Below, piece after piece: positions 1-42,734 of a stretch of DNA of 42,734 nucleotides. Both the position numbers and the translations under genes were made by a program. Position 1 is the first letter of the stretch. Every line of letters begins with the position of its first letter. The stretch is from Anoxybacteroides tepidamans (lineage in GTDB: Bacteria; Bacillota; Bacilli; Bacillales; Anoxybacillaceae), in NCBI RefSeq assembly GCF_014201465.1, contig NZ_JACHEP010000001.1, positions 1-42,734 of the forward strand, read 5' to 3'. Below the pieces are notes generated by a model that did not search any database, was not told where the DNA came from, and saw only the letters and a list, made by a program, of their open reading frames with translations.

Positions 1-59
1 CAGGGTTTGAAGTGGCACTAGATGGCATATTGTTGGTGTATTCGCTTGTAACACTCGGG

Positions 60-85
60 CTAGTTGAGCGCTAGCGCTCAACTAG
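60..85. repeat. Perfect 26-bp palindrome
   Basis: The 26 bases are their own reverse complement, with core GAGCGCTAGCGCTC and CTAG at both ends. It lies just outside the hairpin that follows the broken IS630-type transposase, so it may be part of the element's end or a composite of its CTAG-containing target. No second copy was seen in the window. The function is not known. Confidence 0.6.
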
Positions 86-128
86 CACCACGGGTAGTTA
101 GGTATAATCTCTTAAAACCGTGGTGCTA
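83..128 (-). terminator. Hairpin after the IS630-type transposase
   Basis: The 11-base arms TAGCACCACGG (83-93) and CCGTGGTGCTA (118-128) are exact complements around a 24-nt loop. The hairpin starts one base beyond the transposase stop codon. It could end the transposase transcript or form the sub-terminal inverted repeat of the element. No strong T-run follows it on the minus strand, so factor-independent termination is uncertain. Confidence 0.45.
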
Positions 129-744
129 TTATATCCAACTTAAAAAGTTAACCTCTGTTTCACGCTGTGCACCCCAAGCGTTGTAGTGCTGGGAGATGTA
201 ATCTGCAAATCGGGTAATCGCGTGATCCATATCGTTTTGATCTTTATGAAACACATTCGCAATCACCGCATCCTTCAGCCATTTCCACAACCGTTCAATC
301 GGGTTTAGCTGTGGAGAATACGGTGGCAAAAAGATAAAATGAAACGGATGTCCTTCTTCGCTCAAATAGTCTTTCACCATCTCGGCATGATGAATACGCG
401 CATTGTCGAGCACTAATATGATAAGCTTCTCTGGATAACGATTGGCTAACATACGTAAGAAATCTAAAAACGTCGTGGCAGTGGCGGATGCTGCACGATG
501 CAAAACGGTTTCTCTATTGTGAACGTTCACTGCGCCAAATACGGAAACTTGGGCGTGATGACCATAAGTAGGAATTTGTTTTTGCTTTCCTATCTCTGAT
601 CAAGTGGTGCGCAATATATCCTTCCATCACGAGACGAACTGCCGTGACACGTTGACGTAACGAGGCATTTTTCATCGTCCGTTCCTTTTGACGAAGTTTC
701 TGTGGCGTCCATCCATGGTCATTCGTAATTTTCAATCGTTTCAT
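129..744 (-). pseudogene. IS630-family transposase, internally deleted
   Basis: Two pieces of one transposase lie in different frames. The N-terminal piece (744 down to about 600) begins MKRLKITNDHGWTPQKLR and ends after about 43 residues. The C-terminal piece (about 590 to 129) contains the DDE-superfamily features LVLDNARIHHA (catalytic Asp) and FLPPYSPQLNPIERLWKWLK (catalytic Glu region). IS630-type enzymes are usually about 340 residues; roughly 130-150 residues of the helix-turn-helix and early catalytic domain are missing, and the join shifts the frame. The element cannot make an active enzyme. The split is an internal deletion rather than the programmed frameshift used by some IS630 elements, because the middle of the protein is absent. 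Confidence 0.85.
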
Positions 745-978
745 CTTGCATCCGCTCCTTTTCCGATCAAGTTCTTAGGAGCGATGGTCAAGATAGGGAA
801 AGGTTATACGGATGTTAACCTTCTAAAGTGCATTTATATAGTATGACAGGCGCAATAACTATCGCTTACGTTCAAACGTATATTCTTTTATTGTATGGAA
901 AATTTGTTCAAAGGAATAAGCAAACAGTGCTAGGTACTGCTCGCATTTTCATCGTTTGATAGGCAACCAGCCAAAAAT
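745..978. other. Non-coding stretch beside the IS630 remnant
   Basis: No convincing gene is seen. The stretch should hold the upstream end of the IS630-type element, but I could not find a partner for the hairpin or palindrome at 60-128, so this end of the element is not defined. Confidence 0.4.
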
Positions 979-1542
979 TCATCCCCTTTTAATGCTGTTG
1001 ATGAATTCCGCATTGATCACTTTTCGATCATCAACAAGGTCTAGCAGCTCATCGTGAGGTCGGATGTCATCACTTTCATCTGAATAATAAAGAGTCACAT
1101 GCACTCCTTCTGACTGGGCAATTTGCAACGCAGGCAAAAAGTCGCTGTCCCCCGTTAAAAGTGCCGCATGAGTGATTAATTTCTTTGTGCTATGCATCAC
1201 TAAGTCTGTTGCTAACATAACATCAATGCGCTTTTGCTCAAACACCGGAAAGCCACGATCGTCAATTCCACGAAATGCTAGTTTCCCTTCCCGAACAGTG
1301 AAGCTGTCTAGCCTGTTCAATCTTTTGAAAAAACTTTGGGCATTTGAGAAATACTCTTTTTCCTCTGGAGATGGATTTGGTGATTGATATGGAAGGCAGT
1401 GGTAGTAGTATGTTCTTAGAAGCAAGTGATCGTTAGCCATGATTGCGGCAAGCTTGCTGTAGTCAATTTTTGCTTTTCCATGCCATTTTAATACATTGTC
1501 AAGATACCCTCCATCAATAAACAGGGCAATCCGTGAATACAA
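979..1542 (-). CDS. NYN-domain (LabA/DUF88-type) putative ribonuclease
   Basis: This 187-residue protein has the PIN-like NYN fold signatures: an N-terminal acidic motif ALFIDGGYL (residues 7-15), RIDVMLATDLVMHS in the middle and the late motif LLTGDSDFLPAL. These give the cluster of aspartates that binds metal in this family. Members are usually RNA-cleaving enzymes; the substrate here is unknown. The best start is TTG at 1542: GGGGGAGGG lies 6-9 bases upstream and translation then begins MYSRIALFIDGG. A longer reading from an ATG at 1581 would place the ribosome site inside the gene. A minus-strand terminator (1563-1592) sits just upstream, so transcription probably depends on read-through or on the promoter inside the 1563-1670 repeat. 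The gene is intact although flanked by broken mobile genes. Confidence 0.8.
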   Translation of the reverse strand: MYSRIALFIDGGYLDNVLKWHGKAKIDYSKLAAIMANDHLLLRTYYYHCLPYQSPNPSPEEKEYFSNAQSFFKRLNRLDSFTVREGKLAFRGIDDRGFPVFEQKRIDVMLATDLVMHSTKKLITHAALLTGDSDFLPALQIAQSEGVHVTLYYSDESDDIRPHDELLDLVDDRKVINAEFINSIKRG

Positions 1543-1562
1543 AAAAATCCCTCCCCCAAATG

Positions 1563-1635
1563 AAAACAAAAGGAGCGACACGATGCCGCTCCCATTCTTG
1601 ACCTGTCATCCGTATGAACGACAGCGTTTATTCTA
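1563..1635 (-). ncRNA. Candidate small RNA (copy 1)
   Basis: From the promoter inside the repeat, a transcript of about 73 nt would start near 1635 and end at the T-rich tract near 1563. It would fold into two hairpins: CTGTCGTTC/GGATGACAG with a 4-nt loop and the GGAGCG/CGCTCC terminator. No reading frame of note exists inside. The claim rests on signals in the sequence and on the second copy; no known RNA family was recognised. Confidence 0.35.
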
Positions 1636-1670
1636 TGTACAATTATGCATAAAAAAAAGGGCATGTCAAG
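1563..1670 (-). repeat. 108-bp repeat, copy 1 (partner at 17327-17434)
   Basis: It aligns without gaps to 17327-17434 with 13 differences. Only two differences fall in the 73 bases at 1563-1635; eleven fall in the last 35 bases. Read on the minus strand, it holds TTGACA (1664-1669), a 16-bp spacer and CATAAT (1642-1647), then a hairpin (CTGTCGTTC pairing with GGATGACAG), then a GGAGCG/CGCTCC stem followed by TTTTGTTTT. It lies just beyond the broken Rpn gene, as copy 2 does. The outer edges of the 74 bp at 1597-1670 also form an imperfect inverted repeat starting CTTGAC. Confidence 0.85.
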
Positions 1671-1699
1671 AAATATTTTACTAAAGATGAGGGCTTTAG

Positions 1700-2131
1700 A
1701 GGAACTGTTCTTCCTCTTAGCCGATGGGAAGGTGTGAAAACGGTCCGTTTCATGTAAAAAGGATGTCGATCATAATTGTCGGTGGAAAAACGGAATACGG
1801 TTCTCCTTTCGAAAGAGAGGACGAAAACAGCCGCGCTCAGTAAGCATGCGTTCCGGCATATCGTGCTGGTAAACAACTTGAATTTCGACGTTGATCCGTT
1901 CGCCGCGATCCGTTAGTACCAATACGTCCAGCCGGCTCATTTTCCCATCTTCCGTTTCTTTCGTCAGCTCAGTGTTTTCGAATTGGACATCGACTCGACG
2001 ATCCGGTCGTCACCTGTCCGATGCAACAGGGCGTTTAAAAAGGCGATCATAATCGACTTACGACTCGGATGACCAAACAATTGCTTGAACATAAAGTCCA
2101 TTTTCAAATCGAGGTATTTCACGAGGGTCAT
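1700..2131 (-). pseudogene. Rpn-family nuclease/transposase, N-terminal remnant
   Basis: From 2131 the reading MTLVKYLDLKMDFMFKQLFG continues with SIMIAFLNALLHRTGDDRIV, then breaks; a second frame resumes VQFENTELTKETEDGKMSRL and then DVLVLTDRGERINVEIQVV, which carries the D...EIQ part of the PD-(D/E)XK active site. Homology is lost after about 'QHDMPERMLTERG'. Rpn (RpnA-like, recombination-promoting) proteins are usually about 280-300 residues, so this is a frameshifted gene with its C-terminal half missing. It sits between the 2316 and 1563 repeats. The reading that overlaps it at 1643-1876 is not a real gene. Confidence 0.8.
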
Positions 2132-2315
2132 CCTTTCGAGGGGAATGTAGCGGGTACAGATTGATTACAACGGAAAGAGAGAAAAAAACAAACGCGGAAA
2201 ATTCAATTTTCCGGTAGATTTTCCTCACAAAAAAGCGAAGAGAGCCGGGGAAATTGGCTTTTAATGAGGGGAAAATGAATTTTGCGTTTATTTGTTTGGC
2301 AAGGGAACAGATTTT

Positions 2316-2397
2316 GAGGAGCGCACATGCAAAAACAGAGAGCCATGCTTATGACTCTCTGTTTCTACAAATCTCGACAATCCTCGGGGCGTGACAG
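2316..2397 (-). repeat. 82-bp repeat with terminator, copy A (partner at 19587)
   Basis: It is nearly identical to 19587-19667: one substitution and one extra T. It contains the stem AAACAGAGAG (2333-2342) / CTCTCTGTTT (2355-2364), with a T-run on its minus-strand side, so it serves as the terminator of the DUF262 gene, whose stop codon is 14 bases upstream. On the minus strand it is followed by an Rpn-family remnant, the same order as copy B. Confidence 0.88.
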
Positions 2398-2411
2398 TAC
2401 CGAACCATTAA

Positions 2412-4436
2412 TTATTTATATTTTCTAAAATCATCTATATATCTTTCTTGATTTTGATCATTTATATACTTCCAAAATTTCCATCCATTCGTAGAAGTAT
2501 TATCCTTACCGCTTAAATTATATTTTGCTTTATCTGCAGCGGCTGAAACAGATAAAACTTCACCATTGTAATGCACTTGTTGAGTCTCAATATCAAATAT
2601 AGCTTCCACTTTTTTATTATAATAACTAGCGAATATTTTTATATTCCCTTTTGTTTTTGGTGGTTGATAGAAGAGATCTACTATTTTTTGTTCTTTTGCT
2701 ATAATATATTTCTCAATCAATTTGAAAATTGATTCCGCTCTTTTTTCTAAAAATACAATATAAAAGTCATCATAGACACCATCTATTATTTCTATAGGTA
2801 TTAAATGATTTTTTAAGCTCTCTACAATATTTGGATTAATTTTCATCAATTCTTTAAGATATTGTGATGGAGATTTCTTTCCAATTTTTATGTTTGTGAT
2901 TTTAGGAATCAATGTCCTGTTCGCTACACAATCTATTAGTGATAATATTTGCTCATTATCTTTAAATTTATTTTTAATGTATTCTTTAGGGAAGATATGA
3001 TGATCTTCTAACTTGCTATTTAAGTGTAGCTGACTTGAATTGCTCCAATCTATTAAACCTTTCGATGCAAAATTTATAAGGTTTAAAATTCCTTTATAAA
3101 TAACATTTCCTTTTTTAGAGAAAGACAAGATATCTTCGAGCGAAGTGATTTGAATTTTTAGGCGACTAAAAAAAGCTTTATCGCTTATCTTCTTATTTTG
3201 AGCAATATTAGAAAGAATAGATGCATCTTGAATTATAGCTTCATTAGAGCCTGAAGAATACCGTTGAGCAAAGATTGATGACCAATACCAGTATTTAATA
3301 AATTCGTGTTGATTTTCGTTCATCTGAGAAAAATCAGTTTTATGGATAGAGCGCAAAAAAATAATTAAAGGTATCAACATGTTTTCATACGGCATCCATT
3401 TTTGAGAAATTATAAATCTCTCTTTAAAAAGAAAATCAAGGACTTTTCTATAACAGTTACAAACCTCATCCCAATACATATTGAAATGTTCATAGTTTAA
3501 ATTAGATAGAATATAATTTCGATCAACTTCCTTGCCATTACTTACAATATAGGAAATAGTACGAACGATTATTTCTCGATTAAAATGATAATTTGGGAAG
3601 CTTGATTCTAGTTCCTCAATTTTTTGTCTTAAATTAAATCCTTTGTATAACTTAGCTGCCAAAATATCTATAAAGTTAAGTTGAATACCTTTGCTATTGC
3701 TTCGTTCGAAAAAGAGAGCAAATTTCTCCGTATTCATATTTAACAAATAATATGAAAGTAATTTTTCACTATTGAATAGTTCACCTAGCTTTACGCATAT
3801 CATTCGATATTTTCTAAAAGCTAGTTTCAATTCTTCTTCATCCATACCCGCAATGAAGGATAATTTCCCAAAATAATTCTCCTTAATATCATCATCCAAT
3901 ATATCGCCTTTTGATATTAAAAAAGCATCTGATAACTTTATAGAGAGCCTATCTTCGTCTTCTTGAAGGCTAAATTCGAATAACATTTCCTCCAATGTTC
4001 TTTCTCTAAACTCTTTTTCACGAATAGATGTTTCGAGTTCCTCTTCATTTTTTGCAATAAACCAAACTTCGTCAACTCCTGTTAGAGCTCTATAGATAGA
4101 AGTAGCTCTTTGCTGACCATCGAGTATAAGCCTAAAGTTATTAATTTGAGTCATTCGTTGAATGTCCTCTTTATCAAAAAACTTGGTTACAAGCTTTTTT
4201 CGACTACCTTCTCCCTTTCTAGGTCTTTTATCTATTTCTCTAACCGTTATTTCGAAAGAAGGTTTACCATATATTATAGAACCTATAAAAATATCTCTAA
4301 CCAAAGAATCAAAAAGCTCACATGTTTTACCTAACTCCCATACGAAGTCTCTTTGAAATTCTGGCAACAAGATATTTTCTTTATGTATATTTTCAACTAA
4401 ATTTTTTATTGATTCTGTCTGTTGTGGAGCAATCAC
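2412..4436 (-). CDS. DUF262 / HNH (GmrSD-like) protein with C-terminal RAMA-like domain
   Basis: A 674-residue protein. The N-terminal DUF262 (ParB-like NTP-binding) domain shows LPEFQRDFVW (24-33) and LILDGQQR (103-110). A DUF1524-type HNH nuclease is at 474-530, with EDHHIFP (about 478-483) and NRT (506-508). The last 80 residues (about 594-660), with VSAAADKAKYNLSG and NGWKFWKY, resemble the RAMA/DUF4357 class linked to modified-DNA recognition. This order is that of the GmrSD modification-dependent restriction group, so cleavage of modified phage DNA is the likely role. It lies 183 bp after herA on the same strand; the 43-bp repeat at 4448-4490 supplies sequence just before its start. GC content is very low (one line counted about 20%), unlike the core genes downstream, which points to acquisition. 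Confidence 0.85.
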   Translation of the reverse strand: MIAPQQTESIKNLVENIHKENILLPEFQRDFVWELGKTCELFDSLVRDIFIGSIIYGKPSFEITVREIDKRPRKGEGSRKKLVTKFFDKEDIQRMTQINNFRLILDGQQRATSIYRALTGVDEVWFIAKNEEELETSIREKEFRERTLEEMLFEFSLQEDEDRLSIKLSDAFLISKGDILDDDIKENYFGKLSFIAGMDEEELKLAFRKYRMICVKLGELFNSEKLLSYYLLNMNTEKFALFFERSNSKGIQLNFIDILAAKLYKGFNLRQKIEELESSFPNYHFNREIIVRTISYIVSNGKEVDRNYILSNLNYEHFNMYWDEVCNCYRKVLDFLFKERFIISQKWMPYENMLIPLIIFLRSIHKTDFSQMNENQHEFIKYWYWSSIFAQRYSSGSNEAIIQDASILSNIAQNKKISDKAFFSRLKIQITSLEDILSFSKKGNVIYKGILNLINFASKGLIDWSNSSQLHLNSKLEDHHIFPKEYIKNKFKDNEQILSLIDCVANRTLIPKITNIKIGKKSPSQYLKELMKINPNIVESLKNHLIPIEIIDGVYDDFYIVFLEKRAESIFKLIEKYIIAKEQKIVDLFYQPPKTKGNIKIFASYYNKKVEAIFDIETQQVHYNGEVLSVSAAADKAKYNLSGKDNTSTNGWKFWKYINDQNQERYIDDFRKYK

Positions 4437-4447
4437 TTTGAATCCTC

Positions 4448-4490
4448 CTCGTATAGTATGTTTAGAAAGATTTTTTAATCGAATTTCCAG
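4448..4490 (-). repeat. 43-bp repeat upstream of the DUF262 gene (partner at 39692)
   Basis: It matches 39692-39734 at 42 of 43 positions (T at 4460, A at 39704). In both places it ends 10-11 bases before the start codon of an unrelated minus-strand gene. The shared block adjoins the ribosome site. It may be the end of a lost insertion sequence or a movable leader. Confidence 0.8.
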
Positions 4491-4503
4491 TTTATTTGAT
4501 ATG

Positions 4504-4617
4504 CTACTTAATCACATATGCTCGGATAATCTGTCCATGTGTAGGGGGTGCCAAATTCTGAACTGGATTTCCGCGATGTTCCTGAATAATTTCGGCAGGT
4601 GAAAGTGCACCGAGATC
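4504..4617 (-). pseudogene. Possible gene remnant after herA
   Basis: Starting two bases beyond the herA stop, an uninterrupted 37-codon reading gives DLGALSPAEIIQEHRGNPVQ and then NLAPPTHGQIIRAYVIK, ending in TAG. The composition looks like a real protein tail (Pro, Gly, charged residues) rather than shadow sequence, but I do not recognise the family and a second frame is also open here. It could be the tail of a lost gene or an alternative C-terminus of HerA reached by a frameshift. Confidence 0.25.
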
Positions 4618-4619
4618 AA

Positions 4620-6707
4620 TTAATTTTCTTCCTGCCATTCTTTAGATATTTTTTCCCAATCAATTTTTCGTTCTTTTTGATCAGTCCAAACATCCCAAAA
4701 ATCAGGATCAGACGAATGTGGTTGTTTTTCTTTTGACAGCTCCCTCATTTCAACGAGTATTGGTATTGGAGCTGCCCATCCAAGGATTATTGCTTTTCTT
4801 GTAGGTAACACTGGTAGCTCTGAGAGCATCGCACCAAGATTATCTGGAACAAGCCTTTTTACAAGTTCTTGATCTTTATCGTTTACTATCCTATGAAGTA
4901 AGAACGTATTACATTGAGAGAGTATTGTTTGAGATAATTCTGAAGGTCTCTGTGATGAAATCAATAATCCTAACCCAAACTTCCTTCCTTCTCTCGCGAT
5001 TTTTTCAAAAATTTTACAACACATAATTGTTTGTGAAAATTCTTCCTCGCCATTATTGTTAAGCTTACTTATATAGTTGTGGGCTTCTTCCAATACTAAT
5101 ACAGTCGGTAAAGCCTCTCCGTTTAGTCTTCGATATCGTTGCAACGCTTCAAATACTATACGTGAAATTACTGCCACAACAAGATGAAGAATATCTACAG
5201 GAACAAGTGAAAGATCGATTATCGCTATTTCCCCATTCTCCGCTTCACTAGCACCGATATAGTCCCGCAACCATCTCTCTAGTGTAACTTCATCTGTAGT
5301 GTTTATAATTGAGCCCATTCTTAAATCAGAAATCATCGTGCGAATTCGCATTACTAAAAAATCAAGATATTGTAGTACATTTTTCTCCTCTGCTATTGTT
5401 TCAATATGATCTGCCAGACTTTCGAGCCTAAATGGTACTGGTGAATCCTCATTAGGACCTTCATAGATTTGTATTTCACCAAATAGTTTCAAAAAATCAT
5501 CGACTGCATTAATAGCATTTTCAACATCGCTGACATAGAAAGAGTCAAAATATTCTTGTTCTTCTCCATTTTTGTTAACAAAATTTTTTCTCTTCTTTAA
5601 CGCAATATTGTTTAATTGCTCACTAAGCGCTTTTAATCCTTCCACATATCGATTATCTATAGTAGTATAAGTTGACAAATAGTATTTAGCGTCATCCGCA
5701 ACCCTAAGAAGTTTTCTTCCAAATTCGTTTTTTCCTGGCTTCTCAGCAAATGCTGACAGCCCGCTATTGTAATCATTTTTTAATATAATTTGTAAACTTG
5801 TGAAATATCTTCTAATCTTTTCAATTTCGTTTTTACTACAAAAATTTCCATTTCTTAGTTCCCTTAGTGCTCTTCGTAAAATAGGCCTTTGAGTCTTGCT
5901 ACTTGCCTGCGCTATTGAACTCCATTCAGCGCTGTTCCACATCCAAGAAGGAACACGTAATTGTTCAAATTCTTTCATGTCACTTTCAATAATCTTAACC
6001 TTAAATTTTCTAACATTACATATATCATCAAAAGTATTTAAATACTCGCCATTTGTATCAAGGATTAAGAATCTTGAGTTAATAGGTTTTTCTTTTTTCT
6101 TTTTATTTTCTTTTGCAGCCTCCAAAGACCAACGAATTAGTCCAGCTACTGAACAAGACTTTCCACTCCCAGTATTACCTAATACCGCCAAATGACGACC
6201 AAACAACTTGTCTGGATTTACTTTTATTACTGAATTGGCAGCAATAGGTGCCGTACCAATAACAACATTTGCGTTTTCATCTTTGTTGGTAATTATAGAT
6301 TCTAATTGTTCCGGGGTAGGTATAACAACAGGGTCACCAACAGACGGATAATTATAAACTCCCCGCTCAAATTCATAATTCTCCTCATCATTATATTTTA
6401 AAACACCCAGTGGATTTGTTACCATTTTTCTTAAAGGATATGGGAGATTTATTATAGTATTATGACTTGCATTACTGATTGTTTGTGATTCAATCCCAAC
6501 CCATGAAATAATACAAACTAATGCACCACTTTCGTTTGGAATAAGCACAAACCCATTTATTCTTGGAAATATAGTTGGGGTACCTGTATTAAGAGCGGTA
6601 CTTTGTGGCGCCCTATTTTCTATTACAACCCTAATTTGATTTGGAGATACAGATTCTACTGTTCCAACTGTTAAATTCCTAAATAAATCATAATCTAAGT
6701 AGAGCAT
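4620..6707 (-). CDS. herA: HerA-like ATPase of a SIR2-HerA defence system
   Basis: A 695-residue HerA/FtsK-type ATPase. The first 60 residues look like the beta-barrel (HAS) domain of HerA proteins. Walker A is GNTGSGKS (177-184), Walker B TVLVLEEAH (535-543), and the sensor region reads LLISSQRPSEL; an alpha-helical insert lies between about 240 and 480. HerA forms hexamers that pump or remodel DNA. In known SIR2-HerA (also called Nezha) systems it assembles with SIR2 into a large complex that depletes NAD+ and cuts DNA on infection. The start at 6707 overlaps the SIR2 stop by 13 bp and has GGGGAGAG upstream, so the two are translated together. Confidence 0.9.
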   Translation of the reverse strand: MLYLDYDLFRNLTVGTVESVSPNQIRVVIENRAPQSTALNTGTPTIFPRINGFVLIPNESGALVCIISWVGIESQTISNASHNTIINLPYPLRKMVTNPLGVLKYNDEENYEFERGVYNYPSVGDPVVIPTPEQLESIITNKDENANVVIGTAPIAANSVIKVNPDKLFGRHLAVLGNTGSGKSCSVAGLIRWSLEAAKENKKKKEKPINSRFLILDTNGEYLNTFDDICNVRKFKVKIIESDMKEFEQLRVPSWMWNSAEWSSIAQASSKTQRPILRRALRELRNGNFCSKNEIEKIRRYFTSLQIILKNDYNSGLSAFAEKPGKNEFGRKLLRVADDAKYYLSTYTTIDNRYVEGLKALSEQLNNIALKKRKNFVNKNGEEQEYFDSFYVSDVENAINAVDDFLKLFGEIQIYEGPNEDSPVPFRLESLADHIETIAEEKNVLQYLDFLVMRIRTMISDLRMGSIINTTDEVTLERWLRDYIGASEAENGEIAIIDLSLVPVDILHLVVAVISRIVFEALQRYRRLNGEALPTVLVLEEAHNYISKLNNNGEEEFSQTIMCCKIFEKIAREGRKFGLGLLISSQRPSELSQTILSQCNTFLLHRIVNDKDQELVKRLVPDNLGAMLSELPVLPTRKAIILGWAAPIPILVEMRELSKEKQPHSSDPDFWDVWTDQKERKIDWEKISKEWQEEN

Positions 6708-7999
6708 TTGGACTCTCTCCCCTCTACTTTATCAAGATGTTGCCCATCATAAGACTCAGCGTTCTGAGTCCTATCGCCACGCTTTTCCTGAATTTCGTTG
6801 CTTCTGATAGAGATTCTATCTATAGCAGCTTTCGGCAGATAATGATCGACAAGAGTTTTAAGATCTCCAAAATGATTTCCTATCAACAGTGTAAATTGTG
6901 CTGGATTATTTCTCTCGTAAAACTTTCGAATTCTTTTATACGAATCGTCATATGAGATAATGACAATATGCGTAGAAGGTATGGAAAGCATATCTTCAAT
7001 AATTCTATTTATATGTAAGTCACCAAAACTGTATCCATATGTAACAATAACAGAGTTCGGTTTACAAATGGCACTTGAAAAATCTCGAAACAAATCTGCG
7101 TATGGATAGTAGTCTGTCTCGATATCCTTCGAAGAGTTTGGGTATATAGCCAAATGCTCATAAGAATTTATCTTCTCAGAATAGTCTTTATCTCCGAAAT
7201 CTACAGGTAATTTTCTGATAATCTTGTCCTCCGATATCCAATCAATTGAGCCATGCAATTTAGTAAAACGTACTACTCCCTCAACAAATCTAGGCTCTCC
7301 TCTTAACCCTGGTGGATTATAAAAATAATCCAATTCAAACCTCCCTGACCTAAATATAGGTCTTACTTTTCCGACAAATCGATCTATCATCATTATGCCA
7401 GCACTATCACAACCGAATTCAATAAACCGATCATAGTTAGTTGTAAATATATGCAATCTATCCCTTGTCGGAGTGCGACTTGAAAAGCTAATTAAGAAAG
7501 ACTTTAAATAATTTAGAGCAAAATAGGACTTCGAAACGCTATTAAGAAAATCATGTTCAGTTTTAATAATATTCTTTAAAAATGTACTTAACTGAGCCGA
7601 AATTTCGATCTCTAGTTTTGTTGCTTTTTGCTCATCGATAATCTTTAGTCCTTTAAGCAATTCGTTAGCAGTTCTAAGATCATCTTCAAAATTTGCATAG
7701 CCTCTCTCCATAGCTTCGGCTGATTTATCTGCATATTTCGTTATATATTCGGAATACTCACCATTAAACATAATTCTGTTCATCCCTTGTGAACTGCAAT
7801 TTGCTAAGTTTGTTACTGCAATTGTTAAACCGGCTCCAAAAAGCGCAGACATATGTTCACTTTGGAATAGAGCTGATAGCCATGGTTCTATTTCTTTTCT
7901 TAATTGTCCTATATGGATTTCTTCATTTCTTTCAAAAGACATTTCCTTTCTATTTATTTTAAGAATATTACTTAAATCCCAGTTGATATTATTTTCCAT
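6695..7999 (-). CDS. SIR2-domain NADase of a SIR2-HerA defence system
   Basis: A 434-residue protein with a defence-type SIR2 fold. GAGLT (55-59) is the nucleotide-binding loop, TTNYD (186-190) carries the conserved Asn, KLHGS (247-251) the catalytic-type His, and VTYGYSFGD (319-327) the late SIR2 motif. There are no zinc-binding Cys pairs, unlike the deacetylase at 19635-20414, so NAD+ hydrolysis is the expected activity. Residues 90-170 form a helical insert. GGGGGA lies 5 bases before the ATG at 7999. It is the first gene of the SIR2-herA unit, and an inverted repeat (8020-8050) covers its putative promoter. Known systems of this type kill or arrest the infected cell by NAD+ loss; activity here is inferred from motifs and neighbour. 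Confidence 0.9.
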   Translation of the reverse strand: MENNINWDLSNILKINRKEMSFERNEEIHIGQLRKEIEPWLSALFQSEHMSALFGAGLTIAVTNLANCSSQGMNRIMFNGEYSEYITKYADKSAEAMERGYANFEDDLRTANELLKGLKIIDEQKATKLEIEISAQLSTFLKNIIKTEHDFLNSVSKSYFALNYLKSFLISFSSRTPTRDRLHIFTTNYDRFIEFGCDSAGIMMIDRFVGKVRPIFRSGRFELDYFYNPPGLRGEPRFVEGVVRFTKLHGSIDWISEDKIIRKLPVDFGDKDYSEKINSYEHLAIYPNSSKDIETDYYPYADLFRDFSSAICKPNSVIVTYGYSFGDLHINRIIEDMLSIPSTHIVIISYDDSYKRIRKFYERNNPAQFTLLIGNHFGDLKTLVDHYLPKAAIDRISIRSNEIQEKRGDRTQNAESYDGQHLDKVEGRESKCST

Positions 8000-8019
8000 A
8001 AAAATCCCCCAATGTTTCT

Positions 8020-8050
8020 ATAATTGATTGTAGATGAGCAAATCAATTAT
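8020..8050 (-). promoter_or_regulatory. Promoter and inverted-repeat operator of SIR2-herA
   Basis: ATAATTGAT (8020-8028) and ATCAATTAT (8042-8050) are perfect 9-bp inverted arms around 13 bp. On the minus strand they overlap a possible promoter: TTGATT, 18 bp, TATAGA. A repressor bound here would cover the promoter. No regulator gene lies nearby, so it would be encoded elsewhere or be one of the system's own proteins. Confidence 0.45.
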
Positions 8051-8295
8051 CCTAAATTTACCTACAAACGAAAAACTAAACACACGGTAAAAACAAGGCG
8101 TAATTATCCAGAAATCCCTATACATACCTTAATCGAATAAGTTGATGGAAAAAAATAAAATTTTGGATATAACGAAATGCTTGAGTACTTATGATAAAGA
8201 AGCTATCACGGATTCAAGTACTCGACTATAGTCACTACCACATTCCTTAAAATACTACAAATCACCCAAAAATCCTGTCGAACCTTGTCACAAAA
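8051..8295. other. Intergenic stretch between the two defence blocks
   Basis: No gene is seen. It holds an 8-bp inverted pair GAGTACTT (8183-8190) and AAGTACTC (8216-8223); each arm contains the self-complementary AGTACT. It marks the junction between the AT-rich SIR2-HerA block and the restriction operon. Confidence 0.4.
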
Positions 8296-8330
8296 TTAAA
8301 AAAAGACAGAAGTTTTATCAACTCCTGTCT
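8296..8330 (-). terminator. Terminator of the res operon
   Basis: On the minus strand, AGACAGGAG pairs with CTTCTGTCT (8304-8312 with 8322-8330; one G-U pair), followed by a run of seven Ts. It lies 11 bases beyond the res stop codon. Confidence 0.85.
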
Positions 8331-8341
8331 AATCCGTCCTA

Positions 8342-11293
8342 TCAGCTCATTGCTCGGAGCATAAATTCATTAACATCTTTCTCTGGTCCGATGAATTCGA
8401 CGTTTGTATGGATCGCTTGGAAGTGTTTGCGGGCAAAGTCGATTTTTGCCGCTTCTTCTGGGCGGAGTGCGCCTTCCCAGTCGGTTCCTTTTGTTTCGAG
8501 GACGAAGTATAGTTTTTCTTCGCCGTCTTTGTCGACTACAAGCGCCCAGTCAGGGTTGTATGCACCAATTGGCGTGTCGATTTTAAACCAATGTGGCAGT
8601 TTGACATATACTTTGACATGTTCGTCCTTTTCAAATCGCTGTGCAAAACTCGCTTCGATATCCGAATCGTAGACGATATGATCAAACAACGATTTTTCAC
8701 TACGAATCGCATTGTTGTTTAAATACGCAAGCAGCTCTTCATTTTCAAACAGCTCGACGGCATAATACGCATCATCGCCGATTTTGTAATATTTCACACC
8801 GTCTTTTAAAAGCAATTTCATTTCACGCTGAATGACTTTTGTGACTTCTTCCATAAACTTTTGCGGATTGTTTTTAAAGTCATCGAGACGGTCGCAGCCC
8901 GTCAAAATTTCAACAATCGTTTTTCGCGTTAAATTCGTGCGGTTTTGCAGTTCGGTAATAATGTCTGGCAACGTATGGTGAGCGGTAACATAGTCTTCCA
9001 CTCGCTCACTGACGGTTTCCAACTGCACTCCTTCCACGCGGTCAATCGCCAATTGATCTTTTCGGCTGATAATACGAATTTTTTCAATACGCGGCATGTT
9101 TTGAATGCTCGTTATGCTTTTTTGAATGAGTTGATCGCTGTCGATTTGAACGGAGTAGACCGTCTTATATTTAATTCGCTCCCAAAGTTGGCGAAACTCT
9201 TCACCAAAAAACACTTGCTTATTTAATTGCACTCTTTTCTTTTTCGTCGCATCTTTAATCGGCAAGTGCTGCAAGTAATGGTTTATTTCATGCAAAATCG
9301 CTTGCTTCCAAGGCTGAAACTCATCGCTCATCTTTAATGTATCATTATCTATCGCTTCTTTTAGCTCCGGCTTTGCTTTTCCTTTAGCGTCAATATATCC
9401 ATGCTGCTTCAGCTCTTCGTACAACTTAGCCGATAAATCGTAGCCCATTTGCATCGGTTCTTCTGTATTTGGATCGATATACGTTAATTTGGCAAATATG
9501 TGTTTTTCGATCTTTCCAAAAGTCACGCCTGTTTCTTCTTCCATTTCTTTTTGCAAAGAAGCGACAAACTCTTCATACGATTCATTTGCCATCACTGTTA
9601 ATATGTTCACACTGTCATCTTGCACTCGTTCACCGTTTTGATTCACGGCTAAGCGCAGCCCGCGCCCGATTTCTTGGCGGCGTGATACGTACGTTCCCGC
9701 TGAATCTTTTAATGTACAAATTTGAAATACGTTTGGGTTGTCCCAACCTTCACGCAGAGCGGAGTGCGAGAAAATAAAGCGAAGTGGCTCGTCCAAACTT
9801 AACAACCGTTCTTTGTCTTTCATAATAAGGTTATATACATCTGTATCCGCTTCTGTATTCCCTTTCGTATCTTTTAGCCTTCCTTTTTTATCTTGCGCAA
9901 AATAGCCGTTATGCACTTTTTCAATCGGGATATCAACGTCAATATCGTTAAACAATGTACGATATTTTGGTTTTTGAATGAGTTTCTGATACTCTTCTTC
10001 AAACATCACGGCGTATTTCCCTTTTATCGGGTTGCCATCTTGATCGTAGTCCCGATAGTTCGCTACTTTATCAATGAAAAATAAACTAAGCACTTTAATG
10101 CCACGATGGCGTAAGCGCAATTCTTTATCTAAATGCTCTTCAATCGTTTTGCGAATTTGGTATCGTTTAATCGTATCGTCATCCATATCGCCAATGACAT
10201 CGCCGATTCGCAAATAATGACCGTTGACTTCAATCGACTCGTTTCCCGGCGTCCAGTCAATTTGCTCAACAATATAACCACGATATATGTCGCGCTCTCC
10301 AGAAATGTCATATAAGTCATCGCCATATTTCACCGTTTTCGTCGTTCGCTTCACTTTCCCTCGCGCTTCAACATCGAGCTCAATCGTTGCTTTTCGTTCC
10401 TTCACATCTACCAACTTTATATAAGGTACATTAAACGATGGCTCGGAGCGAACGGACATGACTTCAATTCGCTTAACAAGTTTTTGGTTGTAAGCATCGA
10501 CCGCATCTAATCGGTAAATCATATTGTATTTATCGACATGCGTTGCCGAATAACGCAACGTGCATAATGGGTTGAGTGACGCAATCGCCTCTTTTGACTT
10601 TGGCGTCGTATCGACGCTTTGTGGTTCGTCGATAATAACAATCGGGTTCGTTTCTTGAATAAATTGAATCGGCCGATATCCGTTTAAGCGATCGTTCGGA
10701 CGGTGGATGACGTTTGCCTTATCTTCTTTTTCGGGATCTTCAAAGCTTTTGCGAAAAGCATCAATATTAATAACCATCACTTGAATCGTCGTAGCGGTCG
10801 CAAAATTGCGGACGCGGTCCAATTTTTGTGAATCGTAAATGAAATATTCTAGCGGCTTGTTGTCATATAGTTCATTAAAATGATCTCTTGTTATTTGTAG
10901 CGATTTATAAACGCCTTCGCGAATGGCGACCGACGGTACAACGATGACAAACTTTGTAAAACCGTAATGTTTATTTAATTCATAAATCGTTCGCAAGTAC
11001 ACATACGTTTTCCCTGTTCCTGTTTCCATTTCGATCGTGAAATTCATACCGTCTAACTTCTCGCTACGCGGCAAGCCGTTTTTCAGTTGAACGTCTTGAA
11101 CGTTTTTTAAGATTTCATCCGACGTAAGGTCTAAACGATTTCCTATCCCGAGCGCCGTTTGAATCATTCCGGCATTTGGCCCATACGAAACAGTAAAATT
11201 TGACTGGCTCAGCTCTTGTCCCTTAAAAATCTGGACGACGGAATCAATCGCTTGTTTTTGGTAGGTTAAATCTCCATGAAACTTTAGCTTCAT
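8342..11293 (-). CDS. res: Type III restriction enzyme, Res subunit
   Basis: A 983-residue subunit, typical length for Res. The superfamily 2 helicase has Walker A METGTGKT (89-96), motif II IIDEPQ (220-225), motif III LRYSATH, and motif VI SRRQEIGRGLRL. The C-terminal PD-(D/E)XK nuclease is NPDWALV...FVLETKG (about 913-936; D915, E933, K935). Res works only with Mod: the complex recognises asymmetric sites, slides using ATP, and cuts about 25 bp away. It is the last gene of a four-gene operon; its start at 11293 is 3 bp after the mod stop, and the ribosome site AAGGAGTG lies inside the end of mod. All motifs are intact, so it is probably active. Confidence 0.93.
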   Translation of the reverse strand: MKLKFHGDLTYQKQAIDSVVQIFKGQELSQSNFTVSYGPNAGMIQTALGIGNRLDLTSDEILKNVQDVQLKNGLPRSEKLDGMNFTIEMETGTGKTYVYLRTIYELNKHYGFTKFVIVVPSVAIREGVYKSLQITRDHFNELYDNKPLEYFIYDSQKLDRVRNFATATTIQVMVINIDAFRKSFEDPEKEDKANVIHRPNDRLNGYRPIQFIQETNPIVIIDEPQSVDTTPKSKEAIASLNPLCTLRYSATHVDKYNMIYRLDAVDAYNQKLVKRIEVMSVRSEPSFNVPYIKLVDVKERKATIELDVEARGKVKRTTKTVKYGDDLYDISGERDIYRGYIVEQIDWTPGNESIEVNGHYLRIGDVIGDMDDDTIKRYQIRKTIEEHLDKELRLRHRGIKVLSLFFIDKVANYRDYDQDGNPIKGKYAVMFEEEYQKLIQKPKYRTLFNDIDVDIPIEKVHNGYFAQDKKGRLKDTKGNTEADTDVYNLIMKDKERLLSLDEPLRFIFSHSALREGWDNPNVFQICTLKDSAGTYVSRRQEIGRGLRLAVNQNGERVQDDSVNILTVMANESYEEFVASLQKEMEEETGVTFGKIEKHIFAKLTYIDPNTEEPMQMGYDLSAKLYEELKQHGYIDAKGKAKPELKEAIDNDTLKMSDEFQPWKQAILHEINHYLQHLPIKDATKKKRVQLNKQVFFGEEFRQLWERIKYKTVYSVQIDSDQLIQKSITSIQNMPRIEKIRIISRKDQLAIDRVEGVQLETVSERVEDYVTAHHTLPDIITELQNRTNLTRKTIVEILTGCDRLDDFKNNPQKFMEEVTKVIQREMKLLLKDGVKYYKIGDDAYYAVELFENEELLAYLNNNAIRSEKSLFDHIVYDSDIEASFAQRFEKDEHVKVYVKLPHWFKIDTPIGAYNPDWALVVDKDGEEKLYFVLETKGTDWEGALRPEEAAKIDFARKHFQAIHTNVEFIGPEKDVNEFMLRAMS

Positions 11294-11296
11294 TTC

Positions 11297-13123
11297 CTAC
11301 ACACTCCTTACATCATTGATTCCGTTCTTTTTCAATGTTTGAATGGCGTTTATTTTCACCGAGTCGTTCATAAAGCCCGATTCTTTAAAAATGACTTTCG
11401 GCGATAAATGTTCAGACTTATGTTTCATCATTTCGTGGACAATGTCTAAATCAATGTCATTTTCTAAGCATAGGAGCACCGCCCCGAAACCGACGTTGTA
11501 AATCGTTTTGCCGTTGTAGTCGATTTCTTCAATCGGCGTCGTCAGCGGCAGACCTATTTTTAGTAAAATCTCGTATAACAAGTCTTCTTTTGTTCGGTCT
11601 TCTTTCATATTATCCTTGTAATCAAAAAGGTCTTGTTTCAAGTTTTCGAAATCTGGATCCCACGTTTTAATATTCGATGAATCGAGCGTAAACACTTTAA
11701 AACCTATATCCAAATCGTTTTTTCCTGTCTCCTGAACAATCTTTTCCCCTGCGCGGCGAATGCGTTCTTTCCCGATCTCGCAAATGTTTTTATAACCGGC
11801 TTTATATGCTTCTGAATTTTCAGCAGTTGGCTCTGGTAGCTGAACCATAATGAATTTACGATTTCCACCATCTTCGGCATTTAGTTGCATCACCGCATGG
11901 GCAGTAGTGGCAGAACCGGAGAAGAAATCGAGAATTATCGAATTTTTTTCACTACTTTGCTCTAATATGCTCTTTACCAGTGAAACTGGCTTAGGAAAAT
12001 CAAAATACTTTCCTCCAAATATTTCGCGAACCTCTCTACTACCATTTAATGTAAAACCAACCTCATCTGTTAATACGGATGAAAAACCTGTGAATCTGCT
12101 ACCAAGTTCTGATAAATACTTTTTCTCACGAGGTCTACCATCATCTTTGATAGGAAAAATAATTCGCCCCTCATCGATTTTTTGTTGCATAGTTTCTTTT
12201 GAATATCTCCATCCACTATCTTCCGGTGGCACAAATTTCCTACCAGTTTTCGGTTCAAAAATAGGGTAATGCAAATTAGGTCTTTGTGATGAATTAGCAA
12301 GTCCAAGAATACTATTGCTCATCCAAGGACCTCTTGGGTCATTGTCCGGATTCGAATATTTAGATATATCAATCAACTTACCTTTCAAACTAAACTGTTC
12401 GATATTTTTGCAAAAAACAACTACATACTCATGATCATTTGATAGACCTGTTTTATTACGACTATCAACTATTTGGCGGCTTTTCCATATTAATACACCT
12501 AAAAAATTTTGTTCTCCAAAAATTTCATCACAAACTTTTCTTAGGTTTCCTACTTCTGTATCATCAATACTAATAAAAATAACCCCATCCTCCCTTAACA
12601 AATTCCTCGCCAGTTTTAGCCGCGGGTACATCATATTCAACCAATCGGTATGATACCGTCCGTTTGTTTCCGTATTGGCTTTTGTTGTTTGCTGCGTCAT
12701 TTCTTTGTAGTTTTTAATGTTATCGCGGAAGTCGTCTTTATAAACAAAGTCTTTTCCGGTGTTGTATGGCGGGTCGATGTAGATCATTTTAATTTTGCCA
12801 AAGTATGATTTTTGCAATAGCTTCAATACTTCGAGGTTATCCCCTTCAATATAAAGATTGTCCGTCGTGTCCCAGTTTTTGCTTGATTGTTTGTCTGGTC
12901 TGAGCGTTCCAGTGGACGGCGTTTGCGCGAGTTGCATTGCTTGTGTCTTGCCGTGCCATGTAAATTCGTATCGCTCGTTTCTTTTTTCAATTTCTTCGCC
13001 AAGCACAAGCTTTAGTTTCTGAAAATCGATTTTTCCTTCCGTCACGACTTCTGGGAATAGCTTCTTTAATGCTTCGATGTTTGTTTGCACTAAATCCATC
13101 GATTTTCCGTCTAGCTTTTCCAT
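11297..13123 (-). CDS. mod: Type III DNA-methyltransferase, Mod subunit
   Basis: A 608-residue beta-class N6-adenine methyltransferase: DPPY (117-120, motif IV) precedes LDFFSGSATTAHA (398-410, AdoMet-binding motif I). It methylates one strand of the type III site and gives sequence specificity to Res. Residues about 205-380, between the two motifs, form the target recognition domain. In DNA this region (12361-12600 counted) is about 30% GC while the 360 bases at 12661-13020 are about 41%, which suggests the recognition domain was swapped by recombination. It begins 13 bp after the DUF4391 gene and ends 3 bp before res. The target sequence cannot be predicted. Confidence 0.93.
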   Translation of the reverse strand: MEKLDGKSMDLVQTNIEALKKLFPEVVTEGKIDFQKLKLVLGEEIEKRNERYEFTWHGKTQAMQLAQTPSTGTLRPDKQSSKNWDTTDNLYIEGDNLEVLKLLQKSYFGKIKMIYIDPPYNTGKDFVYKDDFRDNIKNYKEMTQQTTKANTETNGRYHTDWLNMMYPRLKLARNLLREDGVIFISIDDTEVGNLRKVCDEIFGEQNFLGVLIWKSRQIVDSRNKTGLSNDHEYVVVFCKNIEQFSLKGKLIDISKYSNPDNDPRGPWMSNSILGLANSSQRPNLHYPIFEPKTGRKFVPPEDSGWRYSKETMQQKIDEGRIIFPIKDDGRPREKKYLSELGSRFTGFSSVLTDEVGFTLNGSREVREIFGGKYFDFPKPVSLVKSILEQSSEKNSIILDFFSGSATTAHAVMQLNAEDGGNRKFIMVQLPEPTAENSEAYKAGYKNICEIGKERIRRAGEKIVQETGKNDLDIGFKVFTLDSSNIKTWDPDFENLKQDLFDYKDNMKEDRTKEDLLYEILLKIGLPLTTPIEEIDYNGKTIYNVGFGAVLLCLENDIDLDIVHEMMKHKSEHLSPKVIFKESGFMNDSVKINAIQTLKKNGINDVRSV

Positions 13124-13136
13124 CGTTTTTCCCCTT

Positions 13137-13907
13137 TCATTTTAATCGTTGTTTTAATTGTTCGATTTGCGTTGTTAATTCGTGAATTTTCATGTTCATT
13201 TCTACTTTGCGATTAAATTGCGTTTCTTTTTTTAGCTTCGCTTTCCACGCAGCGATTTCTGTTTCTAGTTGCTTGATTTGTGCGATCAGTTGCTGCGATT
13301 GTTCGTTTGCTGCGATATAAAACGCGCCAACTGCATCGACATGTTGAAACGCTTGGACAGCACGGTGAATATCTTGATAAAACTGAAAGAAATGCGCAAA
13401 TGATACGTTTTTCATATGTACGGAAGCGATAAACTGCCGAACGGTTTCATTCGTTTCATTGAGCGGAAACCACGGAGTGTAAGCTTGTTGTTCTAAAACC
13501 GCCTGTGACTGGTCCACTTTGTTTCGCCGCTTTATACACGTATGGACTTGGATGTTTTCTTTTTTCGTAAACATGATGACAACCGGATTCGGAAGCGCGC
13601 CTTGAATCACTTCACTAATCGTTGAAACATGGTTATCTTTTGCTTCTTCCCTTAGCCGAATGGTAATAAACATAACCCCTTCGTAATGGTACTCTTCATT
13701 AATGAACGGCTGGATATTCATGTTGCTTGGCGTTAATACATACGTTAACTCGATCCGCTCCACATATTTCGTAACATAGTCTTTTTCTTTTTTGTTTAAA
13801 TCCGCAAAATCGTAAAACGTTTTTTTATCCAATTTTTTGTGAAGCGGACGAACGTGAGAATCCAAACCAATCATTTGATAAAACGCAACTCCAGCCATCA
13901 TTCTCAC
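13137..13907 (-). CDS. DUF4391-family protein
   Basis: A 256-residue protein matching the DUF4391 family as I recall it, usually found between an SNF2-type helicase and a type III Mod gene. It has no catalytic motif that I can name. Residues 1-190 look globular (beta-rich, with FADLNKKEKDYVTKYVERIE near the start). Residues about 200-256 form a coiled coil rich in Gln, Glu and Lys (QSQQLIAQIKQLETEIAAWK), suited to dimer or complex formation. Its start overlaps the helicase stop by 4 bp, so the two are translationally coupled. An adaptor or specificity role within the operon is only inferred. Confidence 0.8.
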   Translation of the reverse strand: MRMMAGVAFYQMIGLDSHVRPLHKKLDKKTFYDFADLNKKEKDYVTKYVERIELTYVLTPSNMNIQPFINEEYHYEGVMFITIRLREEAKDNHVSTISEVIQGALPNPVVIMFTKKENIQVHTCIKRRNKVDQSQAVLEQQAYTPWFPLNETNETVRQFIASVHMKNVSFAHFFQFYQDIHRAVQAFQHVDAVGAFYIAANEQSQQLIAQIKQLETEIAAWKAKLKKETQFNRKVEMNMKIHELTTQIEQLKQRLK

Positions 13908-16900
13908 CCTTTGATAATAAGATAAGAAACGATTTCAAAATCTTGTAAATTCGTATTGGCTGTTGTCATCAGTTGATCTAAATTTCCTAAGCTGAAAATG
14001 TTCAACGTTGCATGTTGATCGATTTTTCCGACAATCTCTTCTACCGCTTGTTCAAGCAATTGTTTATATACGCCCATCTCTTTTCCGTTTTTCGTTTCTT
14101 CATAAAACGCTACATATAGCTGGCTTTCTACTTCGTCCTTTCCGTGGCATAATGACCGGTACAAATCCAAAATTTTTTTCACATGGACGTGGTTGTATAA
14201 TACTTCTCCATTTTCTTTCATATACACTAAGTAGTACGGGTGAAGGGCGTTTTGTTCATGGGTAGTCGTAAAATGATTGATTTGCTTTAAACAAAAAATA
14301 ACCCCTGGATGAATGTCGTCTCTTAGTTTTTCATTTTTATTGGTTGTCATACTAAACAGTCCGAAAGGTGCTGTTTCGATCATTTCTTTGTTTTGTTTCA
14401 TAAAATTCAATAAGTCCATGCGAAAATCATCCATCGTAAAGTCGGTTAGCGAAATGTTTCCAGAAATATCTTCTAAATCTATTACTTCGCTTTGTAGTTT
14501 TTCCAGTTGTTTTCTCCGATACTCAAGGTCTTTCATTTCGTTGCTGTTGCTAGAAAGGACATCTTCTTCCCCGGTCGATGAAATATCGAGAATTGCCATC
14601 TTTTCTTTTACTCTGCTGACAAGATTAATGTACTCGTCCAGCTCTATTGGCGGCCAAAAGTTCACAAGCTGAATTTGCTCGTTTTTGCTTCCAATTCGGT
14701 CAATTCGGCCAAACCGTTGAATAATGCGCACCGGATTCCAGTGAATATCGTAGTTAATTAAATAATCACAGTCTTGCAAGTTTTGCCCTTCTGAAATACA
14801 GTCTGTCGCAATTAAAATGTCAATTTCGTCTGTCATATCGGGCATTAGCTTTCTTCTCTCTTTCGACGCAGGAGAGAAATGCATTAAAACGTTATTAAAG
14901 TCCGTTTTTTGCATCGGAAACGTCGTTTTCGGCCGGTCTTTCCCTGTCACTACTGCACAGTGAAGATGGAACTCGTGCCGAATCCAGCGATGCAAATGTT
15001 CATATAAGTATTTTGCGGTATCAGCAAACGCTGTAAAAATAAGTATCTTTTTGTTTTGTCCATTGATTGGGTGTGCGATTTTCTGTTGAATCATCTTTTT
15101 AAGCGTCAACATTTTTTGATCGCGTTCTGGTGTAACTTGGCTAGCATAATCCAACAACTTTTGTAGAATGGTACGATCATATAGTAAATCTTGCTTCCAA
15201 CGGATACGATCGATATCACGCAGGGCGATTTTCACTTTTGCCCCGACAAATGCTTCTTCCAATTCATCGTCTTCCATGTCAATCTCAGCGAACTCGCCAA
15301 TGTTAGTAGCTTCGATCTCGATTTTAGACAACTGAGCATCAATTTGTTCAATAATGCTTTTTAATGTTAGCGAGAAAGAGTAGATGCTGCTTTCTAAACG
15401 CTTTAATAAGTTCGTTTTCATTAAGTAGACGAGGTTGTTTTCACGGTCTGTTTGTTTAAACACACGTCCATTGGCGACTTTCGTGTCGTATTTTTCGTGA
15501 TAAAACGCCTGCTTATGCGGTAAAATGTATTTCATCGGTGAATAAAGCGCAAACCGCAAACGTAAAATGTCGTTATTAATGATAGAGAGCGATGGGAATT
15601 CATGATTTGCATCAATCGTCTCTTTTATATTGATCGGCTTTAACCGTTGCGGGAATTTCCCGATCGCGTTTACATTATAATATTTTTCAATATGACGGCG
15701 CGAGCGAGCAATCGTTAGTGAATCAAGCAACGTAAAATAGTCCCAGCTCAGCATATCCAATAGTCGTTCTGTCGTTCGTTCTTCTTCGGGTAAGTTACTC
15801 CATTTTTTAAATTGCGATTGTGCACGGCGAATCGTTTGGTTAATGCTTTTGATATTGGCGGTTTCCGCTAATGCTTTATCATTTCCTTCTGTAATAAAAG
15901 CAATTTGGTTTTTTAAATCGTCCAGTTTGTTGTTAACAGGGGTTGCGGAAAGCATCAACACTTTTGTTTTCACGCCCGCTTTAATAATATCGTTCATTAA
16001 ACGTGAATAGCGAGTAATATGGCTTTTCCGCGGGTCATTGTTACGGAAATTGTGCGATTCATCAATGACGACTAAATCGTAATTTCCCCAGTTGACGTAT
16101 TCTAAATTAATGTTTCCGCTATATCCGCCTTTGCGCGACAGATCGGTATGATTTAGCAAATCATAAGAGAAGCGGTCTTCGAGCAAAATATTTCGTTTGT
16201 CATTCGCACGGTAAATTTCCCAGTTTTCGCGTAGTTTTTTTGGTGCAAGCACAAGAACGCGATGATTTCGTAATTCGTAATATTTAATGATTGCCAATGC
16301 TTCAAATGTTTTTCCTAATCCGACGCTATCAGCAATAATGCAGCCCCCATACGTTTCAATTTTATTAATCGCTCCAACCACACCATCGCGCTGAAAGTCA
16401 TAAAGTTTATTCCAAATCGTTGTCTTTTCAAAGCCCGTTTTCGTTTGTAACGTGCTGTAATCGCGCGTTTCTTGCAGAAAATCTTTAAAAAGATTGTAAA
16501 GTGTAACAAAATAAATAAATTCGGGCGTGTGCTCTTGGTACAATACCTCTAATTGGCGCAAAATTTGCTCCTTTACATCTTGCAAGGCATACTCATTTTT
16601 CCAAATGTCATCAAACTGGCGTATTAATTCAATATTCTCTTTTTCATCATCCGTAATCGTGTTAATATACATGTTGGACGAGTTGCTGTAGCCTAGCCCT
16701 GGGCTCGAAAAAGGAGCGCCACCGACCAATCCAATTTGCGTTCCGTCTTTATTTTGGACATGGTATAGCCCGCCTTCAATTTTGCGCGTAGTAACCGATT
16801 TTATTTTCGCTTTTTGCTTCAACCATTTCGCAAACTCTTTTGCTATGTATGCTTGGTTTAGCTCCGCTTTATATTTTTGCTCTTCTTCCACACCGTACAA

Positions 16901-17137
16901 CAATGTTTCGTTTTTTGCGATTTTTTCGTTTGCTAAATAATCCCCTCTCACAAAGGCTGGTTCCGTAAAAATGAAACGAAACTCTTCGATTTGTGAAAGC
17001 TCCTTTTTTAGCTCTACAAAAGCATATAACGTGAAATGAGCTGCCGCAACAGAAAGTTTGCTCCCTTTTTGCATATGCTTTTTGAGCACATCCCCCACTA
17101 AACCACGTTGTTTGTTATCAATCATTCCTTTGGACAT
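13904..17137 (-). CDS. SNF2-family helicase with PLD-like N-terminal domain
   Basis: A 1077-residue protein. The first 160 residues resemble a phospholipase-D-type domain (YHVQNKDG at 125-132, then GGAPFSSPGLGYSNSSNMY); the HxK motif is imperfect (H..NKDG), so nuclease activity is uncertain. The SNF2/SF2 motor shows ADSVGLGKT (269-277), VIDESHNF (357-364), VLMLSATPVNN, and the C-terminal lobe ILIFTAFADTAKYL, ILIATDCISEGQNLQ and RIIQRFGRIDRIGS. Such enzymes move along or remodel duplex DNA. It is the first gene of the operon helicase-DUF4391-mod-res, all within 9 kb and with overlaps or gaps of 13 bp or less. The start ATG at 17137 has AAGGAG about 10 bases upstream. It may add a second, PLD-linked effector to the type III system. 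Confidence 0.85.
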   Translation of the reverse strand: MSKGMIDNKQRGLVGDVLKKHMQKGSKLSVAAAHFTLYAFVELKKELSQIEEFRFIFTEPAFVRGDYLANEKIAKNETLLYGVEEEQKYKAELNQAYIAKEFAKWLKQKAKIKSVTTRKIEGGLYHVQNKDGTQIGLVGGAPFSSPGLGYSNSSNMYINTITDDEKENIELIRQFDDIWKNEYALQDVKEQILRQLEVLYQEHTPEFIYFVTLYNLFKDFLQETRDYSTLQTKTGFEKTTIWNKLYDFQRDGVVGAINKIETYGGCIIADSVGLGKTFEALAIIKYYELRNHRVLVLAPKKLRENWEIYRANDKRNILLEDRFSYDLLNHTDLSRKGGYSGNINLEYVNWGNYDLVVIDESHNFRNNDPRKSHITRYSRLMNDIIKAGVKTKVLMLSATPVNNKLDDLKNQIAFITEGNDKALAETANIKSINQTIRRAQSQFKKWSNLPEEERTTERLLDMLSWDYFTLLDSLTIARSRRHIEKYYNVNAIGKFPQRLKPINIKETIDANHEFPSLSIINNDILRLRFALYSPMKYILPHKQAFYHEKYDTKVANGRVFKQTDRENNLVYLMKTNLLKRLESSIYSFSLTLKSIIEQIDAQLSKIEIEATNIGEFAEIDMEDDELEEAFVGAKVKIALRDIDRIRWKQDLLYDRTILQKLLDYASQVTPERDQKMLTLKKMIQQKIAHPINGQNKKILIFTAFADTAKYLYEHLHRWIRHEFHLHCAVVTGKDRPKTTFPMQKTDFNNVLMHFSPASKERRKLMPDMTDEIDILIATDCISEGQNLQDCDYLINYDIHWNPVRIIQRFGRIDRIGSKNEQIQLVNFWPPIELDEYINLVSRVKEKMAILDISSTGEEDVLSSNSNEMKDLEYRRKQLEKLQSEVIDLEDISGNISLTDFTMDDFRMDLLNFMKQNKEMIETAPFGLFSMTTNKNEKLRDDIHPGVIFCLKQINHFTTTHEQNALHPYYLVYMKENGEVLYNHVHVKKILDLYRSLCHGKDEVESQLYVAFYEETKNGKEMGVYKQLLEQAVEEIVGKIDQHATLNIFSLGNLDQLMTTANTNLQDFEIVSYLIIKG

Positions 17138-17175
17138 GTAACATCGGAACTCCTTATTTGTTAGTTATAAAACCT

Positions 17176-17228
17176 ATTTCGACATGGTTTTATTGTATCA
17201 AAATAAAGATGACAAAAACTGTCGAAAT
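17176..17228 (-). promoter_or_regulatory. Putative promoter of the helicase-mod-res operon, flanked by inverted repeat
   Basis: ATTTCGACA (17176-17184) and TGTCGAAAT (17220-17228) are exact 9-bp inverted arms 35 bp apart. Between them on the minus strand lie possible promoter elements: TTGTCA (17210-17215), 17 bp, TAAAAC, and an alternative TACAAT at 17192-17197. Two operator half-sites bracketing a promoter would fit repression by DNA looping or a dimer. Confidence 0.4.
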
Positions 17229-17285
17229 CAGTCGGAAGCGTGCGTCAATACGAGAAAAAACTCTACAACTATAATAAAAAGCAGT

Positions 17286-17313
17286 CCCCCTCCCTCATTG
17301 CCAAGGAAGGGGG
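17286..17313 (-). terminator. Hairpin terminator upstream of the helicase operon
   Basis: CCCCCTCC (17286-17293) pairs with GGAAGGGGG (17305-17313) with one bulge; on the minus strand it is followed by ACTGCTTTTTATT. It would stop transcription coming from the Rpn and repeat side before the operon promoter. Confidence 0.55.
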
Positions 17314-17326
17314 CATTTCATCAATA

Positions 17327-17399
17327 AAAACAAAAGGAGCGACACGATGCCGCTCCCCTTCTTGACCTGTCATCCATATGAACGACAGCGTTTATTCTA
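17327..17399 (-). ncRNA. Candidate small RNA (copy 2)
   Basis: A transcript of about 73 nt from the TTGACA/TATAAT promoter would be almost identical to copy 1, with two changes: one between the hairpins and one in the first hairpin's loop side. It ends with GGAGCG/CGCTCC followed by TTTTGTTTTT. Conservation of the transcribed part against a diverged promoter spacer supports a functional RNA, but no family was recognised. Confidence 0.38.
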
Positions 17400-17434
17400 C
17401 GCATGATTATACAACAAAAATATGACGTGTCAAG
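17327..17434 (-). repeat. 108-bp repeat, copy 2 (partner at 1563-1670)
   Basis: See copy 1 for the alignment. This copy has the better promoter on the minus strand: TTGACA (17428-17433), 16 bp, TATAAT (17406-17411). It lies 57 bp beyond the terminator of the second Rpn remnant. The outer edges CTTGACCTGTCAT (17361) and ATGACGTGTCAAG (ends 17434) form an imperfect inverted repeat. Confidence 0.85.
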
Positions 17435-17490
17435 ACACATTTTCACACCATCATTGTAACGTCGCCGATTGCATAGTGGTAAAACAAAAA

Positions 17491-17517
17491 AATCCATAGC
17501 CCCTCCCGCTACGGATT
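17491..17517 (-). terminator. Terminator of Rpn remnant 2
   Basis: AATCCATAGC (17491-17500) pairs with GCTACGGATT (17508-17517), one mismatch; on the minus strand it is followed by seven Ts. It lies about 30 bases after the stop codon of the Rpn remnant. Confidence 0.75.
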
Positions 17518-17548
17518 TTCCCTTAGAATATTAGATTTGTATTCGCTT

Positions 17549-17993
17549 CTATTCTAAAACATAAAAAAACAAACTGCCGACGATCCGAGATTGGAAGCCG
17601 ACGACAGTTGTGAAATGGCGAACAAACTCTTTATTCCTCAGCATTTGCTGCATTTCTTCTTCCGCAAGGTCTGTGACGTTCGCAATATCTTTTACACTCA
17701 TTCCTTTTCTCGCCATCGTTTGGACAAGATGCTTCATCCCCTGTCTCATTCCTTGTTTGCTCCCTTCTTCTCTTCCCTTTTCCAACGCTTTTTGTTCATA
17801 CGAAATAATCAGTTCCAGCACTTGTTCTTTTTCTTTCGTCTCCATTTCATTCACCTCGCTTCGCAGTCGTTGTTCTTCTTCATCCGATAGCTTCACATAT
17901 GTTTCAAAAAAGCCAAACAGTAATCGTTTTTTCGCTTCGTCTAATTCCATCCGTACAAGCATGCGTAAAAATTGTTTTTGCGATTGGGTTCCT
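17549..17993 (-). pseudogene. Rpn-family nuclease/transposase, C-terminal fragment
   Basis: The minus-strand reading FLRMLVRMELDEAKKRLLFG, then FFETYVKLSDEEEQRL, then EKGREEGSKQGMRQGMKHLV and RKGMSVKDIANVTDLAEEEM, is the C-terminal half of an Rpn/PD-(D/E)XK transposase-like protein, including the usual charged GREEG..G.. repeat and the small helical tail. The nuclease domain is absent. Upstream of about 17993 the frame runs into a hairpin and the opposite strand of an IS110 fragment, so the open frame reaching 18400 is a chimera. The tail ends in VVGFQSRIVGSLFFYVLE. It is a dead fragment. Confidence 0.82.
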
Positions 17994-18028
17994 CCCCCAC
18001 TTACTCCCTTTGGTCGTTGAAGTGGGGG
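17994..18028. repeat. Hairpin at the Rpn/IS110 junction
   Basis: CCCCCACTT (17994-18002) and AAGTGGGGG (18020-18028) are perfect 9-bp arms around 17 nt. It lies exactly where the Rpn fragment stops and the IS110 fragment begins. GC-rich hairpins of this kind are found at the right ends of IS200/IS605-type elements, so it may be a leftover end; no tnpA or tnpB sequence is present. Confidence 0.5.
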
Positions 18029-18039
18029 TCTCCTCGCCA

Positions 18040-18460
18040 AGGATGATGAACGTTGTTGTGGAATAGACGTGCATAAAAAATCGATTACTGCTTGTACCAT
18101 CACCCTTGAAGGAAAAGCAATTCGAACATTCGGTACCATGACCGATGAATTGCTGGAGTTTGTGAACTGGTTGAAAGAAATAGGTGTGACGCACGTGGCG
18201 ATGGAATCGGCAAATGTGTACTGGAAACCGTTGTACAATTTGCTTGAACTGGAACAAATCGAAACGCTTGTCGTCAAAGCCCAGCACATTAAAGCGGTTT
18301 CTGGACGGGACGGAAGACGGATATGAAGGATGCCAAGTGAATCGCCAACTTGCTTCGGCATGGATTGTTGAAAGGAAGTTATATTCCTGACCGAGCACAA
18401 CGAGAACTGCGAGAATTAGTTCGATATCGACGCAGTTTGGTCCGAAGAAAGAGTACACGA
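18040..18460 (+). pseudogene. IS110-family transposase, N-terminal fragment
   Basis: The plus strand reads CGIDVHKKSITACTITLEGK and MTDELLEFVNWLKEIGVTHV then AMESANVYWKPLYNL, the DEDD (RuvC-like) domain of IS110 transposases with the Asp (GIDVHK) and Glu (AMESA) in place. After VVKAQHIKAVSGR a small insertion shifts the frame; homology resumes as GRKTDMKDAK with a TGA where Trp is expected, then IANLLRHGLLKGSYIPDRAQ. It ends near RRSLVRRKSTRFWG without the C-terminal Tnp20 domain. It is therefore frameshifted, stop-interrupted and truncated. Confidence 0.85.
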
Positions 18461-18502
18461 TTTTGGGGCGTGATAGGCACGTATCTTAGCGCCTTTCCGT
18501 TG

Positions 18503-18511
18503 TGATATAAT
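18503..18511 (+). promoter_or_regulatory. Extended -10 promoter of the Uma2-type gene
   Basis: TGATATAAT gives a perfect TATAAT (18506-18511) with the upstream TG of extended -10 promoters; no clear -35 box is present. It lies 22 bases before the GTG at 18534, after the IS110 fragment. Confidence 0.5.
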
Positions 18512-18533
18512 ATAAAAAAAGGCAAAAAAGGAT

Positions 18534-19112
18534 GTGGAAGAGATGCAAAAAGAACAACATGATCGTCTGTATTCATATAAAGATATCCAACATTGGGAAG
18601 GGAATTGGGAGCTGATTGACGGCGTTCCTTACTTGCTTGCGTCCCCGTCGTATGATCATCAATATGTCGTTGGCGAGCTGCATCTCGCCTTAGCTCCTTA
18701 CTTCAAAGCATGCGGATGCCGAGTCATCTTGTCTCCATTTGACGTTCAATTCGATACAGACCGCGATGAAGAGGAGGCGCAAACGGTTGTACAGCCGGAC
18801 TTATTCGTTGTTTGTGACTCGAATCGAATTACGAAAAATCGGGTAAAGGGCGCGCCTGACATAGTTATCGAGGTGTTGTCGGCCAGCACGGGAATTAGAG
18901 ACCGAAATCACAAGTATCATTTGTATGAAGCAAATGGGGTGAAAGAGTACTGGATGGTGGACCCAAGCAATCGGACGATTGAAGTGATCGGCTTGGAAGA
19001 GGGGCGTTTTCAAAAACGGGCGGTATTCGGTCCTAAGGATGTGTTAACGTCTTTTTTGTATCCGGATTTAGCAATTCCGCTTGACTCGATCTTGAATGTT
19101 GAAGTGAAATAA
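18534..19112 (+). CDS. Uma2-family (DUF820) putative endonuclease
   Basis: A 192-residue protein of the Uma2/DUF820 group, which has a PD-(D/E)XK restriction-like fold. The motifs are ELIDGVPYLLASPS near the N-terminus, VVQPDLFVVCD (catalytic Asp), DIVIEVLSAST (Glu) and DRNHKYHLYEANGVKEYWMV (Lys/Tyr region). Length matches the family. Two starts are possible: GTG at 18534, or ATG at 18543, which has AAAAAAGGAT about 10 bases upstream and is as likely. It is a single gene with its own promoter inside a zone of dead mobile elements and seems intact. Family members are plentiful in some genomes; their true substrate is mostly unknown. Confidence 0.85.
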   Translation: MEEMQKEQHDRLYSYKDIQHWEGNWELIDGVPYLLASPSYDHQYVVGELHLALAPYFKACGCRVILSPFDVQFDTDRDEEEAQTVVQPDLFVVCDSNRITKNRVKGAPDIVIEVLSASTGIRDRNHKYHLYEANGVKEYWMVDPSNRTIEVIGLEEGRFQKRAVFGPKDVLTSFLYPDLAIPLDSILNVEVK

Positions 19113-19224
19113 TGGCAAATGTTTACTGGGGTACTCAAACATTTGGTGAAATTGGAATGAATATGTAAAAAAATAGAAAATTTTTCGCCAGCTTCTTTTT
19201 TACTCATCAAATAAACGTTTTATT
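19113..19224. other. Intergenic after the Uma2-type gene
   Basis: No gene or clear terminator is seen here. Confidence 0.3.
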
Positions 19225-19586
19225 TCATTGATACAATCTTCTATCTAGGGGATAAATGCCGATTTTATCAATAAAGATCCCTTTGTACGGAATCATTTTT
19301 GTTTTCACGCTAAATTTCGCCAGTTTTCGTGCATATGCTTCAACTTCCAATCGCAAATAATCGAACTCCGCATCCGTCATCGCGCGAACAGTGGCAAGAT
19401 TCCCGCCGGCACTATTGCCAGCAACGGCAATTTGATCAGCGCAAATGCCATACTTCTCTGCATAGCGATAGAAAACAATCTGTAAGGCCGATTGCAATCT
19501 CGGCAATGCTCATCCCTTTTTCAATCATTTCCCGCTCTTTTTGTTTCATGCCTCCTTTCAGTCCCTCTTCTCGTCCTTGCCATCAT
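19225..19586 (-). pseudogene. Mosaic of Rpn tail, alpha/beta-hydrolase and unknown fragments
   Basis: Read on the minus strand from 19586: GREEGLKGGMKQKEREMIEK then GMSIAEIA is an Rpn C-terminal tail. Near 19500 it gives way, in another frame, to QIVFYRYAEKYGICADQIAV then AGNSAGGNLATV, the nucleophile-elbow region (G-x-S-x-G) of an alpha/beta-hydrolase/esterase. After about 35 residues this passes into MTDAEFDYLRLEVEAYARKL and KTKMIPYKGIFIDKIGIYPL, which I do not recognise. No piece is a complete domain. The open frame 19225-19506 is thus an accident of joining, not a real gene. The repeat at 19587 lies at its upstream edge. Confidence 0.65.
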
Positions 19587-19667
19587 GAGGAGCGCACATA
19601 CAAAAACAGAGAGCCATGCTATGACTCTCTGTTTCTACAAATCTCGACAATCCTCGGGGCGTGACAG
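19587..19667 (-). repeat. 81-bp repeat with terminator, copy B (partner at 2316)
   Basis: It is nearly identical to 2316-2397. Its outer edge (CTGTCACGCCCC on the minus strand) lies inside the sirtuin reading frame and supplies that protein's last 10 residues and stop. The stem ACAGAGAG (19606-19613) / CTCTCTGT (19625-19632), with a T-run on the minus-strand side, acts as the sirtuin terminator. Confidence 0.88.
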
Positions 19668-20414
19668 GCACCACGAAATATATGAACGCAATTTTGCCAC
19701 CGTGTCCCCGATCCCGCCGTGAATGACTAGTTCAAATGCGTGATCCATCCTTGTTGGTGTTTTATTAATGATGGCTTTGTACGTAGAAGGGGATTCAGCA
19801 GCAACGTAAAGCGGAATTTGGTTGACGGGTGTTACTTCAAGGCTTGTGCCCATCGCCAGCAAAAGCTCGCTTTTCGCTGCTGCGGCGAACGCCTCATCGA
19901 TTCTTGGCACTACGCCGCCAAACAGAACGACATCCGGCTTAAGGATTTCGCCGCATGTTCCCCGTTTGCAAGACGGGACATCTTTGGAATTAATAAACGC
20001 CAAGTCATACTTTGCGCCACATGCGGGACATGTTGCTGTCTGCAAGGTGCCGTGCAATTCAATGACGTTCGTGCTCCCTGCTTTCTTATGTAATCCGTCA
20101 ATATTTTGCGTTAAAATTGTCACCTGCTTTCCCATTTCTTCTAATTGGCGAAGAAACAAATGACCTGCATTTGGTGCAAACTTTCCCATCAGTTTTAACG
20201 AAAACATCCGCTTAAAACGCTGCCAAAAATCAACTGGATTTTTGGCAAAGTAGTATTCAGACAAATAGTATTCGACATCTTCTTCTTGCGCATAAATCCC
20301 ATTTTCGCTGCGAAAATCAGGAATGCCCGATTCCGTGCTCATTCCTGCCCCCGTCAACACTGCAATCATATTTGCACGAGCGATTCGCACTGCCAACTCT
20401 TTCGTAACGTCCAT
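19635..20414 (-). CDS. cobB: NAD-dependent protein deacylase (sirtuin), C-terminus replaced
   Basis: A 259-residue sirtuin. GAGMSTESGIPDFRS (22-36) binds NAD+, TQNIDGLH and ELHGT hold the catalytic Asn/Asp and His, and CPAC...CKRGTC is the zinc site; GTSLEV and the C-terminal NKTPT region complete the fold. It removes acyl groups from lysines and may tune central metabolism, for instance acetyl-CoA synthetase or the neighbouring odh enzymes (inferred). GGAGGAG precedes the ATG. Native sequence ends about HGGIGDTVAKLRSYIS; the last 10 residues (LSRPEDCRDL) come from the inserted 19587-19667 repeat. Only a few native residues seem lost, so activity probably remains. It starts just 36 bp after the odhB terminator. 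Confidence 0.9.
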   Translation of the reverse strand: MDVTKELAVRIARANMIAVLTGAGMSTESGIPDFRSENGIYAQEEDVEYYLSEYYFAKNPVDFWQRFKRMFSLKLMGKFAPNAGHLFLRQLEEMGKQVTILTQNIDGLHKKAGSTNVIELHGTLQTATCPACGAKYDLAFINSKDVPSCKRGTCGEILKPDVVLFGGVVPRIDEAFAAAAKSELLLAMGTSLEVTPVNQIPLYVAAESPSTYKAIINKTPTRMDHAFELVIHGGIGDTVAKLRSYISWCLSRPEDCRDL

Positions 20415-20450
20415 CTTCTCCTCCTACCAAGTATTTTATGTGTAAATAAA

Positions 20451-20477
20451 AATCATGAGGGAACTCCCCTCATGATT
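20451..20477 (-). terminator. Terminator of odhAB
   Basis: AATCATGAGGG (20451-20461) and CCCTCATGATT (20467-20477) form an 11-bp perfect stem with a 5-nt loop; on the minus strand ATTTTTATTT follows. The odhB stop codon (20470-20472) lies inside the hairpin. Confidence 0.88.
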
Positions 20478-21702
20478 CTAACAATAACTGCTCCGGATCT
20501 TCAAGAAGCTCTTTTACTTTCACTAAAAAGCCGACCGCTTCTTTGCCGTCGATAATGCGGTGGTCGTAGGATAGCGCCACATACATCATCGGGCGGTTTT
20601 CCATGCGCTCTTCGTCGATGGCGACAGGGCGAAGTTGGATTTTATGCATGCCTAAAATGCCGACTTGCGGCCCGTTTAAAATAGGCGTCGACAGTAACGA
20701 ACCAAACACGCCGCCGTTAGTAATCGTAAATGTGCCTCCTTGCAGATCTTTTAAGCTTAATTTATTTTCACGCGCTTTTGTTGCTAAATGTAAAATCTCC
20801 CGCTCAATCTCAGCAAAATTTTTCTTGTCCGCGTCGCGTACGACAGGAACGACTAGCCCTTCGTCTGTCGATACGGCTACCCCGATATCATAGTATTTTT
20901 TCACGATAATTTCATCGCCTTGAATTTCGGCATTTAGCAGCGGATATTTTTTTAATGCTGCGACGACGGCTTTCGTGAAGAACGACATAAAGCCAAGCCG
21001 CACATCATGTTCTTGATAAAACGCATCTTTGCGACGATTGCGCAAGTTGATAATGGCCGTCATGTCAATCTCGTTAAATGTTGTCAGCATCGCTGCGGTG
21101 TGTTGAACTTCCACCAACCGTTTCGCAATCGTTTGGCGGCGTCGGGACATGCGGATTCGCTCGACTGGCTTTTCTAGCTCAAATGCGTTCGGCATCGCCG
21201 GTTTGGCTGCTTCTAGTGCAGGTGACGATGGAACTGGCTGATTCGAGTACGCTTCTACATCATGTTTACGGATGCGGCCTAGCGGATCAACCGGCGTTAC
21301 TTTGGATAAATCAATGCCTTTTTCACGGGCCAGCTTTCTTGCTGCTGGTGAAGCGATCGGTCGTTGCGTTGGTTTTGCGGCAGGTTCTTCCTTGACCGGC
21401 TCTTCTTTTGCAGCGGTCGGTTGGCCCTGTTGCGGCGTTTCTTCTGCTTGTGGAGCGTTTGTTTCCGCTCCTTCTGATACAATGGCGATTGTATCCCCTA
21501 CACGGACGGTATCTCCTTCATGAAATAACAATTGAGCAATAATCCCTGACGCTTCCGCCATTAATTCTACATTCACCTTATCGGTTTCTAACTCTACAAT
21601 CGGCTCCCCTTTATGGATAAAATCTCCCGGTTGTTTAAGCCATCGGGAAATCGTTCCTTCCGTAATCGATTCTGCTAATTCCGGTACTTTAATTTCTGCC
21701 AC
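20470..21702 (-). CDS. odhB: Dihydrolipoyllysine-residue succinyltransferase (E2 of 2-oxoglutarate dehydrogenase)
   Basis: The E2 core enzyme transfers succinyl from lipoyl-lysine to CoA in the TCA cycle. It has an N-terminal lipoyl domain with [11 protein letters not shown] (lipoylated Lys), a linker rich in Ala, Pro, Glu and Gln, a peripheral subunit-binding domain ([20 protein letters not shown]) and a catalytic domain ending [11 protein letters not shown] with the HxxxDG active site. GTG at 21702 is the likely start: it gives [16 protein letters not shown], the usual N-terminus, and AAAGGAG lies 8 bases upstream; the ATG at 21723 would put that site inside the gene. The protein is 410 residues. 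It follows odhA by 23 bp and is co-transcribed. Confidence 0.95.
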
Positions 21703-21725
21703 TGTTCTATCTCCTTTCGCCATTT

Positions 21726-24569
21726 TTATAGTTGCGAGCGCGTGAAGGCTTGGTTTATAATGCGCGCTTGTTCTTTTTTATGAACAATTGGGTCGCCTTC
21801 TGCCGTGCTGGACCGTCTTCTGCGTCCGACATAAGCAACTTGGACTCCCGCAGGGGCTAATGTAAGCAAGCGAGGTTCGACAAAGTTCCAAGCTCCCATA
21901 TTTTTCGGTTCTTCTTGTACCCACACCATTTCTTTTAAATTCGGGAACTGTTTCATGTAACGGGCAATTTCTTCCATTGGGAACGGATACAACTCCTCTA
22001 CCCGTAAAATATGGAACCAGTCTTTATCTTGTATTTCTTCTAATTTTTCCGCTAAATCAATTGCGATTTTACCCGAACATAGGATTAGCCGTTCGACTTT
22101 TTCTGGAGCATGTCCTAATCCTGGTTGTGGCAACACTGGTTGGAAACTTCCCTCGCTCAAATCCGCTGCTTTTGACACAACTAACGGATGACGCAATAAG
22201 CTTTTCGGCGACATAATGATCAGCGGCCGCACTTCTTCTTTTTGTAAAATCAACGCTTGACGGCGCAAAATATGGAAGTATTGTGATGATTTTGTCATAT
22301 TCGCGACAGTCCAGTTATTTTCAGCCGCTAATGTCAAAAACCGTTCCAAACGGGCGCTTGAATGCTCAGGTCCTTGTCCTTCGTATCCGTGCGGAAGCAA
22401 CATCACAAGACCAGATTTTTGTCCCCATTTCGCTCTTCCTGATGAGATAAACTGGTCAATAATGACTTGGGCAGAGTTCGCAAAATCGCCGAATTGCGCT
22501 TCCCATAGCACTAATGTTTCAGGAGCAAAGACATTATATCCGTATTCAAACCCAAGCACACTCGTCTCAGACAGCGGGCTATTATGAATCGCAAAAGATG
22601 CTTTGCTGCTTGATAAATGATGTAGCGGCGAAAAGATTTTTCCTGTTTTTTCATCATGTAAAACAAGGTGACGTTGGGCGAACGTTCCTCTCTCCGAATC
22701 TTGCCCTGTCAGCCGGATCGGAATGCCATCTTGCAGAATCGTGGCAAAGGCTAACGCTTCCGCATGGGCCCAATCGATCTTGTTCTCTTGAAAAGCGGTA
22801 ATGCGCCGCTGCAAAATTCGTTCCAACTTATTAAATACGTGAAAATTCTCTGGCCATTGTACAAGTTCATGATTTACTCGTTCAAGCACATGAACAGGCA
22901 CCGTTGTATCGATGTTTGAAATCCCTTTTTCCGCTACTTCCGGCGGATTCATTTCGTAATCGAGTTCTTCTTGGACATTCGCTACTTTCTCATAAGCTGC
23001 TTGCAGTCTCTTCTCTATTTCTTCTGTAAAGCGATCCACCTCGTCCGTTGATCGAATGATCCCTTGCTGTTTAAGACGGTTCTTATAAAGATTGCGAACA
23101 GTCGGATGTTTACGAATGGTTTGATACATTAATGGATTCGTCGCAGCAGGTTCATCCATTTCATTATGACCGTGACGGCGATATCCAATTAAATCGATTA
23201 AAAAGTCTTTCTTAAACGTTTGCCGGTAAATCACAGCAAAATGAGCTGCTGCAAGCACCGCTTCCGGGTCATCGGCATTCACATGAACAATCGGAATTTC
23301 GAATCCTTTCGCTAAATCGCTCGCATATTTCGTGGAACGAGAATCTTCACTTTCTGTCGTAAATCCGATCATATTGTTGGCGATGATATGGATCGTACCG
23401 CCTGTTTGATAGCCTTTTAACCGGCTTAAGTTTAACGTTTCCGCCACGACTCCTTGTCCTGGAAACGCCGCATCGCCATGAATTAAAATCGCGAGCGATT
23501 GATTTTCATCTTGTTTAGGGAAGCCGGGTGCGCTACGGGTTTCTTGAGCAGCACGCGTATAACCGACCACAACAGGATTGACAAATTCTAAATGGCTTGG
23601 GTTGTTAGCTAATGTAATAACCGCGCGAACGGTATTCTCCTTCTTGATTTTTCGGTCCAACCCTAAATGATATTTGACGTCGCCCGTCCATCCGTACGTA
23701 ATTCCGATCGATCCTTCAGATGGAATTAAATCTTTATTCGGCGCATGTTGGAATTCTGCGAAAATCATTTCATAAGGTTTGCCTAATACGTGTGCCAGCA
23801 CATTTAGCCGTCCGCGATGAGCCATTCCAATGTTAATCGTTTTTGTCCCTGCTTGTACAGATTCTGAAATAATCTCATCAAGCAATGGTACTAGCGTATC
23901 AACCCCTTCAATTGAAAAACGTTTTTGACCGACGAATGTCCGGTGCAAAAATTGTTCAAACACTTCCACTTCCGTGAGCCGTTTTAACAGTTCCATTTTC
24001 TTCGCATTCGAGATCGAAGGGATATAGCTGCCTGACTCGACCATTTGTAATAGCCAATTTTTTTCCTCAATATTTTGAACATGTCCAAATTCAAACGCTA
24101 GTTTCGATGTATAAACCGTTTTTAAATATTGAATCGCTTCAAGCCCATTTTGCATATGGCTAGGCAAATACGCACTAATAATCGAAGCAGGAATCGATTT
24201 TAAATCTTCTTCCGTTAGCCCGAACTGTTGAAGATCAAGATGGTTCGAATCTTTTTCAGACGTTTCCAACGGATTGATTTGAGCATCTAAATGCCCGAAA
24301 GTACGGATATAATCAGCCAGTTTGATTGCCTGAACATATTTTTCTAATAAGTTCGCACGTACATTAGTGTGCTGCGCAAAATATTTCTGATCAACAGCAT
24401 CGTTCACATCCTGTATTTCAGGCGGTCCCCAGCGGTCAAACAAGTCTTTCAACTCTGGATCAACCTGACTTGGATCTTGTAAATACCGCTCGTACATTTC
24501 CATGACGTATCCAAGATTTGGACCGTGAAACTTTTCCCATGGATTTCTGAAACTTTCATTCGTGTTCAT
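21726..24569 (-). CDS. odhA: 2-oxoglutarate dehydrogenase E1 component
   Basis: The thiamine-diphosphate-dependent E1 enzyme decarboxylates 2-oxoglutarate and passes succinyl to OdhB. Recognisable parts include [54 protein letters not shown] and [20 protein letters not shown], all typical of OdhA/SucA. The start at 24569 ([20 protein letters not shown]) has GGAGGG nine bases upstream and gives 947 residues, the Bacillus length; the longer frame to 24656 has no ribosome site. It is the first gene of odhAB; E3 is not in the window. The 238 bp upstream are shared with the divergent SDR gene. Confidence 0.96.
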
Positions 24570-24897
24570 GTTTGAATACCCTCCAAAGCAAATAAATCGC
24601 TTTACACGATAAATGCCGTTTTTTATCAGTTCCCATATGAAAAGAGTATTACACAATAAGGGATTGGTTATGATTTCAAAAAACGGTGGATTTTATTTTA
24701 CAACATATTCATAGTGATAAACCGATTGCATTTCCATTTTACTACTGTTTCGATGAAAATCCAAATAACTTGATTTTTGTTATTTTTCTTACTTTTCAGT
24801 ACAAAAAGTTGAGCACACGCAAATTATCGTTACATGTGAGAAGATTATTTTGATACAATCTTTGTAGATCTCAAAGAAAAATAAGGAGGAGTTTTTG
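24570..24897. promoter_or_regulatory. Divergent promoter region odhA / SDR
   Basis: This region carries both upstream regions. On the plus strand TACAAT at 24852-24857 is a likely -10 for the SDR gene, with AAGGAGGA (24883-24890) as its ribosome site. No convincing -35/-10 pair for odhA stood out and I could not fit a CcpA cre site exactly (GTGTAAAGCGATT is close but off by one base). Confidence 0.4.
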
Positions 24898-25671
24898 ATG
24901 TTTTTGCCTTCATTTCGTTTAGACGGTAAGACCGCTATTGTAACCGGTGCGGGGAGAGGAATCGGAAAAGCCATTGCCATTGGATTTGCCGAGGCTGGCG
25001 CAGATGTCGCCATCTTGTCGCGGACAAAAGAAGATTTAGAACGGACTGCATTTGAAATCGAAAAATTCGGGAAAAAAGCGTATGTTATCCCTGCAGATGT
25101 AACGAACCGTGGAGCGGTACAAGAAGCGGTAACAGAAATAAAAAAACAGGCGGGACAAATCGACATTTTAGTCAATAATGCCGGAATGAATATTCGCACT
25201 CCTGCCCTAGAAGTAACAGATGCCGAATGGGAAACGATTATGAATACGAACTTGAAATCAGCGTTTATGATGTCACAAGAAGTTGGGGCAATCATAAAAG
25301 ATCAAGGAAGCGGTGGAAGAATCATTAACATTTCATCGGTCGCTGGGCATGTTGCGCTGCGTACAGGAGTCGTTTATGCGGCAACAAAAGCAGCATTAAT
25401 TCAAATGACTAAAGTATTGGCATTCGAGTGGGGCAAATTCGGAATTAATGTGAATTCCATCGGTCCTTGGTACTTTAAAACCCCACTAACAGAAAAATTG
25501 CTTCAGAATCAACAGTATGTGAACGATATTTTGGCTGTCACTCCTTTGAAGCGAATCGGCGAATTGCCTGAGCTTGTTGGTCCCGCTGTATTTTTAGCAT
25601 CGGATGCAGGGAGCTATGTAACCGGACAAACTTTATTTGTTGATGGCGGAATGACTATCCACGGATTTTAA
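24898..25671 (+). CDS. SDR-family oxidoreductase
   Basis: A 257-residue short-chain dehydrogenase. TGAGRGIG (16-23) binds the NAD(P) cofactor, NNAG (93-96) supports the fold, and the catalytic set is Ser 146/147 (INISS), Tyr160 and Lys164 (YAATK). The C-terminus FLASDAGSYVTGQTLFVDGG is classic. It resembles gluconate 5-dehydrogenase and FabG-like members; the substrate cannot be told. ATG at 24898 is preferred to the TTG three bases earlier because AAGGAGGA is then 7 bases away. It is monocistronic, with its own terminator. Confidence 0.9.
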   Translation: MFLPSFRLDGKTAIVTGAGRGIGKAIAIGFAEAGADVAILSRTKEDLERTAFEIEKFGKKAYVIPADVTNRGAVQEAVTEIKKQAGQIDILVNNAGMNIRTPALEVTDAEWETIMNTNLKSAFMMSQEVGAIIKDQGSGGRIINISSVAGHVALRTGVVYAATKAALIQMTKVLAFEWGKFGINVNSIGPWYFKTPLTEKLLQNQQYVNDILAVTPLKRIGELPELVGPAVFLASDAGSYVTGQTLFVDGGMTIHGF

Positions 25672-25694
25672 TCATACATAGGGAAACGTCCACA

Positions 25695-25729
25695 AAAAAG
25701 GCTGGAGCGTTGAAGTCTCTAGCCTTTTT
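25695..25729 (+). terminator. Terminator of the SDR gene
   Basis: AAAAAGGCT pairs with AGCCTTTTT (25695-25703 with 25721-25729), with a T-run included in the 3' arm. It lies about 25 bases after the SDR stop. Confidence 0.8.
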
Positions 25730-25855
25730 GCAGCTTATACAAAACGATAAATTTCTTCTTTCATGAAACATTCTTCTCATACCATTTTTTATCTAAAACG
25801 AAGCAAAATTTAGTACAATAAAACATATCAAAAAATGGAATAGGAGCGAAACGAA

Positions 25856-26752
25856 ATGCGTGAGAAACTCTTTTTAGTATTAGCCAATTTGTTTTGGGCA
25901 GGCAATTATGTGTTTGGAAAGTATGTGATTGAAGAAACAGGACCTTTGTGGCTGACGTTTATTCGGTGGAGTGTGGCGTTTGTATTTCTTCTTCCGATCT
26001 CTTATAAGCTAGAGCGGCCGCGTTATCGCGAAGTGTTCAAACAATGGTGGTTGCCGCTGCTTATCACTGGCATTCTCGGTATTATCGGCTATAACTTACT
26101 TTTATACGGAGCGCTTGAGTACACATCACCAATGAACGCCGCCATCGTCAACGCATTGAATCCGGCGATTATCGTCATTTTATCGTATTTTCTTTTAAAA
26201 GAACGAATAACATGGATCAATATGATCGGGTTTGTCGTTTCGCTCATCGGTGTCTTATTTATTTTAACAAAAGGGCACTTGGAGTGGATTTTCCAAACAA
26301 GCTATAATCGCGGCGATTTGATGATGCTTATTGCCGGTGTCGTGTGGGCGCTTTACTCGATTATTGGAAAAAGATTGGCCGTTCCCCCGATTACGGCAAC
26401 GACTTGTTCTGCGTTTTTTAGCATCGTTTTGTTGATTCCGTTTCTTTTCTTTGATGAATTTCCGCTGAGCGGATTAAGCAAACGCGGAATTATTGGCATT
26501 AGCTACATTAGCCTTTTTCCGTCGGTTCTCTCATTTCTGTTTTGGAACACGTCTGTCAAAAAAGTCGGGCCGAGTTATGCGGGCGTTTATTTGAATTTCA
26601 TTACTCTGTTTACCGCTATGATTACGTTTTTATTAGGCGAAACGATTTCAGTCCCACAACTCATCGGTGGTGTGTTTGTGCTAATGGGAGTGTATCTGGC
26701 CACGAATGTTCCAAAGACAGAAGTTTCAAACTCTAAAGATGCCACCGCTTAA
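25856..26752 (+). CDS. EamA-family (DMT) transporter
   Basis: A 298-residue membrane protein with ten hydrophobic segments in two five-helix EamA repeats. Typical motifs are VLANLFWAGNYVFGKYVIEE at the start, YTSPMNAAIVNALNPAIIVI at the end of repeat one and the last-helix pair FLLGETISVPQLIGGVFVLM. Such proteins export amino acids, nucleosides or other small metabolites; the substrate is not predictable. AGGAGCG lies 8 bases before the ATG. It is monocistronic with a strong terminator. Confidence 0.9.
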   Translation: MREKLFLVLANLFWAGNYVFGKYVIEETGPLWLTFIRWSVAFVFLLPISYKLERPRYREVFKQWWLPLLITGILGIIGYNLLLYGALEYTSPMNAAIVNALNPAIIVILSYFLLKERITWINMIGFVVSLIGVLFILTKGHLEWIFQTSYNRGDLMMLIAGVVWALYSIIGKRLAVPPITATTCSAFFSIVLLIPFLFFDEFPLSGLSKRGIIGISYISLFPSVLSFLFWNTSVKKVGPSYAGVYLNFITLFTAMITFLLGETISVPQLIGGVFVLMGVYLATNVPKTEVSNSKDATA

Positions 26753-26760
26753 ACTAAATA

Positions 26761-26795
26761 CAGAAGGGTGCCTCAAAGTGGTAGGCACCCTTCTG
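26761..26795 (+). terminator. Terminator after the EamA gene
   Basis: CAGAAGGGTGCCT and AGGCACCCTTCTG form a perfect 13-bp stem with a 9-nt loop. It lies 8 bases after the stop codon. The T-run is short, but the stem is very strong. Confidence 0.8.
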
Positions 26796-26856
26796 TTATC
26801 TATATCATCGAGCAACATTATTGTATTCCATTTGCGATTCAGCGTCTTTTAAATCA

Positions 26857-27408
26857 CTATTGAAGCAAACGAATGAATTCGCGCATGAAAACTGGTAAGT
26901 CTGGCCAAGCATGAGCAGAAACGAGATTTTGGTCGACGTGAGTCGTGTTGTCCGATACATAGGTTGCACCTAATGCCTCAACACCTGGTTTGCATGCGAT
27001 GTAAGCAGTTAAACTTCGCCCTTTTAGCACATCTGGCATCGTTTCAAAAATGAGGGATGCATGGCAAATAGCTGCGATCGGTTTATTTGCTTCAAAAAAG
27101 TGTCTAACAATCCGTTGAAGATCCGCATCCAAACGAATATACTCCGGTGCGCGTCCGCCTGGAATAACTAATCCGTCGTATTGAGATGGATCAATGTTGG
27201 CAAACGCTGCATGTGCCTCAATCAAATACCCTTGCTTTTCAACATACGTATCCCAATCGGCAAAATCATGGACCACTGTATGCAGTTTCTTTTTCTTCGG
27301 CGCAGCAATCGTTACATGATAGCCTTCTTCAAGCAAACGATAATATGGATAATACACCTCTAATGCCTCTACCGCATCGCCCGCTACAATCAATACATTT
27401 TTGCTCAT
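26857..27408 (-). CDS. DJ-1/PfpI-family protein
   Basis: A 183-residue protein of the class I glutamine-amidotransferase-like fold. The nucleophile elbow AAICHASL holds Cys115 and His116, VIPGGRAPEY (81-90) is the family motif and Glu17 of EALEVYYP is near the active site. Relatives are general stress proteins, glyoxalases/deglycases or proteases; the exact activity is not clear. ATG at 27408 is preceded by GGGAGG at 7 bases; the longer frame to 27546 has no ribosome site. It is monocistronic and stands convergent to the EamA gene. Confidence 0.88.
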   Translation of the reverse strand: MSKNVLIVAGDAVEALEVYYPYYRLLEEGYHVTIAAPKKKKLHTVVHDFADWDTYVEKQGYLIEAHAAFANIDPSQYDGLVIPGGRAPEYIRLDADLQRIVRHFFEANKPIAAICHASLIFETMPDVLKGRSLTAYIACKPGVEALGATYVSDNTTHVDQNLVSAHAWPDLPVFMREFIRLLQ

Positions 27409-27520
27409 GGTGACGCCTCCCTTACCTATTTTTGTATACATTTCTATCATAATAAAAAAACGGAAAAAGCGAAAGAAAAATGTTTGTCGAAATATGACGA
27501 TACAGGAAATTTTTATTTTG

Positions 27521-27785
27521 TTGTTGTACGGTGATCTTCGGGACACAATTTGGATTTAAAACGGTGTTTCTTATTTAGTTGATCCCGCTGGTTTTTACGG
27601 ACATTACGAATTTGAAATCGCTTTTACCGAATTGTTTGATGGGCGAACGTATGTCACTCTCTTCCGACTATCATGATCGAAAGCAACTGTACCAACTTTT
27701 TTACTTGCTTGTGCATTTGAACTTATTTGGAGAAACGTATGACAGTAAGGTCGACCACGTTTGGCGGCGATATGCGGGCAAATAA
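27521..27785 (+). pseudogene. Fructosamine-kinase family gene, C-terminal remnant
   Basis: The plus strand reads LLYGDLRDTIWI, a stop, NGVSYLVDPAGFYGHYEFEI then AFTELFDGR; after a frameshift it goes on SSDYHDRKQLYQLFYLLVHL then NLFGETYDSKVDHVW. These match the HGDLWxGN, DPAxYYGHxExDxAMTELFGG and YxLYxLLxHLNxFGxxY regions of fructosamine-3-kinase/aminoglycoside-phosphotransferase-like proteins. The catalytic His of HGD is now Tyr, the Asn of WxGN is lost, there is an internal stop and one frameshift, and the N-terminal two-thirds are gone. The open frame 27579-27785 is part of this remnant and not an independent gene. Confidence 0.75.
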
Positions 27786-27858
27786 CGAATCAATTGGGTT
27801 ATGTTGCTTTGTACAATGGATTATAATAGAGTTAAAATAACGTAGGGAGCGATGGACT

Positions 27859-28386
27859 ATGGAAAGCTGCTGTCAAATGCCAGTCAATGAATCGTCAATC
27901 ATGACGAATTGTCCCGTTTGTCATCTCAAGGGAAAGCGTGTTCCGTTGATTACGCTAAAATCATTACTCAAACCAACCTCATTAGAAACGATCAACCATG
28001 AAGAATGTTACGCTTTTTGCTCTAATCCGTCATGCGAAGTAGTCTATTTCAGTCACTCAAAAACGTTTAGTAAAGATATGCTAAAAGTGCGTGTGTACCA
28101 AAAGGATGAAGGGTTGGATGTGCCGGTTTGCTATTGCTTTAATTGGACACGGGAACGGATCATCGAAGCGATGCAAGACAACGAACGCCCGACTGATCAT
28201 ATTCGCGAACAAGTTCAAGCGGGTCGGTGCGGCTGTGAAGTGAACAATCCACAAGGCTCTTGCTGTTTAGGGAATGTTGCGGCATTTATGAAAACCGTAA
28301 ACACGAACCATACACCGAATACGAACGAATGTTTCTTTCACAAAAAGAAAAAAGCAACTCCCTCTACCTATCGTTTGCACGATTGA
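27859..28386 (+). CDS. CopZ-like iron-sulfur/zinc metallochaperone
   Basis: A 175-residue Cys-rich protein. The first part has a zinc-binding set (C18PVC21, C50, C54, C59) as in the N-terminal domain of archaeal-type CopZ; the second has C91YC93, C124GC126 and C135C136, a [2Fe-2S] BFD-like site. Proteins of this plan are annotated as Fe-S metallochaperones linked to copper handling, but the heavy-metal-associated CxxC domain that binds copper in full CopZ is absent, so a copper role is uncertain. The last 30 residues are Lys/His/Asn-rich. GGGAG lies about 9 bases before the ATG at 27859. Monocistronic, with its own terminator. Confidence 0.78.
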   Translation: MESCCQMPVNESSIMTNCPVCHLKGKRVPLITLKSLLKPTSLETINHEECYAFCSNPSCEVVYFSHSKTFSKDMLKVRVYQKDEGLDVPVCYCFNWTRERIIEAMQDNERPTDHIREQVQAGRCGCEVNNPQGSCCLGNVAAFMKTVNTNHTPNTNECFFHKKKKATPSTYRLHD

Positions 28387-28422
28387 GGCGGGGGACTTCT
28401 TGCCTAAAAACGTTGAAATAAC

Positions 28423-28461
28423 AAAAAAACAGGGAGCCTGAATGTTAGCCCCTGTTTTTTT
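28423..28461. terminator. Bidirectional terminator (CopZ-like / HesB-like)
   Basis: AAAAAACAGGG pairs with CCTGTTTTTT around a short loop; both sides end in A or T runs, so it can serve the plus-strand CopZ-like gene and the minus-strand HesB-like gene. Confidence 0.82.
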
Positions 28462-28467
28462 ATTGCA

Positions 28468-28734
28468 TTACAGTCCGACTAAAATAAGTTGAAGCCCTTC
28501 TTCCGTCTCTTCGACATCAAGCATAATGTTTTCGAGAATGGCCATAGCCTGCTCGTCCATTGCCACTTGAATGCCGTTAATCGTTTCAATGCGATCGGTC
28601 GGTTGTGGTTCGTCTAGTGATAGTGCTATTTCAGGATCGCCATCCCCGTTGGTTATGGACAAGCGAATTCCTTCTTTCCCGTATTCTTTCAATATTTCTT
28701 CTAACGCATATTTAGCTTGAGTAGTGATCGTCAT
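28468..28734 (-). CDS. HesB/IscA-like fold protein without cluster-binding cysteines
   Basis: An 88-residue protein: MTITTQAKYALEEILKEYGK and EGIRLSITNGDGDPEIALSL, then GIQVAMDEQAMAILENIMLD. The order of strands and helices is that of HesB/YneR-like proteins. The Cys residues of true A-type Fe-S carriers (IscA, SufA) are missing, so it is probably not a cluster carrier; role unknown. ATG at 28734 has AAAGGAG upstream. A few bases separate it from the arsR stop, on the same strand, so it may be co-transcribed with that unit. Confidence 0.6.
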   Translation of the reverse strand: MTITTQAKYALEEILKEYGKEGIRLSITNGDGDPEIALSLDEPQPTDRIETINGIQVAMDEQAMAILENIMLDVEETEEGLQLILVGL

Positions 28735-28785
28735 ATCAAAATTCTCCTTTATGGTCGTCAAAGTAGATTACCAGTTGTTCTGCTT

Positions 28786-29157
28786 TCATTGTTTATTTTT
28801 CTTGTATTTGTTCATATCAGTAACTTCTGCAACATGTTTTTCTATTTCTACATAATGTTGAAGCATCGCCAGTTTGTTTTCCCAAAACTGTTCATAAAAA
28901 GACAGCCATTGTTTCAGTTCACACAAGGGATTCGGATCTAGACGATACCGCGTTTCCCGGCCGGTTTTTCGCTTTTGGACAAGCCCTGCTTCTGCTAAAA
29001 TGCGTAAATGTTTCGAAACAGCGGTCCGGCTGATCGGGAATTGTTTGCTGATGGCAGTCACGGACCATTCCCCGTCCGCCAACAATTGCAGCAACTTGCG
29101 CCGAGTAGGATCAGCAATGGCATGAAAAACATCATGCTTTTGCGATAAAGCTGCCAT
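28786..29157 (-). CDS. ArsR-family transcriptional regulator
   Basis: A 123-residue winged-helix repressor: HAIADPTRRKLLQLLADGEW then ISRTAVSKHLRILAEAGLVQ (recognition helix) and RKTGRETRYRLDPNPL (wing). It lacks the metal-binding Cys of ArsR/SmtB sensors and belongs to the SdpR-like branch, whose members are often paired with SRPBCC proteins and act as autorepressors. It starts 1 bp after the stop of the SRPBCC gene, so the two form one unit. The two operators at 29613 and 29643 are its likely binding sites (inferred). Confidence 0.9.
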   Translation of the reverse strand: MAALSQKHDVFHAIADPTRRKLLQLLADGEWSVTAISKQFPISRTAVSKHLRILAEAGLVQKRKTGRETRYRLDPNPLCELKQWLSFYEQFWENKLAMLQHYVEIEKHVAEVTDMNKYKKNKQ

Positions 29158-29158
29158 A

Positions 29159-29587
29159 TTAAACCTCTACATAAGCACCTAAAGATTGGAGAAGCTTTTT
29201 CCATCCATGATCCATTCGGTCGCGTACAATCGTATGAGCTTCTCCGAATTCGGTCACTTTGTCCAGATCCCATCCGGAATGAATGAGCGTCAATTCCGTT
29301 TGTTCCCCCAATTCTTTCAGTTCAAACGTAACCGTCCAATCTTTGCCCCAGCGGAACGAAAGTCGGTAAGGTGGATCGACTTCTGTTACTTGGCAAGGGG
29401 ACATGCCAAAAGGGCCGGCATTCAAATGAAAGTGATGTCCTACAACTGCTTAAAAGTCATTCGGCATAAACCAAGCAGCCAAACCTTCCGAGGTAGCAAC
29501 CGCCTGCCACACTTTTTGAATCAGGGCGCGGAATACGACCGTTTGCCGAATGTCAGGTAGTGTAGGTTGAGTTTTCTCTAGTGTCAT
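29159..29587 (-). pseudogene. SRPBCC (AHSA1-like) protein with one in-frame stop
   Basis: The reading starts at ATG 29587 (GGAGGAAACCACC just before it): MTLEKTQPTLPDIRQTVVFR, then VWQAVATSEGLAAWFMPNDF, then a TAA at 29450-29452, and continues in the same frame AVVGHHFHLNAGPFGMSPCQ, VTEVDPPYRLSFRWGKDWTV and so on to YVEV. Without the stop it would be an intact 142-residue SRPBCC/AHSA1-type protein, a lipid- or ligand-binding cup. Family members usually have F-x-P/Q-G here, so a CAA-to-TAA change (one base) explains it. Either the gene was lost very recently, or the stop is an assembly error, or a short product is made. It is followed directly by arsR. Confidence 0.82.
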
Positions 29588-29612
29588 GGTGGTTTCCTCC
29601 AAATAGATTTTA

Positions 29613-29666
29613 TGAAACCAAATAGTTTCGTTTTTGATTATATGAAACATTTTCGTTTCACGTCAA
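29613..29666 (-). promoter_or_regulatory. Promoter and two operators of the SRPBCC-arsR unit
   Basis: On the minus strand TTGACG (29661-29666) and TATAAT (29637-29642) are separated by exactly 18 bp, and that spacer is the operator TGAAACGAAAATGTTTCA (29643-29660). A second copy, CGAAACTATTTGGTTTCA, lies at 29613-29630, centres 30 bp apart (three helical turns), on the downstream side of the -10. A dimer bound to each site would block RNA polymerase. The pattern (GAAAC-6-GTTTC) fits ArsR autorepression. Confidence 0.78.
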
Positions 29667-29689
29667 ATTTCTCGGCAATCATGTTTGAT

Positions 29690-30577
29690 TTAAAAGTCGA
29701 ATAAGCATTGCGCTTTTAGCCACGATTTGACGCAATCGATCAACTTTTTGGCGGCCGGTGAAAGATGTTTGAACGAAGCTGCCGCAATGCCGATCGTCCG
29801 GTAATGGTCCCCTTCTAAATCGATGACGCGGATGCGTTCCGGCATGCGAAATAAAACCATTTCCGGAAGAATACTAATGCCGAGTCCGTGCTCGACCATC
29901 GCCATAATCGCTTGTTCTTCGACGACTTCATACTTTATTTTCGGCGATATCCTGTTTTCCTTTAACATTCTTCTTACATCATGGTCGCTCCCCCACTTTG
30001 GCATAATAAACTCCTCTTCCTCAATTTGATGAAGCGCAACAACCTCCTGCGCGGAGAAAGGATGATCTTTAGGAACGATGCAAACCATCCGATCTTTTTT
30101 GAGAGGAATCGTTTCGAGCGATTTTGAAGCTGATACAGATAAAAAACCAAAATCAACTACCCCGTTGGAAATCCAATCATGAATTTCGTCGTAATCTCCT
30201 TCGAACCATTTGATGTCAATCGAAGGATGCTTCGTGTGAAACATTTGGATCACCCCAGGCAGCCATTGTGTGGAAACGCTCGTAAAGGTGCCAATTCGTA
30301 CCGTACCAGTTTCTAATCCGTTAATCGCGGCGACTTGCTGTTTTAGTTGTTCGTTCCAATGTAAAATCTCACGAACAATTTTTAATACGTGTTCCCCATT
30401 GCTAGTCAAACGCACTCCGGAACGGTCTCTTTGCAGCAAGAGAAATCCCCATTCTGCTTCTAAACTCGCGATGGCATGGCTGACCGCTGATTGCGTCAAA
30501 CCGAGCGCTTCTGCTGCTTTTGAAAGGCTCCCTGCTTCCACAATCGTGTGAAACACTTCCAATTTCGTAAGCGACAT
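29690..30577 (-). CDS. LysR-family transcriptional regulator
   Basis: A 295-residue regulator. The N-terminal helix-turn-helix is GSLSKAAEALGLTQSAVSHA (16-35); the rest is the two-lobed effector-binding domain (VRIGTFTSVSTQWLPGVI at the start of lobe one). ATG at 30577 has GGGAG six bases upstream; the longer frame to 30610 is not needed. It is divergent from an EamA exporter gene, 124 bp apart, with two LysR-type boxes between them, so it most likely controls that exporter in response to a small molecule. The effector is unknown. Confidence 0.92.
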   Translation of the reverse strand: MSLTKLEVFHTIVEAGSLSKAAEALGLTQSAVSHAIASLEAEWGFLLLQRDRSGVRLTSNGEHVLKIVREILHWNEQLKQQVAAINGLETGTVRIGTFTSVSTQWLPGVIQMFHTKHPSIDIKWFEGDYDEIHDWISNGVVDFGFLSVSASKSLETIPLKKDRMVCIVPKDHPFSAQEVVALHQIEEEEFIMPKWGSDHDVRRMLKENRISPKIKYEVVEEQAIMAMVEHGLGISILPEMVLFRMPERIRVIDLEGDHYRTIGIAAASFKHLSPAAKKLIDCVKSWLKAQCLFDF

Positions 30578-30595
30578 CGTTCTCCCTCTTTTTAT

Positions 30596-30632
30596 ATGAA
30601 TTTTTTTCATTTAATAGATGATAAATATTCAT
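30596..30632. promoter_or_regulatory. Two LysR-type boxes between lysR and the exporter
   Basis: ATGAATTTTTTTCAT (30596-30610) and ATGATAAATATTCAT (30618-30632) both have the T-N11-A dyad form and centres 22 bp apart (two helical turns). The exporter side then has TATACT (30656-30661) as a -10 without a good -35, as expected for an activated promoter. Confidence 0.6.
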
Positions 30633-30701
30633 TTTTCTTATGTCAATGGTACATGTATACTATTCAACAAACAATCTGTTCTACGAGGGGATGATCCAAC
30701 G

Positions 30702-31586
30702 ATGCGTCAAACAAAGGCGAATCTGATGTTGGCAGTAGTGACTGTATTTTGGGGGGCGTCTTATTTGTTCATGAAGATGGGGCTTGATTATGTCCAGCCT
30801 TTTAACTTAATTGCCTTGCGCTTTATGATTGCGTTCTTTTTATCGGGCATTATATTTTATAAACGTTTGCTGCAAATCAATATACAAACGATCAAAAACG
30901 CTTTAATCTTAGGCACGGTTTTATTTTCCGTCTTTGCTTTTGTTACAGTCGGAGTTCAATCGACATCCACTTCCCATGCAGGCTTTTTAGTAAGTTTAAC
31001 GGTGATCCTCGTTCCATTATTTTCTGCAATTTTGCTCAAAAAAAAGCCTGCAAAACGGGTTGTGATCGGAGTTTGTTTGGCCATGATCGGAATTGCTCTT
31101 TTAACATTAAAGGGCGGATTCACGATGAAACTTGGAGACTTACTGTGTATATTAGCGGCTATATGTTATGCAACCCATATTATCGTGACAGGACAGTTGA
31201 CTCGAAACGATGATTCGGTTGCGCTTGGCGTATTGCAGCTTGGCGTTTGCGGAGCGCTCGGCATGCTCGTTTCCTTTTTAAGCGAATCACCAACACTTCC
31301 GGCGCATAGAGAAGCTTGGTTTGCTATTTTATCATTGAGCGTATTGTGCAGCGCGATTGGCTTTGTCGTACAAACTGTTGCGCAAAAATATACAACCGCT
31401 ACCCATGCCGGTCTCATTTTTTCGCTGGAGCCCGTTTTTGCAGCGCTATTCGGATACTGGTTTTTAGGGGAAATTTTATCATTAAAAGGGTATGTAGGGG
31501 CCACGTTCGTGCTCGCAGGCGTTTTATATGCTGAAGTTCAGATGGAAAAGCAGAGTCTAAATAAAATTTCGATAAAAAAAATTTGA
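30702..31586 (+). CDS. EamA-family (DMT) transporter under LysR control
   Basis: A 294-residue ten-helix DMT exporter: MRQTKANLMLAVVTVFWGAS, LMKMGLDYVQPFNLIALRFM and the second repeat ending FSLEPVFAALFGYWFLGEIL (the usual last EamA motif). ATG at 30702 is preceded by GAGGGG; the upstream ATG at 30691 is in another frame. Position divergent from lysR suggests inducible export of an amino acid or drug-like compound (inferred). It ends in a terminator shared with the nudix gene. Confidence 0.9.
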   Translation: MRQTKANLMLAVVTVFWGASYLFMKMGLDYVQPFNLIALRFMIAFFLSGIIFYKRLLQINIQTIKNALILGTVLFSVFAFVTVGVQSTSTSHAGFLVSLTVILVPLFSAILLKKKPAKRVVIGVCLAMIGIALLTLKGGFTMKLGDLLCILAAICYATHIIVTGQLTRNDDSVALGVLQLGVCGALGMLVSFLSESPTLPAHREAWFAILSLSVLCSAIGFVVQTVAQKYTTATHAGLIFSLEPVFAALFGYWFLGEILSLKGYVGATFVLAGVLYAEVQMEKQSLNKISIKKI

Positions 31587-31599
31587 AAAGCACGCGAAA

Positions 31600-31631
31600 A
31601 ATCCACCTCCTTTACTTCAAGGGGGTGGATT
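31600..31631. terminator. Bidirectional terminator (exporter / nudix)
   Basis: AATCCACCTCC (31600-31610) pairs with GGGGGTGGATT (31621-31631), with one G-U pair. It lies between convergent stop codons. T-runs are weak on the plus side; the minus side has TTTTTCGCG. Confidence 0.65.
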
Positions 31632-31634
31632 CCG

Positions 31635-32249
31635 TCACTCGGAACGAATGACATCAATAAAATGATGAACGATTTTGGCGGTTAAGCCCCAAATAACCTT
31701 ATCTTCGTAATAATAAAAATATTCCTCGATTTGCCGCGGGCGCCAACGGTAGTTTTTTCCGTCTGGAATTTTGTCGAACGGAAAATTCGGTTCGGGCTGC
31801 GCTTGAAAATGAACGTGGTATACTTCCGGCTGCGTTTGTTGGAAAAATGATAGCGGTACGGTAAAGATTTCCGCGACTTCTTCGTGATTCGGCTTAATGA
31901 GATGAGACCGAGACAGGCTAGCGACAAATGGATAAACAATCATGCCGAACGGGGAAATGAGATAATCGAGCGGGAAGACGTTGGAAATGGATGATTTCTC
32001 CACCCCCAACTCTTCACACGTTTCCCGAATCGCCGCTTCTTGTTCATTCCGGTCACATGCGTCCACTTTCCCGCCGGGAAAACAAATTTCCCCCGGCTGT
32101 CTTCGCAATTGAAAAGAGCGCACTTCAAATAAAATATGAATCTCATCATTTTTTTCGATGAGCGGTAAAAGCACCGCGTATTTTACGAACTCGTTCATTC
32201 CGATAGGCGAAGGTGTTCGATGTTGCAATTTTTGGATAATCTGTTCCAT
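31635..32249 (-). CDS. Nudix hydrolase (CoA-pyrophosphatase type)
   Basis: A 204-residue Nudix protein. The Nudix box is GGKVDACDRNEQEAAIRETC then EELGV (59-83), with all Glu residues for metal binding. Just upstream is LRRQPGEICFPGG, the extended motif of NudL/YeaB-like CoA diphosphatases, so cleavage of CoA or its derivatives is likely. ATG at 32249 (AGAGGG upstream) is the better start; 22 further residues would be needed for the longer frame. It lies 55 bp after the ABC permease gene on the same strand and may be part of that unit. Confidence 0.88.
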   Translation of the reverse strand: MEQIIQKLQHRTPSPIGMNEFVKYAVLLPLIEKNDEIHILFEVRSFQLRRQPGEICFPGGKVDACDRNEQEAAIRETCEELGVEKSSISNVFPLDYLISPFGMIVYPFVASLSRSHLIKPNHEEVAEIFTVPLSFFQQTQPEVYHVHFQAQPEPNFPFDKIPDGKNYRWRPRQIEEYFYYYEDKVIWGLTAKIVHHFIDVIRSE

Positions 32250-32304
32250 ATCAATCCCTCTTTCTACCACCTTCCTTCTCCCCTTCAGAGCGAGAGGGAA
32301 GACA

Positions 32305-33294
32305 TTAATAGACATCGCGTTTCGTAAAGACGAGAAAAGAAATGAATAAAGCAGCTATTCCCCAAATGGCTAAGACGCTCATCGAAAATCCAAGCGTCAT
32401 GCCATCGATAGGTGGTGCAGTTCCGCTGATGTAGTCGGTCAAACGAAGATTGACCATAAATAAATATTTCGCCGATTTCCAAGAAGAAACCATGTTCGAT
32501 AAAATGGCGCCAGAAATGAGCGCGGCTAACATAATACCCATGACAGCGGCCGTGCTCCTCATCAACACCGACAACATAAACGTCAATGTTCCGACTACTA
32601 TCGCCACAAACCAAGCGAGCCCAAGCTCGATAAGTAAATATTTCCATTGTGAAAGCAAATGAACGTTTGTTGTATCTAATTCTTCACCGTGCACTGCAAA
32701 TCCTGTTAGCAAAGGCAAATTCCAGCCGCTATATCCAAATACAGTTCCAGAAATGAGATAAGAAAGGAAGACAAGCGACAATACGATAAAAGAAACCGAT
32801 AAAAGCATAGCGATGTATTTACTTAATAATATTTTCCATCTTTTCACAGGCCTCGTCAGCAACAACTTAATCGTCCCTCCGCTTGCCTCTGACGATACTA
32901 AGTCGGCGACCACCACCATGACCATCAACGGAAGAAACAATTCAATCGAGTTTTCAACAAACATTCGCATAAACGTCGGAGCGCCTGGTGCCGATGGATT
33001 AATATTGTGGTCTAAGTAGTATTGTTGTTGCTGAAGGCGAATTTGTAAAAATTTGCGCCATTCTTCCGAGATGCCGCTTGAATTCAGCCGGTTTTGCGTA
33101 TCGATAATTTGCTGTTGAAGCTGCGTGCGCCAATCATTGGTTCCCAACCGTTTTTGCACTTCTTGGACGTGTTTCAATTGCGCATATGTAAAAAGCCCGA
33201 CAAGTACGGCGATAATGGCCGCAATAATGAAAAGCCGTTTTTTGCGGACAATTTTCAACATTTCGTTGTACACGAGATTAATCAATCGTCTCAC
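32305..33294 (-). CDS. ABC-2 type transporter permease
   Basis: A 329-residue membrane protein with an N-terminal helix (RLFIIAAIIAVLVGLFTYAQ), a large extracellular loop (about 40-110) and five further helices. This is the ABC-2 permease plan. It starts inside the ATPase gene (17-bp overlap), so the two are translated together and form one exporter. The large loop is helical, charged and Gln-rich (LQQQIIDTQNRL). Substrate not predictable; lantibiotic-immunity-like and sodium-export relatives share the plan. Confidence 0.9.
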   Translation of the reverse strand: MRRLINLVYNEMLKIVRKKRLFIIAAIIAVLVGLFTYAQLKHVQEVQKRLGTNDWRTQLQQQIIDTQNRLNSSGISEEWRKFLQIRLQQQQYYLDHNINPSAPGAPTFMRMFVENSIELFLPLMVMVVVADLVSSEASGGTIKLLLTRPVKRWKILLSKYIAMLLSVSFIVLSLVFLSYLISGTVFGYSGWNLPLLTGFAVHGEELDTTNVHLLSQWKYLLIELGLAWFVAIVVGTLTFMLSVLMRSTAAVMGIMLAALISGAILSNMVSSWKSAKYLFMVNLRLTDYISGTAPPIDGMTLGFSMSVLAIWGIAALFISFLVFTKRDVY

Positions 33295-34186
33295 CTCCCG
33301 TCAGTTCAATGAATAAATCTTCAAGCGTCGGCAGTTTCGGTTGAATTTCACTGACACGGATGCCTGCTTGCACGAGCTTTTCGTTCCAAGCAGACAATTG
33401 ACCCGCTTCGTAAAACGTGACAATCGCGTCGTCTTTTTCACCTAGCACGGTCGTTTGTTCCGCTAATATTTTTTTTGCCTGATCAAGCGGCGCTGCTTTC
33501 CAATAGACGCGGGCCTGTTCCTTTAATAAATTTTCGACAGTGTCGATGCGAATAATTTCTCCTTTGGACATAATCGCTACTCGGTCACACATGAGTTGAA
33601 TTTCGCTTAATAAATGGGAAGACACGAGCACACTTAATCCTTCTTTCTCCGCTAAAAACCGAATAAATTCCCGCATTTCGCGAATGCCGGCAGGGTCTAG
33701 TCCGTTCGTCGGTTCATCTAAAATCAGCACTTTCGGATTCCCTAATAGCGCTTGTGCGATGCCAAGCCGTTGCCGCATTCCTAACGAATACGTGCGGACG
33801 CGGTCATGGATACGGTTTTGCAATCCGACGAGTTCCACGACTTCGCTAATCCGTTCTTTCGGGATGTTAGGCACCATGCGCGCAAAATGTTCAAGATTTT
33901 CCCACCCGCTCAAATAAGGATATAACTCCGGATTTTCAACGATGCAGCCAATATGGCGAATCGCTTGCGAAAATTGGCGGCGTAGATCATACCCGCAAAT
34001 GGAAATATGACCAGATGTCGGTTTGATTAAACCGACAAGCATGCGGATCGTGGTCGTTTTTCCCGCTCCGTTAGGGCCTAAAAAACCGAACACTTCCCCT
34101 TCGCGCAATGTGAAAGAAAGCCCTTTAATGATCTCTTTTTTTCCGATTGTTTTTCGTAAACCTTGAACAACCAATGTGTCTGTCAT
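33278..34186 (-). CDS. ABC transporter ATP-binding protein
   Basis: A 302-residue ATPase: Walker A GPNGAGKT (37-44), Q-loop region near 84-90 (CIVENPELYP), signature YSLGMRQR (133-140), Walker B VLILDEPT (153-160). The C-terminal extension (about 210-302) is the domain common to ABC-2 drug and bacteriocin exporters. It powers the downstream permease. It overlaps the esterase gene by 4 bp upstream and the permease by 17 bp downstream. Confidence 0.93.
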   Translation of the reverse strand: MTDTLVVQGLRKTIGKKEIIKGLSFTLREGEVFGFLGPNGAGKTTTIRMLVGLIKPTSGHISICGYDLRRQFSQAIRHIGCIVENPELYPYLSGWENLEHFARMVPNIPKERISEVVELVGLQNRIHDRVRTYSLGMRQRLGIAQALLGNPKVLILDEPTNGLDPAGIREMREFIRFLAEKEGLSVLVSSHLLSEIQLMCDRVAIMSKGEIIRIDTVENLLKEQARVYWKAAPLDQAKKILAEQTTVLGEKDDAIVTFYEAGQLSAWNEKLVQAGIRVSEIQPKLPTLEDLFIELTGGETID

Positions 34187-34977
34187 TTTCTTTCCCCTTT
34201 CGTGAACGTAATAAGTGAGGCCACCCGTTCACCGATGAGCTTGTATCCTTCCTTGTTCGGGTGAAACTGATCGCTGTAAAGATACTCGTTCGCATGAAGT
34301 TCGAATAAATCGTATGTTGGCACCGCAATGATGTTTGGATAGCGTGCCGCTACTTCCGCTGAATCATAATTCCATTGGCGCACGATTGCAGACGTTGTTT
34401 TGGCGTTGTTTAACTGATTAAACGGGTTGTAAAGGCTAATATAAAAAACAATCGCCTGCGGATTGACGGTTCGAATCGTTCGGAAAATCGCATCTAAATT
34501 TCGAAGGTAAGATGCTTTCGTTTGGTTGATACGGGCGATCGAAAAGTTTCGGATCGTTTCCCCTCCTTGAAATAAATCGTTTCCGCCGATTGTCATGAAA
34601 ACAAAATCCGCCTGTTTGAGTTGGCGCTGGACTTCGGCTTGTTGAAGCTGTTTGACAAGTCCTGCGGATCGCTGTCCTTTAATCGCTAAATTAGTCACTT
34701 GGATCGGTTGTTTCGTTTTCGTGCGCAGCTCGTCCAAAATATATCCGACATATCCTTTCCCTGTTTCGTCACCGGTGCCGCGCGTTAATGAGTCGCCAAG
34801 CGCAACAAGATGGAGCTGTTGATCGTTGGCGGTTTCTGTTTGACTAGTAATTTCTTTTCGAAGCGGAGTCGCTTTATGAAAAAATTGATCTTGAACCATT
34901 ACGCCAAGTCCAAAGATCCATAGTCCGCTTGCGACGATTGAAAGAATGGCAATGATTTTGACGATGTTGCTGTTCAC
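34183..34977 (-). CDS. SGNH/GDSL-family lipase/esterase, membrane-anchored
   Basis: A 264-residue protein with an uncleaved-looking N-terminal signal anchor (residues 7-28, KIIAILSIVASGLWIFGLGV) and an SGNH hydrolase domain: GDSL with Ser63, TIGGNDLF (block III Asn) and DQFHPNKEGY (Asp and His). It should act outside the membrane on an ester of a lipid or cell-wall component. GTG at 34977 is the likely start (AAAGGGTG just upstream); earlier ATGs in the frame have no site. Its stop overlaps the ATPase start by 4 bp, so esterase-ATPase-permease form one operon. A link between surface lipid modification and the exporter is inferred. Confidence 0.87.
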   Translation of the reverse strand: MNSNIVKIIAILSIVASGLWIFGLGVMVQDQFFHKATPLRKEITSQTETANDQQLHLVALGDSLTRGTGDETGKGYVGYILDELRTKTKQPIQVTNLAIKGQRSAGLVKQLQQAEVQRQLKQADFVFMTIGGNDLFQGGETIRNFSIARINQTKASYLRNLDAIFRTIRTVNPQAIVFYISLYNPFNQLNNAKTTSAIVRQWNYDSAEVAARYPNIIAVPTYDLFELHANEYLYSDQFHPNKEGYKLIGERVASLITFTKGERK

Positions 34978-35110
34978 ACAATCACCCTTTCTGAAAACAA
35001 CTGTTATTTTCATCATACACCACTTTCTTATTATAAGCATAATCATACACCATTAAGAAAAGCTGAGGTTGGAAGCCGAATCTAGACAGGGATTCAAGAT
35101 TTTCTTATCA

Positions 35111-35139
35111 AAAAAAGCGGCGCATATCGCAACCGCTTT
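35111..35139 (-). terminator. Terminator of the MBL-fold gene
   Basis: AAAGCGG pairs with CCGCTTT and is followed on the minus strand by seven Ts. The MBL stop codon touches its upstream arm. The next gene (esterase) starts about 130 bp further on. Confidence 0.75.
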
Positions 35140-36101
35140 CATTCGGCGAATCGTTTTTGCCAATAATCAACCATTCCCATCGCACAAACGCTTAAATCCA
35201 GATGGATGACTTGGTAAACGTCGGCGTGGCGCGGCACGCAACGCTCATCCAAGTAAGGTTGCACAAGTTCCAAAAATTCCTTCGTGACCGCTTTTGTTTT
35301 TTCTTCAAACGAAGCGAGAGATTGTTCATTCATGACTCGTTCGCCCGCCTCTACAAATTTTGGAAGCCAGTAGCGCAATTGCTCAAATACTGCACTTGGA
35401 TGTTCGGACACGCCAAAATGCCCGAAATAAATCCGGTCCGGCTTCATTTCCTCTAGCCGCTTTGCTGAGTGAAGCATAACATTTGGATCAAACTGGTTTG
35501 GCGAAGTCGAAGGCAAGTAAAGCTCTACTCCGTATTCAAGCAGTTGGGGATAAAACACTCCAACCGTGTCCCCCGTGAAAATTCCGTTGCTGAGGGAATC
35601 ATAAATAGAGAAATGATGATTCGCATGCCCCGGTGTATCGAAAAATGTTAACGTGCGATGTTCGCTAAGCTGCAGCGTATCTCCATCTTCTTTGACAATT
35701 AATCGATCTTCCGGAATCGGTACAATTGGCTCGAACAATTCGTCAAACTTTTCGCCATATACTGCTTTCGCCCCTTGAATGAGCCTTGAAGGATCGGCTA
35801 AATGCCGCTTCCCTCTTGGATGAACGATGACGCGGGCATTTGGGCATTTTTCCAACAGCAAACCTGCCCCGCCGGCATGGTCCAAATGAATATGGGTCAC
35901 GATGATGTTTCGAATGTCCGCAGCATTCAATCCTAAAGCTTCTAACCCTTTCAACAAATGAGGTATAGATGGACTTGCGCTCGTTTCAATAATCGTCAAC
36001 TCTTCTTCGTGAAACACATATGTACCGGTGCGCTTAGCAACCCCTAAATCAAACAAATCGATCAATGAAATGCCATGACCTAAATCAACGGGTTTATGCA
36101 T
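35139..36101 (-). CDS. MBL-fold metallo-hydrolase
   Basis: A 320-residue metallo-beta-lactamase-fold protein. The metal site is THIHLDHAGG (H70, H72, D74, H75), with FDTPGHANHH, GDTVGVF and YFGHFG further on; this set is that of RNase Z/lactonase-like hydrolases. The C-terminal 80 residues are helical. Substrate unknown. Two adjoining ATG codons (36104 and 36101) are possible; GGAG sits about 8 bases from the second. It is monocistronic; a 13-bp palindrome (36149-36161) lies upstream. Confidence 0.85.
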   Translation of the reverse strand: MHKPVDLGHGISLIDLFDLGVAKRTGTYVFHEEELTIIETSASPSIPHLLKGLEALGLNAADIRNIIVTHIHLDHAGGAGLLLEKCPNARVIVHPRGKRHLADPSRLIQGAKAVYGEKFDELFEPIVPIPEDRLIVKEDGDTLQLSEHRTLTFFDTPGHANHHFSIYDSLSNGIFTGDTVGVFYPQLLEYGVELYLPSTSPNQFDPNVMLHSAKRLEEMKPDRIYFGHFGVSEHPSAVFEQLRYWLPKFVEAGERVMNEQSLASFEEKTKAVTKEFLELVQPYLDERCVPRHADVYQVIHLDLSVCAMGMVDYWQKRFAE

Positions 36102-36148
36102 CATACCATCTCCTGTTTTTATATTTACAGAATATTTTACCAAATTAA

Positions 36149-36161
36149 AGAGATAATCTCT
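36149..36161. promoter_or_regulatory. 13-bp palindrome upstream of the MBL gene
   Basis: AGAGATAATCTCT has perfect 6-bp arms around one base, about 50 bases before the MBL start and next to TATTATAG on the minus strand. It may be an operator. No regulator is adjacent. Confidence 0.4.
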
Positions 36162-36173
36162 ATAATAACAAAT

Positions 36174-36235
36174 AAAAAAAGACATAAACGATTGCATTAC
36201 CAAGGGAGGCTAATTATCATTTATCGTTTATGTCT
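36174..36235 (-). terminator. Orphan terminator with anti-Shine-Dalgarno loop
   Basis: On the minus strand AGACATAAACGA pairs perfectly with TCGTTTATGTCT (36180-36191 with 36224-36235) and is followed by seven Ts. No gene ends here on the minus strand; the sequence above it holds the four-way junction at 36336-36463. The 32-nt loop contains CCTCCC, complementary to ribosome sites. It therefore looks like the 3' end of a non-coding transcript. Confidence 0.65.
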
Positions 36236-36546
36236 CATACTAATTGAGTGGTGATTAATTTTTTATTATTCTGCTACACTAGTGTTGATTATCCATTATT
36301 TTACTAAAAAACATAGAATCATATGGCTGAACACAAGCTTTTCTGCCTCTTTCCTCGAACAAGAACGTCGACGGGCCCCGCAAAGTGTTCATTGTTCGAG
36401 GAGGGCATGCTGTACGCATGCCCAGTCGGCAAGCTGAGCTTAGCCGACTACGGCAGAAAAGCTAGGAATATAGCGATATCAACTAGTTTTTAGTGGTTAA
36501 TCAGCACATCTAACTATACAAATAAACGTAATATAGTAAGTTCATA
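36236..36546. other. Gene-free region holding nested inverted repeats
   Basis: No reading frame of note. Around the four-way junction the flanks also pair: GTGTTGATTATCCA (36282-36295) and ACTAAAAAAC (36303-36312) on the left are matched by GTTTTTAGTGGTTAATCAGCAC (reading 36486-36507 as its mirror) with a short insertion on the left arm. The nested pairing thus extends over about 225 bp. The flanks are AT-rich, the core GC-rich. Confidence 0.5.
36336..36463 (-). ncRNA. Candidate structured RNA (four-way junction)
   Basis: A closing stem of 12 perfect pairs (36336-36347 with 36452-36463) encloses three hairpins in a row: 36352-36361 with 36393-36402 (10 perfect pairs, 31-nt loop), 36403-36410 with 36416-36423 (GGGCATGC/GCATGCCC, 5-nt loop), and 36424-36430 with 36443-36449 (AGTCGGC/GCCGACT, extended by AAGC/GCTT). 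Adjacent hairpins abut with no unpaired base, as needed for coaxial stacking. The strand is not certain; the terminator at 36174 favours the minus strand. No known family was recognised; a folded mobile DNA end is the alternative. Confidence 0.5.
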
Positions 36547-36590
36547 AAAAAAGCCACTGAAAAGATTGACTTTACAATCTTTTCAGTGGC
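36545..36590 (-). terminator. Terminator of glnA
   Basis: GCCACTGAAAAGATTG (36553-36568) and CAATCTTTTCAGTGGC (36575-36590) form a perfect 16-bp stem with a 6-nt loop; on the minus strand TTTTTTTAT follows. It lies 10 bases after the glnA stop. Confidence 0.95.
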
Positions 36591-36600
36591 CGTTCTCTTT

Positions 36601-37965
36601 TTAGAATTTCGCTTGATATTGTTCGATTTCCCAAGCGTGTACAGCTGTGCGGTAGCTGTCCCATTCTGCTTTTTTCATTGCCACATATTCACCGAAAACA
36701 TGATCGCCTAACGTATTGCGGCCGATCGTGCCGTTCTCAAACTCTTCGATTGCTTTTCCTAAGCTGCCAGGAAGATTTTCGATGCCAAGTTCCGCACGGC
36801 GCTCTTCTGTCATGTGGAAAATATCTTCGTCGATTGGAGCTGGCGCTTGCAATCCTTTCTCTACCCCATCAAGACCTGCCGCAGCGATAATCGCAAACGC
36901 TAAGTATGGGTTCGATGATGGATCTGGGCAACGAAGCTCGACGCGAGTTGCTAAACCGCGCTTCGCTGGAATACGAATGAGCGCTGAACGGTTCGACGCT
37001 GACCAAGCGATGTAGCACGGCGCTTCATAGCCCGGCACAAGACGTTTGTACGAGTTGACTAACGGGTTAGTTACCGCAGCAAAGCTTTTCACGTTTTTCA
37101 ATAAACCAGCGATAAATTGGTAGGCTGTTTCCGAAAGTTGGTTTTCATCGCTCGGATCAAAGAACGCATTTTCGCCGTCTTTAAATAAAGACATGTTAAC
37201 ATGCATACCAGATCCGTTAATGCCAAACACCGGTTTTGGCATAAATGTCGCGTGAAGCCCGTATTTGCTCGCGATCGTTTTCACGACCCATTTGTATGTC
37301 GTAGCGTTATCTGCTGAACCTAACGCATCCGCATATTTGAAGTTGATTTCATGTTGGCCTTCTGCCACTTCGTGATGAGATGCTTCAATCGTAAAGCCCA
37401 TTGCTTTTAATGCGCGGTAAATTTCTAAACGAACGCGCTCACCAAGATCTTTTGGCGATGGTTCAAAATATCCGCCGTTATCTTGCGGTTGTGTCGTCGG
37501 ATTTCCGTTTTCATCTGTTTTAAATAAGAAAAACTCTAACTCTGGACCAACTGAAATGGTATAGCCTTTTTGCGCCGCACGTTCAACTGTTTTTTTCAAT
37601 ACGTTACGCGGATCGCCCTCAAACAATGTTCCGTCGGGATTTGTTACCGAACAAAGGAAACGCGCTTCCGCATATCCTTCTTCGACTGTCCAAGGCAATA
37701 CGGCGAACGTATTTAAATCAGGAAGAAGGTAAAGGTCTGAACGGTTGATCGGAGAAAAACCTTTGATGGAAGAGCCGTCGAACATAATTTTTCCTTCCAC
37801 CACATCGTCCAGTTGCTCAGCTGTTACCGTCACATGCTTTAAAACGCCTTCAATGTCTACAAATTGTAAATGTAAAAGTTCTACATGTTTTTGTTTGATT
37901 GTTTCTTTAATTTGCTCAAGAACCGCTGTCTGATCGTTTGTTTGAGAAGATACAACTTTAGACAT
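36601..37965 (-). CDS. glnA: Glutamine synthetase, type I
   Basis: A 454-residue GSI enzyme that makes glutamine from glutamate, ammonia and ATP. Motifs: MFDGSSIKGF (61-70), GPELEFFLF, ASHHEVAEGQHEINFKYADA, GSGMHVNMSLF, NSYKRLVPGYEAPC (Glu loop) and RIPAKRG. Against Bacillus subtilis GlnA the Arg62 position (GFVR) is Pro here (GFSP, Pro72); that Arg is known to take part in feedback inhibition. The usual glnR partner is not upstream, so this may be a second, differently controlled GS. It starts at 37965; the frame to 38040 has no ribosome site. Promoter and a cre-like site are listed separately. Confidence 0.93.
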   Translation of the reverse strand: MSKVVSSQTNDQTAVLEQIKETIKQKHVELLHLQFVDIEGVLKHVTVTAEQLDDVVEGKIMFDGSSIKGFSPINRSDLYLLPDLNTFAVLPWTVEEGYAEARFLCSVTNPDGTLFEGDPRNVLKKTVERAAQKGYTISVGPELEFFLFKTDENGNPTTQPQDNGGYFEPSPKDLGERVRLEIYRALKAMGFTIEASHHEVAEGQHEINFKYADALGSADNATTYKWVVKTIASKYGLHATFMPKPVFGINGSGMHVNMSLFKDGENAFFDPSDENQLSETAYQFIAGLLKNVKSFAAVTNPLVNSYKRLVPGYEAPCYIAWSASNRSALIRIPAKRGLATRVELRCPDPSSNPYLAFAIIAAAGLDGVEKGLQAPAPIDEDIFHMTEERRAELGIENLPGSLGKAIEEFENGTIGRNTLGDHVFGEYVAMKKAEWDSYRTAVHAWEIEQYQAKF

Positions 37966-38011
37966 GTCACATAACCTCACATTCGTACGTATAGTTTTAT
38001 AACATGATTCT

Positions 38012-38040
38012 ATTATATTGAAACATTTCAATTTTGACAA
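38012..38040 (-). promoter_or_regulatory. Promoter of glnA
   Basis: On the minus strand TTGTCA (38035-38040), 17 bp, TATAAT (38012-38017). The spacer holds the palindrome ATTGAAACATTTCAAT (7-bp arms, 38017-38032), a possible operator. A typical GlnR/TnrA box (TGTNAN7TNACA) was not found. Confidence 0.8.
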
Positions 38041-38080
38041 TACCTTTTTTAGAAATCTTTCTGTATTTTTATAATTTTTT

Positions 38081-38096
38081 TAGAAAACGTTTTCAT
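38081..38096 (-). promoter_or_regulatory. CcpA cre-like site upstream of glnA
   Basis: ATGAAAACGTTTTCTA on the minus strand agrees with the cre consensus WTGNAARCGNWWWCAW at all but one position; its centre GAAAACGTTTTC is a perfect palindrome. It lies about 83 bases upstream of the expected transcription start, where CcpA often activates. Confidence 0.55.
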
Positions 38097-38193
38097 TCTA
38101 AAAGTTTGATTCGTTTTATTGATAAGAAATATCTTCCAAAACCCTTCATTGGTTACAAATGCATATTTATGCTTATTTTTTTATAAAAATAGT

Positions 38194-38224
38194 AAAACCA
38201 ACCTTTCTACATCAGGTTGGTTTT
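38194..38224 (-). terminator. Terminator of the nucleotidyltransferase gene
   Basis: AAAACCAACCT and AGGTTGGTTTT form a perfect 11-bp stem with a 9-nt loop, 1 base after the stop codon at 38226; TTTTACTATTTTT is on the minus-strand 3' side. Confidence 0.88.
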
Positions 38225-38225
38225 A

Positions 38226-38795
38226 TTACATTGTGTATGACTTGATCCATTTCTCTAAACGTTCTACTGTTTGATCGACTTTTGCTGTTTTTCTCATATA
38301 ATCTAAATCTAACCGTTCAAAATGAAGAAAAAGCATTCTTCTTCCCCATTCGCAATCAGAAGTGGATTTCCAATGAACGCAAGCTCGTAGTCTATCTAAA
38401 ATAATATCTTCAATTCCAATGACGTATACCTTTAAATGATCATCTATCTGTAACTCAATAATTTTATCATAATCAGCATCTTCTAACATATCGTTTGGAA
38501 TTTCAATGCTTACCATTAATTCCTCGTGATACCAATGACGTCCCTCTGGAATGAACCCTAATTGAATAAGAATATCATTAGCAAGTCTCCGATCGCTGAC
38601 AATGATATCAATGTCAACTGTAGTGTAGTCACTTCTAGTATAGATCTCTACTGCTAACCCACCAACAATAATGGGACGTATACGATAAGGTTCCAATAAT
38701 TTTGTCAAAATAGCCGTTACTTGTACCATTTTTTCAAACGAGTTTTTTGCGGCAAGTAATCGAATTTTTTGTTTTGCTTCTTCAATCGAATTCAT
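38226..38795 (-). CDS. Nucleotidyltransferase-fold protein (DUF6036-like)
   Basis: A 189-residue protein with a minimal nucleotidyltransferase fold: IIVGGLAVEIYTRSDYTTVD then IDIIV (42-66), where GG and the D61-x-D63 pair are the catalytic signature. The rest is helical (DRLRACVHWKSTSDCEWGRR). Such proteins are often one half of toxin-antitoxin-like pairs; here its start overlaps a 77-residue gene by 14 bp. Whether it transfers AMP to a partner or to RNA cannot be told. Terminator close behind. Confidence 0.75.
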   Translation of the reverse strand: MNSIEEAKQKIRLLAAKNSFEKMVQVTAILTKLLEPYRIRPIIVGGLAVEIYTRSDYTTVDIDIIVSDRRLANDILIQLGFIPEGRHWYHEELMVSIEIPNDMLEDADYDKIIELQIDDHLKVYVIGIEDIILDRLRACVHWKSTSDCEWGRRMLFLHFERLDLDYMRKTAKVDQTVERLEKWIKSYTM

Positions 38796-39015
38796 AATAC
38801 CACACTCGCTCTTTTAAATATTTAACCTTTCCTTCCTCTTCAGCTTTTTTCCAACGTTTCATACATAGATCATCCAATATTTTTATTTCGTCTGCAGTGC
38901 GGGGTCTGGTACGTATTTTCCTCTCCGGTGCTTTTGTTCTTAATATTGTCCGATCCACATGGCTTTTTTTCTCAAAAATCCATTGATTTAATTCGGAAAA
39001 ATCTACTTTCTTCAT
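38782..39015 (-). CDS. Small charged partner of the nucleotidyltransferase
   Basis: A 77-residue basic protein, MKKVDFSELNQWIFEKKSHV, then RTKAPERKIRTRPRTADEIK, KILDDLCMKRWKKAEEEGKV. I know no family. GGAGTG sits about 8 bases before the ATG. Its end overlaps the nucleotidyltransferase start, so the two are translated together. The order small-basic gene then enzyme resembles antitoxin-toxin operons, but nothing confirms it. Confidence 0.6.
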   Translation of the reverse strand: MKKVDFSELNQWIFEKKSHVDRTILRTKAPERKIRTRPRTADEIKILDDLCMKRWKKAEEEGKVKYLKERVWYYEFD

Positions 39016-39255
39016 CGAATAATCACTCCAAGGTTTTAGCTATATTCTTATTATATCAAAATTTCCTTATATCAAATCCTTTTCTTTTCCATCGGAATTC
39101 CTTCTGCTTGAGCATACACTGTCACATATCGGTGAGGATCAACAAAAAATAAAGAGGCTGACTGAAAAGGTCGCCTTCCCTTAAACGGAACACAACATAT
39201 AGATTTTTTCGTTGTTATTCATACGTATATGTAGTGTATGCATATAGTGTAAAAA

Positions 39256-39284
39256 AGGATGTCCCGTCACTTTTGGGACATCCT
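39256..39284 (-). terminator. Terminator of the cyclotransferase-like gene
   Basis: AGGATGTCCC and GGGACATCCT (10 bp perfect) with a 9-nt loop, followed on the minus strand by TTTTTTACAC, just after the stop at 39286. Confidence 0.88.
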
Positions 39285-39285
39285 C

Positions 39286-39681
39286 TTACTGTTTCTTCGC
39301 CTTGCAATGCGCCCTCCACGAACCCGATTCGATAAGAGGAAGGTGCGCTGCTTTTTCACGTGTATAGACGTATACATATCCTTCGATGTCTTGCTCGCAG
39401 TCTTTGATCCAAACGCGCTCGTATTCATTATTGTCGCGGCCTTCTTCATAATCTTCCAACATGTCCATTTGTTTGATTCCTTCTTCTGTCACCGTCAGCC
39501 ATTCACCAACGACCTCTCCCTCTTCGCTAATAACAAGCGCAGGATACGCTCCGACATCATAAAGCTGCCCTTTTACTTTTCCGGGTTGCACCTTTTGCAA
39601 ATAAGGAGCTGCGATATGATGATTGGCTTCGCCGACCAGCAGCGTACCGTAAACAAATACGCGATACGTTCGTTCACTCAT
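39286..39681 (-). CDS. Gamma-glutamylcyclotransferase-like (AIG2/GGCT-fold) protein
   Basis: A 131-residue protein with the GGCT fold: VFVYGTLLVGE (8-18, the YGTL motif), QLYDVGAYPALV, GEWLTVTEEGIKQMDMLEDY and VYVYTREKAAHLP. Family members cyclise gamma-glutamyl groups or act on related amines; the substrate here is unknown. ATG at 39681 is the start (GGGGGAAGAAGG before it). The frame runs on upstream into the 43-bp repeat (reading MEIRLKNLSKLTIRG), which is not part of the protein. Confidence 0.85.
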   Translation of the reverse strand: MSERTYRVFVYGTLLVGEANHHIAAPYLQKVQPGKVKGQLYDVGAYPALVISEEGEVVGEWLTVTEEGIKQMDMLEDYEEGRDNNEYERVWIKDCEQDIEGYVYVYTREKAAHLPLIESGSWRAHCKAKKQ

Positions 39682-39691
39682 CCTTCTTCCC

Positions 39692-39734
39692 CCTCGTATA
39701 GTAAGTTTAGAAAGATTTTTTAATCGAATTTCCA
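39692..39734 (-). repeat. 43-bp repeat upstream of the cyclotransferase-like gene
   Basis: Partner of 4448-4490 (42 of 43 identical). On the minus strand it ends 10 bases before the start codon. Confidence 0.8.
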
Positions 39735-39888
39735 TTTAAAAACTTGTTCCTTGATAACCGAATATTCTACTAGGGTGATTCACCCATTATTACCATACCG
39801 AAAAACGTAAAACAATGGAAGCCCTACCTCTCATCCATCCTTACAGCTCCGAAGCTGCGCCAGTGTGAATTCCGTTTTCCTAAGATGC
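39735..39888. other. Stretch without a gene
   Basis: Nothing convincing seen; it may hold the rest of a lost insertion sequence ending at the 43-bp repeat. Confidence 0.3.
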
Positions 39889-39927
39889 CAAAAAAAAAGC
39901 GGTTCTGCCAAAAGCAGAACCACTTTT
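39889..39927 (-). terminator. Terminator of the cold-shock gene
   Basis: AAAAGCGGTTCTGC pairs with GCAGAACCACTTTT (one mismatch), 5-nt loop, with nine Ts on the minus-strand side. It lies 13 bases after the stop. Confidence 0.9.
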
Positions 39928-39940
39928 CGTAACCAAGTTT

Positions 39941-40141
39941 TTATCCTTTTCGTACGTTCGCCGCTTGCGGACCACGGTTTCCGTCGATAATATCGAATGT
40001 CACTTTTTGTCCTTCTTCCAGCGTTTTAAAGCCATCGCCTTGAATCGCGGTAAAATGAACGAATACATCGTTGCCGCCATCCATTTCGATAAATCCAAAT
40101 CCTTTTTCTGCATTAAACCACTTTACTGTACCTGTGTTCAT
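39941..40141 (-). CDS. csp: Cold-shock protein
   Basis: A 66-residue single-strand nucleic acid-binding protein: [12 protein letters not shown] (RNP1, 8-19), [13 protein letters not shown] (RNP2 at 26-30), [20 protein letters not shown]. Typical Bacillus CspB/CspD-like sequence. It binds RNA and prevents blocking structures at low temperature. ATG at 40141 has GGAGG at 8 bases. The promoter at 40308-40336 gives a 5' leader of about 160 nt with a long hairpin, as is usual for cold-shock mRNAs. Confidence 0.95.
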
Positions 40142-40201
40142 GTGAATTCCTCCAAAACAAATTAAAGATTGACCATCATTCATTACTCATAAAAACATAA
40201 A

Positions 40202-40266
40202 AGCCGTGCCATCATCGTAAGGAAGGCTTGCTAAGAGGGCCTTCTCTTCCGATGAGGCACGACTTA
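40202..40266 (-). promoter_or_regulatory. Structured 5' leader of the cold-shock gene
   Basis: AAGCCGTGCC (40202-40211) pairs with GGCACGACTT (40257-40266, one mismatch); CATCG pairs with CGATG further in; GAAGGC (40223-40228) pairs with GCCTTC (40240-40245). This makes a long interrupted hairpin in the leader, a plausible thermosensor or mRNA-stability element. Confidence 0.55.
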
Positions 40267-40307
40267 CAACGATCCTTGATATAACGAACTGAATGGTACT
40301 TAGTAAA

Positions 40308-40336
40308 TAGTACACGATAAATTTACAAAAGTCAAT
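40308..40336 (-). promoter_or_regulatory. Promoter of the cold-shock gene
   Basis: On the minus strand TTGACT (40331-40336), 17 bp, TACTAT (40308-40313). The transcription start would be about 40301, leaving a leader of about 160 nt. Confidence 0.7.
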
Positions 40337-40497
40337 AGCGAACGAATGTGGATTTTGTAGAAATTGTGAGAATCGCGTAGTACAAGTTCTGTTTAAGACA
40401 CATATATATACAGTACAAACGCGCCATATAAACGTTTGAAAGGAATGGTTACAAATGAAAAATTTTTGAAACAGCAGGAAAGAAAGGGGGGATTGGG

Positions 40498-41838
40498 ATG
40501 ACGACAGTAATGACGATCTTCGCCTTTTTCTTCACGATGATGTTTATTTATTGGAGGCCAAAAGGAATCAATGAAGCGATTCCAGCCACGATCGGTGCAG
40601 TGATGGTGATCGTCGGCGGAGCGGTTAACATTTCAAATCTTATCGACATTAGCACAAAAGTGAGCGGGGCAGCGATCACAATTATTTCGACTCTTGTGAT
40701 GGCGCTTGTTTTAGAAAGCATCGGCTTTTTTCACTGGATCGCTACGATTCTTGCCAATCGGGCAAACGGTTCCGGCATTCGGCTGTTTTGGTACACGAAT
40801 GCACTTTGCTTTCTCATGACGATTTTTTTTAACAATGACGGAAGCATCATGATTACTACCCCTATTTTGTTATTGCTTTTAAATAGCTTTCAACTAAAAA
40901 AACACGAAAAACTCCCGTATTTAATGAGCGGGGCACTGATTGCGACCGCCTCAAGTGCTCCGATTGGTGTTAGCAATATGGTGAATTTAATTTCCTTAAA
41001 AATGATCAACATGAATTTATATTTACAAACAGCGATGATGTTTGTACCTTCGATGTTTGGACTGTTTTTTTTGCTAGGTATGTTATTTCTAGTCTTTCAC
41101 AACGAGATTCCAAAAACGCTGCCCCCGATGACTGTTCCGATCACGCCCCGTTCGTTCTTTCATCATCCTCTCAAAAATCGTTCCGTCCATGATTATATGA
41201 AAGTGTCGGAAAAGAAAATGAAGCTAATCCTCTTATTTGTTTTAATCGTTCGAATCAGCTTGTTTGTTGCTTCTTATATGCACATTCCTGTCGAAATCGT
41301 CGCACTCGCAGGGTCGTTTATGTTGTTAGGCTGGCGATGGTACGCTTTAAAGATGAAACCGTATGATTTGTTAGTCAAAGCACCTTGGCATATACTCGTG
41401 TTTGCGTTTGGGATGTATGTCATTATTTATGGGTTAAATCATATTGGCTTTGGATATTATTTAGTGCAGCTATTGCAGCCACATGTTGCGAACCTATTTC
41501 AGTCAACTTTCATTATAGGAAGCACGTTATCCATTTTATCGAACGTATTTAATAACCATCCTGCGTTAATGATTGGAACGTTGACATTGACAGAAATGAA
41601 TATAGAGCCTGATATTTTAAAAGTTGCCTATTTAGCTATGATTATCGGAAGTGATATCGGTTCATTGCTTTTGCCAACAGGGACGTTAGCGACTTTATTA
41701 TGGATGCATATTTTAAAAAAATATCACTACCACATTCTTTGGTCGACTTATATAAAAATCACGTTGCTTGTGATTCCTCCTACTGTAGTGTTGACGCTTG
41801 TAATGCTGTATCTTTGGGTTTCCCTTCTTTTTATTTAA
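40498..41838 (+). CDS. ArsB/NhaD-superfamily membrane transporter
   Basis: A 446-residue protein with about eleven membrane helices. FFNNDGSIMITTPILLLL (with the re-entrant motif) and the second half NVFNNHPALMIGTLTLTEMN, LLPTGTLATLLWM are features of the ArsB/NhaD ion-transporter group. Arsenite export is possible, but no arsR, arsC or arsA lies beside it, so the substrate is open. ATG at 40498 follows GGGGGG at 6-8 bases. It is divergent from the cold-shock gene. Confidence 0.82.
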   Translation: MTTVMTIFAFFFTMMFIYWRPKGINEAIPATIGAVMVIVGGAVNISNLIDISTKVSGAAITIISTLVMALVLESIGFFHWIATILANRANGSGIRLFWYTNALCFLMTIFFNNDGSIMITTPILLLLLNSFQLKKHEKLPYLMSGALIATASSAPIGVSNMVNLISLKMINMNLYLQTAMMFVPSMFGLFFLLGMLFLVFHNEIPKTLPPMTVPITPRSFFHHPLKNRSVHDYMKVSEKKMKLILLFVLIVRISLFVASYMHIPVEIVALAGSFMLLGWRWYALKMKPYDLLVKAPWHILVFAFGMYVIIYGLNHIGFGYYLVQLLQPHVANLFQSTFIIGSTLSILSNVFNNHPALMIGTLTLTEMNIEPDILKVAYLAMIIGSDIGSLLLPTGTLATLLWMHILKKYHYHILWSTYIKITLLVIPPTVVLTLVMLYLWVSLLFI

Positions 41839-41843
41839 AGAAC

Positions 41844-41868
41844 CCCTCCTTGTCAAAGGAGGGATTTT
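41844..41868 (+). terminator. Terminator of the transporter gene
   Basis: CCCTCCTT pairs with AAGGAGGG (41844-41851 with 41856-41863), 4-nt loop, then ATTTTTGTTT. It starts 6 bases after the stop and ends just before the convergent gene. Confidence 0.88.
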
Positions 41869-41871
41869 TGT

Positions 41872-42540
41872 TTATGGAAAATGAACAGTTTTTAAGTGAA
41901 TCACTTTCCAATAGACCGATTCCCCGCTGGCGGTGACAAGCTGGACAATGTTGTTTTGCACTTGTTTTAACAGCCCGATTTTCATTGGGTGATCCCCTAA
42001 ATCAAAAATGACTAAATGGCCTTCCATTTTTTTCAGCTGTTCTTCTAACGATCGTTGTAAGGCAAGAGAAGTCGGCTGTACGGGCAATACGTCGTTTCCT
42101 AATGTGTAAGGAGTGATGTTTTTTTGATAAGGAGTGAACCATTTTAAATGATTAAGCGAAATGAGCATCGTTTTATATACAGGAGAATAGAACACAAAAT
42201 AATCATTTAACACGCTCGTAATATAGCCGTGGATTGATTTGTTTCCAATTACATAAATTTCCACAAAACGGCTTTTGGCGTTCAATAATGTTTTTCGATA
42301 TGAAATCATCGTTTCTTCGTTGTGCAAAGGAACTTCTGGAAAAGGACTTGTGATTTGAATAGTTGGGTCAATATGAAGCTTAATGTGATGAATATGCAAG
42401 TGAGGAATGTACAAATACTCTTTTCCTGTATAAATCACGACAATATCAATACCAAAATCAACAAGCACCCCTTGAACAATCGTTCCTCCAGAAACTTCTA
42501 GTTTTATTTGTTTTCCAAGTAATGATTTTAATTGATCCAT
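41872..42540 (-). CDS. CotB-like spore-coat protein
   Basis: A 222-residue protein: MDQLKSLLGKQIKLEVSGGT, VQGVLVDFGIDIVVIYTGKE, YLYIPHLHIHHIKL, then a second related segment (SRFVEIYVIGNKSIHGYITS, VLNDYFVFYSP, MLISLNHLKWFTPY) and a third near the end (HLVIFDLGDHPMKIGLLKQV). These three related beta-rich units match the repeat plan of the CotB coat-protein family (DUF2642-like). The charged C-terminal tail of full CotB is missing; a highly charged gene lies upstream instead. ATG at 42540 has AAAAAGGATGGGG before it. Expected in the outer spore coat; expression in the mother cell is inferred. Confidence 0.65.
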   Translation of the reverse strand: MDQLKSLLGKQIKLEVSGGTIVQGVLVDFGIDIVVIYTGKEYLYIPHLHIHHIKLHIDPTIQITSPFPEVPLHNEETMISYRKTLLNAKSRFVEIYVIGNKSIHGYITSVLNDYFVFYSPVYKTMLISLNHLKWFTPYQKNITPYTLGNDVLPVQPTSLALQRSLEEQLKKMEGHLVIFDLGDHPMKIGLLKQVQNNIVQLVTASGESVYWKVIHLKTVHFP

Positions 42541-42588
42541 GTTCCCCATCCTTTTTACTTCAAACGAGTGACGAACATACGGCATACT

Positions 42589-42734
42589 TTATTTATCATG
42601 CTTGTCATCTTTCTCTTGTTTTTTCCGTTTCTCGTCTTTGTTTTTTTCTTCATCCTTTTTCTTTTTTTCATCCTTGTCATCATCTTTTTTCTTCTCATCT
42701 TTGTCCTTTTCTTCGTCCTTTTTCTCTTCTTTTT
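42589..42734 (-). CDS. Lys/Asp/Glu-rich protein, C-terminal part only
   Basis: The minus-strand reading ends KKDDDKDEKKKKDEEKNK, DEKRKKQEKDDKHDK and a stop at 42589-42591. At least 47 residues of pure Lys/Glu/Asp run into the window end, so the start is outside. Such tails occur on spore-coat proteins of the CotB/CotH group in this family, and the gene ends 48 bp before the CotB-like gene on the same strand. The function is not clear from this part. Confidence 0.7.
   Translation of the reverse strand, partial: KEEKKDEEKDKDEKKKDDDKDEKKKKDEEKNKDEKRKKQEKDDKHDK

Follow-up and report, generated by a model that had tools for sequence, protein, structure and literature searches.

What kind of genetic element occupies the densely paired stretch between the glutamine synthetase gene (GlnA, NCBIfam) and a gene of the metallo-beta-lactamase fold (PF00753), both on the minus strand, in the genome of Anoxybacteroides tepidamans? 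The window, the whole stretch of 42,734 nucleotides, contains at this place a 128-nt sequence that had been singled out from its letters alone as a compact four-way junction with three possible identities: a free-standing RNA, a ribozyme-like element or a folded end of a mobile element. The minimum-energy fold of this sequence reaches -73.7 kcal/mol (z -9.15), which none of 200 shuffled sequences equalled, and it consists, as proposed, of a perfect 12-bp closing stem, P1, enclosing three hairpins, P2 to P4 (Table 1). The original prediction that no base stays unpaired holds between the hairpins, each of which abuts the next, and fails beside P1, where 4 nt and 2 nt are left single. The 31-nt loop that it described in P2 is present, and alignment with other copies identifies it as a scar: nearly all other aligned copies carry an extra stem of about 10 bp (GGGCAAATnnnATTTGCCC) at this place, and 12 nt of this stem are deleted in the window copy. 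The nested inverted repeats noticed in the flanks are real and belong to a larger, 236-bp element as its arms and terminal repeats; the DNA fold of this element has a z of -9.68. Outside that element, a terminator-like hairpin (36552-36591) adjoins the 3' end of glnA. On the other side, between the element and the metallo-beta-lactamase-fold gene, lies a separate inverted repeat (GACATAAACGAT .. ATCGTTTATGTC, 36181-36234) that overlaps the 5' end of the longest reading of this gene.

Table 1. Coordinates of the folded core and of the element that carries it, as positions of the window
Feature	Position	Strand	Basis
Whole MITE copy, 236 bp, IS5377 type	36277..36512	+	boundaries from other full copies
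Left terminal inverted repeat CACTAGTGTTGATTATCCATTA, resembles IS5377 right end	36277..36295	+	1 mismatch to consensus
Four-way-junction core, 128 nt here, about 140 nt in most copies	36336..36463	+	fold and copy alignment
P1, 5' arm of closing stem	36336..36347	+	fold
P2, long hairpin, 12 nt missing from apical stem in this copy	36352..36402	+	fold and alignment
P3, 8-bp hairpin GGGCATGC	36403..36423	+	fold
P4, hairpin of 7 + 4 bp	36424..36449	+	fold
P1, 3' arm of closing stem	36452..36463	+	fold
Right terminal inverted repeat TGGTTAATCAGCACATCTA, resembles IS5377 left end, diverged here	36494..36512	-	boundaries of other copies

The nature of the element becomes apparent from its copies. 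The core occurs at least 40 times in its own genome (3.39 Mb, 54 contigs) with 78-100% identity to the query; the 51 matches listed, from 71 candidates of which 40 were scored, comprise 40 places with a near-full match, among them one that a contig end truncates at query position 97, and another 11 that are short matches to a 21-nt palindrome and were dropped. A comparison of flanks, which kept 54 matches starting before query position 30 and ending after 100, reveals similarity between copies extending left to CACGAGTGTTGATTATCCATTA.. and right to ..TTGGTTAATCAACACGCCTG, where it stops. Full copies end in imperfect inverted repeats of about 19 bp, and the 38 with paired ends measure 225-309 bp, mostly 245-249 bp and typically about 248 bp. 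Target duplications of 9 bp agree at 8 or more positions in 32 of these 38 copies and perfectly in 24 (one-base shifts allowed; the count drops a second reading of the place L041 and omits copies whose ends exceed the permitted mismatches or lie beyond the sequence retrieved), and a single one of 1406 mismatched left-right flank pairs reached 8/9. The duplications vary in sequence. Copies at unrelated sites with target duplications, which the original prediction had named as support for a mobile element, were thus found, and its guess was right in kind. The folded sequence forms the middle of a larger MITE with IS4/IS5377-type ends, represented in the window by an aged copy around which no duplication is recognisable (5/9). 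Two contigs of the assembly, C14 and C43, end inside or a few bases from a copy, so that the assembly may miss some.

Not every copy retains the core. Six of nine short copies (100-127 bp) have target duplications of at least 8/9, and most of the nine are 109-110 bp long and resemble deletions that removed the core between two GGC triplets. Cores without P2 also exist (L123, L124, L126, L130, L139). Core-less copies with target duplications and cores lacking P2 together indicate that the core is not needed for the presence of the element. In three copies (L134, L027, L135) the core reads, by eye, inverted relative to the arms.

Which transposon could have supplied the ends? Two relics in the own genome bear on this: L067 combines two MITE-like ends, which differ from the consensus at 4 and 2 positions, with a transposase fragment, and L069 has one such end and a DDE_Tnp_1 fragment, a 60-residue piece of which matched transposases annotated as IS4/IS5377 on Geobacillus plasmids. 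Two of the Geobacillus plasmid elements (L116, L117) have full-length annotated transposase genes, end in CAGGCGTGTTGATTATCC and CACGAGTGTTGATTATCC and are flanked by perfect 9-bp target duplications; the NCBIfam IS4 family transposase model gives the L116 protein 224 bits (cut-off 115). A third IS5377-type copy from Geobacillus (L115) has the ends and no target duplication, and an IS4 element of Planococcus has related ends and a 9-bp duplication. The closely similar ends are CAGGCGTGTTGATTATCC/CACGAGTGTTGATTATCC in the IS and CAGGCGTGTTGATTAACC/CACGAGTGTTGATTATCC in the consensus of the MITE, whose left end resembles the right end of the IS and whose right end resembles the left, with a single difference in 18 bases; duplications of 9 bp accompany both. 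The MITE differs from IS5377 in having no transposase gene and, in its middle, a 140-nt folded core. Since the terminal repeats and the length of the target duplication match IS5377, we assign the window element to it as a non-autonomous, IS5377-type MITE, and its short, non-coding and numerous copies with parent-like inverted ends and 9-bp duplications agree with this assignment. Among the 14 PF01609 matches in the own genome no intact IS5377 copy was seen, and convincing ends were confined to the broken L067 and L069; matches to the ends with 4-5 mismatches in L065 and L072 were taken as chance. As an alternative parent we rejected ISLre2/UPF0236, which is likewise accompanied by a 9-bp target duplication: the own genome holds one fragment of it, below the cut-off.

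The best explanation of the element, to which we give a probability of about three in four, is an IS5377-type MITE mobilised in trans, with a palindromic core cassette that is kept at the level of DNA. We infer that an IS5377 transposase mobilises the MITE: a DDE enzyme of this type would recognise the ends of about 19 bp and move the element of about 248 bp, generating the 9-bp target duplications. The middle would be a cassette, conserved as such and built from four palindromic stems, which by prediction could extrude as a cruciform or fold on either single strand. Its stems might be kept by hairpin-templated copying during replication or repair, by better spread of well-folded sources, or by both, while copies, once settled, would decay, with ready loss of P2 or of the core as a whole. 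One may guess that the cruciform helps recruitment or escape at the replication fork.

Is the pairing itself preserved, and in which molecule? In alignment A1, containing 35 of 36 cores chosen for diversity (L018 omitted), 92.3% of cells pair and 19 of 55 pairs have changed on both sides: eight in lower P2, four in upper P2, five in P4 and one each in P1 and P3. Compensating changes in all four stems, anticipated in the case of a functional RNA, are therefore present, with a single pair each in P1 and P3. Covariation in A1 amounts to 0.161 against 0.099 in shuffled and 0.044-0.068 in slid alignments; for the number of further standard pair types there is no excess, 116 of 500 shuffles reaching the value of the alignment. 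RNAalifold predicts 28 pairs in alignment A4 (21 diverse cores), none of them in P3, and 25 of the 28 have changed in a compensatory manner; P3 and P4 are misaligned between groups in A4. The signal of double changes is small in alignment A5, which contains 87 distinct IS5377-type cores (5 of 55 pairs; covariation 0.043 versus 0.037 shuffled), and this suggests that copies within the IS5377-type family mainly decay. A further alignment, A3, contains cores of both strands and was left aside.

An RNA made from a fixed strand is expected to tolerate G-U above A-C mismatches. No such excess is seen in the mobile copies: A5 has G-U in 67 and A-C in 59 cells, at 32 and 31 pair positions, after removal of four pairs that were under 80% Watson-Crick, and A1 has 38 and 37 after removal of six pairs, or 52 and 65 without removal. 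Nor do the copies follow the orientation of genes, since 25 lie between tandem genes (12 on the same strand, 13 on the opposite), 10 between divergent and 3 between convergent genes, and 5 at an edge (the divergent place L041 is counted twice, and the copies omitted are those omitted from the count of target duplications); none of the 43 readings lies inside an ORF of 90 aa or more. Lack of a G-U excess and of gene orientation favours a palindrome kept at the DNA level, and with paired positions changing together this is the most likely level at which pairing is maintained. Equal numbers of G-U and A-C could also stem from transcription of either strand depending on the site.

These observations bear on the reading of the core as a functional structured RNA, regulatory or protective, that the MITE carries as a cargo useful to its hosts, with a copy beside sufC in Mesobacillus domesticated. 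The covariation in A1, in A4 and among the Mesobacillus cores speaks in its favour; the balance of G-U and A-C, the 12 to 13 split between strands and the existence of core-less MITEs with target duplications speak against it, and we regard it as rather improbable. A free-standing RNA or ribozyme finds no support for the window copy, since the mobile copies lack RNA-strand bias and gene orientation and a consensus scan revealed no promoter-like site inside the element. That no RNA family has such a layout holds for Rfam 15: neither the window core nor those of 20 further loci gave a match at gathering score, and seven divergent loci searched up to an E of 0.5 gave only matches below gathering, taken as chance. 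Elsewhere in the window, the sole Rfam match at gathering level is a BsrC small RNA (RF01410, 79.8 bits; 39802-39888, plus strand).

The RNA reading also draws on a genus of 21 genomes (g69), taken to be Mesobacillus. Here 16 of the 21 genomes have one core match each, and all 16 copies have a flank in common, situated on the promoter side of sufC; SufC was identified by a TIGR01978 match in L167. Column identity is 0.90-0.95 in the core against 0.77 and 0.71 in 25-base windows at the edges, and nearby blocks (the sufC promoter, a hairpin and the stretch 1801-1850) are equally conserved. In this alignment the paired cells amount to 97.5%, and double changes occur in 6 of 57 pairs, further standard pair types being not above shuffles (111 of 500 reach it). 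G-U outnumbers A-C by 34 to 4 cells, and still by 13 to 4 cells, or 10 to 3 pairs, without two mainly G-U pairs. The excess of G-U and the conservation at a fixed locus fit a function in RNA or for the host in Mesobacillus, and the sufC copy may have gained such a role. Against a general RNA function stand two species (L281, L282) that keep P1, P3 and P4 but are without all or most of P2, and two genomes (L283, L284) in which the core is missing at the sufC locus; one further genome, 66% complete, gave no match to the sufC query. In the sufC tree the two P2-less species fall on separate branches, while the coreless L283 forms the longest branch, grouping with L173 (support 0.70), and L284 is unplaced, so that loss and original absence of the core at sufC are not distinguishable. 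An extra short hairpin (CGCCATTCAGC..GCTGAATGGCG) lies tens of bases past the core in L166-L169 and L171-L182, and it too changes on both sides between species.

How far does the core extend beyond its IS5377-type carrier? A DNA query with the window core matches 24 of 61 genomes, the own genome included. The core model R1 matches 31 of 41 genomes of the family; in a sample of 397 genomes from the order it matches 20, and the model R2, built on a diverse set, matches 50 of these 397 and 18 of 135 genera, again including the own genome. R1 also picks up most cores on their opposite strand (14 of 18 loci tested), and the match totals of R1 and R2 are therefore not copy numbers. One search was confined to 100 hand-picked loci. 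Two plasmid records contain the window core and three that of L294, none those of L299 or L292; phages gave no match to the window core or L292, and the P2 motif was found in none of the viral contigs. One pattern match outside Bacillales, in Ktedonosporobacter (L265), has no four-helix fold and was taken as chance.

In addition to IS5377-type arms with 9-bp target duplications, the core is found between several other kinds of ends. Arms ending in TATAGATGCAA carry it in Geobacillus (L156, L160, L293, L294, and L300 on plasmid pHTA426), with a relative on contig C33 of the own genome (L065:1237-1485) and a looser one in genome G010; no target duplication could be established for carriers with these ends. 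The relative on C33 is a second MITE-like kind, with TATATAAATGCAA ends and a related four-way-junction core, and lies next to a disrupted DDE_Tnp_1 transposase and to a cluster of tRNA genes. Ends of the GGCTATGTTAAT type are flanked by 8-bp duplications, ATAAAGAA and TACATAAA (L309, L311; both 8/8), and ends of the GGCTGTTTTCG type by TTATTTTA (L298, 8/8), with L165 also at 8/8. Of the loci with GGCTGTTTTCG-like ends, L321 reaches 7/8, and L292, L164, L316 and L317 have no convincing duplication. Within genus g28, to which L309 and L311 belong, the search gave no convincing duplication at L308, L310 and L313 and none at L312; at L308 an 8-bp repeat was read by eye. The transposase of the GGCT-ended MITEs may be of the ISL3 kind. 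Finally, a bare type with P1 GATTTTTGGCTCATT.. occurs in other genera, and neither convincing ends nor a duplication appeared in the 11 loci run. Among GATTTTTGG-type loci outside genus g28, 8 of 11 are without a repeat and L303, L304 and L315 have marginal ones of 5 to 7 bp (L295, L296 and L299 were left out of this search). Because it is found in MITEs with different ends and bare in other genera, the core cassette is older than its present carrier.

Comparison of these distant cores reveals an uneven pattern of conservation. Across 23 GATTTTTGG-type cores from five families, Mesobacillus included, pairwise identity of the 5' arms averages 0.91 in P1, 0.83 in P3, 0.70 in P4 and 0.51 in P2, and P2 nevertheless forms 26-31 predicted pairs, nearly all Watson-Crick. 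In 20 of the GATTTTTGG-type cores the identity of P2 arms is 0.515 against 0.359 when shuffled, and the opposed bases are 529 Watson-Crick, 6 G-U, 5 A-C and 12 other, with 56 gaps. Such a combination is what one would see if the palindrome were purely mutational, its stems kept without any function by hairpin-templated correction of quasi-palindromes. The parity of G-U and A-C, here as in A5, is in keeping with this process and counts once more against an RNA. So, by eye, are two Mesobacillus cores (L176, L179) in which the 5' arm of P2 is of one type and the 3' arm resembles the other, a possible block rewriting of one arm. Mutation bias alone is hard to credit, however, with P1 and P3 arms conserved across five families of the order and with a four-helix layout that recurs between different ends, and we consider this explanation unlikely, to the same degree as a cargo RNA.

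The remaining possibilities can be treated briefly. A folded single-strand DNA end, as in an IS200/IS605-like or REP-type element, is evoked by the palindromic multi-hairpin shape and formed part of the original guess of a mobile element; that part did not stand, as the ends belong to the type of an IS4-family DDE element. IS200/IS605 elements are not known to make a target duplication, and the 9-bp duplications and paired inverted ends like those of an IS4 element leave this reading very improbable. A free-standing ribozyme or riboswitch tied to its locus, suggested by the position between glnA and the metallo-beta-lactamase-fold gene, is practically dismissed by the at least 40 core copies in the own genome, by the lack of an Rfam match and by the glnA loci taken from 30 of 41 family genomes, at which the core model finds the core in the own genome only and in none of the 29 relatives.

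The IS5377-type MITE with a DNA-level palindrome thus remains our preferred explanation of the window element, and it leads to a wider and more tentative proposal, for which we would put the odds somewhat below even. Cassettes of about 140 nt with a four-way-junction fold may form an undescribed superfamily of DNA elements in many Bacillales, owned by no single transposon, with P1 and P3, and to a lesser degree P4, conserved and P2 rewritten yet paired. If this is true, shape would be what defines the cassette as a genetic parasite or passenger, and the variable arm P2 would serve some purpose. Beside the full core of L314, the right flank holds an apparent partial second copy (the 3' half of P4 and the 3' arm of P1), which suggests tandem duplication.

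How does the element compare with repeats described before? The bcr1 and other repeats of the Bacillus cereus group (PMC6542083, PMC3446304) are likewise short, dispersed, intergenic and MITE-like, with tens of copies and some conserved folds, as far as the consulted parts of these papers go. There, bcr1 mobility is linked to a TTTAT motif (PMC6542083), whereas the window MITE has varied 9-bp target duplications and IS4-type ends, a distinction made by description. Bcr1, Bhal-1 and Bant-1 are also repeated, foldable intergenic families of Firmicutes; they are set apart, again by description, by their sizes of 167, 74 and 72 bp, and the part of PMC2267715 consulted makes no mention of Geobacillus. 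Bacterial MITEs share inverted ends, direct repeats, AT-rich intergenic sites and stable folds in the portion of PMC10969869 covered, where a figure legend gives QMITE2 direct repeats of 7-9 bp and a core of 113-145 bp. A core common to MITEs with different ends was not found in that portion, and the main text of PMC10969869 contains no word beginning with Bacillus, Geobacillus, cruciform or four-way. No prior description of the element was found in the open PubMed Central literature. As far as these searches go, the MITE is of a known kind, and what is new is a foldable core shared by MITEs whose ends differ. MITEs are usually regarded as gutted ISs with unimportant middles. Here the conserved part is the middle, a related four-helix palindrome found between different ends in genera of several families, which raises the question of whether DNA secondary structure helps a MITE to spread or the palindrome is a passenger that switches carriers. 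In either case P2, hypervariable yet almost perfectly paired, offers a natural readout of palindrome rewriting in living genomes.
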